From: Natronobacterium gregoryi SP2
Lineage (GTDB): Archaea > Halobacteriota > Halobacteria > Halobacteriales > Natrialbaceae
Length of the DNA: 64,000 bases
Direction of reading: 5' to 3'
Assembly (NCBI RefSeq): GCF_000230715.2
Contig: NC_019792.1
Span: 3,348,001 to 3,412,000, forward strand
In this document: in pieces, positions 1-64,000 of the stretch
How the letters are laid out: every line of letters starts with the position of its first letter
Numbering within the stretch: the first letter of the stretch is position 1
Program-made: the position numbers and the translations under genes
Notes under the pieces: generated by a model
Seen by the model: only the letters and a program-made list of their open reading frames with translations
Told to the model about the DNA's origin: nothing
The model's database searches: none

Positions 1-105
1 ATACGTCTCGCAACGAAGTCCGCAGGTATAGTTTATGTGGTACTTCGTCCACGTCTCGAGTGACTGAAACGCCGCGTTCAAGGGTCGTGATAGCGGAGTG
101 CCCGT

Positions 106-876
106 ATGATCGTCGTCGTTCCGGTCGATCCACCGCGAGAAGGACTCGTTCTGACGGGACTCGTCGAGTCGACGCCGCTGTCGGAAAACGAGGCAATCCA
201 GTTGTACGAGGCTGCCGTCACCGACGTCGTCCGTACCGCAGTCGACAGCGGCGGCGACCTCCTCGTCAACTACAGGGACGAAGAGACGTTACCCGACGAG
301 GTTGCGGACGGGGATTCGGAGGAGGCAGTTCGGGCGCTCGTCACCGATGCGCTCGAGGAGACCGACACAGATTCCGAAGCGGTCCGGTTCGAGCGCCAGG
401 TCGGCTCGAGCAAGTCCGCACGAATCGGTAACACGGTGACCCACCTCCTCGAACGGGAGGGCGTCGACGGCGTGGGCGTCCTCGAGCCGACGGCACCGGC
501 GGTCAAACGCTCGGACATCGACGGTGCGGCGATGGGGCTCCGTCGCCACGACGTCGTGCTCGGCCCGTCCTCCGACGGCCGGACGTACCTGGCCGCGTTC
601 ACCGACCCGATCGACTTCGAAGACGCGTACGCGCCGTTCGAGTTCGCCACGCTCGCGAACCGCGTCGACGAGGCAGGACTCGACCTCGGGTTCGCACCGA
701 TGGTGCCGACGCTCGCAACTCCTGGCGGCCTCCGGTCGACGATCGCGACGCTCGAAGCCCGCGCAGTGGCGAGTCGACTGACCGCGACTGCGACCGCGGT
801 AGTCGTCGACGACCTCGAGATTTCGGTTGGAGAGGACGGCGACCTCGAGCGAGCGGAGACCGATAACCATTTTTGA
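106..876 (+). CDS. DUF2064-like (GT-A fold) protein
   Basis: The 256-residue acidic protein opens with a beta-strand and a loop (MIVVVPVDPPREG) and contains GAAMGLRRHDVVLGPSSDGR, which resembles the nucleotide-binding part of DUF2064/TIGR04282 glycosyltransferase-like proteins (family knowledge). The first ATG gives a compact N-terminus, so I keep it. It ends 23 bp before tRNA-Ser. No membrane segment is visible. The substrate is unknown, and the family call rests on my reading of the fold pattern, not on a search. Confidence 0.7.
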   Translation: MIVVVPVDPPREGLVLTGLVESTPLSENEAIQLYEAAVTDVVRTAVDSGGDLLVNYRDEETLPDEVADGDSEEAVRALVTDALEETDTDSEAVRFERQVGSSKSARIGNTVTHLLEREGVDGVGVLEPTAPAVKRSDIDGAAMGLRRHDVVLGPSSDGRTYLAAFTDPIDFEDAYAPFEFATLANRVDEAGLDLGFAPMVPTLATPGGLRSTIATLEARAVASRLTATATAVVVDDLEISVGEDGDLERAETDNHF

Positions 877-899
877 GCGGACGGGGTACGTGGGAGTGA

Positions 900-983
900 G
901 GTGGGGTGGCAGAGCGGCCTAACGCGCCTGCCTTGAGAGCAGGTGGCTGTCAAGCCTCATGGGTTCAAATCCCATCCCCACCG
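900..983 (+). tRNA. tRNA-Ser(UGA)
   Basis: A cloverleaf folds with acceptor GGTGGGG (900-906) pairing CCCCACC (976-982), anticodon stem CCTGC/GCAGG, and loop CTTGAGA with anticodon TGA at 934-936. A long variable arm is present, as in Ser tRNAs. The T-arm is ATGGG-TTCAAAT-CCCAT and the discriminator base is G983. CCA is not encoded. Two degenerate copies of its 3' end follow downstream. Confidence 0.95.
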
Positions 984-1083
984 CTTCTGCGACGAGCAAT
1001 CCGTGAGGAGCGAAGCGTGAACGAGGGGTTTGAACTAGACCAGTCGCGCGCAGCGAAGCGAGCACGGAGCACGTCTGGGCGTG

Positions 1084-1103
1084 GTTCAAATCCCATCCCA
1101 CCG
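1084..1103 (+). repeat. Partial copy of tRNA-Ser 3' end (att-like remnant)
   Basis: GTTCAAATCCCATCCCACCG repeats the T-loop, T-stem and acceptor 3' strand of the tRNA-Ser at 900-983, with one C missing. It looks like the far attachment site of an element that once integrated into the tRNA gene. No integrase remains. Confidence 0.6.
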
Positions 1104-1216
1104 TTTTTCCGCGAACAACTGCGACGAGCCTCACGAAGAGCACGTGAGCGGAAAACGAAACGGTGGGATTCGAATCAGATCGGGGGTCTGCGCGTAGCGC
1201 AGGTTATCGAGCGTGG

Positions 1217-1236
1217 TTCGAATCTCATCCCCTCCG
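1217..1236 (+). repeat. Second partial copy of tRNA-Ser 3' end (att-like remnant)
   Basis: GTTCGAATCTCATCCCCTCC plus G is a more diverged copy of the same tRNA 3' end, 133 bp after the first remnant. The DNA between (1104-1216) has no credible gene. Tandem copies suggest repeated integration and decay at this tRNA. Confidence 0.5.
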
Positions 1237-1337
1237 TTTTTGTGACGAACGGAGCGCGGGGACCCGAGCGGCGAATCATCGGATTGGAATCGAGCAAGGG
1301 GAGAAAGCCTGTATCGACTACTAGCTGATAGGGAGGT

Positions 1338-1973
1338 ATGGACCGCCGAACGGTGCTCGCTGGCGTTGGTGGGACACTCTCGGTGAGTGTTGTCGGGTGT
1401 CTCGACACGAGTCGTCTCTCGAGTCGAGGTGGCGACGCCTCTGAGTCGGAGACCGGTGATGACTTCGACCCTGATATCGAACCCACGACTCGGCTCGGTG
1501 ACGGGGAACGAACGTCGATCGAGGCCGAACCCGACCGAGAGTACGAGTACGTGGACGCAGACGATAGCGTCCGCATCACGTACGACAGCGGCAAGACGAA
1601 CGAGATGTCGTTCGACGAGTGGGGGACGAGACGGGCAACCGCGGCCGCGGCATCGCACGTTCGATCGTCGCTTTCCAGCGAGGAGTTACTCGGAACCGGT
1701 GTCTTCGTCGCAACGGGCGTCGCGGAGGTCGATACCCTCGAGGACGCACCCGAGGACCTGACGTTCGACAGGGCGATTCCACTCGGTGTGCTCGTCGACT
1801 ACAACGCCAGCTACTCCCGCGGCGGGGACCTCCGCTCCGAACCCGACGTCGAGTTCGACGCGATCGTGGCCGCAACTCCTCGAGCGGTCGACGTCACGAT
1901 GTTGTTCGAGGAGCGACCGTCCACAGCCGTTGTACCTGCCTTTTGTCGTCGAGGGTGGTCGCGAGAGGACTGA
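1338..1973 (+). CDS. Secreted lipoprotein with Tat-type lipobox
   Basis: This 211-residue protein begins MDRRTVLAGVGG and has a lipobox ending in VVGC at about residue 21, the usual haloarchaeal Tat lipoprotein signal, so it should be anchored outside the membrane. An acidic Ser/Glu-rich linker follows, then a domain of about 150 residues with no family I recognise (DDSVRITYDSGKTNEM onward). The stop codon (1971-1973) is the first triplet of a type A palindromic repeat, so transcription probably ends in or beyond that hairpin. Function unknown. Confidence 0.75.
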   Translation: MDRRTVLAGVGGTLSVSVVGCLDTSRLSSRGGDASESETGDDFDPDIEPTTRLGDGERTSIEAEPDREYEYVDADDSVRITYDSGKTNEMSFDEWGTRRATAAAASHVRSSLSSEELLGTGVFVATGVAEVDTLEDAPEDLTFDRAIPLGVLVDYNASYSRGGDLRSEPDVEFDAIVAATPRAVDVTMLFEERPSTAVVPAFCRRGWSRED

Positions 1974-2056
1974 TACGGATTACTGTAACGATGTACCGGC
2001 GCGACCGCAGGCTGGCTCGCGGTCGCGCCGGTACATCGGGACAGCGTTCCGTATGA
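1971..2056. repeat. Type A palindromic repeat, copy 1
   Basis: An 86-bp near-perfect palindrome with ends TGATACGGATTACTGTAACG and CAGCGTTCCGTATGA and an inner stem ACCGGCGCGACCGC / GCGGTCGCGCCGGT. It lies between convergent genes (the lipoprotein and citE) and supplies the lipoprotein stop codon. It may act as a bidirectional terminator. Confidence 0.75.
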
Positions 2057-2123
2057 GTGGAAAACGAGATCCGAACTGGGTCCATTCGGGACAGGGACGC
2101 CGAAAATACAGCGGAACGAGAGG

Positions 2124-3167
2124 TTACTGGTAGGACAACTCGAGTTCGAGCGCGCGCTCGAGTAGCCCCTCGTCGTAGTACTCTTCGGCCTGCTCGGGAC
2201 GGGTGTCGTAGATTGCACGAACCTGCTGGACGGTGTTCCGGAAGTTCTTGAACGTCGCCTCGTCGACCATCTGGCCGTCCAGCGTGACGGCCCCGGTACC
2301 TTCGCGTTTGGCTTCGTTGAACCGTTCGATCTTGTTCACGTCGCGTTCGAGTTCCTCGGGCGTCGGCATGTGAACGGTGTTGGCCTGGATCGTCTGTTTG
2401 GGGTACAACGACCAGGAGCCGTCCAGCCCGAGACGCGCCTCGTGTTCGACCTGATCGGCGTACTCGTCGGCATTGTAGTAGGTCAACCCGGCACGTTCCT
2501 TGAACAGGTCGTCGAAGGGACCACCGATCGACAGCAGGCCGCCGGCGCTTGCCTCGTTCGAGAGCGCCTCGAGCAGGCCATCCCAGCGTGGCATTCCGTC
2601 GCCCAAATCTCGGCCCCCGAGTTCGGCGGCGTAGTCGACGGGGCCAAAGACGAGCGCGGTCAGCCGAGAGTCCTCGCCGAACTGGGCGATTTCTCGCAGA
2701 TCCGAGCGAGCACGGCCAGTCTCGATGATGATCGATAGTCCGATCGACCCGTCGGCGTAGCCGTGTTCGGATTCGGCTTCAGCCACGGCTTTTGCGGCGT
2801 TCTGGACGTCCTCGAGTCGTCCCACTTTCGGGACGACGACGCCGTCGATTTCGTCGCCGACCTCGGAGACGAGCCGATCGATTTGGGCACGACCTTTCTC
2901 GCGGTAGGTTTCGTCCTCGTAGCTCCACTCGACGCGAGGCCAGATCTCGCCGGGGAACTCGTACTCGGGCACGTTCTCGATGGTGTTCTCGAGGCCCTGC
3001 TCTTTCATGTCGGGCGCTGTGCCGTCCTCTAAGTCGGGCACGAGCCAGTCGGGTGCCTGGAATCCCTCGGCCTCGAGGCCGGAGGTGAGGTACTTCGCCG
3101 AGTCGTCTTTCGGAACGGCGGCCGGTGCAGTCTGGAAGGTTCGACAGAGTCGGATGTCGTCGGTCAT
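2124..3167 (-). CDS. citE: Beta-methylmalyl-CoA / L-malyl-CoA lyase
   Basis: This 347-residue protein belongs to the HpcH/HpaI aldolase (CitE-like) superfamily. Visible signatures are VVVPKVGRLEDVQ, SIIIETGRA (metal-binding Glu) and FGPVDYAAELGG. In the methylaspartate cycle it cleaves beta-methylmalyl-CoA to glyoxylate and propionyl-CoA. It is the last gene of the leftward cluster, 45 bp after mch, and ends against a type A repeat. The neighbours (mch, mal, glutamate mutase) make this role more likely than a citrate-lyase role. Confidence 0.88.
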   Translation of the reverse strand: MTDDIRLCRTFQTAPAAVPKDDSAKYLTSGLEAEGFQAPDWLVPDLEDGTAPDMKEQGLENTIENVPEYEFPGEIWPRVEWSYEDETYREKGRAQIDRLVSEVGDEIDGVVVPKVGRLEDVQNAAKAVAEAESEHGYADGSIGLSIIIETGRARSDLREIAQFGEDSRLTALVFGPVDYAAELGGRDLGDGMPRWDGLLEALSNEASAGGLLSIGGPFDDLFKERAGLTYYNADEYADQVEHEARLGLDGSWSLYPKQTIQANTVHMPTPEELERDVNKIERFNEAKREGTGAVTLDGQMVDEATFKNFRNTVQQVRAIYDTRPEQAEEYYDEGLLERALELELSYQ

Positions 3168-3212
3168 GTGTCTGGATTCGTTGGATTGTGTGGGTATCGT
3201 TCGGAGTCGGTG

Positions 3213-4325
3213 TCAATGCGTTCGTTTCTGGATCTCTGCAGTTCGCGTTCCCGAGTAGACGGGTTCGTCGTCCTGGTTGAACGCGACGTGTTCGAACCGG
3301 ACGGTGCCCGCTTCGTCGCTCGAGGCGTCGTTCTCGGCCTCGAGTACGCGGGTAAAGGCGTAGACGGTGTCGCCGGCGGCGACGAACGTGTGGAACTTCT
3401 CGTCGTCGAAGCCGACCTCGCGCCAGGTCTGTTCGTCCGACCGGGCGTGACCCAGCGCAGTCGATCGGGTGACGTCGCCGTAAGTGACGATGTCTCCGGA
3501 CGGCGAGTCGGCCATCACGTCGACGTTGTGGTGCTGTTTGGCCGTGTTCAGCGTCGCCAACGGCAGGGAAGCGACGGTGACGTCGTCCTGGGTGCGGCCG
3601 CGTTCGTGCTGGTAGGCGACGGCGGCGTCGCGGTCCTCGGATTCCTCGAGTGCGGCCACGAAGTCTTCGAAGTAGCCGCCTTCGGGCGTGACGAACGTTT
3701 CGGGGAGGCTGGGGCCGTCGTCTTCGATAGTCGCCGTCTCTCCACCGCCGTCGGAGCTGCCCTCCGACGAGGATCGCGAACCGTCACTTCCCTCCCCGCC
3801 GTCGGTCGCGACCGATTCGCGACGCGGGATCATGTTCGTGCGCTCGTAGGAGCACAGGATCTCGCCAGTTTCGGCGTCCGTGCCTCGGGTTCGCCAGGAG
3901 ACGATGCCGTACTCGGGCCGAGAACTCGAGGTGGCAGTACTGACCACTTCGCTCTCGACGTGGAGTTCGGTCCCGTCGTAGACCGGTGTTCCGGGGAACC
4001 GGACGTCGGTGCGCCCGAGGAAGTAGCCGCCCTTTTCGCTCAGGTCCTCGACGGTAATGCCGAGGGTGGCCGCGGTGAGGTAGTCCGGGTGGATCGGGGG
4101 TTCGTCGAATCCGCGTGACTCGGCCGCGTCGGATCGCCAGTAGGCTGGATCGTGGTTCAGCGTCTGGCTCATCCACCCTTCGTTGCCGAACTGCGTGAGC
4201 GTGAGGCCGGGGTCGTGTTCGATGACGTCCCCTTCCTCGAAGTCCTCGAAGCAGTTTCCCTTCTCTTTCGTCTCGGCTCGCTCGAGTGCCTGGACGAACG
4301 TCTCGGGATCGGTCCAGTCAGTCAT
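3213..4325 (-). CDS. mch: Mesaconyl-CoA hydratase (2-methylfumaryl-CoA hydratase)
   Basis: A 370-residue double-hotdog MaoC-type dehydratase. The N-terminal half has FEEGDVIEHDPGLTLT and the second half DDVTVASLPLATLNTAKQHH. A Ser/Gly/Glu-rich linker (about residues 165-195) separates the two hotdogs. It hydrates mesaconyl-CoA to beta-methylmalyl-CoA. Its ATG overlaps the mal stop codon by 8 bp, which points to translational coupling. The cluster order supports the assignment. Confidence 0.88.
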   Translation of the reverse strand: MTDWTDPETFVQALERAETKEKGNCFEDFEEGDVIEHDPGLTLTQFGNEGWMSQTLNHDPAYWRSDAAESRGFDEPPIHPDYLTAATLGITVEDLSEKGGYFLGRTDVRFPGTPVYDGTELHVESEVVSTATSSSRPEYGIVSWRTRGTDAETGEILCSYERTNMIPRRESVATDGGEGSDGSRSSSEGSSDGGGETATIEDDGPSLPETFVTPEGGYFEDFVAALEESEDRDAAVAYQHERGRTQDDVTVASLPLATLNTAKQHHNVDVMADSPSGDIVTYGDVTRSTALGHARSDEQTWREVGFDDEKFHTFVAAGDTVYAFTRVLEAENDASSDEAGTVRFEHVAFNQDDEPVYSGTRTAEIQKRTH

Positions 4326-5595
4326 CTGCAGTCACCTCGTCACTCGCGGTCAGTTGCTGGTCACGCTTGCGTCGTGCGATCGTCCGTCGCATCTCGTTCT
4401 CGACGATCATGTACCCTTCGTCGAAACCCATCCCGGGCTTTGCGAGTACCTGGGCGGCGTCGGTCGCGAGCGCGACGTGGGCGCAGGCCCGCGAAGAGGT
4501 TGCGGTCTCGTTGCAGGTCCCGCCGAGATACGCGCGGGTGTTCGTTCCCTCGCAGTAACGGACCGCCTGTCCGCTACGGTGGATGCCGCCGAGGTCGGGC
4601 GTCTTGATCTGGACGAGATCGGCCGCGCCAGCGTCGACGAACGCCTGCACGTCCTCGAAGGTGTTGCACCACTCGTCGGCGACGACGTCGACGGCGACGT
4701 CCGCGGCCTCGAGTCCCTCGCGGAGTTCGACCATCTCCTCGATCTGTGCTTTGCGGTTGCCCGCGTCCATCGGTCCCTCGATCTGAATCGGGTACGGCGC
4801 GGCTGCCTCCTCGAGGGTGACGAAGTAGTCGACGACCTCGTCGCGGTCGTAGGGCGGGCCGAATATCTCGCCGATCATCCCGTAGACGTCGATGTGGAAC
4901 CGCGGCTCGTAGTCGTCGGGGCCGAGTTCCTGGGACCGCTGGGTGAGCCACTCGACGTACTCGACGAGCGTCTCCCCGTCTTCGCCGATCTTCTCGACGC
5001 TGTTGATCAGGGCGTGGGGAAGCACGGGGACGCCCTTGACGAACATCTTCTCGGTGTTGGTATAGCGGTCGTCGCCGGACTGGCCGAAGACCGGCACCGG
5101 CTCCGTCGCAGGGTCGGTTCCCAGTGCGTCGGCCAGTACGTCGGTCTTCGTCGTGCCGTCGGCCTTGGCCGCCGCACCGAGCAGCGCCTGCGAGACGCCG
5201 TACCGGATCGCCGTGTGGAGTCGCTTCCCTTCGACCGCGAGTTCCTCGAGCAGTTCCGCGTTCGCGAGAAAGTCGGTGGCGTCGCGGCCGACGAGCTCGT
5301 CGGCGACCGGGCCTTCGACGACGGGCGCGTACTCCTCGGGCTGGAAGAGCGGGTCGCGCCCGCCGGCCCCGGAGTACTGGACCGCAGCGCAGTCGCCGCG
5401 AATCGTGGAGCCGTCCTCGAGGGAGATGTCGACGATGAGCGTTTCGCCGGCCTGGCGAATCTCCTCGAAGCCGTCGGTGACGGGCTCACCTTCGTAGGTG
5501 AAGCCGTCTTGCTTTGCACCCTGTTTGATCGCGCGCTGGTCGTCGAAGAAGAACCCGGCGTAGCCGGGCGTCGCGTGAATTCCTGTGAGCTTCAT
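4318..5595 (-). CDS. mal: Methylaspartate ammonia-lyase
   Basis: The start at 5595 gives MKLTGIHATPGYAGFFFDDQ, the usual N-terminus, one base after the mamB stop. The longer open frame upstream is Arg/Ser/Thr-rich and lies inside mamB, so it is rejected. The 425-residue enolase-superfamily enzyme shows metal-ligand segments FHIDVYGMIGEIFG, PIQIEGPMDAGN and VVADEWCNTFED, and the catalytic Lys in VQIKTPDLGG (about residue 330). It removes ammonia from L-threo-3-methylaspartate to give mesaconate. It overlaps mch by 8 bp. Confidence 0.92.
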   Translation of the reverse strand: MKLTGIHATPGYAGFFFDDQRAIKQGAKQDGFTYEGEPVTDGFEEIRQAGETLIVDISLEDGSTIRGDCAAVQYSGAGGRDPLFQPEEYAPVVEGPVADELVGRDATDFLANAELLEELAVEGKRLHTAIRYGVSQALLGAAAKADGTTKTDVLADALGTDPATEPVPVFGQSGDDRYTNTEKMFVKGVPVLPHALINSVEKIGEDGETLVEYVEWLTQRSQELGPDDYEPRFHIDVYGMIGEIFGPPYDRDEVVDYFVTLEEAAAPYPIQIEGPMDAGNRKAQIEEMVELREGLEAADVAVDVVADEWCNTFEDVQAFVDAGAADLVQIKTPDLGGIHRSGQAVRYCEGTNTRAYLGGTCNETATSSRACAHVALATDAAQVLAKPGMGFDEGYMIVENEMRRTIARRKRDQQLTASDEVTADD

Positions 5596-5596
5596 G

Positions 5597-7039
5597 TTAG
5601 GCGTCCCCCTGTGGTGGCTGTGGTCGGCCAATGAGCTTGCCGTCGCTGATCGCGTCGACATCGTCCGCGACCATCCGAAACGACTGGTCGCGACCCTCGG
5701 TGTCGGCGCGTCGCGAGAGGCGTGCCCTGTGGATCTCCTTGATGTCGTCGTCCATCTCGAGGTCGGCCCACTCGAAGATGCGGACGCGACCGTCGTCGTC
5801 GCGGGCGGGAAGGACGGCCCCCTTCGCGCTGTCGCTCGGGGCAAATGGGACGTCGAGTACGCCGGAGTCGAACGCCTCGATCGTCCCTCGGACGACGTCG
5901 CCGTCGCCGTGATCGTAGATCGTATCCATCAGACACCGGGTTTCGCGCTCGATGAGGTCCTGTTCCTCCGCGATACCGTCGATGTCGATGTTCTGTTCGA
6001 TCGCCATGTCGATGACCTGCCGGGTCGTTCGCAGGCCGGAGGCGTTTGCCTCCTTGGTCGGCACCCCCTGGAACTCCTGGGGGGATTTGGTGATGACCTT
6101 GTCCGGTTGTGCGATCGCAGCGGTCATCCCGCCGAGGCTGATGACGCCGTTGGCGCGTGCCTCGTCCGGCGGAAAGCCGCCCATCCACTCGTGGAAGACG
6201 GTGGTGACGACGACCTCGTCGGGAAGGTACTCGTCGCCAAGCTTCTGCAAGGCGTTCAGGGCGGCGACGTCTTGGACGACGTTGCCGACCTGTCCGTAGC
6301 CGAGCGTGATCGAGCGCACGCCCTGCGTGGCGGCGAGTTGCCCCTCGACGATCATGATCGCGATTGCGATCGACGGCGGGACGAGCGTCCCCGTCAGCGG
6401 GCCGAACGGCTCGCGGTTGATCCGTACACCGCGTTCGGTGTAGGCACCCGCGAGGCGATCCACGAACTGCCACTTCTCGATCGTCTCCTCGAGGCCGTGT
6501 CGTTTCGTGTACGGAATGTTGTACGAGATCGGTCCGCCCTCGAAGCTCTGGAAGCCACCGGCGAAGGTGATCGCCGCGAGCAAGCGGGCGTCGGGTGTGC
6601 CGTGGCGAACTTCGATCGGAGCCTCGATCGACTCGATCAGTTCGCGACAGCCGTCGACTCCGTGGTTGACCGCGGGAAAGCCGTTGAGGGTGTTCTCGCC
6701 CGTTTCACGGGCTTTCTCGAGACCTTCCTGGGCTTTCTCGTACTCGTTGTCACGGGTGTAGGAGTCGATCGTGGTCGGCAAGAGGTCGGCCTGGCCCTCC
6801 CGGTGAAGGTACTCCAGCAACTCGATTTGGTCGTCGATCCGGGGTACTCCGGCTCGCGGCTGTAAGAGGGGCTTGTCAGCCGACTCGAGGACGTCCGCGA
6901 ACCGTTTGTGGGCCGGCAGCGACTCGTGGTACTCGATCGCGTTCTCGAAGTCCACGTCGGCACCCGTTGGCCAGTTGGACCGGATCTCGTCGTCGATACG
7001 CCGTAGCTCGTCGGATGGAATACGCTCGTCTCGTATCAT
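5597..7039 (-). CDS. mamB: Methylaspartate (glutamate) mutase, large subunit E
   Basis: A 480-residue TIM-barrel subunit of the B12-dependent glutamate mutase. Typical E-subunit segments include FPAVNHGVDGCRELIESI, VRHGTPDARLLAAITFAGG, FEGGPISYNIPYTKR and IALGYGQ-like SITLGYGQVGNVVQD. It carries out the carbon-skeleton rearrangement of glutamate to 3-methylaspartate together with MamA, which lies directly upstream with no gap. First step of the methylaspartate cycle proper. Confidence 0.93.
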   Translation of the reverse strand: MIRDERIPSDELRRIDDEIRSNWPTGADVDFENAIEYHESLPAHKRFADVLESADKPLLQPRAGVPRIDDQIELLEYLHREGQADLLPTTIDSYTRDNEYEKAQEGLEKARETGENTLNGFPAVNHGVDGCRELIESIEAPIEVRHGTPDARLLAAITFAGGFQSFEGGPISYNIPYTKRHGLEETIEKWQFVDRLAGAYTERGVRINREPFGPLTGTLVPPSIAIAIMIVEGQLAATQGVRSITLGYGQVGNVVQDVAALNALQKLGDEYLPDEVVVTTVFHEWMGGFPPDEARANGVISLGGMTAAIAQPDKVITKSPQEFQGVPTKEANASGLRTTRQVIDMAIEQNIDIDGIAEEQDLIERETRCLMDTIYDHGDGDVVRGTIEAFDSGVLDVPFAPSDSAKGAVLPARDDDGRVRIFEWADLEMDDDIKEIHRARLSRRADTEGRDQSFRMVADDVDAISDGKLIGRPQPPQGDA

Positions 7040-7480
7040 CTAGGAACTGATAGTAGCACGTTCCGACTCGGTTGGTGTGATCTCGAGGTCCTGTCGCAGG
7101 GCGGCGATCGCATCTTCCGGGTCGGTTTCGGAGTCGAAGACGCGATCGAAGCCGAGTTTCTGGAACGTGCGTCGGGTCTGCTCGAAGTCGCTCTGTCCGA
7201 CGTCGAGGTTGCCGCCGATGTAGGTGACTGCGTCGACGTCGGCTTCGTCCAGCACCTCGTGAAATCCCTGGCAGTCCTGTTCGGCGTGACCGTAGAGCGA
7301 GGAGACCAGCACAGCCTCTGCATCGTGTGCTACTGCGGCCTCGGCGAACTCCGCTTGTGAGGTCTGGACGCCGAGATTGACGACGTCGAAACCAGCTGCA
7401 CTGAACGCCTGCTCTAGGATCGTGATGCCAACGACGTGAGCGTCGGACCCGATCACGCCGAGGACAACCGTTCGGGACAT
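7040..7480 (-). CDS. mamA: Methylaspartate (glutamate) mutase, cobalamin-binding subunit S
   Basis: A B12-binding Rossmann protein with the DxHxxG motif (GSDAHVVG, His15 as lower axial Co ligand), SSLYGHAEQD and YIGGNL. I start at 7480 (MSRTVVLG) and not at the ATG at 7495, because the TATA box CTTTATAC (7507-7514) is about 31 bp upstream of 7480, fitting a nearly leaderless transcript. The upstream ATG would lie before the transcription start. It leads the operon mamA-mamB-mal-mch-citE. Confidence 0.92.
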   Translation of the reverse strand: MSRTVVLGVIGSDAHVVGITILEQAFSAAGFDVVNLGVQTSQAEFAEAAVAHDAEAVLVSSLYGHAEQDCQGFHEVLDEADVDAVTYIGGNLDVGQSDFEQTRRTFQKLGFDRVFDSETDPEDAIAALRQDLEITPTESERATISS

Positions 7481-7506
7481 CGTGTGCAGAACCATGAGGA
7501 ACCCCA

Positions 7507-7514
7507 GTATAAAG
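7507..7514 (-). promoter_or_regulatory. TATA box of mamA operon
   Basis: CTTTATAC on the minus strand, centred about 31 bp before the mamA ATG at 7480. It supports a nearly leaderless mRNA for the whole methylaspartate operon. Confidence 0.5.
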
Positions 7515-7561
7515 TTAATGATCGTCCATGATAATATTCTTTAATTGTCCTTTGTTTCCCT

Positions 7562-7587
7562 CATTGGCATACAGGAACATGCCAATG
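7562..7587. promoter_or_regulatory. Perfect inverted repeat between mamA and mct (operator candidate)
   Basis: CATTGGCAT (7562-7570) and ATGCCAATG (7579-7587) form a perfect 9-bp inverted repeat with an 8-bp spacer. It sits just upstream of the TATA-like CTTAATAG (7588-7595) of mct and in the same AT-rich gap as the mamA promoter. A homodimeric regulator binding here could control both directions. Confidence 0.5.
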
Positions 7588-7637
7588 CTTAATAGTAAAG
7601 GTTTTTTACTGTTGGGGGTTGGATTCGGCAGCACTTC

Positions 7638-8843
7638 ATGATAAATAACAAGGGTTCGGGTTCCGAGAGCAGAGGGGCGCTTTCGAATCTGTGCGTGCTG
7701 GACCTGACGCAGGTGCTGGCTGGCCCGTACTGTACGATGTTGCTCGCAGACCTCGGTGCCGATGTCGTCAAGATCGAACGGCCCGGCGGTGACCTCATCC
7801 GATCGAACCCACCGTTCGTCGACGACCCGGACGAGGAGGCCTACGGCGGCTACTTCCAGAGTGTCAACAGAGGAAAGCGGAGTATCGAACTCGACTTCGG
7901 CGACGAGACCGACCGCGAAGACTTCCTCTCACTCGTCGAAGAAGCCGACGTCGTCGTCGAGAACTACCAGGCGGGAACGATGGAGAAGTACGACCTCGGC
8001 TACGAACGGCTCCAGAAGTACAACTCCGAACTCATCTACTCCTCTATTCGTGGCTTCGGCGACCCGCGAACGGGCGAGACTGACCGCCAGGGCCAGCCGT
8101 CGTTCGACCTCATCGCACAGGCGCTCGGCGGAGTCATGGAGATCACCGGCCAGGAAGACGGACCGCCCACGAAGACCGGGCCTGGCGTCGGCGACCTCTT
8201 TACAGCGACGCTGAACTGCATCGGCATCCTCGCGGCCGTCAACCACCGCGAGCAGACCGGTGACGGCCAGTACGTCGACACCGGAATGTACGACTCGATG
8301 ATCAGCTTCACCGAACGCGCCATCTACCAGCAGTCCTACACGGGCGAACCGCCATCACGGCAGGGTAACTCCCACCCGACGCTGTTTCCCTACGACGCGT
8401 TCGAGACGGCCGACGGCTACGTCGTCATCGCCGCGTTCAACGACAGACACTGGACGGAACTCTGCTCGGCGATGGGCCGCGACGAACTCGCCGACGATCA
8501 CTCGACGATGGCAGACCGCCTCGAGAGTCGACACCTCCTCCGCGAAGAAATCGCTGACTGGACGCTCGACCGGACGAACGACGAAGTCGTCGACACACTC
8601 GAAAGGCGAGTCCCAGCGGCACCCGTCCAGACGACGGCAGACATCTTCGACGACGACCACGTTCGGGCACGCGACATGCTCGTCCAGGTCGAACAACCCG
8701 GCACGGACGAACACGTCGAGATTGCGGGCTCGCCGATCAAGATGACCGAGACCTCGCCGGAGCCTCGAGGACGTGCGCCGCTGCTGGACGAGCACCGCGA
8801 CGAAATTCTGGGCGAGGAAGCCGAGACGACGGCCGACGATTAA
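7638..8843 (+). CDS. mct: Succinyl-CoA:mesaconate CoA-transferase (CaiB/BaiF family)
   Basis: A 401-residue class III CoA-transferase: LCVLDLTQVLAGPYCTMLLA near the N-terminus, LGADVVKIERPGGD, NRGKRSIELDF, SIRGFG, and the catalytic Asp in GVGDLFTATLN near residue 180. It loads mesaconate with CoA from succinyl-CoA, linking Mal to Mch. It is divergent from mamA across a 157-bp control region. Substrate assignment comes from context; CaiB-family sequence alone would not decide it. Confidence 0.88.
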   Translation: MINNKGSGSESRGALSNLCVLDLTQVLAGPYCTMLLADLGADVVKIERPGGDLIRSNPPFVDDPDEEAYGGYFQSVNRGKRSIELDFGDETDREDFLSLVEEADVVVENYQAGTMEKYDLGYERLQKYNSELIYSSIRGFGDPRTGETDRQGQPSFDLIAQALGGVMEITGQEDGPPTKTGPGVGDLFTATLNCIGILAAVNHREQTGDGQYVDTGMYDSMISFTERAIYQQSYTGEPPSRQGNSHPTLFPYDAFETADGYVVIAAFNDRHWTELCSAMGRDELADDHSTMADRLESRHLLREEIADWTLDRTNDEVVDTLERRVPAAPVQTTADIFDDDHVRARDMLVQVEQPGTDEHVEIAGSPIKMTETSPEPRGRAPLLDEHRDEILGEEAETTADD

Positions 8844-8845
8844 GC

Positions 8846-8914
8846 CGGATCGCTGTATCGACGCCAGTGCAACCGCTTCGCTTCGGGTCGGGTCGCGGTT
8901 GCGCCGGCACCGAC
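8846..8914. repeat. Degenerate type A palindrome
   Basis: A stem CAGTGCAACCGC / GCGGTTGCGCCGGC next to the full copy at 8915-9000. The inner stem is GCAACCGC/GCGGTTGC, where other copies have GCGACCGC/GCGGTCGC, so pairing is kept while sequence changes. The outer ends are poor. Confidence 0.4.
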
Positions 8915-9000
8915 TGATACGGACTGCTGTCCCGAGAGACCGGCGCGACCGTAGGCGGGCTCGCGGTCGCACCGGAACTGACGTCCAGCAAACCGTACGA
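8915..9000. repeat. Type A palindromic repeat, copy 2
   Basis: Ends TGATACGGACTGCTGTCC and CCAGCAAACCGTACGA, inner stem CCGGCGCGACCG / GCGGTCGCACCGG. It lies downstream of mct in a gene-free stretch. Confidence 0.7.
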
Positions 9001-9533
9001 CAGGAAGCCTATGCGACGACCCGCCAATTGGGTTTCGAGACGACGCGGGCCGTGATCACCGTGTCGGGTGGCCGGCGTTCGATCGTGTTTTGACTCCCGC
9101 CGTCCTGGAGGAACGCAAACGTAAGCTACAAGACGACCCCGCCGAAACGAGAGAGTATGCTGAACGGTGGCTTCACGTCGGCCCCTGCTGGCTCGCTGGC
9201 TACCGCAGCGTCTCGTCCGTTTTCGAAACCTAAACGCGTCTAACGTGCCCATGGAAGACCGACGGCTCGGCGGCGTTTCGCCGTGTCGTGGTCAATTCCC
9301 TGGCTGGTAACGCACCCGTCAGCCGCCGCCATCCATCGCGCTCGATCGCACGACTGGAGTCGTGTCGGCCACTCGCTGACGGGTCCGTATCGATTGCTGT
9401 TGGCCAGTCGTCCGACCGGACCGGGTCGAGCCCCGAGCTTCGAGCTCTGGCTGGGCGCTGGGTCCGAAGCGACGGCTGTCTCACAGAATATTGCACACGT
9501 CTGGCTGTTCCAGACACATCTCTATCCAACGCG

Positions 9534-11021
9534 ATGACAGACGAATTCGACACTGACCGACACTTCGAGACGGACCGCATCGAAAAGACCCGACGCCTCC
9601 GCGAACAGGGCGACTCACCGTACGTGACCGACGTCGATCGGGACGCGACGATCGAGTCGGTTCTCGACGCCTTCGCTGCCGACGAGTACGAGGACCCGCC
9701 GTCCACGACGTACCAACTCGCAGGTCGCGTGCTGCGTGTAAACGACCTCGGCTCGGTGCTGTTTGCCGACCTGCGGGACGAAACCGGCCGCATCCAACTT
9801 CTGTTTACCGAAGAGCAGACGGAGGCGTTCGACGACCGACAACTCGTCGACATCGGCGATTTCCTCGCCGTCACCGGCGTCCCGATCCGGACGGACACGG
9901 GCGAGCGATCGATTCACGTCGCCGACTGGCAGCTCGCGACGAAGGCCCTCCGCAGTCCGCCGACGCGGACCGGGTTCAACGAACGAAACCGAGTCCGAGA
10001 CCGCGTTGGCGCGATGGTCGTCGACGACGACCTCCGGACAGGTATCGAGACACGCTTTGCCGTGATCGCTACGCTTCGAGAGCTCCTGCAAGAGCGTGAC
10101 TTCCGCGAAGTGGATACGCCAATCCTCCACCACACCGCCGGTGGCGCACGCGCAACCCCGTTCGAAACCTACTGTGAAGCCCTCGAGGAGGAGCAGGCCC
10201 TTCGCATCGCACCCGAACTGTATCTCAAGCGGCTCGTGATGGGAGGATTCGAACGCATCTTCGAGATCGGGAGCGTCTTCCGCAACGAAGACATCGACAC
10301 GACGCACAACCCCGAATTCACGATGCTCGAGCTCTACGAGGCCTACGCCGACTACGAAGACGTGATGGAACTGACCGAATCGCTCGTCTCACAGGTCGTC
10401 CTCGAGCACACTGGATCGTACGACCTCGAGTACGGCGGGGCGACACTCGACTTCGAGCCACCGTGGGATCGGCTGACCCTCGAGCAGACGCTCGAAGAGT
10501 ACGGCGGGATTCCAGTCACGGATCGCTCCACCGACGAGTTGCGCCGACTCGCCGAGCGCGAGTACGACGTCGCGTTCGACGGCTCGGTGACGCGCGGTCG
10601 GGTGTACGAGGAACTCTACGAGGCGGCCGCCGAAGACGAGATCGAGGGGCCGCTTTTCGTGACCGACCCGCCACGCGCGTCCACGCCGCTGTGTGCGCCC
10701 CACCCCGACGACGACGCTCGGGCCGAGCGGTTCGAAGCCGTCGTTCAGGGCGTCGAACTCGCGAACGCGTACTCGGAGCTGTCCGATCCGCTCGAGCAAG
10801 CACGAACGTTCGAAGCGCAAGTCAGCCGACGGGAACGTGGCGACGACGAAGCACACGAAATGGATACCGACTACGTCCGGTCGCTCGGGTACGGCCTGCC
10901 GCCGACCGGTGGTCTCGGCATCGGCGTCGATCGGCTCGCGATGTTGATCGCGGGGACACAGTCGATCAAGGACGTGTTGCCGTTCCCGATGGTCGCACGA
11001 CAAAACGAGGAGTTCTGTTGA
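9534..11021 (+). CDS. lysS: Lysyl-tRNA synthetase, class II type
   Basis: The start at 9534 (MTDEFDTDRHFET) gives 495 residues; the upstream in-frame extension has non-acidic composition. An OB-fold anticodon domain (about 60-145) precedes the class II core. Motif 1 region REVDTPILHHTAGGA, motif 2 FRNEDIDTTHNPEFTMLELY (about 250) and motif 3 GLGIGVDRLAML (about 465) match bacterial-type LysRS closely. It charges tRNA-Lys, or is a paralogue with another acceptor. Most archaea rely on class I LysRS, so this copy is likely acquired or additional. Confidence 0.85.
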   Translation: MTDEFDTDRHFETDRIEKTRRLREQGDSPYVTDVDRDATIESVLDAFAADEYEDPPSTTYQLAGRVLRVNDLGSVLFADLRDETGRIQLLFTEEQTEAFDDRQLVDIGDFLAVTGVPIRTDTGERSIHVADWQLATKALRSPPTRTGFNERNRVRDRVGAMVVDDDLRTGIETRFAVIATLRELLQERDFREVDTPILHHTAGGARATPFETYCEALEEEQALRIAPELYLKRLVMGGFERIFEIGSVFRNEDIDTTHNPEFTMLELYEAYADYEDVMELTESLVSQVVLEHTGSYDLEYGGATLDFEPPWDRLTLEQTLEEYGGIPVTDRSTDELRRLAEREYDVAFDGSVTRGRVYEELYEAAAEDEIEGPLFVTDPPRASTPLCAPHPDDDARAERFEAVVQGVELANAYSELSDPLEQARTFEAQVSRRERGDDEAHEMDTDYVRSLGYGLPPTGGLGIGVDRLAMLIAGTQSIKDVLPFPMVARQNEEFC

Positions 11022-11999
11022 CGGTGTAAGTGGGCTTCACTGGGAAAACGGCGCTTGACGATGTACCCGACAGTAGCTCGGGCGAGAAGACAAGCGCCAC
11101 CGGTGGCCGGGGTTTTTCCTCTTCGAGAGCCGGGCAGCAGACGGCAGTCTCTCGTCCGTCTGCAGTCTCGAGCACGGCCCGACGCCGTGAATCGGCTATG
11201 CTGAATCGACGTGGATAAACAGATACAGGATCGTAGATTATTAGTCTTCCAACAGTATTTCGACACGTTTGGCGAAGTTTCGATCACCGCGTCGAACACA
11301 CCGGGACTCACAGCTACAGTGATGGAGGATGACGTTCGGCTGCGCGGCTAAATCGACCGGAAGCGCCGCGAGTTCGTCGTCTCGTTTCGCCGTCCGCTCT
11401 GCGAGAAGCGGCTGGGTGAGCGTCGTAACTCCCTCGAAGGCCGCCGAACGTGTAGAAACAGTTCGTTACAAGTGCGTTATGGGGAGTCGGTTCTGCTGGC
11501 CGTCGACCGAGTCGCGGGCCAGGCCTGCCCTGCTGGATCGAATCCCGACCGTCTGGACGATTTGACTCGTCAGTCGACGGTTGGGACGGTTCTAGTACCA
11601 TCCCAAGCGTAGACCGACTAGTTGAGAGTTGGCCAAAATCGATCACGATTCTCGATCAGAAGTGGAGTGCACTAGTCAGAGTAGACTCGCGACACTACTA
11701 TCTCACAGTCTCGTCGAGTACAATACTGTGTTTCGATCTCACAAGCACACATATAAATATTGCTAACTATATAGAAAAATGGAACGTTTCCGGTCTAAGT
11801 CCGACTCCCCAGTGCCACCCGGTCGTGTAGCGTCCGTTCTCACTGCACGACTCACGAGCCAACGCCCCACGCGCTCCGCTGTGGATAGTCGTGTACGGCA
11901 CCATCGCAGCTGCACTGTTTCACCACTCCGTTCTCGAGTTGACCACCGCGAACGTGAAACCCACAACCTGTGTCACACACTCGGACGGTTTGCGACTTC
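11022..11999. other. Gene-free stretch, about 980 bp
   Basis: No convincing gene. It holds a type B repeat (11514-11596) and an AT-rich segment near 11750-11780 with a TATA-like ACATATAAATATT, but no credible coding frame follows it. Short open frames here are Arg/Ser-rich and lack acidic bias. Confidence 0.55.
11514..11596 (+). repeat. Type B palindromic repeat, copy 1
   Basis: Pattern GGCCAGGCCTGCCCTGCTGG ... GATTTGACTCGTCAGTCGAC followed by GGTTGGGACGGTTCTAGT. The two arms CTGCTGGATCGAATC and GATTTGACTCGTCAG pair imperfectly. A reversed partial arm (CATCCCAAGCGTAGACCGAC) follows at once. Confidence 0.6.
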
Positions 12000-12533
12000 T
12001 CACATCGTCTCGAGAGAGCTACCGAGCTGGCCTGGAATCTCTTCTTCGAGAATCGGCGCACTACACTCCTCCTGACCGAGCGTGTTGGTCTGTTCGGTGA
12101 CGACGAGGAGGTGTTGGTGGACGTTCCTGATCGCCGACTGGAGTGTTTCGATTTCGTCGGTCTGCGTTGGGTCTGTCTGTGCCTGGTCTAAGTGTCCCAC
12201 AGCGAGTGCCTCCGTCACATCTTGCAGTTCCAAGACTGGCGTAAGGAGATCCCGGCGGACGACCCAGACAGTGTTTGCGAACGCGAGAGTCACAAGGCAG
12301 ACGACCACAGCCGTCCCGACGACGTATCCCGTTGGCATGGCCGTCAGTACTCGCGTAGGGCCGAGAAAGGCAAGCGGAAACACGAGCAGCAACATCGCGG
12401 CCACGTACTGGATGACGGCCGCCGTGAGGACCTTTCGCTCGATGCTGTCCTCGAACTGGAGCCACTGCAGCAACTGCCGGAGCGTGCGTCGGTACGTGTC
12501 GACTACTACGCGTGAAACTGTGGCTCCTTTCAT
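12000..12533 (-). CDS. Small HAMP-type membrane protein
   Basis: 177 residues with two hydrophobic helices (about 34-57 and 67-90, KVLTAAVIQYVAAMLLLVFP and TGYVVGTAVVVCLVTLAFAN) followed by a HAMP-like segment: RRDLLTPVLELQDVTEALA, GHLDQ, DEIETLQSAIRNVHQHLL. It resembles the membrane and HAMP part of halobacterial transducers but has no signalling domain; it stops after a short acidic tail. It may be a remnant or a stand-alone sensor piece. Its start codon lies inside a type A repeat. Confidence 0.65.
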   Translation of the reverse strand: MKGATVSRVVVDTYRRTLRQLLQWLQFEDSIERKVLTAAVIQYVAAMLLLVFPLAFLGPTRVLTAMPTGYVVGTAVVVCLVTLAFANTVWVVRRDLLTPVLELQDVTEALAVGHLDQAQTDPTQTDEIETLQSAIRNVHQHLLVVTEQTNTLGQEECSAPILEEEIPGQLGSSLETM

Positions 12534-12616
12534 ACGGTTTGCTGTCCATCAGTTCCGGCGCGACCGCGAGCCCACCTGCGGTAACGCCGGTACCTCGGGA
12601 CAGCATTCCGTCTCAT
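12530..12616. repeat. Type A palindromic repeat, copy 3
   Basis: Ends TCATACGGTTTGCTGTCC and GGGACAGCATTCCGTCTCA, inner stem CCGGCGCGACCGC / GCGGTAACGCCGG. The start codon of the HAMP-type gene (12531-12533, minus strand) is in its left end, and type B copy 2 abuts its right end. Confidence 0.7.
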
Positions 12617-12700
12617 ACTAGTACCGTCCCAACCGTCGACTGACGGGTCGAATCGAGCCACACCGCCAGATTCGACCGATCAGTTCAGGCTTGGCCCGCC
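12617..12700 (-). repeat. Type B palindromic repeat, copy 2 (reversed)
   Basis: Starts TACTAGTACCGTCCCAACCG and ends CAGTTCAGGCTTGGCCCGCC. It is almost the exact reverse complement of the copy at 23436-23520, which suggests recent movement of one of them. Confidence 0.75.
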
Positions 12701-12710
12701 ACTAGTGCTT

Positions 12711-12790
12711 TGGCAAGCCTGAACAGATGAGTGAAACCGAATGCAGTCGTCTGGTTTCACTCAGCAGTCGACGCTTGGCGGAGTACTAGT
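12711..12790 (+). repeat. Type B palindromic repeat, copy 3
   Basis: TGGCAAGCCTGAACAGATGA at the left, CAGCAGTCGACGCTTGGCGG and AGTACTAGT at the right. The inner arms GAGTGAAACC / GGTTTCACTC differ completely from other copies (GGGTCGAATC / GATTCGGCCC) yet still pair, so the hairpin is conserved by compensating change. Confidence 0.7.
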
Positions 12791-13090
12791 AACCGGCCGG
12801 CACGATCTGAAACCCAGGCGTACACAGCCGCCCCCACCATCCACTACCAACCTCGTCCAGCCGCCGACAGCGGGCAATCTGTCTGGCGGTCAGAATCGAC
12901 GCTACGGCGGTGTCAACCCGGTCGAATGCGTCGTCGGTGTTGGCGGTGACGGTCACTGTCCACCGGTTGCCAGTCTGAAGTTCATTGCCGATTGGAAACT
13001 GCTTCTGTGTCGAACTCGTTCAGGTCTGTGATCAGTACCGACTCGCCGTTCCGAAGCACCCGTGGGGAACGTTCTCGGCGCTGATCGGAA
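12787..13090 (-). pseudogene. Possible decayed coding fragment
   Basis: On the minus strand two adjacent frames read like haloarchaeal protein: RVLRNGESVLITDLNEFDTE ending in a stop near 13010, then, in another frame, GNRWTVTVTANTDDAFDRVD and TAVASILTARQIARC to a stop at the edge of type B copy 3. A frameshift between them would explain this. No family recognised and no start codon assigned. Confidence 0.25.
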
Positions 13091-13644
13091 ACTCTCCTCA
13101 GCGGCTCTTTTGTTCGGCTTCTTCGGTGCACGCAAGGAGCCGGGATTCTCGGTTGCTGTCTCGAGTCAGACGACTGTGGCTGTCCACTCGTGGTTACAAC
13201 TACACTGACTCGATCGGATCACGAAGTTGGCGGCCGTGTCACAGTCTCGCCAGCGGGGCTACGAGCCTGATGTCGTGACGATTACGGAGGCGACGGGTTC
13301 GTTCTTCGCGGCCAGCGACAACGGGTGTTGTCCCGACGACGCATGCCGACGGAGCGCTCTTCGATAGCCACTGCTACGAACGGGTTCGAACTTCCCTATA
13401 GATGCAGAACTGGTGACCAGTCACTCTCGTCGTTTACTTCCAGAAACGATCGGCACTCAGTTCGTGCAACTAGTGCCGTCACACAGCGAGATAGTCGTTT
13501 CTGGTAACACGTATTGGTTACACTAGAACCCTGCATGCTTTTTCGCAAAGACTATATTCTCTTCTATCAATAACGTAGTTACCTTTCGATCAACTGCATC
13601 GCACTCGAGAATAGCGGGCTGGATTATGGGAGGGACACAGCACA

Positions 13645-14268
13645 ATGTATGAGTTTGCGGACATCCAGACGGACGCCACGATCGCTCCGGGGACGAATAT
13701 CCTCGTAACGGGACCACCGCTTACTGGGAAACGCCAACTCGCACTCGACGTTCTCGCACAGGGAGCCGAACGCGGGGACGGTTCGATTATCGTAACGACA
13801 AAAGACAACGCCGACACCATTCGAGCCAGATGTAGCGAGAGAACGCAACAGGAGTCGCCACCGCTTGGCATCGTCGACTGCGTCTCGAACCAACAGTCGA
13901 ACGAATCCAGCGATAGCTCGCAGGTCTCGTACGTTTCCTCACCTGTCGATATGACGAGCATCGGAATTGCAGTCTCGAGGTTTCTCGAGGAGTTCTACGA
14001 GGGGCGTGGAATCACCGAGAATCGCGTCATGTTGCACTCGATTTCGACGTTGTTACTGTACTCGGACCTCGAGACGGTGTTTCGGTTCTTGCACGTCTTT
14101 ACGGGACGGATTCAGAGTGCCGATGGTCTCGGAATCTATCTCATCGATTCGACAGCACACGACGAACAGACGGTCGACACGCTCAAACAGTTGTTTGACG
14201 GCGTCGTGAACGTCGCCCCAGAGGACGGCACCGAGACGACGGTCACGACGACCGGCCTGGCCCTGTAA
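13645..14268 (+). CDS. RAD55/KaiC-like RecA-superfamily ATPase
   Basis: 207 residues with a Walker A-like loop GPPLTGKRQL at about 22-31 and a Walker B-like strand GIYLIDST at about 168. Haloarchaeal genomes carry many such small RAD55-like proteins, often beside histidine kinases and response regulators. The next gene is a HalX response regulator. The loop is GPPLTGKRQ, where the classical form is GxxxxGK[ST], so the usual Ser/Thr is replaced by Arg and ATPase activity may be weak or absent. Confidence 0.7.
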   Translation: MYEFADIQTDATIAPGTNILVTGPPLTGKRQLALDVLAQGAERGDGSIIVTTKDNADTIRARCSERTQQESPPLGIVDCVSNQQSNESSDSSQVSYVSSPVDMTSIGIAVSRFLEEFYEGRGITENRVMLHSISTLLLYSDLETVFRFLHVFTGRIQSADGLGIYLIDSTAHDEQTVDTLKQLFDGVVNVAPEDGTETTVTTTGLAL

Positions 14269-14505
14269 TCACGCAAACTCTCTTTTCGGCCCCAACGCAG
14301 GGATAGCGCCGCGGACGCTCCGACGCCGACCGACGACGACCGAAGTCCTCAGAGTAGTGACCGCACGCCGTGTCCGACTACTCTACAGACGGAGCAGGCC
14401 GCGTCTCTCAGGTTGGTTTCGGAGGGAGTCACGCAAGCAACGAACCATCCCACCCGTGGTGATTCACTGCTCGTCCGTGTTCCAGTCTACTAATCGGTCA
14501 TGTGA

Positions 14506-14512
14506 TTTATAT
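14506..14512 (+). promoter_or_regulatory. TATA box of HalX response regulator
   Basis: TTTATAT, 37-43 bp before the ATG at 14549, which would give a leader of roughly 14 nt. Confidence 0.4.
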
Positions 14513-14548
14513 CCCAGTACTAGCATTCACTTGCTAGGTGCAGGATCA

Positions 14549-15181
14549 ATGACGGAGCAAAAGTCCTCTCCGCCAGGAGAGGAGTCGGAGGTGCTCGTCG
14601 TCGACGACGAACCCCGACTCGCTGGCCTCTTCGCGAGTTGGTTGACAGCAGGGTGGTCCGTTAGTACTGCCTATAGCGGAGACGAAGCACTCGAGAAGAT
14701 CGACGAATCGACCGACATCGTCCTGCTCGACCGTCGGATGCCGGGACAATCTGGTGACGACGTGCTCTCTACGCTCCGATCGAAAGACGACGACACACGG
14801 GTGCTGATGATCACAGCCGTCGAGCCAGACTTTGATATTATCGAAATGGGCTTCGACGACTACCTCGTGAAGCCAGTCTCCAAAGACGAACTCCTGACAG
14901 CCCTCACAGACGTTCTCGAGAGAGCAGCCTACGAGTCGTCTGTCCAGGAGTACTACGCTCTCGTCTCGAAGCGGGCGCTGCTCGAGAAAGAGAAGACTGA
15001 GCACGAACTGGGCGAAAGCACGGTCTATCAGGAGTTGACAGACCGAATCGAAGAAGTCGCTGCAGAAACTGACCAAGCGATTGCGAACTTCGAGAGTCAC
15101 ACGGACTTCGCTGCTGCGTTCCGGGACATCGAGTCCGGATCGGACGAAGTTAGCGGGTCACTCCCCGACAATCCGAATTGA
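14549..15181 (+). CDS. Response regulator with HalX output domain
   Basis: Start at 14549 (MTEQKSSPPGEE) because the TATA box at 14506-14512 excludes the longer frame. The receiver domain has LVVDDEP, phosphoacceptor Asp61 in VLLDRRMPG, and the conserved Lys in DDYLVKPVS. The C-terminal 75 residues (YESSVQEYYALVSKRALLEK onward) match the HalX domain, of unknown output, found in halobacterial regulators. No kinase is adjacent; the hybrid kinase at 20.9-23.1 kb is the nearest candidate. Confidence 0.88.
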   Translation: MTEQKSSPPGEESEVLVVDDEPRLAGLFASWLTAGWSVSTAYSGDEALEKIDESTDIVLLDRRMPGQSGDDVLSTLRSKDDDTRVLMITAVEPDFDIIEMGFDDYLVKPVSKDELLTALTDVLERAAYESSVQEYYALVSKRALLEKEKTEHELGESTVYQELTDRIEEVAAETDQAIANFESHTDFAAAFRDIESGSDEVSGSLPDNPN

Positions 15182-15219
15182 GAGAGGTGAGCCCGTACCG
15201 CTGTTCGCGGGACGATCGA

Positions 15220-15308
15220 GCGGGAGTCCGTCGGGTCGCCCACTGCGCGTAGTCAAGCGGGAGTCCGTCGGGTCGCCCACTGCGCGTAGTCAAGCGGGAG
15301 TCCGTCGG
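15220..15308 (+). repeat. 37-bp tandem repeat, about 2.4 copies
   Basis: The unit starting GCGGGAGTCCGTCGGGTCGC at 15220 repeats exactly at 15257 and begins a third time at 15294 (15 bases). It lies between the response regulator and the convergent DUF5305 gene. The two full copies look identical, so it is recent. Confidence 0.85.
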
Positions 15309-15341
15309 AACGGTGTTGCTGTGTTCGCCGTGGCATGGCCG

Positions 15342-16634
15342 TCAGATTTGGTCCCACGCGTCGTCGTCGTCAGGGTCCGGGAGGTCTGCTTGCGTGAAAG
15401 TAGTCGAGTCAGGTTCTTCGCCTGTCCCAGTTGCCTCCCCCGTTTCGTCTTCCGCTTCTCGTTCGGTCTGGCTTTCTTTTTTGTGTTCTTTTTCTTGGGC
15501 CGTGTCGTCCTCGGGAAGGCTTGCTGGAGCGCTATCTGATCGTGTGTGCGCTTGCTGCCGGTCGAACGTCGTGGGATCGGCTGTCTCACTGTCGTGATTG
15601 ATCTCGACCGTCGGCCACGCTGTCTCTCCCCACCCACCACGATCGCTGTAGTAGTAGACTACGTCACCATTGACGACGGCAAACAGGTCCCGCTGCGTAT
15701 CGTGAACGACGCGTTCGTTCGTATCGATCGCGACGTCGACGACGTCTTCGAGCGTCTCGAGTTCGAGATTGTGTTCTCCGATCCACATCGGAATCGACCC
15801 CGTCGAGATCCATTCGTCGTGCCGCTGGCGATGAATTCGCTTGCGGGCAGCCGCCACGTTCGTACTCGAACGCGACACCACGAGCACAGCCCCCAGTAGC
15901 GAGAGTGCAGCAAGGAAACTACCAGCACCGACGACCGCCACGTTCGGTGACTCCGCTATTTCGACCGACGCTGTCTCGGGATGCGTGCTCTCGATTTCGT
16001 GCGTGCCATCTAGCCAATAGGCACTTCCTGTCAGTTCCAGTGGCACCGTGTCGCTCTCCGCCCCACCGTTCGAACGCGTGTCGTACGCCGTCTCGACACC
16101 GACCGAAACCGAGATGTCGCCGACACCAGTGAGCGTGTCTTCTAACTCGAGAATCCGCTCACGGACTGCTCGGACGTCGATGGTCGCCGAGGTATTTGCC
16201 TGGCCGCCTGCGGAGACTGTCGGTTCGTCGTCCAGTCCTTTGTGGTCGCTCCAGAAGACCTCTCCATCGCGTTCGGCTTCGTAACGCAGGAACAGATCGT
16301 GCTCGACGGCTGCCTCTTCGAGTGGCGTTCCGGAATCAGTAACCGCCGTCTCCGCCGTAACCGTCAACTCGGGCGTGTCGGTGTACAGATACACCGGGCT
16401 CGACTCGAGTGTCGTTCCGTTCGCCCAGAGGCCGTCCTGAACGACGGTCGCAGTAGTCGTGACATCGGTCTCGATGCGTTCTTCTCCCACCTCCTGCGTT
16501 ACTGTGGTCGTCTCCGGTGTGGCAACTGCCCAGCCAGTAAGCGTGAGAGCGGAGAGTCCGACGACGAGAAAGACGACCGCAAGCCCCCTCCCGTATTTAG
16601 CAGCGACCAGATCAAACCGTGGGCTGTCGATCAT
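15342..16634 (-). CDS. DUF5305-family membrane protein
   Basis: 430 residues: an N-terminal membrane helix (LAVVFLVVGLSALTLTGWAV, about 16-36), a large extracytoplasmic beta-rich domain starting TTTVTQEVGEERIETDVTTT, a second helix near residue 230 (VAVVGAGSFLAALSLLGAVL), then a cytoplasmic tail with ERVVHDTQRDLFAVVNGDVV and an acidic, Lys/Glu-rich end. DUF5305 genes often sit beside signal peptidase I in haloarchaea. It is upstream-adjacent to such a peptidase here and may assist handling of the secreted DUF1102 proteins. Confidence 0.8.
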   Translation of the reverse strand: MIDSPRFDLVAAKYGRGLAVVFLVVGLSALTLTGWAVATPETTTVTQEVGEERIETDVTTTATVVQDGLWANGTTLESSPVYLYTDTPELTVTAETAVTDSGTPLEEAAVEHDLFLRYEAERDGEVFWSDHKGLDDEPTVSAGGQANTSATIDVRAVRERILELEDTLTGVGDISVSVGVETAYDTRSNGGAESDTVPLELTGSAYWLDGTHEIESTHPETASVEIAESPNVAVVGAGSFLAALSLLGAVLVVSRSSTNVAAARKRIHRQRHDEWISTGSIPMWIGEHNLELETLEDVVDVAIDTNERVVHDTQRDLFAVVNGDVVYYYSDRGGWGETAWPTVEINHDSETADPTTFDRQQAHTRSDSAPASLPEDDTAQEKEHKKESQTEREAEDETGEATGTGEEPDSTTFTQADLPDPDDDDAWDQI

Positions 16635-17022
16635 CGTCGTGTACTCTCGTTGTCGGATAGCGCTTTCACCCGGTTTCTCCTGGCGGGCGACCAGTCGGTA
16701 TGGCTTCGCGTGACTATCTGTAAGCCGACATCATTACTCTTGCTATCTCACCGATACTGGTGGCTCCGATTCCCCTCTTACTCCTGTGTCGACAACGCGG
16801 GGCAGTTTGCTGGTCGGACTCGTTACCGCTACCGGCTTACGCTGTTCACTGCCTAGTCGCAGGAAAGCACCGATCTCGAGACCACGAGAAGCGTCGCGTC
16901 TCGAGCGCTCCCCGAGGAGAGTCTCTGCGCCGAAAGGACGGTAAGTGGTGCATGCAGACGTGACAGCCCGTCTCAGAATCGGGCCGTGTCCTGGATTCGC
17001 CAGAGCGTCCAGCAGCGTTCGT
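16635..17022. other. Gene-free stretch, 388 bp
   Basis: No credible gene between DUF5305 and the signal peptidase. The open frames are Arg/Ser-rich. I see no strong hairpin. Confidence 0.5.
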
Positions 17023-18177
17023 CTACCGGAATTTTCGGCGAAGGCGCACCAGCACCGAAACGTCGGATACCGGGTCCCGAAGTCGAAGGTCCGTCGCGCC
17101 AAAGAGAACGACCACGATCGTGATCGCCGCTGCGACGAGGACGCCGTTTACCGCTGCAATCGCAACGAGCGGATGAAGGCTGTGGAACCAGACGAGCAGC
17201 GAGGGCGCGGTCACCAGCACGTACCGGTGTTCGTCGACGTGACGGGTGTACTCGCCGGTTTCTTCGGGCGCAGTCGCAGCAACAGTTGCCGTCTCACTAC
17301 TCCGGGGTGAAACCGTCTGCCATTCGGGGCTTACAGTCACTGTTTCGTGATGCACCTCCCGAACGACGAGGACGGGGAGATACCCCGAGTTTTCGGTTTC
17401 GTGCTCGACCTCGATCTGTTCACCGGGTGCAGCGACCTGTGGGTCGTCACTCGGTGCCGTTGCACTCCCTACCCCAAACGCGATCGTTCCCGACGGGATC
17501 ACCATCGACGCCGTCGCGAACGTGACGAATACGAGCAAGACGATCCCCACCACCGTCCCGATACCGACCACGTTCGGGCGGTTTCGTGACCGTCGCGTGT
17601 CTCGGCTCGTTGGACTGAGAACCTCGAGCAGGAGGCCAAACCCGAGGAGGGCAATCCCGCTACCGACGAGAAACGCACCGGCATCATTGGTGTCGAACAC
17701 GTCTGTAACACCGGCTGCCGTTGCGATCGTTCCGACGGCAGTTTCCGTAACGGCCGTTACTCCGACGACGATCGAGCCGAGAGACGGGATCGTAACGACC
17801 TCGCCGTGTACCTGCAGTGCATGGGCGACGACTTGCTCGTCGCTGACGGGTGGTTCGGCGGCGTCTTGATCGGTAAACGGGTTCGCATCACCGACCGTAA
17901 TATAGCCCTCGTCGGTCTCCTCGACGATGCGATGAGTCGTCAGTTCACCTCCGTGGAGTTCGACTGCGTCGAAAACGACGACATCGCCCTCTGCGGGCGG
18001 CCCAGAGACGGCGTTCGGGATAGCAATAAAGCCGTCACCGGCGTCCATCGTTGGCTCCATACTCCCCGTCGCAACGTAGCCGAAGAGAATCGGCTGTCCG
18101 AGCAACTGACCGAGTAACAATGCAACGACAACGACGGCTACAGCGAGACCGACCGTTCGAGTTAGAACTGTTCGCAT
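17023..18177 (-). CDS. Signal peptidase I (archaeal/SipW type, S26)
   Basis: 384 residues. An N-terminal helix (about 7-28) precedes the catalytic Ser39 in TGSMEPTM; His82 in LTTHRIVEE takes the place of the bacterial Lys, the archaeal/eukaryotic arrangement; GDANPFTDQD holds the conserved Asp region. A C-terminal extension has two further helices, an extracytoplasmic beta domain and a last helix (about 335-360). The length far exceeds a housekeeping SPase I. With DUF1102 genes next door it is likely a dedicated, SipW-like peptidase. Confidence 0.88.
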   Translation of the reverse strand: MRTVLTRTVGLAVAVVVVALLLGQLLGQPILFGYVATGSMEPTMDAGDGFIAIPNAVSGPPAEGDVVVFDAVELHGGELTTHRIVEETDEGYITVGDANPFTDQDAAEPPVSDEQVVAHALQVHGEVVTIPSLGSIVVGVTAVTETAVGTIATAAGVTDVFDTNDAGAFLVGSGIALLGFGLLLEVLSPTSRDTRRSRNRPNVVGIGTVVGIVLLVFVTFATASMVIPSGTIAFGVGSATAPSDDPQVAAPGEQIEVEHETENSGYLPVLVVREVHHETVTVSPEWQTVSPRSSETATVAATAPEETGEYTRHVDEHRYVLVTAPSLLVWFHSLHPLVAIAAVNGVLVAAAITIVVVLFGATDLRLRDPVSDVSVLVRLRRKFR

Positions 18178-18550
18178 GGGTGACGAGTCGGAGTGTGGGA
18201 CTTCCCAGCTCTCAGTTCACTAAACGGCTGTAACGCACGAGCAGGTCGCCCCGTCCCACAGGACGTCGTCCTGCCGAGAGTCGACGGCGTCGGTCCCGGT
18301 ATCGCCGGTCTGGGACGCGTCTCGTGAGACATCAGCAGCTCACTCCGGGACGCGGTCGCGCCAATCGGTTCGGCGCGTGCCGCGACACCGAATGGACCGT
18401 CGATACCTTCCTGTCTCCACGACGATGCCTGGACGAGACGCTTCGCTCGTCCCAGCAGTCGAAAACGACAGTCAACCCATACTGACACTCGATCTCTCAT
18501 ACGGATACGCCGAACGCTGGATCACCTCGAGGTGCAAAACGTGCGACGCG
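18178..18550. other. Gene-free stretch, 373 bp
   Basis: Probably 5' control DNA of the signal peptidase gene. No coding frame of haloarchaeal character and no clear operator seen. Confidence 0.5.
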
Positions 18551-19057
18551 TTACTCCTCGTCGGTTTCTGCAACGATCGTTATCGTTTCGGGGATACCGA
18601 TATCTTCGTCAGGGTCTGACGTGGTGACGTCGAAGCTGACATCCAGTTTCGCTGTCTGTTCGATCCCGAGTTCGATACTCGTTTCTCCCGACGCGAGGTC
18701 GTCGTGATCGAACGCCATCGGTGCCCCATCAGCGTCGAGTAGCTCGTCGCTTCCGTCCCTGATCGAGACCGTTACCTCCCTTTCTCCGTTGTTCGTAATC
18801 GCCAAAGCATCTTCGAATTCGGTCGTTGCACTGACGTTGAGAGTATCGAGATCGAATTCGATGACAGCCTCGTCAGCTCCCGAGAGTGTCTCACTGAGAA
18901 TCTCGAGCCCCAACAGTGCAGTATCATCGCTTGCAGTCTCGATGTCCACGGATCGGTCCGCTTCAACCGTGTCGAACGCTCCCGTTGCGAGTACAGTGCC
19001 ACCGCCGATAGCGACCGTCCCCAATCCAGCCAGTACCGTTCGTCGAGTTCGTCTCAT
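18551..19057 (-). CDS. DUF1102-family secreted surface protein
   Basis: 168 residues with a signal RRTRRTVLAGLGTVAIGGGT and the family junction ATGAFDTVEADRSVDIETAS. The mature part is all beta, Asp-rich and Cys-free. DUF1102 proteins resemble TasA/camelysin-type and archaeal bundling-pilin precursors cut by SipW-like peptidases (family knowledge; homology not tested here). The cognate peptidase gene follows downstream on the same strand. Likely role: extracellular fibre or surface-layer subunit. Confidence 0.8.
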   Translation of the reverse strand: MRRTRRTVLAGLGTVAIGGGTVLATGAFDTVEADRSVDIETASDDTALLGLEILSETLSGADEAVIEFDLDTLNVSATTEFEDALAITNNGEREVTVSIRDGSDELLDADGAPMAFDHDDLASGETSIELGIEQTAKLDVSFDVTTSDPDEDIGIPETITIVAETDEE

Positions 19058-19715
19058 GTTGTGTTCCCCTGTGGCCGGCCGATAGCTCTATCGACCGTTA
19101 CACACAGATCTAATTCGTTCTAACGACTCTGCACACTTAACTATTCTACTTCCTCGTCTGTAACAATCAATGGACTGTCACCAAAACCAACGTTTCGGGT
19201 AGTGTACGACTCGAAGCAGGTGAATACGAGAGCAAGGCCGTGTACACACCCAGCGCTCGATGCGACAGCCTCCCGGCAACCGTCTCGCCTACACTCCCGA
19301 TCCATACATTTAAGTTACGAGAATTGTTACGGCGGCATACTGTTCCACACCCCCAGTCCCAGGAGCCGCCAGGTATCGAGACGCGTCGCGTCTCGCTTCC
19401 ACGGCAAAACGCCTCGCGTTCTGGAGTCGGCTTCGAGCCAGGAAGGGCCACGGAACAACTCACGAACGCCTGGACGACCCGTCTGCTCCCATGACTGCCC
19501 GAGATGACCCACGACTGCCTCCGTGTTTGACTCGAGTGGCATGACTCGCCCCAGAGAGTCGGTGGGGAGAAAAACGAGGACAGAGAGCAGGCAAACGACA
19601 GTATCGGCGCTTCAGTGCCGCCAACGTCGGCGACTGTGATCCAACAGACGTTGGAGACGCGACTGCCAGGGCAGAAACACGACCACGTCGAACGACACCG
19701 TAACAACACCGAAAC
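19058..19715. other. Gene-free stretch between divergent DUF1102-type genes, 658 bp
   Basis: Carries promoters for both divergent secreted-protein genes; TATA-like TTAAGT is near 19135 (minus) and CATTTAAGTTACG near 19305 (plus). The open frames inside are Arg/Ser/Pro-rich and not credible. Confidence 0.45.
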
Positions 19716-20501
19716 ATGCGCACAGTTACGATACTCGGGGTCGCCTTCGTTCTCGCCGGGACAGTGTTACTTACCGTCCCAGCGTACGGGTTTTCTACGA
19801 GCAACGCAGACCGGGGCGTTGCGGTACAAACAGCCGAGGATAGCGATGCTCTGCTCGAAATTACCGACAGTTCACAGGAGGCCGCGGTCACTCCAGAGAG
19901 CCCCACAGCTATATTCGACCTGCTGGATACGACCGGTCAGATCGACGACGTTACCGTGATCTCGGCGTCGATTACCGGCGTCGAGGCAACGGCCCTCGAC
20001 GTGACAGCCACCCCTACCGATGCCGATCGATACTCCGTCACCGTCGCCTGCCACGAGTCCGAGAGAGAGACAGCCGCCACTGTTACCGTGACACTCGAGA
20101 CCAGCGGCACCGTTCACGTCGTCGCCGACCGAACGACGGATCACGCGCTCCAGATCGAGTGTGAGACCGGCGAAGATACTTATTCCGAATCCAGCGTCAC
20201 CGACGATGTCGTGATCGAAGGCGACAGTCGATTCGAAGAGCCAGTCGACATCAAAGGTGGTGGCAGTATCAGCGGAGAGGGAGCCCTCACGTTCGAAGAC
20301 GAACTCGAGATCAGAGGCAGTGGCGGCATCGATGTAGATGGAGACATTACGTTCGAAGAGACGGTAGAAATCAGTGGCGCCGAAGCCAGTATCACTGCCG
20401 GAGGAGACATCACGTTCAAGAACGGAGTGGAAATTTCGGGAGCCGGTAACGAGCCGGGAGAGAGCGGACTAATCACGGCCGCTGGCGAAATCCACTGGTG
20501 A
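19716..20501 (+). CDS. DUF1102-like secreted protein with C-terminal beta-solenoid repeats
   Basis: 261 residues. The N-terminus (MRTVTILGVAFVLAGTVLLT, then GFSTSNADRGVAVQTAEDSD, then ALLEITD) aligns by eye with the DUF1102 neighbour at 18551-19057 (AFDTVEADRSVDIETAS). A middle beta domain contains two Cys. From about residue 165 to the end runs a repeat of the form (I/L)TFE(D/E)xxEI(S/R)G with Gly-rich turns (EGALTFEDELEIRGSGG, DGDITFEETVEISGAEA, GGDITFKNGVEISGAGN), as in bactofilin-like solenoids. It may polymerise. Confidence 0.65.
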   Translation: MRTVTILGVAFVLAGTVLLTVPAYGFSTSNADRGVAVQTAEDSDALLEITDSSQEAAVTPESPTAIFDLLDTTGQIDDVTVISASITGVEATALDVTATPTDADRYSVTVACHESERETAATVTVTLETSGTVHVVADRTTDHALQIECETGEDTYSESSVTDDVVIEGDSRFEEPVDIKGGGSISGEGALTFEDELEIRGSGGIDVDGDITFEETVEISGAEASITAGGDITFKNGVEISGAGNEPGESGLITAAGEIHW

Positions 20502-20655
20502 GTTGTGACGCCGCCACAGCCCGTCCGGGACGACTTTCACAGGCGGCACGAGGCGGAAGCAGTGAGACTGTCCACGACCCGAGCCGCTGAACCGCCCCAG
20601 CTCCCGGTTCGTGGACCAGCCGATACGTAGATACCGTCGATTACGAGAACGGAGA

Positions 20656-20740
20656 CATGCGGTTTGCTGTCCGTCAGTTCTGGTGCGACCACGAGCACGC
20701 CTGCGGTCGCGCCGGAACAGCGGGACAGCAGTCCGTATCA
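20656..20740. repeat. Type A palindromic repeat, copy 4
   Basis: Ends CATGCGGTTTGCTGTCCG and GGGACAGCAGTCCGTATCA with inner stem GTGCGACCAC-type / GCGGTCGCGCC. Seventy-eight bp from copy 5. Confidence 0.65.
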
Positions 20741-20818
20741 GAGACAACCTCGCGCAGAGTAACACTCTCGACGAAGCAGCGATTCCCGGATTCGCCTCGA
20801 CATCACACCCCGCCCCTC

Positions 20819-20904
20819 TGATACGGATTACTGTAACGATTTGCCGGCGCAACCGCCGCCCGGGTCGCGGTTGTGCCGAAAATGACTTACAGTAAACCGT
20901 ATGA
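20819..20904. repeat. Type A palindromic repeat, copy 5
   Basis: Ends TGATACGGATTACTGTAACG and CTTACAGTAAACCGTATGA. The inner stem is CCGGCGCAACCGCC / GCGGTTGTGCCG, a paired change from GCGACCGC/GCGGTCGC. It separates the convergent solenoid-protein and histidine-kinase genes. Confidence 0.7.
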
Positions 20905-20923
20905 GAACGAGACGATATCGGCG

Positions 20924-23134
20924 CTACTCCGACTCCATGCAGACTTCGAATCTCGCCCCACCGTCTTCACCGTCCGCAAGATCGATACTCCACCCGTGCC
21001 CCTCGACAACTGTCTCCACGATCGAGAGGCCGTACCCCGTATTCCCCTCGAGTGTCGTATAGCCCGAGTCAAAGACGTCATCGCGTTCGTTCGAGGGAAT
21101 ACCGTCACCCGTATCTTCGACGTAGAAGCCGACTTCGCCGTCGAACAGCCCAACCGTCACTGTGACATCCTCACCACCGTGTTCGACGGCATTACGAAAC
21201 AGATTCTCGAACAGTTGCTGGAGACGGTCCGGGTCGGCATCGATCGTTCGCTCACACGCTGTTTCGAGCGTTGCGTCGCCCGTCTCGACGTACGACCACG
21301 CCCTTTCGACGACCGATTCGAGAGTCACCGGTCGCGGACGCTGTATCTCTTTTCCCTCTCGAGAGAGCCAGAGCAGATCCTCGATAATTTCTTCCATCCG
21401 AGTATGAGACGCTGCAACGTCGTTCAGATGGTCGAGATCACCGCTCTCTCGGGCGAGCTCGAGGTGCCCCGTAGCAACGTTTAGCGGGTTCCGCAAGTCA
21501 TGGGAGACCAGACTTGCAAACTCTGCAAGACGACTGTTCCGTTCTTCGAGTTGTCGCTCGTTCCTGATTCGGTCCAAAACGGCTGTGAGAATCGAAGCGA
21601 TGATCTTCACGAGCCATTCGTCGTCGTCGGTGAAACACCCCGGTTCTCGTGCTCCGATCAGAACGACACCGTGATCACCGAGTGGAAGAACGAGCTTACT
21701 TCGAAGATCAGTCTCTGCGTTGGAGGCATTTTCAGCGGTCCAGACGTCATCGCATCGGCGAGCGACACCCGTTTCGTAAACCTCCCGGACAATTTCCTCA
21801 CCGGCCTCGAACGTCGGTCGATCTGTCGTCACACCGTCGCCCTGGTCCGAGACCGATACCGGCTCGAGTGCGTCTGTTTCCGTATCGGAGAGAAAGACTC
21901 TGTGCAGATCACACTCGAGTAGCATTGTCACGTGTTCACTAACCTGTTTGCAGGCTTCGCTCCGAGAGTCAGCCTCGATCCACCCCGTTGTTGCTCGATA
22001 CAGGCGCTTGAACTTCTCTTCCCGTCGTTTTCGGTCAGTTATCTCGTCGTTGACGGCGACGAAGTGGCTTATCTGCCCTTGGCTATCGGTGAGAGGGGCG
22101 ATAGTCTGATTGGCGATGTATCGGGACCCGTCTTTTCTCTCGTTGATAATTTCGTTTTGCCAGGTCTCTCCCTCGAGAATCGTCTCCCACAGTTGCCGAT
22201 AGTACTCGGTGTCGTGTGCCCCTGATTTGAGAACCCGTGGTGTTGACCCCGCGACGTCCGAATACGCATAGCCTGTTACGTCTTCGAAGGCCGCGTTCGC
22301 GTATAAAATCTCACCACTAGAGTCAGTGATGTACATCGAGTGGCCAGACCGAGCGATCGCTTCTCTGAACAACTCGAGTGTTTCTTGCTGTCGTTTCTCG
22401 TCTGTAATGTCTCGAACGTGTAAGGCAAAAGCAGTGTCTCCCTCATACTGGATCGATTGGACGGTAAGCTCCGTCCAGAATTCCGTTCCATCGTTGGCTT
22501 CACACTGCCATTCGATGGGCTGTATGGACTCGCTGTGGCCGTGCTCTAAAAGCTCACTCAACGACGCGTCCAACGCAGGTTGGGCCTCAGCGCCGACCGA
22601 TTCGAGGGACTGCTGCCGAAGTTCGTCCACCGTGTACCCCCAATAGTCACACGCCGTTTTGTTAGCTGTAGTAATCGTCGCCCGTGCTGGGTCGTACACG
22701 AGAACCGCATGCGGGACGGAGTCGAGCAACTCGGCCAGCGGCGGCTCGTCGTGATGCGCTTCGATAGCATCTTCGATCCGGTGTGCAATACCCGCAGAAT
22801 GTGCATCTGAGAGCGGTAGATACTCGGTTACCCCTGCATTGACTGCATCCCTCGCAACCGTCGTTAGGTCACCAGCAACAAAGAGAAAAAATGGCACCTC
22901 CGAATTCTCCTGCCGAACCGTTCTGAGGAGTTCGACTCCCGTTCCCTCCAAAAGCTCCTGTCTGCTCAGAATACAGTCGATCGACTTCGTCTCGAGAGTC
23001 GACGTTGCGTCGCTAATTCCGGTCGCAACTGTAAGTTCGACCTCGCTACAGACCCGTCTATTCCGTGTGAAGATCGTACGAAGGCTGTTTGTCTGCCCGT
23101 TGGTATCTTCGACAGCGAGTATTCGGTCGGTCAT
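20924..23134 (-). CDS. PAS/GAF sensor histidine kinase with degenerate receiver
   Basis: Start at 23134 (MTDRILAVEDTNGQ), ten codons inside the longest frame, matches a receiver N-terminus. Order: receiver-like domain (1-120), PAS (about 135-245; ANKTACDYWGYTVDELR), PAS (about 255-370; YANAAFEDVTGYAYSDVAGS), GAF (about 380-510), HisKA (SLVSHDLRNPLNVATGHLEL) and HATPase_c (NAVEHGGEDV; DTGDGIPSNERDDVF; GLSIVETVVEGHGW). The receiver reads CILSRQELLEGTG where the phosphoacceptor Asp should be, so it is probably not phosphorylated. No membrane helices: a cytoplasmic sensor. Confidence 0.88.
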   Translation of the reverse strand: MTDRILAVEDTNGQTNSLRTIFTRNRRVCSEVELTVATGISDATSTLETKSIDCILSRQELLEGTGVELLRTVRQENSEVPFFLFVAGDLTTVARDAVNAGVTEYLPLSDAHSAGIAHRIEDAIEAHHDEPPLAELLDSVPHAVLVYDPARATITTANKTACDYWGYTVDELRQQSLESVGAEAQPALDASLSELLEHGHSESIQPIEWQCEANDGTEFWTELTVQSIQYEGDTAFALHVRDITDEKRQQETLELFREAIARSGHSMYITDSSGEILYANAAFEDVTGYAYSDVAGSTPRVLKSGAHDTEYYRQLWETILEGETWQNEIINERKDGSRYIANQTIAPLTDSQGQISHFVAVNDEITDRKRREEKFKRLYRATTGWIEADSRSEACKQVSEHVTMLLECDLHRVFLSDTETDALEPVSVSDQGDGVTTDRPTFEAGEEIVREVYETGVARRCDDVWTAENASNAETDLRSKLVLPLGDHGVVLIGAREPGCFTDDDEWLVKIIASILTAVLDRIRNERQLEERNSRLAEFASLVSHDLRNPLNVATGHLELARESGDLDHLNDVAASHTRMEEIIEDLLWLSREGKEIQRPRPVTLESVVERAWSYVETGDATLETACERTIDADPDRLQQLFENLFRNAVEHGGEDVTVTVGLFDGEVGFYVEDTGDGIPSNERDDVFDSGYTTLEGNTGYGLSIVETVVEGHGWSIDLADGEDGGARFEVCMESE

Positions 23135-23399
23135 GGATTGGGGTTGGTGTTCGACGACCGGCAAGTGGTCAGCAGCCGTGGTTGCGCTCGTACAGCGAAC
23201 AACTGGACGTTACACAGATAACAGCGGTGATTTCGGGCGCGTGTCCAGTGATTCGTCTCGGGAACACCTCGGACTCGCTCGAATTCGTTCGAGCTTTCTA
23301 ACAGAGAGACCGTGCTGTAGTTGGCTGGGAAAGCGTTACACAGCCCGAACAGTCAGAAGGGAAGGGAGACAACTAACAGGACAGGGAGAAGACAGCCAG

Positions 23400-23561
23400 T
23401 GGCGGGCCAAGCTTGCACTGCTGGGTCGACCCTGGTGGCGGGCCAAGCCTGAACTGATGGGTCGAATCTGGCGGTGTGGCTCGATTCGGCCCGTCAGTCG
23501 ACGGTTGGGACGGTACTAGTCGTGTGGTCGGTTCGACACAGCAGTCGACGCTTGGAACGGG
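23400..23561 (+). repeat. Type B repeat, copy 5, split by an inserted type B copy
   Basis: The left arm (TGGCGGGCCAAGCTTGCACT, 23400-23435) and right arm (GTCGGTTCGACACAGCAGTC plus GACGCTTGG, 23521-23561) make one type B element when the 85 bp between them are removed. The joined form matches the intact copy at 24837-24920 through its loop. Confidence 0.65.
23436..23520 (+). repeat. Type B palindromic repeat, copy 4, inserted in copy 5
   Basis: TGGCGGGCCAAGCCTGAACT at the left, GGTTGGGACGGTACTAGT at the right. Arms TGATGGGTCGAATC and GATTCGGCCCGTCA pair. Almost identical to the reverse complement of 12617-12700. No target-site duplication is evident at its ends. Confidence 0.75.
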
Positions 23562-24213
23562 GCCAGATGCTGCCTACCGAGAACCGTCCACCCGCCACCG
23601 CTCTCGTTACCGCTCCTCGGGCAGTTCCAACACTGTCACCGCGCTCACCCAGTATCTTTCGTTCCGTCTGGCACTCTACGCGAGTTCGAGGACACGGCAG
23701 CGATTCCGGTCACACCGAGACGACCCAACCGAATCGAGTCGAACAACCGCTTCGAGAACCAGCAGTCGATCGTGACTCGAGGAAGACCTTTACACGGGTC
23801 GTCGATCCTGTCAGTAGTCATTGAAACTCTCTTTTTACGGTAGTACACTTGTAATGACATGTGGGCCAGGTCGGTAGCGACACTCGGTCGCCGAAAGAAC
23901 GTCAGCACGCACCTGAACGCGTGGAATGTGTCAGTCGACGACTCCGCAAGCTCCTCTCAGATTTGCTGGGGAGAACCCCCCACAGCCGTCTTGTCCGCCC
24001 TTTCGAGGGACTCTGCGTCGGCAAGCACTAACTGGAAGCCGTTGCGGACGTCGTGACGAGCTACCGTATCAAAAGACCCGATTTCACCGTCTATCCTCCA
24101 CCTGTCGTAGGTGCACTCGGACCGGCAACTCCGATCGGACGGACTGCTTTCACCACTGGCTGCTGTCGGCCTCGTCCTGGCTCTTCTCGAGATTGGGCTC
24201 TCTTGCCGATCGG

Positions 24214-24552
24214 TTAGCTGTCTTCTGTCTGGTCTTCACCGCGAGCGAAACTCGCCTGCGGGTCGTCAGTGGCGGCGGCGGGGCCGTCGATGAGGTCCTC
24301 GAAGTTATCTACTTGCTCGTACTGCCCCTGGTAGAGCAGTGCCGCCTTCCCGTCGGACGTGATTTCGTACAGGCCGGAGCGTTCGGCCGGACCGATCTTC
24401 CGAACGAGGCCGTAGTCTTCGAGCACCGGTAATCGTGTGTTGATGTTCTTCCGACTCTTCCCCGTGTGGGAGGCCAGATTCGTCGCAACGTTTCGACCTT
24501 TGTCCTCGAGTTCCTCTAGGATGAGGAAGTCAGTTGGTTGACGGAGTTTCAT
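24214..24552 (-). CDS. Winged-helix regulator (PhiH1-repressor-like)
   Basis: Start at 24552 (MKLRQPTDFLILEELEDKGR) gives 112 residues; a GATAACC TATA-like box centred 25 bp upstream fits a leaderless mRNA and excludes the longer frame. The wHTH reads NVATNLASHTGKSRKNINTR, then LPVLEDYGLVRKIGPAERSG with the wing LYEITSDGKAA. Haloarchaeal proteins of this type resemble the repressor of virus phiH1. The tail is acidic and probably disordered. Stand-alone; target unknown. Confidence 0.8.
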   Translation of the reverse strand: MKLRQPTDFLILEELEDKGRNVATNLASHTGKSRKNINTRLPVLEDYGLVRKIGPAERSGLYEITSDGKAALLYQGQYEQVDNFEDLIDGPAAATDDPQASFARGEDQTEDS

Positions 24553-24657
24553 CGTTAAACTCTCGAGACGAAAGGTTATCCCCACTGGAAACTAAGACCT
24601 TTCGGCCAACATGATTGGGACGGTATCTCCCAGTTCACAGGCGGTACGAGGCGGCTG

Positions 24658-24685
24658 CCCCGACCCTTGAGGTCGGGGAGGAAGC
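24658..24685. repeat. Hairpin resembling an IS200/IS605 (IS1341-type) end
   Basis: CCCCGACCCTTGAGGTCGGG (24658-24677) followed by GAGGAAGCC is the hairpin seen at ends of haloarchaeal IS605-order elements with TnpB. No transposase or TnpB frame is near, so it is an isolated end or a non-autonomous remnant. Confidence 0.45.
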
Positions 24686-24836
24686 CGACAATCGATGTAA
24701 CAAACCATGCCACAATGGCTGGTCGAAGGGTGTCAACTGATCTTCCGAGATGACGAGAGACGGAGTCTCTCGAACCACGTGACCTCGAGGCGATTTACGT
24801 GCTCGGGCCACGGTGAGTTCGACGTGGTTTCACTCG

Positions 24837-24920
24837 TGGCGACCCAGGCTTGCACTGCTGGGTCGAATCTGGTTGTGTGTGTCGGTTCGACTCGTCAGTC
24901 GACGGGTGACACAGTAGTAA
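24837..24920 (+). repeat. Type B palindromic repeat, copy 6
   Basis: TGGCGACCCAGGCTTGCACT at the left and CGTCAGTCGACGGGTGACAC at the right, with arms TGCTGGGTCGAATC and GGTTCGACTCGTCA. This intact copy shows what the disrupted copy at 23400-23561 looked like before insertion. Confidence 0.6.
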
Positions 24921-25489
24921 CGTTCGATACCACACTTTCCCGGCGACTGGATCGGCGAGACAAATAGTCTGAAAAAGATAATTTCTGTCGTCTTCTTCTA
25001 CAAGAGATACGTTTGTCCGATCTCGGTAGCCGTGTGACGGGCCGTGAGAACTGATCCACCGTGGCAGCGGTTGCTGGTAAGACCGCCGGCAGCGGCGTCG
25101 CTGACGACGCGTTTCTGGCCCAACACGAAACGACACCCTCGTGCAAGCGGACCCGCAGACGCCGGAAACAGCCGAGAAGAGGAGACTCTGCTCTCGTCGG
25201 ACCGACAGCGGCAGACTGCCAGTGTTACTCGTCGCTGAGTCGAACTTCGAGAGACTGCAACTCGATTCAGGCGATCACCGCCTTTCGGCCGTCGAACCAC
25301 CGTCTGTCGCTAACTCCGTCGTGCCGTGTGGCTCCACTCGAGCCTATATGTTCTATAAAATAACTATATAGTGGACTGATAGTTGTATTTATTGATACTA
25401 ACTCTCTCTGACGTTCGTCCGGAGTGTTCCTCTCGACCCACACTCCGAGGAGTCGGTGTCTCGACCGAGGTAGTCGACCGTGGGAGCGA

Positions 25490-25572
25490 GACGGACTGCT
25501 GTCCCGATGTCCCGGCGCGACCGCGAGTCCTTCTGCGGCCGCGCCGGAACTGACGGACAGCAAACCGTGTCA
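25490..25572. repeat. Type A palindromic repeat, copy 6
   Basis: Ends GACGGACTGCTGTCCCGATG and CGGACAGCAAACCGTGTCA, inner stem CCGGCGCGACCGC / GCGGCCGCGCCGG. Confidence 0.7.
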
Positions 25573-25967
25573 ATGCCCCCGCCGTTAACTGAACACGGTC
25601 AGCGAACGACCGAATCGTGAATCGACCTTCGCCACGCCCTGCAAGACGAGGAATCCGCCCTCGGATCTCTACCGGATGTGGCGTTCGAGGTTCCAATCCC
25701 CACTCGAGGAGAACCGTCGCCAGACTGGGGGAACTCTCTTTTCGGCTGTGTTGAATCACTAGTGGGGTAGTTTACACCAACAACCGATAGCGGTTCTCCC
25801 GTCGGGCCTACCGCTCGACTTGCACCTGAAGTCGCAGGTATGCGCTCACAATCGCTATCACACTCAGTACGAGACTCGATGCACGATCGCGAACGATTCG
25901 AGAGCAAATCGGACGGAATCGTCCGACCTCTCTCGAGGGGTCACGAGACTATCTGGTCGGCTCGATC

Positions 25968-26861
25968 CTACGTCTCGTCTTCGGCCAGTTCGATGTAGAA
26001 CTCGCCGTCGCTATCGGACTCGTCATCGGTCTCGACGATACTGACCCCGACCGTGTCGGCATCGGCAGCCGTGAGGTCGGTTGCATCGTCGTCTTCGTCG
26101 CCGCCGGCTTCGACGTCGGTACTGAGCGTTCCGTTTTCGAACTCGAGTGAATACCCCTCGTCAGTTTCGAACTGGAGTTGCATGTGATGGCTGCGGACCG
26201 TCTTTTCGTCGAGGTCGACAGTCGCGTGGATCGTACCGTCGTCGTCGTCAGTCGTCACTGTAACGTCGACTTCGTCGTCGTCGCGGTCGGTAACCGATAG
26301 TTCGATGGCGTCGGGCTCGCCGAGTGACGCCTGAACGTTGTAGGTGATGTCGTCGTCATCGAGCAGTGCCGACGTAACCCGATCGGCTTCGTCGTCCGTC
26401 AGCCGATCACTGTCCTCGACAGTCACCGACACGTCGTCAAACGCTGCAGTAGTGCCGTTGATCGCGAGGGCGTTTTCGACTTCCTCGAGCGAGACGGTCA
26501 CCGACGCACGCGGGAGGCGGTTGTTGGGTGGCGAGAGACGGACGTCGTACTCGTCGTCGATAGCGACGAGTTCACCGTCGTCGAGTTCGTGTGACTGATA
26601 GACGTCTGTCTGGAGGGTATCGACGCCATCGAAGTGGTCCTGGAGGGACTCGTTCTCACGAACGAAGGCGACAAGCTCGTCGACTTCTTCGTCGGTGAGC
26701 ACGTCATCGTGGTCACCGACGTCGAAGTCAGTGCTCGAGAGCGATGCGTCAGCGGGGGCTGTCGTGTACTCGCCCTCGGCAGCCGCGAACCCCACAGTTA
26801 CGAGGAGTACGAGTGCTGCAAGAGCGAGCACGTAAGCGGTGTAGCGGTAGTTGCGTTGCAT
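25968..26861 (-). CDS. Secreted acidic protein, family unknown
   Basis: 297 residues starting MQRNYRYTAYVLALAALVLL with a Sec signal ending near AAAEG (about residue 30). The mature part is very acidic, with an alpha-helical start (TDEEVDELVAFVRENESLQD), then beta-rich stretches ASVTVSLEEVENALAI and SVTVEDSDRLTDDEADRVTS. No C-terminal anchor or lipobox. It is divergent from the 27081 gene across a region with tandem GTTTCA repeats. No family recognised. Confidence 0.72.
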   Translation of the reverse strand: MQRNYRYTAYVLALAALVLLVTVGFAAAEGEYTTAPADASLSSTDFDVGDHDDVLTDEEVDELVAFVRENESLQDHFDGVDTLQTDVYQSHELDDGELVAIDDEYDVRLSPPNNRLPRASVTVSLEEVENALAINGTTAAFDDVSVTVEDSDRLTDDEADRVTSALLDDDDITYNVQASLGEPDAIELSVTDRDDDEVDVTVTTDDDDGTIHATVDLDEKTVRSHHMQLQFETDEGYSLEFENGTLSTDVEAGGDEDDDATDLTAADADTVGVSIVETDDESDSDGEFYIELAEDET

Positions 26862-27002
26862 GGCTAGACCAGTTCAGGCGGCAGTTCGCCCATCACCACT
26901 CGTCGGCGATCGGGCGAATCACCGCGTCGGGACCTTGTCAGAAACACCTCTTAAATCCCCGTTGGAAAGAAGAACGAAACGCGTTTCGGCGGTGTTTCGA
27001 AC

Positions 27003-27029
27003 CTGTTTCATCTGTTTCATCCGTTTCAG
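27003..27029 (+). promoter_or_regulatory. Three tandem 9-bp repeats (operator candidate)
   Basis: CTGTTTCAT, CTGTTTCAT, CCGTTTCAG in direct tandem. Just upstream are the palindrome GAAACGCGTTTC (26976-26987) and GTGTTTCGA. All share GTTTC/GAAAC. They lie between divergent secreted-protein genes, 52-78 bp before the 27081 start and upstream of its TATA-like TTCATATT (27048-27055). Confidence 0.5.
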
Positions 27030-27080
27030 GAAAACTCGAACCACTGTTTTCATATTGGTGCTTGCGACCATTGAAACACG

Positions 27081-27713
27081 ATGCTGCCGGTTCCCGTCCC
27101 TCGGATCGCGTTCGCAGCCTCGCTCGTCGTCCTCGGGTTCAGCCTTGCCACCTTCGGTACCGTCGTTGGTGGTCTTTCGACGGCAACGGCTGGCGAAGTC
27201 ACTGTCACCAACGACACCGTCGTATTCGTCGACGACAGCGGTGACCGAACGCCAATCGCCGACGCGACGACCACCGATCAAATCACCGTTTCCGACGAGA
27301 GTGGTCTGGTGACGGTTACGACCACTCAGCGTGAACCAGCAGCGTTGACCGACACACAGCGTGAAGCCGCCGCTCGAGTCGCCGTCTCGAACGCGACGCT
27401 CACCGAGCGCCTCCAGGCGTCAAACGGCATGACGGTCGACGTCGCACCGCTTCGAGCCGACGAGCCCGTCGATCGGCAACTTCGCCGTCCCGAGTTGGCG
27501 ACCGACGCCTCCGCTGGCAGCACTGGGCCGACGTTCCGGCCGGGGACCGCTACCAGTGAAACGGTCACGCTCGAGCGAGCCGAACCACAGTTCCACGAAA
27601 ACCGTGCGCTCGTCGTTGTCGAGCCCGTTACCGCGCCGAACGAGTATCGCGTCGTCGTCAATCTCACTGCAGAGACTGTCGAGCAGATACTCTCTCTCGA
27701 AGTTGTCAGCTAA
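27081..27713 (+). CDS. Secreted/membrane-anchored protein, family unknown
   Basis: 210 residues with an N-terminal hydrophobic segment (FAASLVVLGFSLATFGTVVG, about 10-30) and an extracytoplasmic beta-rich remainder (VTVTNDTVVFVDDSGDRTPI; SGLVTVTTTQREPAALTDTQ). The TATA-like box at 27048-27055 is about 29 bp before the ATG, so it is probably leaderless. It is followed after one base by a membrane HTH protein, with which it likely forms an operon. Confidence 0.7.
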   Translation: MLPVPVPRIAFAASLVVLGFSLATFGTVVGGLSTATAGEVTVTNDTVVFVDDSGDRTPIADATTTDQITVSDESGLVTVTTTQREPAALTDTQREAAARVAVSNATLTERLQASNGMTVDVAPLRADEPVDRQLRRPELATDASAGSTGPTFRPGTATSETVTLERAEPQFHENRALVVVEPVTAPNEYRVVVNLTAETVEQILSLEVVS

Positions 27714-27714
27714 T

Positions 27715-28236
27715 ATGTTCCCGAACGCCCTCCGAGACGGCCGAGTGGTTGGTGCCACCCTGCTCGTCGTCTCCACGTTCGTCCTCGGGGTACAGCTTTT
27801 GAACCCGCCCGAGCTCGTCGTTGCGACGAGCGGCCACGACGCCACCGTTGGAACGGTCGGCTACTACTTCCCATATCAGAACGCCGTCATCGTCGCCATC
27901 GCCGCATCTACGTTCGGTGCGACGACGACGTTTCTCGTCCTCGAAACTCGCTACGCGAGCAGCGACACCGCAGACGATTCCACAGTGACAGCCGACGACG
28001 CCGATCCAGCGGCACAACGGAGGAACTGGGAGGAGACCGCCGCAGAACTGTCCGCTACCGAACGAGTCGTCTACGAAACGGCACTGAAAGCCGGCGGTAA
28101 GATCCCACAGCGGGACATCGTCGAACAGACCGACCTCTCGAAGGCAACAGTCAGCCGAACGCTCGGGACTCTCGAGTCGCGGGACCTGCTGGCCAGAGAA
28201 CGACGAGGAATGGGTAACGTCGTCGTGCTACAGTAA
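27715..28236 (+). CDS. Membrane-bound winged-helix regulator
   Basis: Start at 27715 (MFPNALRDGRVVGATLLVVS), one base after the preceding stop; the longer frame is Ser/Arg-rich inside that gene. Two helices (about 11-30 and 54-75: AVIVAIAASTFGATTTFLVL) bracket a short outer loop. The cytoplasmic C-terminus is a wHTH: AELSATERVVYETALKAGGK, then QRDIVEQTDLSKATVSRTLG and LESRDLLARERRGMGNVVVL. A one-component membrane sensor-regulator whose partner is plausibly the secreted protein just upstream. Confidence 0.8.
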   Translation: MFPNALRDGRVVGATLLVVSTFVLGVQLLNPPELVVATSGHDATVGTVGYYFPYQNAVIVAIAASTFGATTTFLVLETRYASSDTADDSTVTADDADPAAQRRNWEETAAELSATERVVYETALKAGGKIPQRDIVEQTDLSKATVSRTLGTLESRDLLARERRGMGNVVVLQ

Positions 28237-28438
28237 CGTCCAGTCGATCGTCTCAGCGACCCCAGGAACTGTTCGAGGGTCTCGAGCAGTCGGGATGGGG
28301 TGGCTGCCGGATGGCAGACTCGTCGTGGTGTGTTCGGTCGACGACAGCAGGGGTGCCGTGAGTCGAACGGGGCCGACGCTGTCTGTCGGTTTCCACACGG
28401 CCATAACAGTAAAAGTGCAGTGACAGAGTTGCTCTGTC

Positions 28439-29185
28439 ATGTCGAACGAGACCGAACCAGACGCAACGAGACGGAGAGTGTTGCAAACCTCGGCGGTCGG
28501 AGTAACTGCGGGAGCGGTGATCGGTGTCGGGTCGACACCGACCGCTGCTCGAGACAACGAAACTGACGCGGGTGACGAAGGGACCGACGACGGGACTGCT
28601 GGTGGTGACGAAGGAGCGGCAAACGACGGCGAAGCGTCACCGGCGTGTGACGGCTCTCCCAGCATGAGTCGGACGAGTGTAACCACGCCACAGAGTCGGA
28701 TTACGAGCGACGATCCGGCCGTCGTCGAGGCTAACTTCCGTCCGGATCAAATGATCCCGGACGAATGTACTATCGTCGTCGACCTCGAGTTCAGCTTTAC
28801 CGATTCTGGCTTTCAGTGGGGTGGCGGCGCAGAGTGGGATCAAGCGACTTCGGATCTCGTCGTGGGAACGTTCGAGGTGGGCCCTGGCGAAATTCGTGAC
28901 ATCCGTGGTGAACTCCACACGCAAGGTGCTGAAGCGGGCGACAGTGTCACGGTCGTCGCAGACTACGAGATCTGGTTCGAAGGGAATCCTGAAGAATCTG
29001 TACAGCAGAGTGGTATCAGACACACTATCGACGTCGAAGAGTCAAACCCCGCTCCAGAAGAGCCGGGTGGTGAAGGTGGGGGGCTGCTCGATAGCGTCCC
29101 TGGGTTCGGTGTTCTGAACGCCGTTGCAGGAATCGGTGGTGCTGCATACGCACTCAAACAGAGAGCGGCCGACGATAGTGAGTAG
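28439..29185 (+). CDS. Secreted protein with Tat signal and PGF-CTERM-like anchor
   Basis: 248 residues: Tat motif TRRRVLQTSAVGVTAGAVIG, an acidic Gly/Thr/Asp linker with two Cys, a beta domain (about 80-200; IVVDLEFSFTDSGFQWGGGA), then a Pro/Glu/Gly linker and the terminal VPGFGVLNAVAGIGGAAYAL followed by KQR. That tail fits PGF-CTERM, the sorting signal removed by archaeosortase A before lipid attachment. TATA-like CAGTAAAAG is about 29 bp before the ATG. Probable cell-surface protein, ligand unknown. Confidence 0.78.
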   Translation: MSNETEPDATRRRVLQTSAVGVTAGAVIGVGSTPTAARDNETDAGDEGTDDGTAGGDEGAANDGEASPACDGSPSMSRTSVTTPQSRITSDDPAVVEANFRPDQMIPDECTIVVDLEFSFTDSGFQWGGGAEWDQATSDLVVGTFEVGPGEIRDIRGELHTQGAEAGDSVTVVADYEIWFEGNPEESVQQSGIRHTIDVEESNPAPEEPGGEGGGLLDSVPGFGVLNAVAGIGGAAYALKQRAADDSE

Positions 29186-29277
29186 TCGCGGTTGCCGTTC
29201 CACAGCGGAAATGAACGCAGACGCTAACAGCGAAACTGGCAGATGGTGAGAACCGTCGAGACACGTCCAACGTACGA

Positions 29278-30279
29278 ATGAACGAACGAGTACTTCAGGG
29301 GCTGTTGTTTTCCCTCGTGATCCTGGTTCTCTGTGGCCTCACAGTCGGGATAGCCGGTGGCTCCGACGGGATCGCCGAGGACGTAACCCAAACCGAGGAG
29401 GAAGTCGTGATCGACACCGATTGGGTGAACATCAACCTTCAGTCCCAGCGGACGACGGTAGAGCCGGGTGAGACGGTTCAGCTGAGTCATTCGGCTGCGA
29501 ACCTCCACCCCGAAGACGAACTGACGGTCCAGCTCGTCTTGGAAGCCCCAAGCGGTGCTGACGTTTCGGGAACCGGCGACATAGACAGCGGGACCGCTGG
29601 TCAGTTCGTTACAACAACGGAGTTAGACCCCGGAGAGATCCAGGATCAGCGTATAGATATCGACTTGCTCGAGGCTGGCGAGTACGAACTAACTGGACAA
29701 GCGATCTACTACTTCGGTGACGACCCCGATACGAGTCGGACGGTCGAAATATCGCTGCCGATCGAGAAACAACCGCCGCCGCCCACGACTACCGAGAGAG
29801 TGGCCGACGTCACAACTGGAGCGATACTGGCGGTGCCTGGGCTTCAGCACTCCCTCGCCGAGGGACTGGAAACCCGAGCGGCTAGCGTCGACAACGAGAT
29901 GATCCTGGGGATCTACGTCGGCGGCGTCGTCGGGCTGTCTGTCTTTCTTCTCGTGGTTCTCTCACCGGTCGTAACGCTTCTGACTGGGCGCAGTATCGTC
30001 GGCAGTATCCGCGGCCATCCCGGTGGAATAGCTATTGCGGAACGTACCGTGACGAAGTCTATCATGCTGGTTGGCTTCGCGCTCTTTCTGGTCGATATCT
30101 CTTCCGTCGCTAGCGACGGGACGTTCGACACCATCTGGTCGGCACAGGTCCTTTCGGCCCTGATCGTCGCCTCTCCGTTCGCCATCGTCGTCAGCGTCCT
30201 CGTACTGGTCAAAACACGCATCGTCGGGGCAGTTATCGAGGCGAAACGTCGATTGTTCGAATCGGTGGTCGATCGATGA
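29278..30279 (+). CDS. Multi-pass membrane protein with extracytoplasmic beta domain
   Basis: 333 residues. An N-terminal signal or anchor (LLFSLVILVLCGLTVGIAGG, about 9-28) precedes a CARDB/Ig-like beta domain (about 45-160; VEPGETVQLSHSAANLHPED), a PPPPTTTE linker, and three helices (about 205-230, 258-278, 290-313). It ends in a short basic tail. It lies 92 bp after the PGF-CTERM gene on the same strand, so the two may act together at the surface. No family recognised. Confidence 0.72.
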   Translation: MNERVLQGLLFSLVILVLCGLTVGIAGGSDGIAEDVTQTEEEVVIDTDWVNINLQSQRTTVEPGETVQLSHSAANLHPEDELTVQLVLEAPSGADVSGTGDIDSGTAGQFVTTTELDPGEIQDQRIDIDLLEAGEYELTGQAIYYFGDDPDTSRTVEISLPIEKQPPPPTTTERVADVTTGAILAVPGLQHSLAEGLETRAASVDNEMILGIYVGGVVGLSVFLLVVLSPVVTLLTGRSIVGSIRGHPGGIAIAERTVTKSIMLVGFALFLVDISSVASDGTFDTIWSAQVLSALIVASPFAIVVSVLVLVKTRIVGAVIEAKRRLFESVVDR

Positions 30280-30449
30280 CAACGCCCCAGGGGAACGACG
30301 ACGTATCGCCGGCACCGTTCCCGAATCCGCGACGCGGCGAGGTTCGAGCAGAGCGTCGGTAGCGGTCGACCCGAACTCGGTCACGCAGTCCCCTCGAGCG
30401 GGGCTGGCGATCATTGGTTTCTTGGTGTGACAATTCGAGTGGTCACGGT

Positions 30450-31259
30450 ATGAGCCAAGCGACGCTGACGGAGCGGCCCTACGTCAACTCGAGTCTCTTC
30501 TCGGGCCACTATCTCGACGACCGCATCGAAGATCGCGAGGAGTGGAACTGCGACGAGGACGCGCGGGCGGCAATGAAGGACCTCGAGGAGTTGTACGACC
30601 TCGAGTCGGATCTCGTTTCGGGGTATGCCGAAGATCCGCTGATCGACAACTGGATCGCCGAGGTGCTCGACATCCTGGGGTTCGGAACCAACGTCGAGAC
30701 GACGCTTCCCGACGGCGGTGGCTACGTCGACACACTGTTGTTCGACGACACCGAGACACGCCGGGACGCCGCAGAAGTCTACCTGAGTACGGAGGAGACG
30801 ACGGATCTGTTCGACCGTGGCGTCGGTCTGGTGGAGGCCAAGCAGTGGGATGCGGATTTCACGACCCGATTCAGCGAGCAGCGACCGTACCGCAACGCCT
30901 CCCACCAGATCAAACACTACCTCGAGCGGACGCCCGAGAACATCCAGTGGGGGATTCTCACCAACGGCCGCAAGTGGCGGCTGTACGGTACCAAAGATTA
31001 CGAGACCCAGACCTACTTCGAGGTCGACCTGCCGGAACTGCTCGAGGGCGGTGATCTCGAGGCGTTCAAATACTTCTACGTCTTTTTCCGGCCCGAGGCG
31101 TTTCGCGAGCGTGCGGGAGAGACGTTTCTGGATTCGGTTCGGTCCGAGAGCGAAACCGTCGCCCAGGAACTCGGTGCGGACCTGCAGGACAACGAGCGTG
31201 TCATACAATGGTCCTCAACATTCATTATCTGCTGCCGCCCGCTTGAACAAAACCGATGA
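30450..31259 (+). pseudogene. N-terminal fragment of a Type IIG (Eco57I-like) restriction-modification enzyme
   Basis: From ATG 30450 (MSQATLTERPYVNSSLFSGH) about 250 residues match the N-terminal nuclease region of large haloarchaeal restriction-methylase proteins: YVDTLLFDDTETRRDAAEVY, then VEAKQWDADFTTRFSEQRPY (a PD-ExK-like EAK core) and WGILTNGRKWRLYGTKDYET. After DNERV (about 31203) the frame runs into unrelated sequence and stops. Full-length relatives are over 1,000 residues with methylase motifs, absent here. Disrupted, probably by an insertion or deletion. Confidence 0.7.
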
Positions 31260-31427
31260 CTGGTGATTCACAGAGTACACGCGAAATGCGAGCTGTATAA
31301 TCGCTAGGCAGAGGTAGTGAGACGTATTCTATGACAGGCTGGAGGAAGCAATCGGGGAGTAGTACCGCGAGCGACCGTGGTGGCGAATCGGCTTTGCCCC
31401 AGATGTTGTGAGGCAGCGAGCCGTGAG

Positions 31428-31661
31428 TCAGATCCGTCCGTTCCCCTCGAACTCGAGAACGGGTGGGAAGACGGTACAGCCACAGGGGACGGCTGTCGCT
31501 TCTGCTGGCCCGTGGATCGTTGCGGCGACGATTTCGTCGCCACAGGTGGGACAGAGTGGGAACAGGTCGAAGTCGACGTCCGGTGTCGACGTGTCGGCGT
31601 CCGCTGTGGAACCGTCTCGATCCTCACGGTCGCGGGGGTCGTCCCCCGTCATCGGTGCCAC
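31428..31661 (-). CDS. Small zinc-ribbon protein
   Basis: 77 residues: acidic N-terminus (TGDDPRDREDRDG), then LFPLCPTCGDEIVAATIHGP and AEATAVPCGCTVFPPVLEF. CPTCG plus PCGC gives four Cys spaced like a haloarchaeal zinc ribbon. The start could be 31661 (MAPMTGDD) or 31652 (MTGDD). Stand-alone; function unknown. Confidence 0.65.
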   Translation of the reverse strand: MAPMTGDDPRDREDRDGSTADADTSTPDVDFDLFPLCPTCGDEIVAATIHGPAEATAVPCGCTVFPPVLEFEGNGRI

Positions 31662-32090
31662 CCGGTTTCGGGGGTTGGCAGTGCTCGAGTGTGATACGTC
31701 AGTCGTTCGGGACGTTTATGTCCCGGTAGAACGTACGCAAACATGGCTTCAGGCCTCTCGGCTGGAAGCCACGTCTCGGGTGCCTTATCACCCGGGGCAT
31801 TTCGACGCGCCCCTGCTGGAGAGTGGCTTCCGTTCTGATTGTTGACTCGTCAGTGCTTATATCTATTGGTGTCGGAATCGTAGTGAACGGGTTCCACGCC
31901 ACGAATGCGACTGCTGTAGACTGGATGACTGTCTCTCGCCGGCTTCCAGTCCCGGCCGGTGACGGCCAACGCTCGACTCGATGGCTCGTCTGTGACCGTC
32001 ACCGACGACTCGAGACCAGTAGCGAAGAAAGGAGGACAGTTCGAGGGACGAGGCGTCCGCGGGTGTCGTCGCTCGAGGGCGTCCGAGTCG
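31662..32090. other. Gene-free stretch, about 430 bp
   Basis: No convincing gene. Around 31700-31850 the plus frame YVPVERTQTWLQASRLEATS looks like the C-terminal tail region of haloarchaeal TnpB-like proteins, but nothing upstream supports a gene; treat as a possible IS605-order scar. Confidence 0.35.
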
Positions 32091-32264
32091 TTACGAGTCG
32101 GCGGACTCGGCCGAACTACTGGTTCGTCTGATCGATCCGGTTGCTTTCATGCGGGCGTATGCGATGCCGGCACCGAAGCCGACGACGCCCATCAGGCCGG
32201 CGAGTCCGGCGGCGATACCTTCGCTCACACCGTGATGGAGGATGGTTGGGTCCATGTGTCCCAT
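32091..32264 (-). CDS. 57-residue single-helix membrane peptide
   Basis: ATG at 32264 reads MGHMDPTILHHGVSEGIAAG, then LAGLMGVVGFGAGIAYARMK, then a Ser-rich tail ending ESADS. One Gly/Ala-rich membrane helix. The TATA box TAGTATAATTTA (32289-32300) is about 30 bp upstream, an exact leaderless spacing. The His-rich N-terminus (HMDPTILHH) is unusual. No family recognised. Confidence 0.6.
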   Translation of the reverse strand: MGHMDPTILHHGVSEGIAAGLAGLMGVVGFGAGIAYARMKATGSIRRTSSSAESADS

Positions 32265-32397
32265 CGGGAACGTTCTCCCGAGACTACATAAATTATACTA
32301 TCTCAGTTTAGGTAGTACAACTTCGTTTGATTACCACAGAGAATATTTGGGTGACGGAGAGATAGTCGTAACTTCGATGGTGTCAGTATGAAGACGT

Positions 32398-33249
32398 ATG
32401 GATCGACGAGCGATGCTACGACTTGCCGGTGTCACCGGAACGGCGGCGATGGCCGGCTGTCTCGCCGACAGCCTGGGGACCGACCCCGACGACGGCGACG
32501 AGTCCGAGTCGAACGGAGACGACGAAACACCCGCTGACGAGCAATCAGAAGACGACACAACCGACGGTGGACCGGAACGCTCCCCGGCGGAAACGGTGGT
32601 CGCCTTCTACGAGGCGATCGCCGACGGCGATGTCGACCGGGTCCACGACCTCCAACACGACGAGGCCGACCCATACGACGTGGACGACGAAGACGAATTC
32701 ACCGTCGAAGCGACGGAAACGATCGCGACCGACGACGACAGTGCGACGGTCGAAACGCTCGTGACGGCCGACGGCGCAAGCGTCGCTCTCGGACCGGTCG
32801 TCGACCTCGAACTCGAAGACGGTGCCTGGCGCGTCCTCGAGGTCAGCCCCATCAGGCCGGACGACGACACGGCGCTCAGGCCGAACGCCACGTTCGAGGT
32901 CGATCGGGAGAACGGGAGCCAACGAATCACACACACCGCAGGTGACGACGTTCGAGCGTCGACTCTCTCCGTCCGCGGGGATGGCCTCGAGCAGACCGGG
33001 GCCTGGACCGATATCGGAGGCGACGCGAGCGCGGAGATCGACGGGGAACCGGCAGTCACCGCCGGTGACGCCGTCACCGTCGGCGTCGCGGACGACGACT
33101 CCCCTCTCGGTCGTCTGGGACGATGGGACGGTCGCCGTCGAACTCGCAGGGGTAGCCGGTGCGACCGCCTCGGCGACCGAGAGCGCCGACGGGGCGACAG
33201 CGTCCGACTCTGCGTCCGAATAGCCACTCATACGGATTGCTGTAACTAG
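32398..33249 (+). CDS. Tat lipoprotein, frameshifted near its C-terminus
   Basis: MDRRAMLRLAGVTGTAAMAG leads to lipobox MAGC at about residue 21. An acidic linker, an NTF2/SnoaL-like segment (ETVVAFYEAIADGDVDRVHD) and a C-terminal beta domain of the archaeal pilin-like type (RITHTAGDDVRASTLSVRGD; GEPAVTAGDAVTVGVADDDS) follow. After DDDSPL the listed frame turns Arg-rich. The +1 frame gives SVVWDDGTVAVELAG and stops at 33223, as expected for the family. A one-base indel near 33105-33115 is therefore likely. Confidence 0.7.
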   Translation: MDRRAMLRLAGVTGTAAMAGCLADSLGTDPDDGDESESNGDDETPADEQSEDDTTDGGPERSPAETVVAFYEAIADGDVDRVHDLQHDEADPYDVDDEDEFTVEATETIATDDDSATVETLVTADGASVALGPVVDLELEDGAWRVLEVSPIRPDDDTALRPNATFEVDRENGSQRITHTAGDDVRASTLSVRGDGLEQTGAWTDIGGDASAEIDGEPAVTAGDAVTVGVADDDSPLGRLGRWDGRRRTRRGSRCDRLGDRERRRGDSVRLCVRIATHTDCCN

Positions 33250-33312
33250 TTACCGCCTATCGACAGAACGGGGACGGCGATCGGCGGTAAGTGACGACAG
33301 TAAGCCGTATGA
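33228..33312. repeat. Type A palindromic repeat, copy 7 (different core)
   Basis: Ends TCATACGGATTGCTGTAACT and GACGACAGTAAGCCGTATGA as in other copies, but the core is TTACCGCCTATCG / CGATCGGCGGTAA, unrelated to the usual GCGCGACCGC core and still paired. Ends are conserved, the core only as a fold. Confidence 0.7.
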
Positions 33313-33461
33313 GGACACGTTGCTCGAGTCGACGAGAGTGTGCTCGCGGAGAGTTGGCGAGGGGCGGTCGCCGGCCCAGTTTCGCTGGTGCAGCCCCGTG
33401 ACGCGCCGGCCGACACATATAAAGAGTAACCCTTTTGCAACACCCCGACACACGTTCGAGC

Positions 33462-33788
33462 ATGAGCCAGGATTGGCCAGTCGATCCGGACGGCGAGGAA
33501 GGAAGCGAGGGGATGCGCAAGTTCGACATGCGGATCATCGCGGACAAGGTAGACGAGGAAGCGGACTTTCCGATGGACGTCTCCGAGTTCGTCGACGAGT
33601 ACGGCGAGTATCCGATCCGGATCAACCACGAGCGGGTCGTCGCGCTGCGTGAGATCTTCGAGTACGTCGATGCCGAGGAGTTCGAGGAACTGGTCGACAT
33701 GCACAAGGCCGTCGGAGCGGCGATGCGCGAGGGGGACTTCTGGAAGTACCACCCGGAGGGGTCCGATCCCAAAAAGAAGCCCGCCTAA
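33462..33788 (+). CDS. DUF5785-family protein
   Basis: Start at 33462 (MSQDWPVDPDGEEGSEGMRK), 108 residues; the TATA box ACATATAAAG near 33416-33425 allows only this start. The compact acidic protein has DMRIIADKVDEEADFPMDVS and ends KYHPEGSDPKKKPA. DUF5785 is a conserved small haloarchaeal family without known function. It sits alone, 77 bp before the GTP cyclohydrolase III gene. Confidence 0.82.
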   Translation: MSQDWPVDPDGEEGSEGMRKFDMRIIADKVDEEADFPMDVSEFVDEYGEYPIRINHERVVALREIFEYVDAEEFEELVDMHKAVGAAMREGDFWKYHPEGSDPKKKPA

Positions 33789-33865
33789 CCACGTGACTGC
33801 GTGGCACATCTCGGATCTGGATTGCGTATCACTTATACGACGGGACGTTGGAAGGTTTTCGTACA

Positions 33866-34633
33866 GTGACTAATACGCAGGTTACGCTGGTCCAGATCGA
33901 CAACTACGGTCCGTGGACGGTGACGCCAGAACCGAGACGAGAGGCTGACCTCCAGACACTACAGTCACGACTCTACGCCGATATCTCTCAGTTCGTCGGG
34001 AATCGTGGCGGATACGTGTTCTTTACGCGGTTCGACAACATGATCGCTGTGACGAACGGCCTCGACTTCGAGGACCATCGACTCCTCCAGGAGTCGGCCG
34101 GCAACCGCTACCCAGTCACGCTGAGTCTCGGGGTGGCGACTGGAACCGACCCCGTACAGGCGTTGTCCGACGCGACGACCCGCCTCCAGGAAGCCGGCAG
34201 CGCCCAGGACGAGAACCGACGAGAGTGTCTCGAGGGACGGACCATCGACGACGCGCACCGCTCCGACGAGGATGTCCAGATCGCCCACTTCGACGTCATC
34301 GACGCGACTGGCAACTACACGGACGAACTCAACGCTTTCGACACCTTCATCGAGATCGAACAGGGGTACGCCGAACTCATGCGACACATGCGGTACGCTC
34401 ACGACAGTCTCTCGTTTTTCGTCGGTGGGGACAACGTGATCGTCGTCTGCCCCGACCTCGAAGACGAGGACTACGTCGAAGCGATCCACCACGTCGAGGA
34501 GGCCGCCGACGTCAGCCTCCAGGTCGGCGTCGGCCACGGAGAAAACGCCCACGACGCGGGGTTTGAGGCGAAACACGCCCTCGAGACCTGTCGAGCCGAC
34601 GGAACGCGCGTCGAACTCGCGTGGGAATCGTAA
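33866..34633 (+). CDS. gch3: GTP cyclohydrolase III (IIa)
   Basis: GTG start at 33866 gives MTNTQVTLVQIDNYGPWTVT, the family N-terminus; TATA CTTATAC (33832-33838) lies about 31 bp upstream, fitting a leaderless GTG. The 255-residue protein has two ferredoxin-like halves with YPVTLSLGVATGTDPVQALS and SLQVGVGHGENAHDAGFEAK. It opens GTP to the formylamino-pyrimidine intermediate, the first archaeal step to riboflavin and the F420 deazaflavin. Confidence 0.92.
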   Translation: MTNTQVTLVQIDNYGPWTVTPEPRREADLQTLQSRLYADISQFVGNRGGYVFFTRFDNMIAVTNGLDFEDHRLLQESAGNRYPVTLSLGVATGTDPVQALSDATTRLQEAGSAQDENRRECLEGRTIDDAHRSDEDVQIAHFDVIDATGNYTDELNAFDTFIEIEQGYAELMRHMRYAHDSLSFFVGGDNVIVVCPDLEDEDYVEAIHHVEEAADVSLQVGVGHGENAHDAGFEAKHALETCRADGTRVELAWES

Positions 34634-34726
34634 TCCGACGACGCGCCAAACCGGGGTCTCTTCGAGAGCGACGTGCTTAAACGTGGCGTAGGTAGTTTTT
34701 AGCCGGACTATCGCTAGTATTCGAGT

Positions 34727-35353
34727 ATGGAATCGGAACTGTCGGTCACGGACGTTCTAACCAACGAATACGTCGGGGTTAGCGAGTCGGATACCGTTCT
34801 GGATACGGTGACGCTCATGCGCGAAGAGCGTATGGGTGCGGCGCTCGTCATCCAGGGGACCGATCCGGTCGGTATCATGACCGAGTGGGACGTGCTCGGG
34901 CTGGTTGCCGACGAGGCGGACGTAGCCGAGACGACCGTCGGTGACGTCATGACGACGCCAGTCATCTCTGTCGCGCCCGAGCGGTCGCTTACCGACGCGG
35001 CGAACGTCATGGCACGAGAGAACATCCGCAACCTCGTCGTCGAGGACGGCGACGAGGACGAGGTTCTCGGGCTACTCACCCAGCGAGACGTCATTGCGGC
35101 TGCCGGGTCGTTCCAGGCGGCGGTGACACCCCACCGGTCGGCCGACTTCGGATCGGACATCGAGGCCGAACCGGCGACCGGGGAGCGCTCTCACAACACC
35201 CACCTCGCCAACGACGACCCCGATTCGGCGGTCAGCCCAGGTAGCGGCGACGAGTACACGACCCAGGGTGTCTGTGAGGCGTGTGGCTCGCTCGCAGAGT
35301 CGCTCTGGGAGTCGAACGGTCAACTCATCTGTGCGGACTGTCGGACAGTGTGA
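34727..35353 (+). CDS. Tandem CBS-domain protein with C-terminal zinc ribbon
   Basis: 208 residues: CBS1 (about 6-58; VGVSESDTVLDTVTLMREER, GIMTEWDVLG), CBS2 (about 70-125; TTPVISVAPERSLTDAANVM, GLLTQRDVI), an acidic linker, and a ribbon GVCEACGSLAESLWESNGQL, then ICADCRTV. TATA GTTTTTAG (34695-34702) about 28 bp upstream suggests leaderless expression. CBS pairs sense adenine nucleotides or SAM; the ribbon may bind a partner. Confidence 0.9.
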   Translation: MESELSVTDVLTNEYVGVSESDTVLDTVTLMREERMGAALVIQGTDPVGIMTEWDVLGLVADEADVAETTVGDVMTTPVISVAPERSLTDAANVMARENIRNLVVEDGDEDEVLGLLTQRDVIAAAGSFQAAVTPHRSADFGSDIEAEPATGERSHNTHLANDDPDSAVSPGSGDEYTTQGVCEACGSLAESLWESNGQLICADCRTV

Positions 35354-36026
35354 TCTCTCCCGTTCTCCCCGTCACTGTTTTCCGTCCGTCGCTCCCGGGC
35401 CAGCCCCAAGGCAAGTCACAGTCGTGCCGGAACAGAAGTACACCAACTCGTCTGCCCACCGGTCGCCGATCCGACCGTCCCGGAGGCCCACCCTCTCGAG
35501 TAGCCACAGCGATCGCCCGCCTCGACGATCGAGAGGCCGCCGGGACCACCGTCGGTGTTCTCGTCGGGCCCGACAGTCCGCTCTCTCGCCGCGACCGGGA
35601 CCGCAAAGCTCCGGGCCCGCGTCGACCTACTCTCGGAGCCACTCGAGCGTCGTGGCCGGCCCGCGCTCTCTCCCGAGTCGTGGTCGAGCGGGAGGGCTCT
35701 CGCCACGCGGCGACATCGACCCTCCGTCCGCCCGTGACGGCGACGCCACCGATTCGAAGCACGCTTGCGATCGGCGACGGGTCGCGGATCTCGAGACCGT
35801 CACCCTCAATGGTTCGGCGAGCGTCTTCGGAGACGAGGCGTTCGAGCGCGCCACTCGAGAACGCGACGGAGCAGTGACCGACGTCCCGGCGGGCAACGCC
35901 GGTGTCGAGGCGGTTGCCACCCTGAGTCTCGCCATCGAAGCGGTCGACCGCGTCGAACTGGTCGTATCACGACGCTGTGAGCGCTCCCGCCGAACCGCCA
36001 CCCACAATAGATCAGCGAGAACGAGT
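35354..36026. other. Gene-free stretch with possible decayed gene, 673 bp
   Basis: Three frames each show a short protein-like segment in order: IARLDDREAAGTTVGVLVGP (near 35520), GTAKLRARVDLLSEPLE (near 35600) and DLETVTLNGSASVFGDEAFE through LSLAIEAVDRVELVV (near 35790-35970). A gene broken by two or more frameshifts could explain this. No family recognised and no start or stop assigned. Confidence 0.35.
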
Positions 36027-36536
36027 ATGGCAGAACCGACGATTGAGATCGATCCCGCGACGACAGACGAAATCGACGCCGTCACAGAGCTGTGGGTTCG
36101 ACTCGCTCGCGATCAACGCCAGTACGACTCCTACGTCCGTGCGGAGACGAACCGCGACCGAATGCGGGAGACGCTCGCAGCCCACGCTGCAAGCGACGGA
36201 CTGCTCGTCGCCCGTGCCGACGGCACCCTCGCCGGCTTCGCCTCGTTCTCGGTCGAACGTGGGACGCTCGATCTGGACGCCACTCGAGGGACGTTGTCGA
36301 ACCTGTACGTCGAACCGGCCTACCGCGACTACGGGATCGGAACTGCGCTACTCGAGCGGGCAGAAGCCACGCTCGCGGAGCGAGACGTCGACGTGATGGT
36401 TCTCGAGGTGATGGCGGACAACGAGCTAGCACGGCGATTCTACCGGGACTGTGGCTACGAGACGTTCCGCGTGACGATGGAACGGTCGCTCGAGGAGCCG
36501 GTGGAAAACGATACACACTCAAAGGAGGAGCGGTAA
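36027..36536 (+). CDS. GNAT-family N-acetyltransferase
   Basis: Start at 36027 (MAEPTIEIDPATTDEIDAVT), 169 residues; the much longer frame is Arg/Ser-rich upstream. The acetyl-CoA loop is YVEPAYRDYGIGTALLERAE (RxxGxG/A variant DYGIGTA) and the C-terminal motif NELARRFYRDCGYETFRVTM is typical. The acceptor is unknown. It ends 12 bp before tRNA-Thr and is the last host gene before the provirus. Confidence 0.85.
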   Translation: MAEPTIEIDPATTDEIDAVTELWVRLARDQRQYDSYVRAETNRDRMRETLAAHAASDGLLVARADGTLAGFASFSVERGTLDLDATRGTLSNLYVEPAYRDYGIGTALLERAEATLAERDVDVMVLEVMADNELARRFYRDCGYETFRVTMERSLEEPVENDTHSKEER

Positions 36537-36548
36537 CTCTCGGGCGGT

Positions 36549-36622
36549 GCCAGGGGAGCATGGGTGGTTCATGCACTCGACTTGTAATCGAGACTTCCGG
36601 GGTTCAAATCCCTGCCCTGGCT
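36549..36622 (+). tRNA. tRNA-Thr(UGU), provirus attachment gene
   Basis: Acceptor GCCAGGG (36549-36555) pairs CCCTGGC (36615-36621), discriminator T36622. Anticodon arm CTCGA-CTTGTAA-TCGAG with anticodon TGT. T-arm CGGGG-TTCAAAT-CCCTG. Viral-type genes begin right after its 3' end, so the 3' half is the probable attL core. Confidence 0.95.
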
Positions 36623-36712
36623 TCAAACTTTAGGTTCAAAGCCTCTACCACCAGGTATCCGAATAGTCACCAATTCGAACGGTGGTAGTTCGCTGAATCT
36701 CAGGTTCAAAGC
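36601..36712. repeat. GGTTCAAA repeats and inverted repeat beside the attachment tRNA
   Basis: GGTTCAAA in the tRNA T-arm (36601-36608) recurs at 36633-36640 and 36703-36710; the last two are within AGGTTCAAAGC and each is followed by CTACCA. Between them CTACCACC (36645-36652) and GGTGGTAG (36681-36688) form an inverted repeat. These could be recombinase arm sites or marks of earlier insertion. Confidence 0.45.
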
Positions 36713-36745
36713 TCATTCTACCAGCGGTCAACAGGGGTGTTCAGC

Positions 36746-36895
36746 GTGAGCTCCGCAACCGACGGGTCCGGCCCGTTCTGCGGGGCGATGGGCTGTACCA
36801 ACGACGCTGACGTCGTCATCCACTACCCCAAGCACGGCGAGCGAACGGTCTGTGACGACTGCGCCGAGGGCTACGAGGTGGTCCGCGATGTCTGA
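36746..36895 (+). CDS. 49-residue zinc-finger-like viral protein
   Basis: GTG start (VSSATDGSGPFCGAMGCTND), then ADVVIHYPKHGERTVCDDCA and EGYEVVRDV. Four Cys (FCGAMGC and CDDC) suggest a zinc-binding fold. First gene of the provirus; it overlaps the next start by 8 bp. Function unknown, perhaps DNA-binding control of early genes. Confidence 0.6.
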   Translation: MSSATDGSGPFCGAMGCTNDADVVIHYPKHGERTVCDDCAEGYEVVRDV

Positions 36896-37391
36896 TGAGC
36901 AGGATGTCCGTCCCGAGGACGCACTTCAGGTCGCCCAGCGTGCGCTCCAGAAGTGCAACGGCCTCGAGGACGACCTCGAGGAGCTTCGCGAGGAGTACGA
37001 CGAACTCGCCGAGGAACTCACCGCGGTCAAGCTTCGTCTGTCGGAAGAGGACGACGATGCTGAATACCGTGATCTCTCGCTCGATACCAAGATCGGGATG
37101 GTTCGCGAGCACGCCTACCAGAAGGCCGTCAACGGACACGGTCGAGCAACGCTCACCTACGATGATGTCATGTGGGAGGTGTTCGACGGCGAGCCAGGGA
37201 ACAACCAGTGCTATCGGTTGCTCCGACGTGCAGCTGGCTACGACAACGACGGCGACCGCATCCAGGACATCCCTGGCTTCGATCTCGACGAGAACAGCCG
37301 GCCGATGAAGTTGACTGTGGATGCAGAGGCGGCAAAACGAGGTGTCGCCTTTTCTTCCCGGAATAATTCGAGTCCGGGAGAGGTGTTCTGA
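36888..37391 (+). CDS. Coiled-coil viral protein upstream of MCM
   Basis: Start at 36888 (MSDEQDVRPEDALQVAQRAL), 167 residues. A coiled coil runs about 20-60 (LEDDLEELREEYDELAEELT). A globular end follows (IGMVREHAYQKAVNGHGRAT; VMWEVFDGEPGNNQCYRLLR). Its 3' end contains one arm of the 12-bp inverted repeat that flanks the origin-like region. Could be a replication accessory protein; no family recognised. Confidence 0.65.
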   Translation: MSDEQDVRPEDALQVAQRALQKCNGLEDDLEELREEYDELAEELTAVKLRLSEEDDDAEYRDLSLDTKIGMVREHAYQKAVNGHGRATLTYDDVMWEVFDGEPGNNQCYRLLRRAAGYDNDGDRIQDIPGFDLDENSRPMKLTVDAEAAKRGVAFSSRNNSSPGEVF

Positions 37392-37556
37392 GAATGGGTT
37401 TCTTCCACCGGGGAATCCCGCCTCCCTACCTCATGCTGTAATTGTATGTAAGTGTAGTTGTGTAAGTAACTGTCGAGTAGCCGGGAGTACACCGAATCCG
37501 ACGCCGTCCGACGCCGTCGTTCGTCGGACGGAACGGTCAATTCGGAATTATTCCGG
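37358..37556. other. Origin-like region: 12-bp inverted repeats around a perfect hairpin
   Basis: CCGGAATAATTC (37358-37369) and GAATTATTCCGG (37545-37556) are perfect inverted copies, extended by CTT on the outer side with one mismatch. Between them lie an AT-rich stretch (GTAATTGTATGTAAGTGTAG, 37437 on) and a perfect 10-bp stem CCGTCCGACG / CGTCGGACGG (37504-37531, 8-nt loop). It sits directly before the MCM gene, a usual place for a viral origin, though it may be its promoter or operator. Confidence 0.45.
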
Positions 37557-37580
37557 CAAGAAAAGACCGCGACCGATCCC

Positions 37581-39710
37581 ATGTCACAATCACAATCGAA
37601 GGCGGAATCGGGCAAGGACCTCGTCGATAGTCTGGGGGATTTCCTCCGGAACTACTACGACGACAAGGACTCCGGACGAACCAACATCAAGGAACTCGCA
37701 CAGAAGTACCCGAACGAACAGCGCTCCCTCAAGGTCGACTGGAACGACATCTACCGGTTCGATCCGGATGTCGCCCACGACGTCCTCGAGCAGCCGGAGC
37801 AGCTGCGGCGGTACTTCGAGGAAGCGCTGCGTCTGTACGATCTCCCGATCGACGTCAGCCTCTCGGGTGCACACGTACGCATCTACAACCCCCCGGAGGA
37901 ACAGACGTTCTACCCGGGTGAGTTCTCCCCGTCCACCCATCTCGGTGGGTACCGGGCGATCAGGGGAGAGATCACGAAGACATCGGATGTCTATCCGAAG
38001 ATCGAGGAAGCAGCGTTCGAGTGCCAGCTGTGCGGAACGCTTACGCGTGTGCCGCAGTCCAGCGGCGACTTCCAGGAGCCACACGAGTGCGAAGGGTGTG
38101 AGCGCCAGGGACCGTTCCGGGTGAACTTCGATCAATCCGAGTTCGTCGACGCACAGAAACTCCGAGTCAAGGTGCCGCCGGAGCTCGCCGACGGTGCTGG
38201 CCAGAAGATCGACGCCTTCGTCGAAGACGATATCGCTGGCTCCGTCACTGTGGGTGACCGAATCAAGGTCTCGGGGATCATTCGGTTCGAGCAGGAGGAG
38301 TCCCGGAACCAGAAGAAGCCCAAGTTCGACCCCTACCTCGAGGGCTACCACATCGAGATCGAGCACACCGAACAGCAAGATCTCGACATTACCTCGCAGG
38401 AACGGGCTCGTATCGAGGACCTCGCGAACGGTGCTGAGGGTGATCCGTTCGATGTCGGCGTTCAGTCGCTGTCGGAGAAGGTGTTCGGCTACGAACTCGA
38501 GAAGAAGGCGCTGATCCTGTCGATGGTTTCGGGCGGCCAGATCGAGTACGACGACGGTGACACTGACCGGTCGAATCTCCACGTCCTTCTGATAGGTGAT
38601 CCTGGAACTGGCAAGTCGAAGCTCATCGATCGGTGCGAAGACATCGGCTGGCGGACCGTCGGCGTTACGAGCCGGCGAACAACTGGGCCCGGGCTGACGG
38701 TCACCGCAGAGCAAGACGACTTCGGCGACGGCGAGTGGAGCCTGAAAGCCGGCGCACTCGTTCGCGGCAACGGCGGCACTGTCTGCATCGACGAACTCGA
38801 TGACATGGATGCAGACACGCGATCGTACCTCCTCGAGCCGATGTCGAAGCAGAAGATTAACGCCGAAATCGCTGGTGAACGAGCCACGTTCCAGACCGAG
38901 ACGTCGGTGCTCGCTGCGGCCAACCCGAAGCACGGGCGGTTCGATCCCTATGAACCCGTCTCGGAACAGTTCGACCTCCGATCAGATCTGCTGTCACGAT
39001 TCGACCTCATCTTCACTGTCCAGGACAAGCCAGACGAAGACGACGATCGCGAACTCGCCGACCACGTCCTTGACGTTCGCGATGCCGCCAAGCGCGATGG
39101 CACGAGTGATGATCTGATTACAGACAGTGACAACGAGAGTGGCGCGATCGTCGAGCCGGATCTCTTCCGGAAGTGGCTCGCACTCGCTCGGCGACGCCCA
39201 TCTCCACCGTTCGAGAGCGAGGCAGTCAAACAGCAGCTACGGGACAGCTTCCTCGAGATCCGCCGTCTGTACGACGTCAGTGACAACTCACCGATTCCGG
39301 TCACGTTCCGCGACCTCGAAGCGCTGGTCCGGATCGCCGAGGCTGCCGCGAAGTTCGAGCTCTCAGAAACGATCACCGAGCGCCATGCTCGCATCGCGAC
39401 GGAACTGGCTGGCCGCTCGATGCAAGACGTCGGGAAGAACGAGGACGGTGAGTACGATGCCGACATCGTCGAAGTCGGGCAGTCGAAGAGTCAGAAGGAT
39501 CGGATGAAAACGCTCGCAGAGGCGATCAACGAACTCGAGGACGAGTACTCCAATGGGGTTCCCCGCGACCGCGTCATCGAGCACGTCCAGGACGAACTCG
39601 AGCGCGACTACACTGCCGATCGACTCCACGCCGACATGGACAACATGCTCGAGGACGGCGTCGCGATCCAGCCCCAGACCGACCACATCCGCTACCTCGG
39701 GAGGGCCTGA
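37581..39710 (+). CDS. mcm: Viral MCM replicative helicase
   Basis: 709 residues. N-terminal domain with zinc site ECQLCGTLTR and HECEGCERQG (about 147-176), OB region, then the AAA+ core: Walker A IGDPGTGKSK (about 338), Walker B GTVCIDELDDMD (about 400), sensor 1 VLAAANPKHG, Arg finger LLSRFDLIF (about 471), and a C-terminal winged helix. It unwinds DNA ahead of viral replication, probably hexameric. It ends 2 bp before the next gene. Confidence 0.93.
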   Translation: MSQSQSKAESGKDLVDSLGDFLRNYYDDKDSGRTNIKELAQKYPNEQRSLKVDWNDIYRFDPDVAHDVLEQPEQLRRYFEEALRLYDLPIDVSLSGAHVRIYNPPEEQTFYPGEFSPSTHLGGYRAIRGEITKTSDVYPKIEEAAFECQLCGTLTRVPQSSGDFQEPHECEGCERQGPFRVNFDQSEFVDAQKLRVKVPPELADGAGQKIDAFVEDDIAGSVTVGDRIKVSGIIRFEQEESRNQKKPKFDPYLEGYHIEIEHTEQQDLDITSQERARIEDLANGAEGDPFDVGVQSLSEKVFGYELEKKALILSMVSGGQIEYDDGDTDRSNLHVLLIGDPGTGKSKLIDRCEDIGWRTVGVTSRRTTGPGLTVTAEQDDFGDGEWSLKAGALVRGNGGTVCIDELDDMDADTRSYLLEPMSKQKINAEIAGERATFQTETSVLAAANPKHGRFDPYEPVSEQFDLRSDLLSRFDLIFTVQDKPDEDDDRELADHVLDVRDAAKRDGTSDDLITDSDNESGAIVEPDLFRKWLALARRRPSPPFESEAVKQQLRDSFLEIRRLYDVSDNSPIPVTFRDLEALVRIAEAAAKFELSETITERHARIATELAGRSMQDVGKNEDGEYDADIVEVGQSKSQKDRMKTLAEAINELEDEYSNGVPRDRVIEHVQDELERDYTADRLHADMDNMLEDGVAIQPQTDHIRYLGRA

Positions 39711-39712
39711 CC

Positions 39713-40087
39713 ATGTCGGGCGAAGCCTCGTCGAAAGAGATCTACGAAAGCGTGGTGGGCTACGTCGAGAAGAACACGGGCGGGGTACAGCCGCCACTGA
39801 TCCATGAGGCTCCGGTCGTCTGTAGTATCTCGTGGAGCTATCGCGATGAGCATCCGTCTCGGGTTCGGTCGGCGATCGCGGCGGCGACCTCCCGCAATGA
39901 CCTCTTCCGGTACGTCGACGAGTCGGGTGAGCACGAGCGGAGGTATCTCGGGATCGACAATGCGGACGCGCTTGAGGAGAAGATCGAGGAGTACCACAGC
40001 CGATCGCAGCGGACGACCCGCAACGGGGCGATGTGCTTACGGATCGCGAACCAGCGTGTGGACGACCTCCGAGGTGACGACTCGTGA
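39713..40087 (+). CDS. Small viral protein, MCM-linked
   Basis: 124 residues starting MSGEASSKEIYESVVGYVEK; a helical N-terminus, a middle with APVVCSISWSYRDEHPSRVR and RYVDESGEHERRYLGIDNAD, and a basic end. The arrangement suggests a small wHTH-like fold (SAIAAATSRNDLFRYVDESG). It follows MCM and overlaps the next GTG start by 4 bp. No family recognised. Confidence 0.6.
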   Translation: MSGEASSKEIYESVVGYVEKNTGGVQPPLIHEAPVVCSISWSYRDEHPSRVRSAIAAATSRNDLFRYVDESGEHERRYLGIDNADALEEKIEEYHSRSQRTTRNGAMCLRIANQRVDDLRGDDS

Positions 40088-40311
40088 CGACCGGCTACGT
40101 GGTTAACCTCGAGAACGGACACGACGGCTACTGCGTCGAGAGTCTCGTTGGCGTCACCTACTGTGGCGAGACGTTCAACCCCGAGACCGTCGACCGCGAG
40201 CCGTACGCAGTCAACCGCGACAAGGACCACCCGCATAGCATGCTCTGTTTCGACTGCTCGAAAGCCAACTCACGAACACTCCGTAACACCGCACGAGGTG
40301 AGAAAGCGTGA
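40084..40311 (+). CDS. Small Cys-containing viral protein
   Basis: GTG start; 75 residues: VVNLENGHDGYCVESLVGVT, YCGETFNPETVDREP, HSMLCFDCSKANSRTLRNTA. Cys at YC...C and CFDC could bind zinc. It overlaps both neighbours by 4 bp, so translation is coupled. Confidence 0.6.
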   Translation: MTTGYVVNLENGHDGYCVESLVGVTYCGETFNPETVDREPYAVNRDKDHPHSMLCFDCSKANSRTLRNTARGEKA

Positions 40312-40700
40312 CCGTCTTCGAAGATACGTACGAACTCTGGGACAACGCCCTTGAGCATGACGGCGTCCACACAGTCGGGGGATCGCTATCAATCGAGACA
40401 CTGTTCGACGCCCGCGACCGCTTCGAGCAGCTGGGCAACGAGCTTCGCGATGGCTGCCTCGTGATCGGGATCGACGCTGCCCGTGACATCCCACGCGGTT
40501 GGGTGGAGATCGAGGACGATATCGTCCCCGGTGGGCATGAGGAGTTCCGGCCGTTCGATGACATGGTCACGGTCACCGCCGGCAGCGGCGACCACGCGTT
40601 CATCTGCCGGTCCGACGCGGTCCGCCTGGACATGACGATTCTCGATTCCGGCGGCGTCGTCGCGATCAACTTCGACCGAGGTGAGCAGACCAATGCCTAA
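40308..40700 (+). CDS. Viral protein of unknown function
   Basis: GTG start overlapping the preceding stop by 4 bp; 130 residues. It has a helical first third (LFDARDRFEQLGNELRDGCL), a beta-rich middle (VIGIDAARDIPRGWVEIEDD) and a tail RSDAVRLDMTILDSGGVVAI. No metal-binding motif or membrane segment. Not recognised. Confidence 0.6.
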   Translation: MTVFEDTYELWDNALEHDGVHTVGGSLSIETLFDARDRFEQLGNELRDGCLVIGIDAARDIPRGWVEIEDDIVPGGHEEFRPFDDMVTVTAGSGDHAFICRSDAVRLDMTILDSGGVVAINFDRGEQTNA

Positions 40701-40917
40701 ACAACTCCCGCAGGAGGTCCGCGATCTCCCGCCGTCGGCGCGACTCATCTGGCTCGCCCTTGAAGACGGTCCGATGACCGTCGACGAACTCCAGGTGTCG
40801 ACCGGCTGCTCGAAAAAGCGAATCCGGGACTGTGCTCGTGAACTCGAAGAGGAGGGTCTTGTTGAGAGTCAAACCTCTTTGCGCGACGCAAGAAAGTCGA
40901 TCTACACCCGACAATAA
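40693..40917 (+). CDS. Small winged-helix DNA-binding protein
   Basis: ATG at 40693 (MPKQLPQEVRDLPPSARLIW), 74 residues; an alternative GTG is at 40681. A compact wHTH: LALEDGPMTVDELQVSTGCS, then KKRIRDCARELEEEGLVESQ and a short basic wing ARKSIYTR. It overlaps the previous gene by 8 bp. Likely a viral transcription regulator; a stretch similar to the MCM-flanking repeat (AATAATTCCCG, 40914-40924) crosses its stop codon. Confidence 0.7.
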   Translation: MPKQLPQEVRDLPPSARLIWLALEDGPMTVDELQVSTGCSKKRIRDCARELEEEGLVESQTSLRDARKSIYTRQ

Positions 40918-41062
40918 TTCCCGAAATATCGTGTTCTATCTGTTCGTTTAACTCGATGTATCACCTTGGGTGAAGGTAACGGCTGTTTCAACATCGCTCC
41001 CCGATCGAGGCAACGACGACGTCGGGGGGTGGCCGACAGCCGACGGTCTCTCCTGCATCATC

Positions 41063-41605
41063 ATGTCCACTACAGCCCATGCCCTCGGTGAGGTCCAGGG
41101 CCGCGACGAGCCCGATCGCGTCTTCCGGCGATACGTGTTCAACAACCCCGAGACGTGCTCTAACTGCTTCAGAACCATCAAGAGCGATCACGTCCGGATC
41201 TGTCACGGCACGCTCGGCCATGACGTTGAGCCGAAGGCGACGCGGGCAAAGTCAGTCCGGCGTCACCCGACGGATGACGATGAAATCGGACCCGAAGGGA
41301 TCTGCATCGGAACTGAACAGGTCGAGATCACAACGAAGGCCCGCTATCCGACCCGGACGATCTGCGAAGACTGCGGGTCGGTCGCCGGCCGAGCAGATTC
41401 GAACCCGCTCAGTCGCCGAGAAGCACTCTCGAGAGCAGAGAACGTCGCCGAACGACTCCACGAACTGGGCGAACCGGTGGACATCGACCAACTCAAACAC
41501 GCGGTCGGCCACCTGAAGTCCCTCGAGGAGTTCGCGAGCTACGACACCGAAGTCTTCGAGGCCGCGACAACGGTCTGCGTGAAGCGAGCCCGTACGAGAC
41601 TATAA
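41063..41605 (+). CDS. Viral zinc-finger protein
   Basis: I prefer ATG 41063 (MSTTAHALGEVQGRDEPDRV), 180 residues; a GTG at 40970 about 24 bp after TTTAAC is a possible leaderless start with a Gly/Asp-rich extension. Zinc sites: ETCSNCFRTIKSDHVRICHG and TICEDCGSVAGR. The C-terminal half is helical (SRREALSRAENVAERLHELG; DQLKHAVGHLKSLEEF). Similar zinc proteins are common in haloarchaeal tailed viruses. Function unknown. Confidence 0.68.
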   Translation: MSTTAHALGEVQGRDEPDRVFRRYVFNNPETCSNCFRTIKSDHVRICHGTLGHDVEPKATRAKSVRRHPTDDDEIGPEGICIGTEQVEITTKARYPTRTICEDCGSVAGRADSNPLSRREALSRAENVAERLHELGEPVDIDQLKHAVGHLKSLEEFASYDTEVFEAATTVCVKRARTRL

Positions 41606-41784
41606 CAGTCCAGTCGATCAGCAAGGGGCAGCCCGTCGAACTCGAGTTCGCCGGTCGCGACGTCCAGGGCGTTGTCGACGACGTCCGATGGAAGCCGACC
41701 TGGAGCAACCCGAGCGAGGAGATCGTCGTCGACGCTGACGGAACGACGATCGTCACCGGCCGAGCGAACATCCAACCGCGATAG
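41575..41784 (+). CDS. Possible small viral protein without a standard start codon
   Basis: In the +2 frame past the preceding gene: SISKGQPVELEFAGRDVQGV, then VDDVRWKPTWSNPSEEIVVD and GTTIVTGRANIQPR, stop at 41784. Composition and codon bias look coding, but no ATG, GTG or TTG lies upstream in this frame; the nearest candidate is CTG at 41575. Either a rare start, a frameshift from the upstream gene, or a broken gene. Confidence 0.35.
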   Translation: MREASPYETITVQSISKGQPVELEFAGRDVQGVVDDVRWKPTWSNPSEEIVVDADGTTIVTGRANIQPR

Positions 41785-41789
41785 CACCT

Positions 41790-41945
41790 ATGGATCACGC
41801 AGAAACACTCGCGTTCGAACGCATGAACAACGGCCGGGGGACGTGCGACCGCGGCAACTGTACTGGAAACCCAACGAATTCCTACAAGGGGGATTGCCTG
41901 TGCGATCGTCACTTCCAGAAGTACATGGCAATGGCACTTGACTGA
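41790..41945 (+). CDS. 51-residue Cys-rich viral protein
   Basis: ATG 41790: MDHAETLAFERMNNGRGTCD, then RGNCTGNPTNSYKGDCLCDR, HFQKYMAMALD. Four Cys and two His suggest one zinc site. It begins 5 bp after the preceding possible frame. Too short for confident family assignment. Confidence 0.5.
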   Translation: MDHAETLAFERMNNGRGTCDRGNCTGNPTNSYKGDCLCDRHFQKYMAMALD

Positions 41946-42143
41946 CTGTCCCCGATGTGGCCCGGCGTCGCCCCTACCCTGGCGGGCCGAAGGGGACTGC
42001 ACCGTTTCGGGGCGGACACCATCTCGCGACTGCCAACCCGGTAGATCGGCCGGGCACGACTCCACGGGCCGTCCCGACCCGCGCCGGGATTCGGCACAAG
42101 CCTCCCACACGGGACCCGGCGCACCCATTTTCAGACACAGACC

Positions 42144-42578
42144 ATGCTCGAGATACTACAACAAATCCCGTTTCAGTACTGGAAACTGGCAAAGAGCGAG
42201 TTTCGGCGTCGGTTCGCAACCGTTGAGTGGCCCGAGTATCCGGACCACCTGCACCTCGAGATTGACGTCGACGTCCTCGAGGAGCAGCTGCGTCGACACC
42301 ACTTCGAGGACGCCAACGGCTGGTCGCTCAAATACGAGGATGAGATCCTCAACATGCGCCGGCCCGCCGGCACCGCCGTCGACGGCCGACCACTCGAGGA
42401 CCACCTTCGAGCCCGTCCCGTCGACGGCGACCTCGAGATCAACGGTCACGTCGAGCCGAATCGCTGGGAGGCGAAAACCGCTCACGTTCACGAGGAGGGG
42501 CTGACCTGGCTCGACAAGCACGAGCTCCGCATCCTCCTCGAGGGCTGCGGGATCGACGTCGACACACTCGAACCGTGA
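42144..42578 (+). CDS. Viral protein of unknown function
   Basis: 144 residues from MLEILQQIPFQYWKLAKSEF. The second part, EIDVDVLEEQLRRHHFEDAN and RPLEDHLRARPVDGDLEING, is mixed alpha/beta. It ends WLDKHELRILLEGCGIDVDT. No membrane helix or known motif. About 200 bp of very GC-rich DNA with no supported gene precede it (41946-42143). Confidence 0.6.
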   Translation: MLEILQQIPFQYWKLAKSEFRRRFATVEWPEYPDHLHLEIDVDVLEEQLRRHHFEDANGWSLKYEDEILNMRRPAGTAVDGRPLEDHLRARPVDGDLEINGHVEPNRWEAKTAHVHEEGLTWLDKHELRILLEGCGIDVDTLEP

Positions 42579-42661
42579 GAGATGCCATGTCCGTTAAACC
42601 ACGCACTGACGACCCGTTGCACCGTACGAAGATCGAACTCATCTGCCTAGGGAGGGCTCTG

Positions 42662-42910
42662 ATGCCAGACAAAGATTCGCTTGAGCGAACTGTCGCGACG
42701 CTGATTCTCTTCGGCGTCTGGGCGGCGATCGTCCTCGGTCCGATGTTCTTCCCCGAGGCAGAACCCCCACCTTCCGAACTCCAGCTCGGAACCACCGCCG
42801 TCGCGTTCCTCGTCCTCGGTCGGATGTGGGACCTCGAGGTTGAACGCGTCCTCGACGGCGTCACGATCAGCACGGACGGCGGCCAACCTCGTGACGACGA
42901 CCGCGACTGA
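42662..42910 (+). CDS. Two-helix membrane protein (holin-like candidate)
   Basis: ATG 42662 (MPDKDSLERTVATLILFGVW), 82 residues, with GGGAGGGCT 4-12 bp upstream as a possible ribosome site; the frame also allows GTG 42575 and ATG 42587. Two hydrophobic segments (TLILFGVWAAIVLGPMFF; LGTTAVAFLVLGRMW) and an acidic tail. Size and topology suit a holin or superinfection factor, but this is inference. Confidence 0.55.
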   Translation: MPDKDSLERTVATLILFGVWAAIVLGPMFFPEAEPPPSELQLGTTAVAFLVLGRMWDLEVERVLDGVTISTDGGQPRDDDRD

Positions 42911-42986
42911 CCCCTTTTCTGATCGCCCTGTCGTCAGGAGAGTGCGGCGGGGAGCATGAACCCTACCCCTTCAACACTAACCCATC

Positions 42987-43385
42987 ATGCCAACAGTCAC
43001 GATCGAACCCAACGTCAAGTACGACGCAGTATTCGGCACAGACTACGCGATCAACACTGACGACCGCTCGAGAACAAGCGCCCGTGTCCTCCGCGAGGAG
43101 TACGAGCGCGAATACTCGCAGGCCGTCGAGGCCTACGAGGCTATCGAAGACGACGTCGAAGATCGTGGTTACTCGCTGGATCACGATGTCGACGGCTCAC
43201 TCTGGCACCAGTTCAACGTCGCCAAGGATCCGGACCTACTCGCCAAGATCGCGACGTACTTCGACGGTGTCGACGCGACTGAGCCGACAGACCTGATCCG
43301 AGCAAAGCTCCGACTCCTCGATGGACAGGTCTACGCGAACGCCCAGATCGCAACAGAAGCCGAACTGCGCGAGCAGTCAGGATGA
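42987..43385 (+). CDS. Viral protein of unknown function
   Basis: 132 residues: a beta-rich start (MPTVTIEPNVKYDAVFGTDY), then helices (VLREEYEREYSQAVEAYEAI; DLLAKIATYFDGVDATEPTD; LIRAKLRLLDGQVYANAQIA). It overlaps the peptidase gene by 4 bp. Not recognised. Confidence 0.6.
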   Translation: MPTVTIEPNVKYDAVFGTDYAINTDDRSRTSARVLREEYEREYSQAVEAYEAIEDDVEDRGYSLDHDVDGSLWHQFNVAKDPDLLAKIATYFDGVDATEPTDLIRAKLRLLDGQVYANAQIATEAELREQSG

Positions 43386-43963
43386 CCAACACAGTCCAGA
43401 TCCCACACGAACGCAACGACGTCGTCGGACAGGCCGCGTTCCACATCCTCGAGACGTTCGCCGGGCCCGCAGCGGAGGCCGACGATCCTGTTCTCGAGGA
43501 TCTCGAACGCAACCTTCAGCGCGCGCTCCAGGACTTCCCGGAGCTCACCGGCAAGACCATCACCGTCGGCCGGATGGATCCGGACGAGGACGACTACATC
43601 GGCTACGCGCAGTTCTGGAACCTCATGATCCAGTTTCCGGCCGACTCACCCACGTCCTGGCGGACCGTCTACCACGAACTCGCCCACCTCGCGATCCACG
43701 TCCAGAACCAGCAGGGCGAAGACGTCCCGCCGACGTCGGAACCGTTCTGCTCGATCGTCGGCATCTCCCGGATGTCGGTCGAGTTGATCGACGGCGACCG
43801 GATCTCCTACCTCGGCTACCCGTCGGTCCCACGCGAGGAGTGGCCGGAGATCTGCGAGCGAGCGCTCGAGTACCGCGAGGAACACGGCCCGAATAGCCAC
43901 TACATCAACCAGTGCTGCGACTGGCTCGGTATCGACGACCGCGAGTCGAGAACGGCGTACTGA
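43382..43963 (+). CDS. Viral HExxH metallopeptidase-like protein
   Basis: 193 residues with a zinc-peptidase helix VYHELAHLAIHVQNQQG (HELAH at about residue 98). Downstream SRMSVELIDGDRISYLGYPS and EHGPNSHYINQCCDWLGI may supply the third ligand, but a gluzincin Glu is not certain. Coupled by a 4-bp overlap to the gene before. Similar small peptidase-like proteins occur in phages and mobile elements with unknown targets (ImmA-like repressor cleavage is one possibility). Confidence 0.65.
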   Translation: MTNTVQIPHERNDVVGQAAFHILETFAGPAAEADDPVLEDLERNLQRALQDFPELTGKTITVGRMDPDEDDYIGYAQFWNLMIQFPADSPTSWRTVYHELAHLAIHVQNQQGEDVPPTSEPFCSIVGISRMSVELIDGDRISYLGYPSVPREEWPEICERALEYREEHGPNSHYINQCCDWLGIDDRESRTAY

Positions 43964-43973
43964 AAGACTGACG

Positions 43974-44282
43974 ATGGGATACACGTTCAACTGCGATGTC
44001 TGCGAGGATCGCTACGACCACGCGCCTGCGTTCATGGGCGAGTTTCGCGAACAGTTTCTGAAGACTTCACCGTCGACGCTTACGCAACTCTTTCAGCCCG
44101 GCGAGACGGCGACTATCTGCCAGGAGTGTGCTGAGGCACTTTTCTTGTCCGGAAAACTCGCTGTCTGTACCCGATGTGGGTATGCAGAGCACGCAACCGA
44201 ACTCCCGGCTGGCCTCGAGACGTGTCCGCGATGCGACGAAAAGGACACGTTCGACTTCAGAGGTGTCGATCACGATGAGTAA
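43974..44282 (+). CDS. Viral zinc-ribbon protein
   Basis: 102 residues with three Cys pairs or more: FNCDVCEDRYD, TICQECAEAL, AVCTRCGYAEHA, ETCPRCDEKDT, enough for two zinc ribbons. It overlaps the HNH gene by 8 bp. Probably nucleic-acid or protein binding. Confidence 0.65.
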   Translation: MGYTFNCDVCEDRYDHAPAFMGEFREQFLKTSPSTLTQLFQPGETATICQECAEALFLSGKLAVCTRCGYAEHATELPAGLETCPRCDEKDTFDFRGVDHDE

Positions 44283-44508
44283 CCACTGCACCAACTGCGG
44301 TCATCCTACCGATCATACCGAAGAACATCACGTCGACCAGCAGCGCGGGAACAACGATCCCGACAACCTGACCGATCGTTGCCGGCGCTGCCATCACGAC
44401 GGCACGCATGACAACCCGCGAGCTGTCGACAAGCTGTCCGAACGTCGCTACGGCCCCCGACGTCCGAACACGGGTCCTCGGCGTATCTCGAACGTCGGTC
44501 CGCGCTGA
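44275..44508 (+). CDS. HNH endonuclease
   Basis: Start at 44275 (MSNHCTNCGHPTDHTEEHHV), 77 residues. The HNH core is EEHHVDQQRGNNDPDNLTDR followed by CRRCHHDGTHDN, with CTNC and CRRC binding structural zinc. The tail is Arg-rich. HNH genes next to terminase are typical of HK97-type viruses, where they support genome packaging cleavage. Confidence 0.82.
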   Translation: MSNHCTNCGHPTDHTEEHHVDQQRGNNDPDNLTDRCRRCHHDGTHDNPRAVDKLSERRYGPRRPNTGPRRISNVGPR

Positions 44509-44544
44509 CCCAGTACTGACAGGCCGACCGCTAACGATCCACCA

Positions 44545-45147
44545 ATGACAGACGACGAGGAGTACGAAATCTCGAGTGAGCCCTCACGGGACGAACAGGG
44601 ACACCCAGTCCACCCGGAACGGGGCCACCGGATCTGTGGTGCGGTCAAGTCCGACCGAACGACACCGACTGACCACGGCCGAGAGCGCGACGACTACGAG
44701 TACTGCCTGCAGCCAGCAGGCTGGGGCGAAGATCGCAACGTCGGGCCGTGCAGCAATCACCCAGTGACTGGTGAACAGTGGGGGGAGTCCAACCCGAACT
44801 ACGAGAACGGCGACTACTCTGAGTTCGCCGACTTCATGAAAGAGTCGCTCACCGACCGCGAGCAGGAGGCGATGGCAAACCTCGACCTCGAGGAGTCTGC
44901 TGAGGACTTCGCAAAAGATGTCGTCAAGGAGGCGTACCTGAAGTACCTCCGGACTGGCGACGATCGGTTCCTCCGGGAGGCCCGTCAGTGGGCGTCGGAG
45001 TTCGGCGTGATCGAGAAGCCTGCAGAGAAACTTGAGCACGAACACTCGGGCTCGATTGAGAACGACGTAAACGTGCCAGAACACGTCTCGAACGCGATCG
45101 CGTCTGCGGCGGAATCGAACCTCAAGTCTGGCGGTGATCACCAGTGA
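44545..45147 (+). CDS. Terminase small subunit candidate
   Basis: 200 residues directly upstream of, and overlapping by 4 bp, the large terminase. An acidic N-terminus has possible zinc Cys (HRICGAVKSD; EYCLQPAGW; GPCSNHP). A helical centre follows (YSEFADFMKESLTDREQEAM; FAKDVVKEAYLKYLRTGDDR; FLREARQWASEFGVI). Position and helical DNA-binding-like core support the call. Confidence 0.7.
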   Translation: MTDDEEYEISSEPSRDEQGHPVHPERGHRICGAVKSDRTTPTDHGRERDDYEYCLQPAGWGEDRNVGPCSNHPVTGEQWGESNPNYENGDYSEFADFMKESLTDREQEAMANLDLEESAEDFAKDVVKEAYLKYLRTGDDRFLREARQWASEFGVIEKPAEKLEHEHSGSIENDVNVPEHVSNAIASAAESNLKSGGDHQ

Positions 45148-46718
45148 GTTCAACTCCCGACCCCGGCGGCGACCCGGGCACGGTCGACCCTGAAAAGCGG
45201 GCGGGCATCTACCGGGCGACCTACGAGTCGTTCCCGGCCTTCGCCGATGTCGTCTTCTCGGAGTCGTTCGAGAACTTTGTCCGTGGCGAGTGGATTGCCC
45301 GCCGCTGCCGGCACCTTCAGGAGCACGACAAGACCGTCAACGTCGGTCCTCGAGACCACTTCAAGTCGACCGGCAACTACGCCTACGTCGCCTGGCAGGT
45401 GTGGCGTAACCGCTTCAACTCAGACCCAGACGTCGAGTGGGCTGACGGACCGACCGACCTCGAAATCCTCTACTTCTCGTTTAACCAGCCGATGGCGCGG
45501 TACCACATCGGCTCGGAGAACAAAGACGGGATCAAGAAACTCATCGACCGAAACCCGTGGTTCGAACCGGTCGCCGACCAGAAGAAACGTGCGGACAGTC
45601 GCGCGGAGTACAGCTGGAACGACCACGGTACCGTCTCACTGTCGCCGGCAAGCGTCCAGCAGATGGTCCGTGGGCGGCACACGGACATCGTCATCGTCGA
45701 CGACCCGTTCCAGGACGACAACAAACAGGACGCCGGTCTCGATCCGGGCCTCGTCCTCAAGATCAACCGCATCTTCAAGGACGCAATCATGGACATCCCG
45801 ACGGGGCCGATGGCCGAGTTGCACGTCACGACGACGCCCCAGACGGAGGAGGACTTCACGTTCGACGATCAGCTCCTCGCCGACTTCGGCCGGATCGAAG
45901 AGCCCGCGATCCAGGACTACGATCGCGAGGAGGTCCTCTGGCCGGAATGGAAGTCCTACGAAGACCTGATCAGCACCAAAGAGAAGCGTGGCCGGAAGTC
46001 CTTCAACCAGGAGTACCAGATCACGCCACGCTCGAGCGAGGTCGGCTTTTTCAAAGACGAGGAAGTCGCTGCGATGACGGTCCAGGCGCTCGAGGACTAC
46101 GGCGAGCGCGACCTTGAGGATCGGTGGGTCGCTCAGGAAGAGGAGTGGGAGATCAACGGCTGCATCGCTGGTCTCGACATCGGAAAGAAACGACACCCGG
46201 CACACCTCGCGGTGTTCGCCGCTGTCGACCGCATCATCCAGGTGGACGACGACGTCACGCTTCGATCGCCGACGGGCCACCTGTTCCAGGTCCACTCGAA
46301 GTGGATGGACGGCTGGGACTACAAACGGCAGGTCGAGTACTGCAAGCGCGCGATCGACTACTTCCAGATCCAGCGACTACCGTACGACAACACTCGCGGC
46401 GAATACGAGGCCCTCGAGGAGATGGGCATGGTGCCGCCGGAGATGAAGCCCGTGAGCCTGAGTGGGGGCACCAATCGTGAGGTCGCCTCCTCGATGGACG
46501 TCTACGCCACGACCGACCGGATCAAGCTCCTTCCCGATGGTCGGCAGAATCGCCAGTTGAAGGTCGTCACGAGCGACCTCGAGGCGGTCGAGACTGGTGA
46601 AGGTCACGGCGAGTCGTTCTGGTCGATCGGATTGGCCTGCTATGCTGGCAGCCGAATCACGAGACAGCTATCGACTGTCGAAGGGCGCGACGAGGACAGT
46701 GGAGTTTCATACGTATGA
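45144..46718 (+). CDS. terL: Terminase large subunit
   Basis: GTG start at 45144 overlapping the small subunit; 524 residues. The ATPase part has the variant Walker A VGPRDHFKST (about 67) and Walker B TDIVIVDDPF (about 182), with TTTPQTEEDF as coupling motif. The RNase H-like nuclease starts IAGLDIGKKRHPAHLAVFAA (about 343) and contains PYDNTRGEYEALEEMG. It packages DNA into proheads through the portal. Confidence 0.92.
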   Translation: MSSTPDPGGDPGTVDPEKRAGIYRATYESFPAFADVVFSESFENFVRGEWIARRCRHLQEHDKTVNVGPRDHFKSTGNYAYVAWQVWRNRFNSDPDVEWADGPTDLEILYFSFNQPMARYHIGSENKDGIKKLIDRNPWFEPVADQKKRADSRAEYSWNDHGTVSLSPASVQQMVRGRHTDIVIVDDPFQDDNKQDAGLDPGLVLKINRIFKDAIMDIPTGPMAELHVTTTPQTEEDFTFDDQLLADFGRIEEPAIQDYDREEVLWPEWKSYEDLISTKEKRGRKSFNQEYQITPRSSEVGFFKDEEVAAMTVQALEDYGERDLEDRWVAQEEEWEINGCIAGLDIGKKRHPAHLAVFAAVDRIIQVDDDVTLRSPTGHLFQVHSKWMDGWDYKRQVEYCKRAIDYFQIQRLPYDNTRGEYEALEEMGMVPPEMKPVSLSGGTNREVASSMDVYATTDRIKLLPDGRQNRQLKVVTSDLEAVETGEGHGESFWSIGLACYAGSRITRQLSTVEGRDEDSGVSYV

Positions 46719-46978
46719 TACAGACACAGTCGACCGCACGAATCCTTGGCAGGCAGAATAGCCACCGTAACGAACTCCTAGACCGGCTCGTGTCTCACAT
46801 CAAGTCCTTCAGTGCTGCTGGGGCCCGCGTCGATTGCATCAGACTCGAGCCGTGGGTCTTCCGCACAATCTACGGTGGACTGCCCGCTGACGGCGATCCG
46901 GTACTGTTCGGCATCGACGTCGTCCGAGACAGCGATGTCATCGCGTACGATTTCGAGGTGACTCCAGCCCATGAGTGA
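46715..46978 (+). CDS. Small viral protein between terminase and portal
   Basis: 87 residues: ILGRQNSHRNELLDRLVSHI, then EPWVFRTIYGGLPADGDPVL and FGIDVVRDSDVIAYDFEVTP. It overlaps both neighbours (4 bp and 8 bp), so is co-translated with packaging proteins. Not recognised. Confidence 0.6.
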   Translation: MIQTQSTARILGRQNSHRNELLDRLVSHIKSFSAAGARVDCIRLEPWVFRTIYGGLPADGDPVLFGIDVVRDSDVIAYDFEVTPAHE

Positions 46979-48911
46979 CGCCGTTACAGACAACAAGGTC
47001 GCAGTCAACGTCGAGGGGGTCGGGAAAGCCGCCTCGACCGCGAAGGCGGCGAATAGCACCCAACTCACAGACCGTCGGGTCAAGTCGTTGGGTGCGGGCA
47101 TCAACCCGCCGTACAACCCCTACCGGCTCGCCTCGTTCCTCGAGCTCAACGAGACGTTGGCAACAGGCATTCGCAAGAAGTCTCGGTACGAGGTCGGCTA
47201 CGGGTTTGACATCGTCCCGTGGGCCGACCTGGACGCCGACGAGGCCGACGACATCGAGCGTGAGGTCGTTCGCTGGTTCTGGCACGGTCCCGACTCGAAG
47301 TGGCAGACAAAGGCGCGCCAGACCGCCGAGCCGGCGACGCCCGAGGAGGTAAAAGAACTCACCCGCCAGGACTACCACCTCATCGGCTGGTGCTGTCTCG
47401 AGATCCTGACCGACCTAGAGGGCCGCCCGATCGGGTTGGCGTACGTCCCGGCGCGGACCGTCCGCGTCCGCAAACCCCAGAGCCAGTTCGACCAGACCCG
47501 CCACCCAGAGGAGGGGCGCTTCGTCGACGGCGACCTCGGCGATCTCGCGAGCCGGGGCTACGTCCAGGTCCGGAACGGCGAGCGACGCTACTTCGGCGAA
47601 GCCGGCGACCGCTACCGCGGCCTCGAGGTCGACATCACTGCCGGCGGCGACGGCGAACCGCCGACGATCCGCTATCAGTCGGACGGCAGCGAGGAGGAAC
47701 CAGTCTTCGTTGACCGTGAGACCGGCGACGTCGTCCAGGGCAGCGCGGAAGGGCTCGAGACCGCGCCGGCGAACGAACTCATCTTCATCACGAACCCGAG
47801 CCCGCTGACCGACGACTACGGCGTCCCGGACTGGATCTCGGCGACGCGGACGATCGCCGCCGACGAGGCCGCGAAGGACTACAACGCCGACTTCTTCGAC
47901 AACGACACGATCCCGCGCTTCGCGATCAAGGTCAAGAGTGGCGAGCTGACCGAGGAATCCAAGCGCGATCTTCGGCAGATGCTCAACGGACTTCGCGAGG
48001 AGTCCCACCGGACAGTCATCCTCGAGGTCGACAAGTTCGAGTCGCGCCTCGACCAGGACGTCGAGATCGAACTCGAGCCGCTCGGCCAGGGGATCTCTGA
48101 GGAGATGTCCTTCGAGGCATTCCGCGAGAAGAACGAAAGCGAGATCGCGAAGGTGCTCGAGATTCCACCGATCAAGATCGGCAACACGGGGACGTCCAAC
48201 CGGTCGAACTCCGAGCAGCAGGACAAGGACTTCGCCCTAGAGGTCGTTCAGCCGGAGCAGCACAAGTTCGCCCAGCGGCTCTATGCGATCATCCACCAGC
48301 AGGCGCTCGGCGTCACTGACTGGACGCTCGAGTACGAGCTCCGCGGCGCTGATCAGCCCAAGCAGGACGCCGAAGTCGCCCGCCGGAAGATCCAGGCGGT
48401 CAACGGCGCGGTCCCGATCAACCGGGCCCTCGAGATGGCCGGCATGGAGCCGCTGCCAGATGACCACCCGATCGGCGGCGAGGCAACACTCGTCGCGAAC
48501 GTCGGCGACGTCGGCCAGGAGCCGGCCGAACCATCGGTCGAGGAGCAACTCCCGCCGGAGCGCAACAAGATCGGCGAGCGTGACTGGGCCGACGTCGAGG
48601 CCGAACTCGCGGAGAAAGACGAGATCGACACTGAGCAGTTCAACTCGAGCAATCTGGATGAGGGACTGTACGACTATGAGGACGAAGAGCTGTATCTATC
48701 GTTCCTGCGGGATGAAGGTGAGTCCTCGCTCTACACCTACGTCGACATCCCGCCGACGGAGTGGTCGGCACTGACGTCGGCCTCGAGCGCGGGATCGTAT
48801 CACCATTCGAACATCAGACTCTCGTACGCTTACCTCGAGATCACCAACTTCCACTCGAGGCTTCCTGAGGGCGAGATGCCGGACGATCCGCCGGACGACG
48901 TCCCGATGTGA
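46971..48911 (+). CDS. Portal protein with C-terminal KTSC-like domain
   Basis: 646 residues. The portal body (about 1-530) has PPYNPYRLASFLELNETLAT, YHLIGWCCLEILTDLEGRPI, GVPDWISATRTIAADEAAKD and EVARRKIQAVNGAVPINRAL. The C-terminal part (about 553-630) reads EQFNSSNLDEGLYDYEDEEL, YLSFLRDEG, YTYVDIPPTEWSALTSASSA and GSYHHSNIRLSYAYLEI, the spacing of the KTSC domain. Forms the dodecameric DNA channel. The KTSC fusion is unusual. Confidence 0.88.
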   Translation: MSDAVTDNKVAVNVEGVGKAASTAKAANSTQLTDRRVKSLGAGINPPYNPYRLASFLELNETLATGIRKKSRYEVGYGFDIVPWADLDADEADDIEREVVRWFWHGPDSKWQTKARQTAEPATPEEVKELTRQDYHLIGWCCLEILTDLEGRPIGLAYVPARTVRVRKPQSQFDQTRHPEEGRFVDGDLGDLASRGYVQVRNGERRYFGEAGDRYRGLEVDITAGGDGEPPTIRYQSDGSEEEPVFVDRETGDVVQGSAEGLETAPANELIFITNPSPLTDDYGVPDWISATRTIAADEAAKDYNADFFDNDTIPRFAIKVKSGELTEESKRDLRQMLNGLREESHRTVILEVDKFESRLDQDVEIELEPLGQGISEEMSFEAFREKNESEIAKVLEIPPIKIGNTGTSNRSNSEQQDKDFALEVVQPEQHKFAQRLYAIIHQQALGVTDWTLEYELRGADQPKQDAEVARRKIQAVNGAVPINRALEMAGMEPLPDDHPIGGEATLVANVGDVGQEPAEPSVEEQLPPERNKIGERDWADVEAELAEKDEIDTEQFNSSNLDEGLYDYEDEELYLSFLRDEGESSLYTYVDIPPTEWSALTSASSAGSYHHSNIRLSYAYLEITNFHSRLPEGEMPDDPPDDVPM

Positions 48912-48913
48912 TC

Positions 48914-49225
48914 ATGGCGCTCGAGACTCTCGGTGCGCTGCTACTAGCGCATTTCGTCGCGGACTACCCGCTGCAGACTGACTGGATGGCGGCGAACAAA
49001 CACTCCGATCGGAAGGCACTCGCGCTCCATGCGTACGTACACGGCTTCGCGGTGTTGCTGTTCCTCCCGCTGGCGACGTCGAGCGGGTTGGTGATCGCAG
49101 GCGCTTCGGCGTACGTGGTGGCGGTCCACGGCACGATCGACGCCTTCGATTTCCACATTCGGTGGGATCAAACCGCTCACCTTCTGTCGATCGTCGCCGT
49201 GGCCGTACTGGTCGCGCTGGTGTAG
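48914..49225 (+). CDS. DUF3307-family membrane protein
   Basis: ATG 48914 (MALETLGALLLAHFVADYPL), 103 residues; GTG 48908 would add two residues. LLLAHFVADYPLQTDWMA is the DUF3307 signature; KALALHAYVHGFAVLLFLPL and HGTIDAFDFHIRWDQTAHLL follow. Three hydrophobic segments. DUF3307 is usually a cellular membrane family of unknown function, so its place between portal and protease is odd; lysis or membrane remodelling are possibilities. Confidence 0.8.
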   Translation: MALETLGALLLAHFVADYPLQTDWMAANKHSDRKALALHAYVHGFAVLLFLPLATSSGLVIAGASAYVVAVHGTIDAFDFHIRWDQTAHLLSIVAVAVLVALV

Positions 49226-49308
49226 CGACGATCGCCGATGACCGTTAGCACGGGAGCGCCCGACTCCCCGTGCGAGCGAGGGTCGACCGGGAACGCACGG
49301 ATTCTCAC

Positions 49309-49428
49309 ATGACTACGAATAGCGACAAAGAGCGCGGCGAGAAGCGTGGCGTCCTGAACACCGGTCGAGCCCGGAAACTGCAGGACGCCGACGCGGACGC
49401 CGACGACAACGACGACCAGGAGGACTGA
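49309..49428 (+). CDS. 39-residue charged viral peptide
   Basis: ATG 49309: MTTNSDKERGEKRGVLNTGR, then ARKLQDADADADDNDDQED. Basic first half, acidic Asp-Ala repeat at the end. It ends 3 bp before the next gene. Composition fits the virus, but a peptide this short cannot be confirmed by eye. Confidence 0.45.
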   Translation: MTTNSDKERGEKRGVLNTGRARKLQDADADADDNDDQED

Positions 49429-49431
49429 CGT

Positions 49432-49623
49432 ATGGTCACGTATGAACTGACACTCTATCGAGACCACGGAAAGGAGTTCGACAGCTTCGACGCTGATCCG
49501 GCAGAGGTCTCGATCACCACCTCGAGTGACGGCACGAAGATCGCCGCCTCGGGAGGGGACGAACTCTACGTGACGTTCGTCCCTGCCGGCGTGCCGTTCA
49601 CTCTCGAGAGCGTGGAGGGCTGA
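49432..49623 (+). CDS. 63-residue viral protein
   Basis: MVTYELTLYRDHGKEFDSFD, then ADPAEVSITTSSDGTKIAAS, GGDELYVTFVPAGVPFTLES, VEG. Beta-rich, no Cys. Three bp before the protease/scaffold gene. Not recognised; may be a head accessory protein. Confidence 0.6.
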   Translation: MVTYELTLYRDHGKEFDSFDADPAEVSITTSSDGTKIAASGGDELYVTFVPAGVPFTLESVEG

Positions 49624-49626
49624 TCC

Positions 49627-51306
49627 ATGCCACCGGTAACGAAGGCTGGCGGCGAGCAGTTCCGCAAAGACGTCGAGTTCGTCTCGAAGAACGACGACGA
49701 GCAGATCGCCACCGGGATCGTGATGGTGCCCGACGCAGTCGACAGGCAGTACGACTTCGTCCACGAAGACACCATCCGGGAGTTCGCCGACCAGTTCGAG
49801 ACGTTCGTCGACGCCGGCGAGGCTGGCGGCGGCATCATGCACGCCGTCTTCCCGGACGAGTGGATGGACCTCGAGCGCAACGAGGTCCTCGATGAGGCCG
49901 AGGAGATCGGCGGCACGGAGGCACCCGCGGGGGCCTGGGTTCAAGAGTGGCGGATTAACCACGCCGACCTCTGGCAGCTGATCGTCGACGAGATCATCGC
50001 CGGCTACTCGATCGGCGCGATCGACGTCGGCTGGAACGGCCCGTTCGAACAGGACGAAGTCGACGACCTCACCGTCCCGGACGAGATCGGCGACGATGCC
50101 CTCGTCTGGGAACTGGTCAGCGGCATCATCCGCGAGGTCTCGGCAGTCGACATCCCGGCAGTCCCGGATGCCCAGATCCTCGAGACGAAAGCCCACACCG
50201 AGAAGCGGCTCGGCGACTACCTGGGCGATCCTGAAGGCTTCCTCGAGGAGGCTCAGCAGCGCGGCCACTCCGAAGAAGAAGCCGAGCGGATGTGGGATGT
50301 CCTGAGCGAGGCCGCCCAGGTCGAAGGCTCGAGCGAACCCGGTAAGATATCGTTCTTCGAGCGGGTCGGCAAGGCAGCATTCAACGCCGTCACCGGCTCC
50401 GACGCGGGCACTGAGTCACCGGACGCGGCAGACGACTCGTCGGCGACTCGGTCGGCCCCTTCGAGTACGGATTCGGACGAGCCACCGACGTCGGTGCCTC
50501 GAAGCGTCAAGACGGCCGCGGCAGCTGTCAAGGAGGGACGGACCCTCTCGAGAGCGAACCGTAACCGCCTGTTCGCGACGATCGACGCCTCGGTGGACGT
50601 TCTCGAAGACGCCGGCGTCGAGCACGGCATCGACCGGTTCACTGATCGTGAAGACTGGGACTTCGACCTCTCAGAACACGAGGCTGGCCCGTGGGAGACC
50701 GGTGACGACGATGACGACGAGGAAGGGTTCTGGGAACTCGCGGTCGTCGATGGCGTCGAAGGCTACCAGCACTCGGAGACTGGCGAGTTCGTCCCCGTCG
50801 GCGAGGCAACAGTCGATATCATCAGTGACGCTCACAGCGCGAGCTGGGCTGAGTCGGAGAGTGGAGACAATCACGCCGCCGGCGGCGATACGCCGGACGA
50901 CGACACAACTATGAGTGACAATCCCGGTGACGAGGATCTCAAAGACCTCGTCGAACAGCAGCAGGAACAGATCTCCGAACTGACGCAGGCGGTCTCGGAC
51001 ATTACCGAGACGATCGCGGGCCCACAGCCAAAGACTGCCGAGATCGAGATCGACGGCGAGACCTACGAGGTGCCCGAGTCGCAGGTCAAAGCAGCCCTCG
51101 GCGTTGACGAAGACGCCGGCGTCGGCCTCGAGGACGCGATCAAGACTCTCCAGGAGAAGGCCGATCGCGTCGACGAAGTCGAGCAGCGGCTCGACCTGAT
51201 GAACCAGCAGAGCGGCGTCAGCACCCAACTCGAGGGTAACACGGACGCGGACAAGGACGCAGAGAGCGACAGCGGGCTCGACAGCCTGGCCAAGTCCCTC
51301 TCCTAA
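49627..51306 (+). CDS. XkdF-type head maturation protease fused to scaffold
   Basis: 559 residues. The N-terminal 190 match XkdF-like prohead serine proteases: EQIATGIVMVPDAVDRQYDF, IMHAVFPDEWMDLERNEVLD (catalytic His), AGYSIGAIDVGWNGPF (candidate Ser) and IREVSAVDIPAVPDAQI. A long Ser/Asp/Pro-rich linker follows, then a scaffold-like coiled coil (LVEQQQEQISELTQAVSDIT; KTLQEKADRVDEVEQRLDLM). An internal ATG at 50911 (MSDNPGDEDLKDL) could produce scaffold alone. Confidence 0.82.
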   Translation: MPPVTKAGGEQFRKDVEFVSKNDDEQIATGIVMVPDAVDRQYDFVHEDTIREFADQFETFVDAGEAGGGIMHAVFPDEWMDLERNEVLDEAEEIGGTEAPAGAWVQEWRINHADLWQLIVDEIIAGYSIGAIDVGWNGPFEQDEVDDLTVPDEIGDDALVWELVSGIIREVSAVDIPAVPDAQILETKAHTEKRLGDYLGDPEGFLEEAQQRGHSEEEAERMWDVLSEAAQVEGSSEPGKISFFERVGKAAFNAVTGSDAGTESPDAADDSSATRSAPSSTDSDEPPTSVPRSVKTAAAAVKEGRTLSRANRNRLFATIDASVDVLEDAGVEHGIDRFTDREDWDFDLSEHEAGPWETGDDDDDEEGFWELAVVDGVEGYQHSETGEFVPVGEATVDIISDAHSASWAESESGDNHAAGGDTPDDDTTMSDNPGDEDLKDLVEQQQEQISELTQAVSDITETIAGPQPKTAEIEIDGETYEVPESQVKAALGVDEDAGVGLEDAIKTLQEKADRVDEVEQRLDLMNQQSGVSTQLEGNTDADKDAESDSGLDSLAKSLS

Positions 51307-51321
51307 CACGGTGATATCTAC

Positions 51322-52404
51322 ATGAGTGCAAATTCCAACGCAATTCAGGCGGCTCGACAGCAGAACCAGGTGGCGGCGCTCTCCCACCAGAAGGATATCG
51401 GCGTCGACGAACTGAGCGGGTTCCAGCTTCCGGTCGAAGTCACTGAGGAGTTCCTCGAGCGATCCCAGGAGGGCATCCCCATCCTGGAGATGGCCGACAC
51501 GATGACGCTCCCGCGCCTCGAGATGGAGGTGCCCAAGCTGGGCGTCCCCGTCCTCTCGGGCGACACCCGCGGCGAGGAGGAGAGCCGAACGAACGGCTCC
51601 GACGCCGAGTCCGGCTCGGTGAAGTTCAACGTCACCGACCGCTCGTACTACATCCTCGTCGAACCGAAGCGGGACGCGCTGAAGAACACCCACTACGGGC
51701 CCGAGGAGTTCGGCAACTACATCATCGATCAGTTCGTCGAGCGGTGGGGCAACGATGTCGGCCTGATCGGCCTGCGGGCGAGCGCCTCCGACGGCAACCT
51801 TGACAGCTACGTCGGCAAGGACGTCGCCCACCTCGACGACACGTTCACGGGGTGGATCGCCCGCGCCGAGGGCGACACGCAGAGTGTCGATGACCAGGGT
51901 GACAGCACCCGTATCGGCCTCGAGGACACGGACACTGCAGACGCTGACTCGATGCCCGAGGTGGATATGGCGGGTGACCCGATCGACACGAAGATGTTCA
52001 ACGACGGCATCCAGACCCTGGATGCGCGCTACCGCGATCCCGACGAGGTCGTGTGGCTCACGTCGCCCGACCAGGTCCAGCAGTACCACTTCGACCTGAC
52101 CGAGCGTGAGGACATGGCCGGCGTCGCAGTCCTGCAGGGCGACGACGACGTCACGCCGTTCGACTACACGGTCGTCGGCATCAACGGCTGGCCGAACAGC
52201 TACGCAATGCTGACCAACCCCGAAAACCTCGCCTTCGGCCTATTCGAGGAGATGGAGATGGACCAGCTCACCTCGTCCGACAAGATTCAGGAGGAGCGAC
52301 TCCATTCCCGCAACTGGCTCGAAGGCCAGTTCGACTATCAGCTCAAAGAAATGCAGGCTGGCGTCCTCGTCAAGAACATCGCCGACCCGCTCGAGGCCGC
52401 GTGA
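51322..52404 (+). CDS. Major capsid protein (HK97-fold)
   Basis: 360 residues, first gene after the protease/scaffold: the expected slot. An N-terminal helical arm (NAIQAARQQNQVAALSHQKD) is followed by QEGIPILEMADTMTLPRLEM, FNVTDRSYYILVEPKRDALK, an E-loop-like acidic insertion (about 195-225), TSPDQVQQYHFDLTEREDMA and YTVVGINGWPNSYAMLTNPE with LAFGLFEEMEMDQLTS. These are typical of haloarchaeal tailed-virus capsids. Confidence 0.88.
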   Translation: MSANSNAIQAARQQNQVAALSHQKDIGVDELSGFQLPVEVTEEFLERSQEGIPILEMADTMTLPRLEMEVPKLGVPVLSGDTRGEEESRTNGSDAESGSVKFNVTDRSYYILVEPKRDALKNTHYGPEEFGNYIIDQFVERWGNDVGLIGLRASASDGNLDSYVGKDVAHLDDTFTGWIARAEGDTQSVDDQGDSTRIGLEDTDTADADSMPEVDMAGDPIDTKMFNDGIQTLDARYRDPDEVVWLTSPDQVQQYHFDLTEREDMAGVAVLQGDDDVTPFDYTVVGINGWPNSYAMLTNPENLAFGLFEEMEMDQLTSSDKIQEERLHSRNWLEGQFDYQLKEMQAGVLVKNIADPLEAA

Positions 52405-52415
52405 GGTGAGCGCTG

Positions 52416-52601
52416 ATGCCCACCACTAACGCACGCACTCGACGGGCGTTCGAGGAGTATCGCATCCTTCGCGTTCTCGACGAGGACCCAGATGAGAGTG
52501 TCCTCGAGGGCCCCGCCATCTGGTTCAACATAACCGACGGCGAGTTCCGCGCCTACGACGGCACGGACTTCGGCACTCTCGAGTTCACGCCGGATGCCTG
52601 A
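52416..52601 (+). CDS. Small head protein candidate
   Basis: 61 residues: TRRAFEEYRILRVLDEDPDE, then GPAIWFNITDGEFRAYDGTD. The GEFRAYDGTDFG end resembles short fibre or decoration pieces found after capsid genes. Role inferred from position only. Confidence 0.5.
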   Translation: MPTTNARTRRAFEEYRILRVLDEDPDESVLEGPAIWFNITDGEFRAYDGTDFGTLEFTPDA

Positions 52602-52612
52602 GGTGATCTGAG

Positions 52613-52984
52613 ATGCCAACAGTTGAGAAGGTTCGCGGCAACGTCGTCTACATCCGCCCGCTCAGCTGCCTCTTCGAGCGCGGCGATCGCGCCGACGTCA
52701 GTGACGAGCTAGCCGACCACCTCGTCACCGAGCGCGGCGACTTCGCGATCGTCGACGCCGGTGACGAAGAGCCCACCGAGGGTGATGTCGATCCCGAGGC
52801 GACTGAACACGATCGTCTCGCGGACTACGTCGACGAGCACACGATCCCGGAGATCAAGGAGGGCCTCGAGGCCGGCGAGTACGACGACCAACTGGACGTC
52901 CTCGCCGACGCCGAACGCGAAGGAGACGACCGAAGCGGCGTCCACGACGCAATCGAGTCGCGTCGCAACGAGATCGAGGAGTAA
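52613..52984 (+). CDS. Head-region viral protein
   Basis: 123 residues, acidic: a beta N-terminus (PTVEKVRGNVVYIRPLSCLF) with DVSDELADHLVTERGDFAIV, and a helical C-terminus (DRLADYVDEHTIPEIKEGLE; LDVLADAEREGDDRSGVHDA). The second half resembles short SAP/HeH-like helices seen at the ends of phage head proteins. Possibly a head-completion or decoration protein. Confidence 0.55.
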   Translation: MPTVEKVRGNVVYIRPLSCLFERGDRADVSDELADHLVTERGDFAIVDAGDEEPTEGDVDPEATEHDRLADYVDEHTIPEIKEGLEAGEYDDQLDVLADAEREGDDRSGVHDAIESRRNEIEE

Positions 52985-52990
52985 CCCACT

Positions 52991-53836
52991 ATGGCTCCCA
53001 CTGGTTTTTGTACGCTTGAGGACGTCCGCCGAGCGCTGCGTAAATCGAACTTGCCTGGCGACATCAGTCAGGACGAGCAACTCGCCGTCGACGCGATCGC
53101 CGCCGAGACCGAACCGCTCGAGCGTCGGTTCAACTGGTACTGGTACGAGCCAGACGGGATCGAAGAGGCTGACGCGATCGAGATCCCGACCGAGCCCAAG
53201 ACCAGGGACGACGAACACGACATCCCGACGAGTGGCGGCCTCGTCCACGGGGCCAGCGAACGCCGGCGGAAGCGGACGCGGAAGAACAGCGACGCACTGC
53301 TCGAGTCGGGCCCCAACTACGACCGTCGCCGCAAGCATGATCGCCGACCGAAGCGCGAGATCCGACTCGCGTTTGGAGAGCTCCACGACAAGTCTGCCCC
53401 GGCATACACCCGGATCAGACTGAACCGCCGCAGTGTGCAGGCGGTGAACGAACTCTACGTCGTCAACGGCGACGGCGAGTTCGAGGACTGGACCGAGCAG
53501 TACGACGGCGGCGTCGGGAAGCTCAACCGGGGAGACGAGTACTGGGTCCGAGTCAACAACCAGGGCGTCTCGGAGCTGTATCTCGACGTCCATGCGATGG
53601 ATGATGACATCGCGTCGCTGTCGAACGCGGTCTACGTCGACTTCGATCACGGCCGCGACGAGATACCGCGCAACGTCCGCCGAGCGGTTGCACTCCGGGC
53701 GGGAGCCACTTTCGCGGAGGAGGCGACGATCGAGATTCCGTCGAACGCGACGGTCTACAACGTCGAAACGAAGGCCGAAGACATGCGGAGCGAAGCCAAC
53801 CGGCTCCTCGAGGAGTACGACGAGTCGCTCGGATGA
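52991..53836 (+). CDS. Head-tail adaptor (connector) candidate
   Basis: 281 residues. The start MAPTGFCTLEDVRRALRKSN is the helical opening of gp6-like adaptors. Later come TRIRLNRRSVQAVNELYVVN, WVRVNNQGVSELYLDVHAMD and VRRAVALRAGATFAEEATIE, with a helical end. A basic region (RRRKRTRKNSDALLE) interrupts. Position after the head genes supports a ring under the portal. Confidence 0.65.
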   Translation: MAPTGFCTLEDVRRALRKSNLPGDISQDEQLAVDAIAAETEPLERRFNWYWYEPDGIEEADAIEIPTEPKTRDDEHDIPTSGGLVHGASERRRKRTRKNSDALLESGPNYDRRRKHDRRPKREIRLAFGELHDKSAPAYTRIRLNRRSVQAVNELYVVNGDGEFEDWTEQYDGGVGKLNRGDEYWVRVNNQGVSELYLDVHAMDDDIASLSNAVYVDFDHGRDEIPRNVRRAVALRAGATFAEEATIEIPSNATVYNVETKAEDMRSEANRLLEEYDESLG

Positions 53837-54201
53837 TGTTCGGGATTGCTCTCTTCGGGATGGTCGTCTCGTTCAGTGCCGGCTACGTGGTCGGCCAGGC
53901 CCGGTCGCAGTCGGCGAGACGATGCGGTCGTGCTCGAGTTGCGGAGACGCCCGACAAGGATCCAAGACATCGAACAGCGGAATCTCATATACCGTTTGAG
54001 GGGTTTGCCAACGAAAAGATGGAGCGCTTACTCGAGCAGACTTCGGAGACGCCCGACGAGGACCCGCGCCGTAACCGAACCGAGGACTACGAGGATGGAT
54101 ACGTTCCCACCCGATTCCGCGAAGATGGTCCGATCTTCGACGCTCAGCACGTGTCGAAAGGCAAGCGACGAACACCAGACTGGGAGCGAGGGTTCGAGTG
54201 A
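53833..54201 (+). CDS. Viral protein with N-terminal membrane helix
   Basis: 122 residues: helix MMFGIALFGMVVSFSAGYVV, then a charged tail with a duplicated motif (ETPDKDPRHRT and ETPDEDPRRNRT, about 37-86) and DGYVPTRFREDGPIFDAQHV. Overlaps both neighbours by 4 bp and 1 bp. Odd in a head-tail joining region; could be a membrane-tethered assembly factor. Not recognised. Confidence 0.55.
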   Translation: MMFGIALFGMVVSFSAGYVVGQARSQSARRCGRARVAETPDKDPRHRTAESHIPFEGFANEKMERLLEQTSETPDEDPRRNRTEDYEDGYVPTRFREDGPIFDAQHVSKGKRRTPDWERGFE

Positions 54202-54647
54202 TGAATCTCCCCAACTTCGAGGACGACCTTCGCGAGGCCGTCCTGGATGACGTCGAACAGACGCTCCAGGAGGAACTCGGCCCCGAACTCGAGCGGGTCG
54301 CCCGCGAAAACTGGCAGTCGTACGCCAGCCGCCACGGGTACGATATCGACTTCGTATGGGGGGACGTCGACGGCCCGATCGTCGAACGTGATCGCGACAG
54401 CGTCACGCTCCGGCTCGAGTGGCCGGGGCTGTCCGCACTCTTCGAGTTCGGCGTCGATCCGCACACCAAAAGCGGAAATCCCGTACTTGCCTTCGAGTGG
54501 GCCTCGCCACCGGAGGGAACCCGTCCACCAGGTGCGCCCGAGTACGTCGTTGCGGAAGAGATCAACTGGGGCTCCGTCACGGGTGGCATCTCCGAATCGC
54601 GGGCAGTCCGTGATGCGATGAACTGGCTCCGGAGGTCGCTATCATGA
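54201..54647 (+). CDS. Head-tail joining protein (HK97 gp10-like) candidate
   Basis: ATG 54201, 149 residues: MNLPNFEDDLREAVLDDVEQ, then a central RENWQSYASRHGYDIDFVWG and SVTLRLEWPGLSALFEFGVD. The order adaptor, gp10-like, terminator is standard in siphoviruses. It overlaps the next gene by 4 bp. Function from position and fold pattern. Confidence 0.6.
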   Translation: MNLPNFEDDLREAVLDDVEQTLQEELGPELERVARENWQSYASRHGYDIDFVWGDVDGPIVERDRDSVTLRLEWPGLSALFEFGVDPHTKSGNPVLAFEWASPPEGTRPPGAPEYVVAEEINWGSVTGGISESRAVRDAMNWLRRSLS

Positions 54648-55189
54648 GTTCGGAAGTCAACTGGGTGCTTGACCAGCTGGGCGACGTCGTCGAGAGTGTC
54701 GCCGAGGACTACAGCCTCGAGAGCGGCGACCCGGTGAACGTGATCCGGGTCAACCGGACTGACAGCGAGGTCTACGATGGCTCGGACCCGAACGACATGA
54801 CCGAGCCGCTACACAAACGAAAAGAAGATCTCGAGCGTGGTGTCTTCATCGGTGCCCGTCTCGCCGATCGCGACCCAACGCCAGTCGGGACCGAGTACGA
54901 TCACCGCCTCGAGGCGGTCGTCTCGCTGCGGATCGAGGGCCTGACAACACGCGGGGGTAACTACGGCCACGTCGATCCAGCCGGCGAGAACGGAGTCCCC
55001 TTCGACGTCTTGACGCGGCGCGTACGCCGAACACTGCTCGAGTCTCGGTCCTACCCGGACACAGGCACACCATATACCGCGTACCACGACCACGTGTTCA
55101 CGAACGAAGCGTCGCTATCAGCAGCGTACCGCGACTTCTACCACTACGAGATCGACATCGCGCTCCGAGGCTACGAGGAACTTCCATAG
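54644..55189 (+). CDS. Tail terminator candidate
   Basis: 181 residues: helical start (VNWVLDQLGDVVESVAEDYS), then DYRLEAVVSLRIEG-like EYDHRLEAVVSLRIEGLTTR, a helix VLTRRVRRTLLESRSYPDTG and the strand pair YRDFYHYEIDIALRGYEELP. This alpha-beta order fits tail terminator proteins that cap the tube. Confidence 0.65.
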   Translation: MSSEVNWVLDQLGDVVESVAEDYSLESGDPVNVIRVNRTDSEVYDGSDPNDMTEPLHKRKEDLERGVFIGARLADRDPTPVGTEYDHRLEAVVSLRIEGLTTRGGNYGHVDPAGENGVPFDVLTRRVRRTLLESRSYPDTGTPYTAYHDHVFTNEASLSAAYRDFYHYEIDIALRGYEELP

Positions 55190-55191
55190 CC

Positions 55192-55386
55192 ATGCCAGAC
55201 ACGTACGCTCTTTCTATAGAACTGTCCCTCGAGGATGTCGACCTCGAGTACGGAGAGGTCGTCGGTCGCGCCGATATGCCGGGATCGGACCCGAGTACTG
55301 TCCGGCTGCCGATCGAGGACATCCTCGGGTGGACTGCTCGCCGCGAAGAGCGGCGGCTACGAGAGTACCACGAGACACATGACTGA
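55192..55386 (+). CDS. 64-residue viral protein
   Basis: MPDTYALSIELSLEDVDLEY, then GEVVGRADMPGSDPSTVRLP and a basic helical end TARREERRLREYHET. Two bp after the terminator; it overlaps the next gene by 8 bp. Not recognised. Confidence 0.5.
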   Translation: MPDTYALSIELSLEDVDLEYGEVVGRADMPGSDPSTVRLPIEDILGWTARREERRLREYHETHD

Positions 55387-55672
55387 CTTCACCCATACAA
55401 TCGAAGCGACAGCGGCATCGGTCGAGGACCTCCAGGAGGACCTCGAAGCACACCTCGAGGACATGATCGAGACTGACGTCAACGTCTACACTGCCGGTGT
55501 GGACGTCGACACCGACGACACCTACGACGAAACACTCCCGCCAGAGGCAACATTCAAAATTGACCTCGAGGGCGAGTTTGCGGACGAACTCGAAGACCGC
55601 CTCGGCGGGACTGTCAGCACCGCCTACCTCAAGATCGGTGTCGAACTCGAGTCGGACGGTGACCCTGAATGA
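55379..55672 (+). CDS. Viral tail-region protein
   Basis: Start at 55379 (MTDFTHTIEATAASVEDLQE), 97 residues; acidic, with VYTAGVDVDTDDTYDETLPP and FKIDLEGEFADELEDRLGGT. It precedes and overlaps the tail-tube gene by 4 bp. Not recognised. Confidence 0.55.
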   Translation: MTDFTHTIEATAASVEDLQEDLEAHLEDMIETDVNVYTAGVDVDTDDTYDETLPPEATFKIDLEGEFADELEDRLGGTVSTAYLKIGVELESDGDPE

Positions 55673-56580
55673 CTGGCGCTGGCTCGGCTCTCCCTGTCGC
55701 GTTTGCGATGGAGGACGAGTTCATGGGCGGCCTCAAGGAAGAAGACGGAGAGCCGACGTTCGTCGAACCAGGGATCGATCCACAGGTCGAAGAGCTTGAT
55801 CTGCAGCGTCAGCTCGAGCGTGTCCGACGGCCGGATGATCCGATCCCGTTGACGTCGCTCGCGCAGAACCTCGAAGGCGCAGCATCGGTGTCGTTCGTCC
55901 TGACCGACGACAACTGGCACGATCTCGTCTTCGAGGATGGCCTGATAGAGAAGGGGTTGCGGCCGTCTGCTCGCTGGCATTTCGGTGTCGATCTGATCGA
56001 GGGTACCGTTGAACGGATCACGCTCGGAACGGTCGTGACGCAGGTCCAGATCCAGTACCAGCAGGATCAGAACGTCCGCGTGACGCTGACGATGCTGTAC
56101 GGCGACGAGGTCGGTGGAGACAGCGATGAGGCCAACGAGTTCGACCCGACGGATGTCGAACGACCGGCCAAGTCGGACGTGTTCGCGTCCCACAGCACCA
56201 GTCTCGAGATCGATGATGCGGCCGTCGAGACCTATCTGCAGTCGGCGGGCCTAACAATCTCGAACCTCGCACGGTTCCGACGCGGTGCCGGCTTCCATCC
56301 CGTCGACGCCGTGCCTGGCGCTGTCGAACCAGACCTTTCGACGAACGCCACGTTCACGGAGAGCGATCGCCGCGATATCGCCTACGGCGGTTCGACACCA
56401 GCGACGATGCTGGATGAGATCGACGCAACGCTCGAGTTCGACCGCGACGATGGTTCGGATCCGATCGCGTACGACCTCGAGGTCAAGCCGGACAACTACG
56501 CCTGGAATGACCTCGTGCAGGCTGATACGGATTTAGGTGAGGATATCAACTGGCACGTCTCGCACGTGGAGGCGGTCTAA
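55669..56580 (+). CDS. Tail tube (major tail) protein
   Basis: 303 residues, beta-rich: MTGAGSALPVAFAMEDEFMG at the start, then PLTSLAQNLEGAASVSFVLT, GVDLIEGTVERITLGTVVTQ and a long middle LSISNLARFRRG-like segment (SAGLTISNLARFRRGAGFHP), ending PIAYDLEVKPDNYAWNDLVQ. A gene of this size directly before the tail chaperones is the tube subunit in siphoviruses. Confidence 0.72.
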   Translation: MTGAGSALPVAFAMEDEFMGGLKEEDGEPTFVEPGIDPQVEELDLQRQLERVRRPDDPIPLTSLAQNLEGAASVSFVLTDDNWHDLVFEDGLIEKGLRPSARWHFGVDLIEGTVERITLGTVVTQVQIQYQQDQNVRVTLTMLYGDEVGGDSDEANEFDPTDVERPAKSDVFASHSTSLEIDDAAVETYLQSAGLTISNLARFRRGAGFHPVDAVPGAVEPDLSTNATFTESDRRDIAYGGSTPATMLDEIDATLEFDRDDGSDPIAYDLEVKPDNYAWNDLVQADTDLGEDINWHVSHVEAV

Positions 56581-56581
56581 C

Positions 56582-57124
56582 ATGCCCCGGCAGACGGAGC
56601 ACTTCGCCTTCGAGGAGGAACTCGAGCAGATCCGTGAGCAGAAAGAGGAGATCACCGACAGCATGATGCAGATCTCCCAGGAGAACCCGGCCTGGGACGA
56701 TCTCATCCGGACCGGTAACTCGCTGGACACGTACGAGAACGCAATCCAGTGGGCGGACGAAGCACACGAGGACGACAGCCAGCCCGAGTGGAACGACGAC
56801 GTCGACGGCGTCACGATCGCCGGCCTGTCGGGTGGCGAAGAAGCCGAGGCGATCGATCGGCTCCGATCCGCAGATGGCGGCGAGAAGGCGCGCCGCAACT
56901 ACTACGTCGCTGCTGGTACCGTCGACGCGCCCTACTGCGACGTACTCGACGACTGGAGTTCGGCGAGTATCGACGAGCGCGTTGCGGTTGTCTCCCAGCT
57001 GCCACCGGACTACCTTGAGTGGGCTGATGCGAAGGTGGATGAACTGACGTCGGTCGGAGAGGGAAAGGGAAACAGCTTCTGGCGGTTGTACGCGGAGAAA
57101 CGACGCCAGCAGACCGCCAAATGA
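56582..57124 (+). CDS. Tail assembly chaperone (G-like)
   Basis: Start at 56582 (MPRQTEHFAFEEELEQIREQ), 180 residues, helical and acidic: EEITDSMMQISQENPAWDDL and QLPPDYLEWADAKVDELTSV. It sits between tube and tape measure and its stop overlaps the start of a 38-residue ORF in the -1 frame (ATGA at 57121-57124), the place where phages make a G/GT frameshift pair. Confidence 0.7.
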   Translation: MPRQTEHFAFEEELEQIREQKEEITDSMMQISQENPAWDDLIRTGNSLDTYENAIQWADEAHEDDSQPEWNDDVDGVTIAGLSGGEEAEAIDRLRSADGGEKARRNYYVAAGTVDAPYCDVLDDWSSASIDERVAVVSQLPPDYLEWADAKVDELTSVGEGKGNSFWRLYAEKRRQQTAK

Positions 57125-57237
57125 GGCTGGACGCCCTCGTTGGAATCGCCATGCTCAACGGCCACGATCCACGCGAGGCCCGTGAGTACGCGAAGTACGA
57201 CCTCGAAATTCTGGCGTTACTCCATAACGCACTATGA
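57121..57237 (+). CDS. 38-residue ORF downstream of tail chaperone (GT-like extension)
   Basis: ATG 57121: MRLDALVGIAMLNGHDPREA, then REYAKYDLEILALLHNAL. It lies in the -1 frame relative to the chaperone and overlaps it by ATGA; it also overlaps the tape measure start by ATGA (57234-57237). Either coupled reinitiation or a -1 frameshift at GCCAAATGA would express it. Confidence 0.6.
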   Translation: MRLDALVGIAMLNGHDPREAREYAKYDLEILALLHNAL

Positions 57238-58367
57238 GTGAGTTTAGTACTGAAGCGGCTCTCGACATCGTCGTCGAGCAGCAGGCGCTTCGTTCGGCTC
57301 GCCAGCAGATCGAGCGGGAGCTGGGCGAGACGCCGATCACGATCGATGTGGACGCTGGGTCAGCGGATCGGTCGTCCAGGGCGCAAGCCTCAACCGACGG
57401 CGGCCAGCCCGGTGGCGTCGACAACAGGCAGCGACGCCGAAACCGCCGCGAACACCGCTGGGCACGCCAGCGAACAGACGATCTCGAGGATATCCTCGAG
57501 ATTCTCGAGAGCGCTGACTTCGGCGGTGATGGCGGTGGCGGAGCAGCAGGGCTTCTCGGAGACCTCCTTGGTGGCGCGGGAGGTCTCGCTGGCGGCCTCT
57601 CGAGCGGTATCGGGGCTGCTGTCGGCTCGGCAGTTGGGACTGCTGTCGGAGATGCGATCAGCGAGGAAGGGCTCGACGTTGACGTCCCTGAGGGCGGCTT
57701 TCCACTCGAGGTTCCTGAGGGCGGCCTGCCGCTCGACAAACCGGAAGATGGGTTCCCGCTGGACGAGCCCGAGGACGGCATTGAGGTCGACGATCCTAGT
57801 CCGCTTGATGTCAATGCGCCGAGTTCGATCGACGTGGACGCGCCGGAGTCAATCCCGGTCGACGCCCCTGATGAACTACCAGTCGAAGACACCGACCCGC
57901 TCGAGGTGGAGGACGCTGGTCCGCTGGAAGTTGAGGACGTTCCAGAGATCACTGTATCTATTGGTAGAGTGGGCGGTGACGGCAGCGAAGGTGGTGCACG
58001 TGAGCCAGCAACCGGTCTCGTCGAGGGAATCCACCGCGACATCCCGGGAACCGGCCTCCGTGAAGGGCTAATAGCAGAAGGCGCAGAGCTAATCTCAGAT
58101 GTCGACGTCGCCGAAGACGGCATGATTCTTCCCGGGGTCGGTCACGTCGGAGGAAACGATAATGGTGGGTCCGAGCCGGAGCCACAGACGGACTCTACTG
58201 ACGGCCGGCAAGCAGAGATAAACGTCGACGTGACCGCCCCCGTCGACGTCAATGACTTGGACCGAATGGTGGACCGGGTAGTTGCCGCTGTTGAGGACGA
58301 GGTCGAAGACGTCCGCGACGATCTCGAAGGTCAGATTGATGATCTGGAGAACGCCCTCAGCGGGTAG
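57234..58367 (+). CDS. Short tape-measure protein with repeats
   Basis: 377 residues. Helical start (ALDIVVEQQALRSARQQIER), basic segment, helix (RTDDLEDILEILESADFGGD), a Gly/Ala-rich hydrophobic stretch (about 100-140; LLGDLLGGAGGLAGGLSSGI). About ten acidic repeats of 8-10 residues of the form PExG(F/L)PL(D/E) or DAPxSIPVD follow (about 148-235), and a C-terminal coiled coil (RVVAAVEDEVEDVRDDLEGQ). Position after the chaperones gives the call; it is short for a tape measure. Confidence 0.68.
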   Translation: MSEFSTEAALDIVVEQQALRSARQQIERELGETPITIDVDAGSADRSSRAQASTDGGQPGGVDNRQRRRNRREHRWARQRTDDLEDILEILESADFGGDGGGGAAGLLGDLLGGAGGLAGGLSSGIGAAVGSAVGTAVGDAISEEGLDVDVPEGGFPLEVPEGGLPLDKPEDGFPLDEPEDGIEVDDPSPLDVNAPSSIDVDAPESIPVDAPDELPVEDTDPLEVEDAGPLEVEDVPEITVSIGRVGGDGSEGGAREPATGLVEGIHRDIPGTGLREGLIAEGAELISDVDVAEDGMILPGVGHVGGNDNGGSEPEPQTDSTDGRQAEINVDVTAPVDVNDLDRMVDRVVAAVEDEVEDVRDDLEGQIDDLENALSG

Positions 58368-58370
58368 AAT

Positions 58371-58377
58371 TTTAAAT
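58371..58377 (+). promoter_or_regulatory. TATA box of internal viral promoter
   Basis: TTTTAAA-type box (58371-58377) centred about 25 bp before ATG 58399, giving a leaderless mRNA for the holin-like gene. It follows the tape measure stop by 4 bp, one of the few gaps in the structural operon. Confidence 0.45.
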
Positions 58378-58398
58378 CTTCGTACAGAAACATCTTGC

Positions 58399-58614
58399 AT
58401 GGGTCGTTCAGTCGCGGATCCGATTGAGGAACTCGCGCGGTGGACGATACTCTATATCGTCTCTTTACTCACTGTCCCCATCGCGGCGGTGTGGGTCTGG
58501 TTCCAGCTCGATGGTCACTGGATTATGTTCGTCCTCTTGGCGGCCCTCATCGTCATCATCTTATTTGCTACGTCACGGGCAGTGAACTCCAGCGATGTGG
58601 CGGCGTCGGAGTAA
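58399..58614 (+). CDS. Two-helix membrane protein (holin-like candidate)
   Basis: ATG 58399 (MGRSVADPIEELARWTILYI), 71 residues. Helices ILYIVSLLTVPIAAVWVWF and HWIMFVLLAALIVIILFA, short charged ends. Its own TATA box allows expression apart from the tail operon. Size and topology suit a holin; haloarchaeal virus lysis genes are poorly known, so this is inference. Confidence 0.6.
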   Translation: MGRSVADPIEELARWTILYIVSLLTVPIAAVWVWFQLDGHWIMFVLLAALIVIILFATSRAVNSSDVAASE

Positions 58615-58793
58615 AGTCTCAGTCATTCCGGCAGGGAGATTCTGATCTGTCGAGGGGTAAACTCAGCGCGGAGCAACAACGATTGGCGACATCTCCGCCG
58701 CTTCCGTGAGATTCTTGTGGCTGCTCCGGATGGCCGGGAGCCGCCTTGGTACACCGAAGTGGACAGTCAGTTAACTAAACCATTTCCCCACAC

Positions 58794-59459
58794 ATGCCAC
58801 CTGGACTCAGTGACAAAGCCGTACTCGAGATCGATCTGGACGATACGACCGGCGTGTTCGAGCTCACGAAAGAAATTTCGGACAACGCTGAAATCAACCG
58901 TAGCTACCTGATTGGTGACCGCGGACAGTACATCCGCGAAGCCTACGACATCGGGTCAAATCTGATCGATGACGGCATCATCGAGAGTACAGACTTCGAC
59001 CGCCGTGAAGGCTACCATGCGGACGGTGGTGCTGGCGACCAAGTCCATTCACTATCGTTCGAGACCGGCTACGGAAACAACCAGTGGGGAGACGGTTCGA
59101 GCAACCCGGACGATCCCGACGACATCACGCTATACGACGCGACTGGCTGCCCACCGCTCGCTCAGAAGCAAATCCTTGAGCACTACCTGAGCCAGGCACG
59201 GATCGACAGCAGCGGCCAGGCACGACTCTACTGGGGACAGTGGACCGACGGCACGCATGCCGCTGAAGCCGGCGTCTTCGATCAGCCGATGTACGTCACG
59301 ATCCCCGAAGCCAGCCCCAGCTGGGAAGGCGGTGACTCAACGTCGTCGATGGAGGGGTCACTCCAGGTCAAGCGCGTGGCGCTCTTCCCCGACGTCGACG
59401 TCGTCGGAGCCGCAGAGAACGCGCTCGAGGAACTCGGCGAACTCATTTCCGACTTTTAA
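58794..59459 (+). CDS. Distal tail protein candidate
   Basis: 221 residues, acidic, beta-rich: SDKAVLEIDLDDTTGVFELT, GQYIREAYDIGSNLIDDGII, SFETGYGNNQWGDGSSNPDD and QPMYVTIPEASPSWEGGDST. The TATA-like TTAACTAAA lies about 24 bp upstream, suggesting another leaderless start. 58615-58793 holds no supported gene. Baseplate or distal-tail role inferred from position. Confidence 0.6.
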   Translation: MPPGLSDKAVLEIDLDDTTGVFELTKEISDNAEINRSYLIGDRGQYIREAYDIGSNLIDDGIIESTDFDRREGYHADGGAGDQVHSLSFETGYGNNQWGDGSSNPDDPDDITLYDATGCPPLAQKQILEHYLSQARIDSSGQARLYWGQWTDGTHAAEAGVFDQPMYVTIPEASPSWEGGDSTSSMEGSLQVKRVALFPDVDVVGAAENALEELGELISDF

Positions 59460-59462
59460 CGC

Positions 59463-60770
59463 ATGAAATACCTCTACAACGCCAGCCTTCCGGAAGCCGC
59501 ACAGACTGACGAGCGCGATCGGCTCGGACAGCAACTCGCCAAAGCCGGAGTTCTCAACGAAGACAGTGCTGTCGTTGAGTCGGTTGCATCCGAGGCCGCA
59601 GACCTCTCCCTCGAGGGCGAATACCGCTGGGGCGAGGACATCTCGTCCATGCTCGCCACTGAGCTCGACGAACTCGCTGACTCAAGCCTCGCGAAACTTC
59701 CGCTGTTTCGCCGCGAGGAGTCGTACTCGAACGCGGGCTACTACGAGATCGAACGGGCAGACATCGAGCCGCTGCATGCGAACCGGCGCGACGTCTGGTC
59801 GTGGTCGCTCTCGTTAACGTTCGTCGGCACCCGATCGACGCACTTCCGCGCGATCGAAGGCAACCCAAGACAGATCGAGCACGAGTTCGGAAACGACCTC
59901 GACACCGTCCCGATCGGCGTGCCGGCATCGGCCAGTAAGGCGCAGTGGCGCAACCCCAAGACCGGTGAGCGTGAGCTAGCCGGCTCGATCGAAACCCGGC
60001 CTACGCCGACAATCGACGTCGACGTCTACGGCCTCTCCGACGCGTCGTGGTACGATCCACCGCCATTCGACGAAGATCCAGTTCCGATGCTCGTCTACGA
60101 TGTCGACCACGCTGACGAAATCCAGGCCGGTGTCCGTGTCTACGACACCCGAAGGCACGACAAGAAGTTCATGGACGGCGATCGTCGCCTCCCGCGACAG
60201 TGGCAGACCGTCCACAGCACAGAACACGACTTCGACGGTACGGTCGTTCTGGACAACGGTCTGATCCGGCTCTACCTCGAGGAGGAGACGGACGTCCTTG
60301 ACCTCTCGGATGGCGGCAGCCACACGGTCGAGTCCGGCGAGACCGAGCACTACACGCGGCTCGTCGGGGACAGCGACTCGCATCTGGACGTCCAGGGCGA
60401 GCTTCGGCTGACGGCTGACCCCGGTTATCTGGCGGCCGAACGCTGGGACGCCGACAACGAAGACTGGGTGGAAGTCGAACTCCCCGGCTCGAGTTGGGGA
60501 GTCCTGGACGTCGACGTGACGGAGATCGGGATGGTCCGGGACGTCGCTCAGGTCACGTTCATCAACACGACCAGCGGGGACCTCGACCTGTTCGCGCTGA
60601 ACGCGATCCTGCAGGCCGGCCACGAGGACGTCCTCTGGGAGGTTCCCGACGGCGAGCAGGGTCCGATCCCGACAGGACTCGAGACGTGGCTGGAGCCGAT
60701 CGCGTCGTCGTCGATCGTGGACGCGAACGCCAGTAAGACGCTCGTGTCACGGAGCGGCGTCCGACGGTAG
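59463..60770 (+). CDS. Tail tip/distal tail structural protein
   Basis: 435 residues: helical N-terminus (ERDRLGQQLAKAGVLNEDSA), then beta-rich domains (NRRDVWSWSLSLTFVGTRST; FDGTVVLDNGLIRLYLEEET; SHLDVQGELRLTADPGYLAA), ending with IMVRDVAQ-like MVRDVAQVTFINTTSGDLDL. Four bp after its neighbour, so co-expressed. Role by position between tape measure and fibres. Confidence 0.6.
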   Translation: MKYLYNASLPEAAQTDERDRLGQQLAKAGVLNEDSAVVESVASEAADLSLEGEYRWGEDISSMLATELDELADSSLAKLPLFRREESYSNAGYYEIERADIEPLHANRRDVWSWSLSLTFVGTRSTHFRAIEGNPRQIEHEFGNDLDTVPIGVPASASKAQWRNPKTGERELAGSIETRPTPTIDVDVYGLSDASWYDPPPFDEDPVPMLVYDVDHADEIQAGVRVYDTRRHDKKFMDGDRRLPRQWQTVHSTEHDFDGTVVLDNGLIRLYLEEETDVLDLSDGGSHTVESGETEHYTRLVGDSDSHLDVQGELRLTADPGYLAAERWDADNEDWVEVELPGSSWGVLDVDVTEIGMVRDVAQVTFINTTSGDLDLFALNAILQAGHEDVLWEVPDGEQGPIPTGLETWLEPIASSSIVDANASKTLVSRSGVRR

Positions 60771-60803
60771 CATAGGCGAGCAACCAACAGAACTCACGAA
60801 ATC

Positions 60804-61523
60804 ATGACTGATAACAGCGAGAAGCCGATCATCTACATCGGAGCGATCGAACTGGACGAAGACAGCGATGGGAACGCCGTCTGGCGGAATCCCGAAGACG
60901 GCGCGGAGATCACGCTCTCGGACGTGATCGAACTCAAGGCCGACCTTGAGACCGACGATGCAGTCCGTGTCGACCGGGAGCCGAGTGATAACGTCGATGT
61001 CGCTCGGAAGACAGAGATCGACGACCTCGACGACGCAAAAATCGACCTCGCCGAGAAAGGCGCTGAGGATGGTGTCGCGGAACTCGACGGTGACGCTCTG
61101 ATCCGTGAGGGGCAGATTCCGTCGCTCGCGATCACGGATGTCGAGGTGTTCGACGACTTCGACGCCGTGCTGGAGTGGGATGACGCTCGGCAGGGGGATG
61201 TCGCGATCGTTAAGGATGAGGACGATCACGGCGAAGCGTACATCCTCACATCGGACGATCCCGGGGACGAAGATAACTGGCAGCGTTTGAAGACGCCACG
61301 CCCGCCTGTTGATGACGTTTTCGGTCGAACCGGGTCAATTAGTGCCGAGAGCGGTGATTACTCGTACGGGCAGATCGACGGTGAGCACGGTAGCGAGGAT
61401 CACGACGACACTGTTCTCGGTGATGGTGACAGTGAGGGCCGGTCGATTTACGTCGTCGAAGAGGGAGCGTCCGACCCGCCAGGTGCGGATGACGAGGACA
61501 TCATTTTCGAGAAGGAGGATTAA
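60804..61523 (+). CDS. Tail fibre protein
   Basis: 239 residues. The segment PPVDDVFGRTGSISAESGDY SYGQI is the phage tail-fibre motif V-x-x-VFGRTG-x-V-x-x-x-x-GDY (at about 170-195). Upstream is a trimer-forming-like acidic region with ARKTEIDDLDDAKIDLAEKG, and EYDDAR-like LEWDDARQGDVAIVKDEDDH. It should form the fibre shaft that carries the adhesin encoded next. Confidence 0.78.
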   Translation: MTDNSEKPIIYIGAIELDEDSDGNAVWRNPEDGAEITLSDVIELKADLETDDAVRVDREPSDNVDVARKTEIDDLDDAKIDLAEKGAEDGVAELDGDALIREGQIPSLAITDVEVFDDFDAVLEWDDARQGDVAIVKDEDDHGEAYILTSDDPGDEDNWQRLKTPRPPVDDVFGRTGSISAESGDYSYGQIDGEHGSEDHDDTVLGDGDSEGRSIYVVEEGASDPPGADDEDIIFEKED

Positions 61524-61525
61524 TC

Positions 61526-62278
61526 ATGGGTAGGTTTGGAGACGGGACTCCGACCGGAGGGACTCGGCTCGGTGATGGGACGCCTATCGGAAGTGTTAGG
61601 AAAGGGGATGGCACGACACTGTGGTCTGCGATACCCGACAGCGCAATCCATCACTATGATTCTTTGAAGTTAGATTTTGATGACGATGATGAAGTTGATA
61701 ATTGGCCCGATGAAATTGGAAACGTTGATTTGGATGATATTGATACGGGCAGTCCGACTTACAAAGAAGACGGGGTAAATTCAAATCCATCAGTTGAATT
61801 CAAACAAAATATATTAACACATTCGACGGGAAATGTTGAGATTAACGACCCGTATAGTATTGCAGTTGTTGCGGAGTGTACGGGCACACGAGGAGACGAC
61901 GACCTGAATATAGTCAATGACCCTGATAGGTCAGATATGCAAATCCGCATTAATGACGGTATCGATAATGAACAGGAAGTGGAGTTGCTTGGTGAAGGTG
62001 TCAACACCATACCGCTCGGTGACGCAGTACAACAGTACGTTGGAGTGTTCACGGGCGACTCATCTTCAACGGAACATATTTGCAATGACACAACCGCATC
62101 TTTTGATGGTGGCTCAACCGACGCAGATACATTATTTGTAGGCGGTGAAGAAGGAAGGACGGATAGAAGTTGGGAAGGGTTTATTTCAGAGATCATAATC
62201 TATGACGAAAAATTGGACTCGGATACACGGCAATCAGAACACGATAGGCTTGCGGATAAGTGGGGTATATCCTTTTGA
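61526..62278 (+). CDS. Lectin-like tail adhesin (LamG/ConA-like), AT-rich
   Basis: 250 residues. A short Gly-rich repeat opens it (FGDGTPTGG, LGDGTPIGS, KGDGTTLWS). A jelly-roll domain follows: HHYDSLKLDFDDDDEVDNWP, VEINDPYSIAVVAECTGTRG, VGVFTGDSSSTEHICNDTTA, WEGFISEIIIYDEKLDSDTR; the last is the LamG/ConA closing signature. Base composition falls to about 40% GC in lines 61681-61800 against the 60s nearby. Likely receptor-binding and recently acquired. Confidence 0.75.
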   Translation: MGRFGDGTPTGGTRLGDGTPIGSVRKGDGTTLWSAIPDSAIHHYDSLKLDFDDDDEVDNWPDEIGNVDLDDIDTGSPTYKEDGVNSNPSVEFKQNILTHSTGNVEINDPYSIAVVAECTGTRGDDDLNIVNDPDRSDMQIRINDGIDNEQEVELLGEGVNTIPLGDAVQQYVGVFTGDSSSTEHICNDTTASFDGGSTDADTLFVGGEEGRTDRSWEGFISEIIIYDEKLDSDTRQSEHDRLADKWGISF

Positions 62279-62346
62279 TTGACTCTGTGTCGCGGTCACT
62301 CATCCGGCGCTTCGAAAACACTATCTTGAACATCTGACACAATGCG

Positions 62347-64000
62347 ATGAACTTGGAAGCCACAGCAATCAGTGAGACGAGCGTATCGCTTGAATGGACG
62401 CCCCACGAGGACGCTACCAGCCAGGACGTTGTCCGCCAGCGCCAGTGGGGGAGCGAGTGGAGTAGCCAGGAGACGATCGCGACACTCGACAGCGACGTAG
62501 ACGCCTTCGAGGACGACACCGTCCAGCCCGACCGAACCTATCGCTACCAAGTCGTTGCAGTCCTCGAGAGCGGATCGACCGACGAGTCGGACTGGCTGTC
62601 AGTCGAGACCGACGATGCCGGCCTAAACCAGCATCCCGCCCCGCCCAGAGGCCCGCACGTGGAGGTCGACCACCCAGCGCGGTCGACGCCGATCACTCCC
62701 CAGGCGCTCGACGTTAGCCGTAATCCGACGATCAACGGCTACCCGCGGGCGGAGATCACGGTACCCTACGGCGACTCGTGGCATTCTGACGCGCTGAACG
62801 ATGCCGAGATGCGGGTCTGGCACTCCGGCGACCAGCAGCCGATCGAGCGACTTGAGCATCGCCGACTCGAGGAAGGCAGCGGACAGAAGCAGACCGAACT
62901 CGAAGGCAAGGGCGGCATCCAGCTCGAGCAGCGGATCGTCGAGGATGTCGACGTCGAGCCGACCCACGAAGTCGTCGAGCGCATCCTCAAGACCTATACT
63001 GACTACGAGATCGAGGTGGACGAGCCGCGGGTCGACGCGGAAGAGACCGTCCTGCAGGCTGCGGACAGCGACGTGGAACTCGAGCAAGCCCTCGAGGATG
63101 CCGTCCAAAAGGCGGTTGAGGACGACACGTATCCGATAGCCATCGACGAGGACGGCCGAATCGTGCCATTACAGACGGCGTACTGGGTTAATCTCACTGG
63201 AGACCACCCCGACGACGCGTATGTCACTGGCTCGGCCGCTGAAGTCAATGCAGGAGAATCGACATCTCTCGAGTACACAATCCCGAGTGAACACGTTGGG
63301 TGGGCGGCCCGCACCGGGATTCACGATGAGACTACAAACGTTCGATTTGAGTTAAACGGGGTCAATCTCATCTCCGAGTTGTCAACAGGCAGCAGTAACT
63401 CTCCGACATGGTTTGATGTGACCGGGTCTGCCGTAGAAGACCCGCCGGACCTGGACGGCGGCGCATCCCCATTTTACTATCGGACCGAGCCGGACGGGGA
63501 CTATCGGATTGACGGGACCGTGATTTACGATCGGCGGTTCCACGACGTTGACGACTTCAGCGGCGAGGTTCACGAGCCCGGCGGGCATCTCGACCGGCCA
63601 CACGAGATCGGGACAATCCCGATCGACCTCGAGCCGATCACGACGCCGCTGTCGCTGACCGAGGTCTCGCTCGAGGTCTCGATGGACGACGACCAGCCCG
63701 CGCCGCTGCTCGGCCTCGGCATCGACGGCACCGACGACTTCGACGAAGTCGAAGACATGTCCGAGCACAGTCTCGAGTACGGAGAGTTGTCGACGAGTGC
63801 TCGCGGCCGCGTCTCAGTGGGCGCACGGTCGGACTCCGAGCCGCGGGATGAGACGCCACGGTACGGCTACGAGCCACTCGCGCTCGACACGCTCGAACTC
63901 CGCGGCGTGCTCGACAGTACTCCAGTTCTGACGAATCGGTCGTTCGACAACCGGCTGATGGACGTCCTCCAGGAGGTCGCGGACATCGGCAACTTCGCGT
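62347..64000 (+). CDS. Large tail protein with N-terminal FnIII domain (partial, runs off the window)
   Basis: ATG 62347 opens a frame with no stop to the window end (551 codons). Residues 1-80 are fibronectin type III (MNLEATAISETSVSLEWTPH; TYRYQVVAVLESGSTDESDW). Then ITVPYGDSWHSDALNDAEMR, a helical stretch (EVVERILKTYTDYEIEVDEP; ELEQALEDAVQKAVEDDTYP) and beta-rich parts (YRTEPDGDYRIDGTVIYDRR). Probably a baseplate hub or receptor-binding complex protein. Confidence 0.75.
   Translation, partial: MNLEATAISETSVSLEWTPHEDATSQDVVRQRQWGSEWSSQETIATLDSDVDAFEDDTVQPDRTYRYQVVAVLESGSTDESDWLSVETDDAGLNQHPAPPRGPHVEVDHPARSTPITPQALDVSRNPTINGYPRAEITVPYGDSWHSDALNDAEMRVWHSGDQQPIERLEHRRLEEGSGQKQTELEGKGGIQLEQRIVEDVDVEPTHEVVERILKTYTDYEIEVDEPRVDAEETVLQAADSDVELEQALEDAVQKAVEDDTYPIAIDEDGRIVPLQTAYWVNLTGDHPDDAYVTGSAAEVNAGESTSLEYTIPSEHVGWAARTGIHDETTNVRFELNGVNLISELSTGSSNSPTWFDVTGSAVEDPPDLDGGASPFYYRTEPDGDYRIDGTVIYDRRFHDVDDFSGEVHEPGGHLDRPHEIGTIPIDLEPITTPLSLTEVSLEVSMDDDQPAPLLGLGIDGTDDFDEVEDMSEHSLEYGELSTSARGRVSVGARSDSEPRDETPRYGYEPLALDTLELRGVLDSTPVLTNRSFDNRLMDVLQEVADIGNFA

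Follow-up and report, generated by a model that had tools for sequence, protein, structure and literature searches.

An 80-bp MITE-like hairpin element family with CTAG boundaries in Natronobacterium gregoryi

A palindromic repeat that sits inside an older copy of itself in the haloarchaeon Natronobacterium gregoryi SP2 belongs to a family of short, dispersed elements bounded by CTAG, here called the B family. The nested copy lies in a 64,000-nucleotide stretch, the window, of the home genome, a single contig of 3,788,356 bp. We consider it probable that the B family is a non-autonomous, MITE-like 80-bp element that inserts at CTAG and is moved by a trans-acting, most likely DDE-type, transposase. 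This reading draws on the dispersion of the copies, their ends, CTAG boundaries, empty sites, two 5-bp target duplications, modular arrays and hairpin covariation. We infer the class of the enzyme and its action in trans, and a DDE enzyme with a 4–5-bp duplication is our best guess.

The nested locus consists of a young B1 unit and the two halves of an old one. The left half of the B1-like host unit (23400–23435, plus strand) ends in the loop sequence CTGG (23432–23435). It is followed by the insert (23436–23515, plus strand), an 80-bp B1 unit running from T to A as a single long hairpin, 97–98% identical to dozens of genome copies. A CTAG at 23516–23519, the target duplicate whose left counterpart is CTGG 23432–23435, forms the right junction, and the right half of the host (23520–23561, plus strand) joins the left half into a B1-like member. 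The earlier note had described an 85-bp element at 23436–23520 splitting a relative. The nesting stands, and the extent becomes 84 bp (23436–23519): alignment of the joined halves with other copies delimits a unit TGGCGG...GGTA (80 bp) plus CTAG. T23520 is assigned to the host loop because removal of 84 bp leaves CTGG followed by TCGTGTGG, which aligns with the loops of other copies.

These relationships identify the event as an insertion. As the earlier note saw for 12617–12700, the insert is nearly a reverse complement of a second window copy: 23436–23520 and the reverse complement of 12617–12701 are 97.6% identical (E 7e-38). The host arms do join into a family member, at 84% identity to 24837–24904 and 82% to the B1 consensus over 78 bp (about 18% divergence). 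The former comparison copy, formerly taken as intact, is an old single B1 (24837–24916, plus strand) that has lost both CTAGs, reading CTCG on the left and GTAA on the right. Chance resemblance is excluded for the nested pair because the B1 unit recurs dozens of times at 96–98% identity. With a young insert between host halves that have diverged by about 18%, the locus records insertion into an old copy, neither a tandem duplication nor an old block. We regard a 160-bp block that is a single old compound repeat, or a tandem duplication, as extremely improbable. B3 units show that compounds with internal CTAGs can spread as one, but the inner unit here is 97–98% identical to many solo copies against the diverged host halves, those halves make one continuous family member, and the nested block turned up nowhere else. 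We infer the order of events: the loop of the older copy, reading CTGG or a CTAG variant of it, would have received the B1 unit.

B elements are abundant in the home genome. A B1-unit search returned 44 near-full matches, most at 96–98% identity, and the B1 right arm alone gave 137 dispersed matches. A pattern built on the end motifs matched 241 times, against 0 for its reversed control. Elsewhere in the host's taxonomic family, copies are fewer and more diverged, occurring in 12 of 41 genomes with the home genome counted. The three types, B1 (80 bp), B2 (80 bp) and B3 (102 bp), have end motifs and CTAG boundaries in common, and their conserved ends read T..C...CCAAGC.T..ACTGA. B3 contains conserved internal CTAGs, and its build suggests an inner unit that once entered an outer one, with the resulting compound spreading afterwards; the window example (11596–11697) is made of pieces of 26+54+26 with conserved internal CTAGs. 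No ORF is confined to the unit, and 80 bp leaves no room for a transposase; the earlier note likewise saw none encoded. An Rfam search found no family matching the element, and an initial scan that used the neighbouring sensor kinase protein gave no matches. The proposal of a non-autonomous, mobile element is borne out by the dispersed right arms and by clean empty sites, and mobilisation in trans would follow with good support.

CTAG is rare and avoided in the window. It occurs 35 times there, where base composition predicts 225 occurrences and a Markov model 69. Whether orthologous or paralogous, empty sites hold a single CTAG and occupied sites two, so the net gain per insertion is one unit plus one CTAG. 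Related genomes, where the earlier note had advised looking, supplied clean examples. Site 1418394 of the home genome reads CTAG-B1-CCAG, and its orthologue in genome G003 has a single CTAG at a stop codon, without insert; an insertion in G003 (L181) compared with G008 likewise reveals an empty site with a single CTAG. Site 1576193 is empty in 13 of 13 genomes searched; its right CTAG lies at the stop codon position of the convergent gene, and 4 of the 13 read CTAG there. Paralogous empty sites come from a repeat, A2, that carries GTAACTAGTTAC and has been split exactly there by B units in several copies. The ancestral CTAG is the left one at 1418394 and the right one at 1576193.

Insertion sites are CTAGs at stop codons, at the ends of other B units and in the A2 repeat. 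Both strands of CTAG contain TAG, and the encoded protein is therefore unchanged when a unit inserts at a C-TAG stop. The rarity of CTAG, and the frequency with which it includes a TAG stop codon, account for the many insertions at gene ends. Among 54 arrays flanked on both sides or enclosed by called genes, 19 lie between convergent genes, about 20 directly touch a stop codon and one is inside an ORF, locations that are approximate since genes were called by codon-position G+C bias.

The B family duplicates its target. The earlier note saw no target duplication; across the family, nearly every copy is bordered by CTAG on both sides and empty sites have one CTAG. Variant targets are decisive, because at CTAG itself duplication and insertion 3' of CTAG look alike. 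One copy in G003 (L179) has CTGAG on both sides, and its home genome orthologue reads GACGAACTGAC; CTGA is therefore ancestral and the other copy the duplicate. A second, in genome G016 (L046), has CTTAG on both sides. These two copies, the ones on which the 5-bp duplications rest, favour duplication of CT(N)AG, and this duplication suggests a DDE-type enzyme. The nested window copy points the other way, with a host loop CTGG and CTAG on the right. B1 loops read CTGG in 79 of 93 sampled copies and CTAG in 0 of 93, and the differing flanks mean that duplication at this copy is imperfect; either duplication followed by one mutation or insertion without any duplication would account for this. The remaining one-sided variants are consistent with decay of the CTAG copy that is not a stop codon, or IS630-type insertion into the TA of CTAG. 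Comparison of L182 with L184 explains some ATAG ends by IS630-type or E2 insertion into that TA.

We propose that CTAG is the insertion site of an 80-bp unit, which ends up with a CTAG at each side, a net gain of 84 bp. A trans-acting transposase, most likely DDE-type, would duplicate 4–5 bp (CT(N)AG) and recognise the conserved ends, probably with the hairpin too. Modular arrays would grow because every insertion regenerates CTAG at both ends, and further B1, B2 and B3 units could land on these end CTAGs.

Arrays are composed of B1, B2 and B3 units with one CTAG per junction, in free order and orientation. The window holds CTAG-B1(-)-CTAG-B2(+)-CTAG at 12618–12789 (B1 12622–12701, B2 12706–12785) and an old B1 and B3 array at 11512–11697, in which B1 (11512–11591) has a left end decayed to CGAG and is joined through CTAG 11592–11595 to B3 (11596–11697). 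All orientation combinations occur at B1/B2 and B1/B3 junctions. In about 255 kb around element-bearing sites of the home genome, a sample in which B2 and B3 counts are lower bounds, CTAG-to-CTAG spacings of 84 bp (138 times), 26 (77) and 54 (40) recur and every other spacing appears at most 4 times. Sites fetched by a CTAG pattern are biased towards intact CTAG, a bias from which the first 44 copies are free. Same-type neighbours are rare, at 4 of 91 junctions in home genome arrays, though B1 makes up half of the units; recombinational loss of homotypic tandems or target immunity could explain this. Strict CTAGs at every junction, all orientations and fixed unit lengths are also what one would see if a CTAG-specific recombinase, or cutting and re-joining at CTAG, exchanged units and let arrays grow without a transposase. 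We find this quite improbable, since the conserved internal end motif, together with the hairpin, implies that more than CTAG is specifically recognised, and the CTGAG and CTTAG duplications are not expected from it.

The whole B unit forms one hairpin with inverted ends, and the B1 consensus folds at -44 kcal/mol. Across 18 diverse units, 92.5% of cells pair; the figure is 85.3% for shuffles and no higher than 40% when the register is slid. Twelve of 26 hairpin pairs have changed on both sides, which 0 of 500 shuffles reach. Such compensatory changes maintain the stem, and the internal loop (CTGA on the left, CGAC on the right) is nearly invariant. Covariation and loop leave room for recognition of the hairpin by the enzyme. 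That much survives, as a hint, of the earlier proposal of an IS200/IS605-order enzyme that recognises hairpin ends; the assignment to that order is not supported. The asymmetric conserved internal loop is unusual for a DDE MITE and speaks against our preferred explanation, as do searches that found no transposase or full-length IS with B ends. An undescribed archaeal class of mobile hairpin, whose enzyme would read the CTGA/CGAC loop of a fixed-length (80 bp) hairpin and cut CT(N)AG, with CTAG stops as safe landing sites, strikes us as distinctly unlikely.

The hairpin also bears on whether a Y1/HUH enzyme, an IS200/IS605 TnpA or RAYT-like, moves the unit. Y1 enzymes place their elements 3' of the target and do not duplicate it. 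Such an enzyme would carry the hairpin as single-stranded DNA, like bacterial REPINs, to a position 3' of a CTAG-like tetramer, the 3' CTAG being the element's own and no duplication arising. A whole-element hairpin with two-sided changes and an invariant internal loop, and a fixed tetramer at its foot, would suit this, as would the nested copy, with the host's own CTGG on the left and CTAG on the right. Left variants also outnumber right ones: among 85 young B1 copies, CTAG is missing on the left in 5 and on the right in 1. Yet the home genome has Y1_Tnp fragments only, CTGAG and CTTAG are duplicated, and the ancestral CTAG is left of the element at one site but right of it at another; for Archaea, moreover, only IS200-type Y1 enzymes and no REP-associated ones have been reported (PMC6006769). 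We judge this route unlikely.

A DDE-type enzyme moving B units in trans remains the preferred reading, and searches for a mobilising enzyme covered several candidate families. A Y1_Tnp search of the home genome yielded three partial matches, one with an internal stop and two 4 kb apart, and no REP-associated Y1 transposase (RAYT). An IS605-type tnpA/tnpB element at 3034588–3039063 of the home genome is broken by about 4 kb of inserted DNA; a B3 unit beside a broken IS605 tnpA (L119) looks like chance. IS630-type duplication of TA only, prompted by NTAG and CTAN variants, was rejected: both IS630 families of the home genome have different ends. ISH3-like loci, considered as partners, were only sub-threshold and none has B ends as its termini. 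A scan of 84,980 species genomes, possibly leaving out the home genome, with an end motif that skips mini-elements found no autonomous partner; its only matches were one by chance and four Natrialbaceae mini-elements, each decayed or interrupted. Nor did such a partner emerge when 12 genomes, the home genome among them, were scanned with an end motif; some of the matches were inspected, and those listed were mostly B3 ends. The full-length partner IS with the same ends that the earlier note recommended seeking was not found by these searches, which would miss an IS sharing shorter ends with B units.

The closest known kinds are MITEs and the SMRs of Haloquadratum. MITEs are non-autonomous relatives of DDE insertion sequences. 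Like them, B units are short and non-coding, have inverted terminal repeats, duplicate their target and are presumably mobilised in trans; unlike them, the whole unit is one hairpin kept by compensatory changes, and no autonomous element with B ends was found among IS630- and ISH3-like loci or genome scans. SMR-A and SMR-B of Haloquadratum walsbyi are 80–110 bp long, have prominent inverted repeats unrelated to known transposons, exist in tens of nearly identical copies and tend to land in other mobile repeats (PMC3119063). They were reported without target duplication, SMR-A preferring IS605/PATE palindromes, and the mobility of tiny transposase-free haloarchaeal repeats was called enigmatic in 2011 (PMC3119063). 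B elements resemble SMRs in being haloarchaeal and short, with inverted repeats unrelated to known transposons, many near-identical copies, frequent insertion into other mobile repeats and unexplained mobilisation. They differ in targeting and duplicating CTAG, and their sites are not the palindromes of SMR-A but CTAGs, including stop codons and other palindromic repeats.

Other palindromic elements agree with the B family in part. REPINs and BIMEs likewise number about 100 copies, with a long hairpin of two inverted conserved arms, a fixed foot tetramer and mostly intergenic positions; unlike those with a RAYT, the home genome has Y1 gene fragments only, and the CTAGs flanking B come from the target. 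The IS and MITEs that belong to the IS630 family in these genomes use the same CTAG, at its TA, which accounts for some ATAG-type ends, but B terminal repeats differ from theirs. IS200/IS605 derivatives such as PATE have a subterminal hairpin at each end and no inverted terminal repeat, in contrast to the single full-length hairpin and inverted ends of B. PATE inserts 3' of its target without duplication, whereas B duplicates CTGAG and CTTAG and can have its ancestral CTAG left or right; taken by itself, the nested copy would agree with the PATE pattern.

With defined ends, a defined target, more than 100 young copies and clear duplication, the B family makes it feasible to search for the enzyme and to put candidates to the test. 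Safe-site targeting is illustrated too: insertions are directed to gene ends by a rare and avoided tetranucleotide that can also serve as a stop codon. B hairpins at gene ends may serve as terminators.

Further repeats occur near B elements. A type A palindromic family (85–95 bp, ends CTGATACGG...CCGTATCAG) has window copies at 1968–2062, 8912–9006, 12527–12621, 20652–20746, 20816–20910, 25484–25578 and 33227–33313. Type A copies are inserted in B units at TGA (L272, L274 and home genome 1505848), and the internal CTAG of subtype A2 has repeatedly been hit by B units. Another palindromic repeat, ending CTACTATAG, sits at the TA of CTAG and adjoins B units (L031, L144, L191, L047, L175); at L182 an IS630-type gene fragment occupies the same position. 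The IS605-like hairpin noted earlier at 24658–24685 is indeed a repeated IS605/PATE-like end (81% to L195), and nothing ties it to B1; the gene-less terminal hairpin at 24640–24700 (CCCCGACC..GGTCGGGG) is repeated elsewhere in the home genome. At 15205–15289 of the window, a 37-bp unit is tandemly duplicated with 97% identity.
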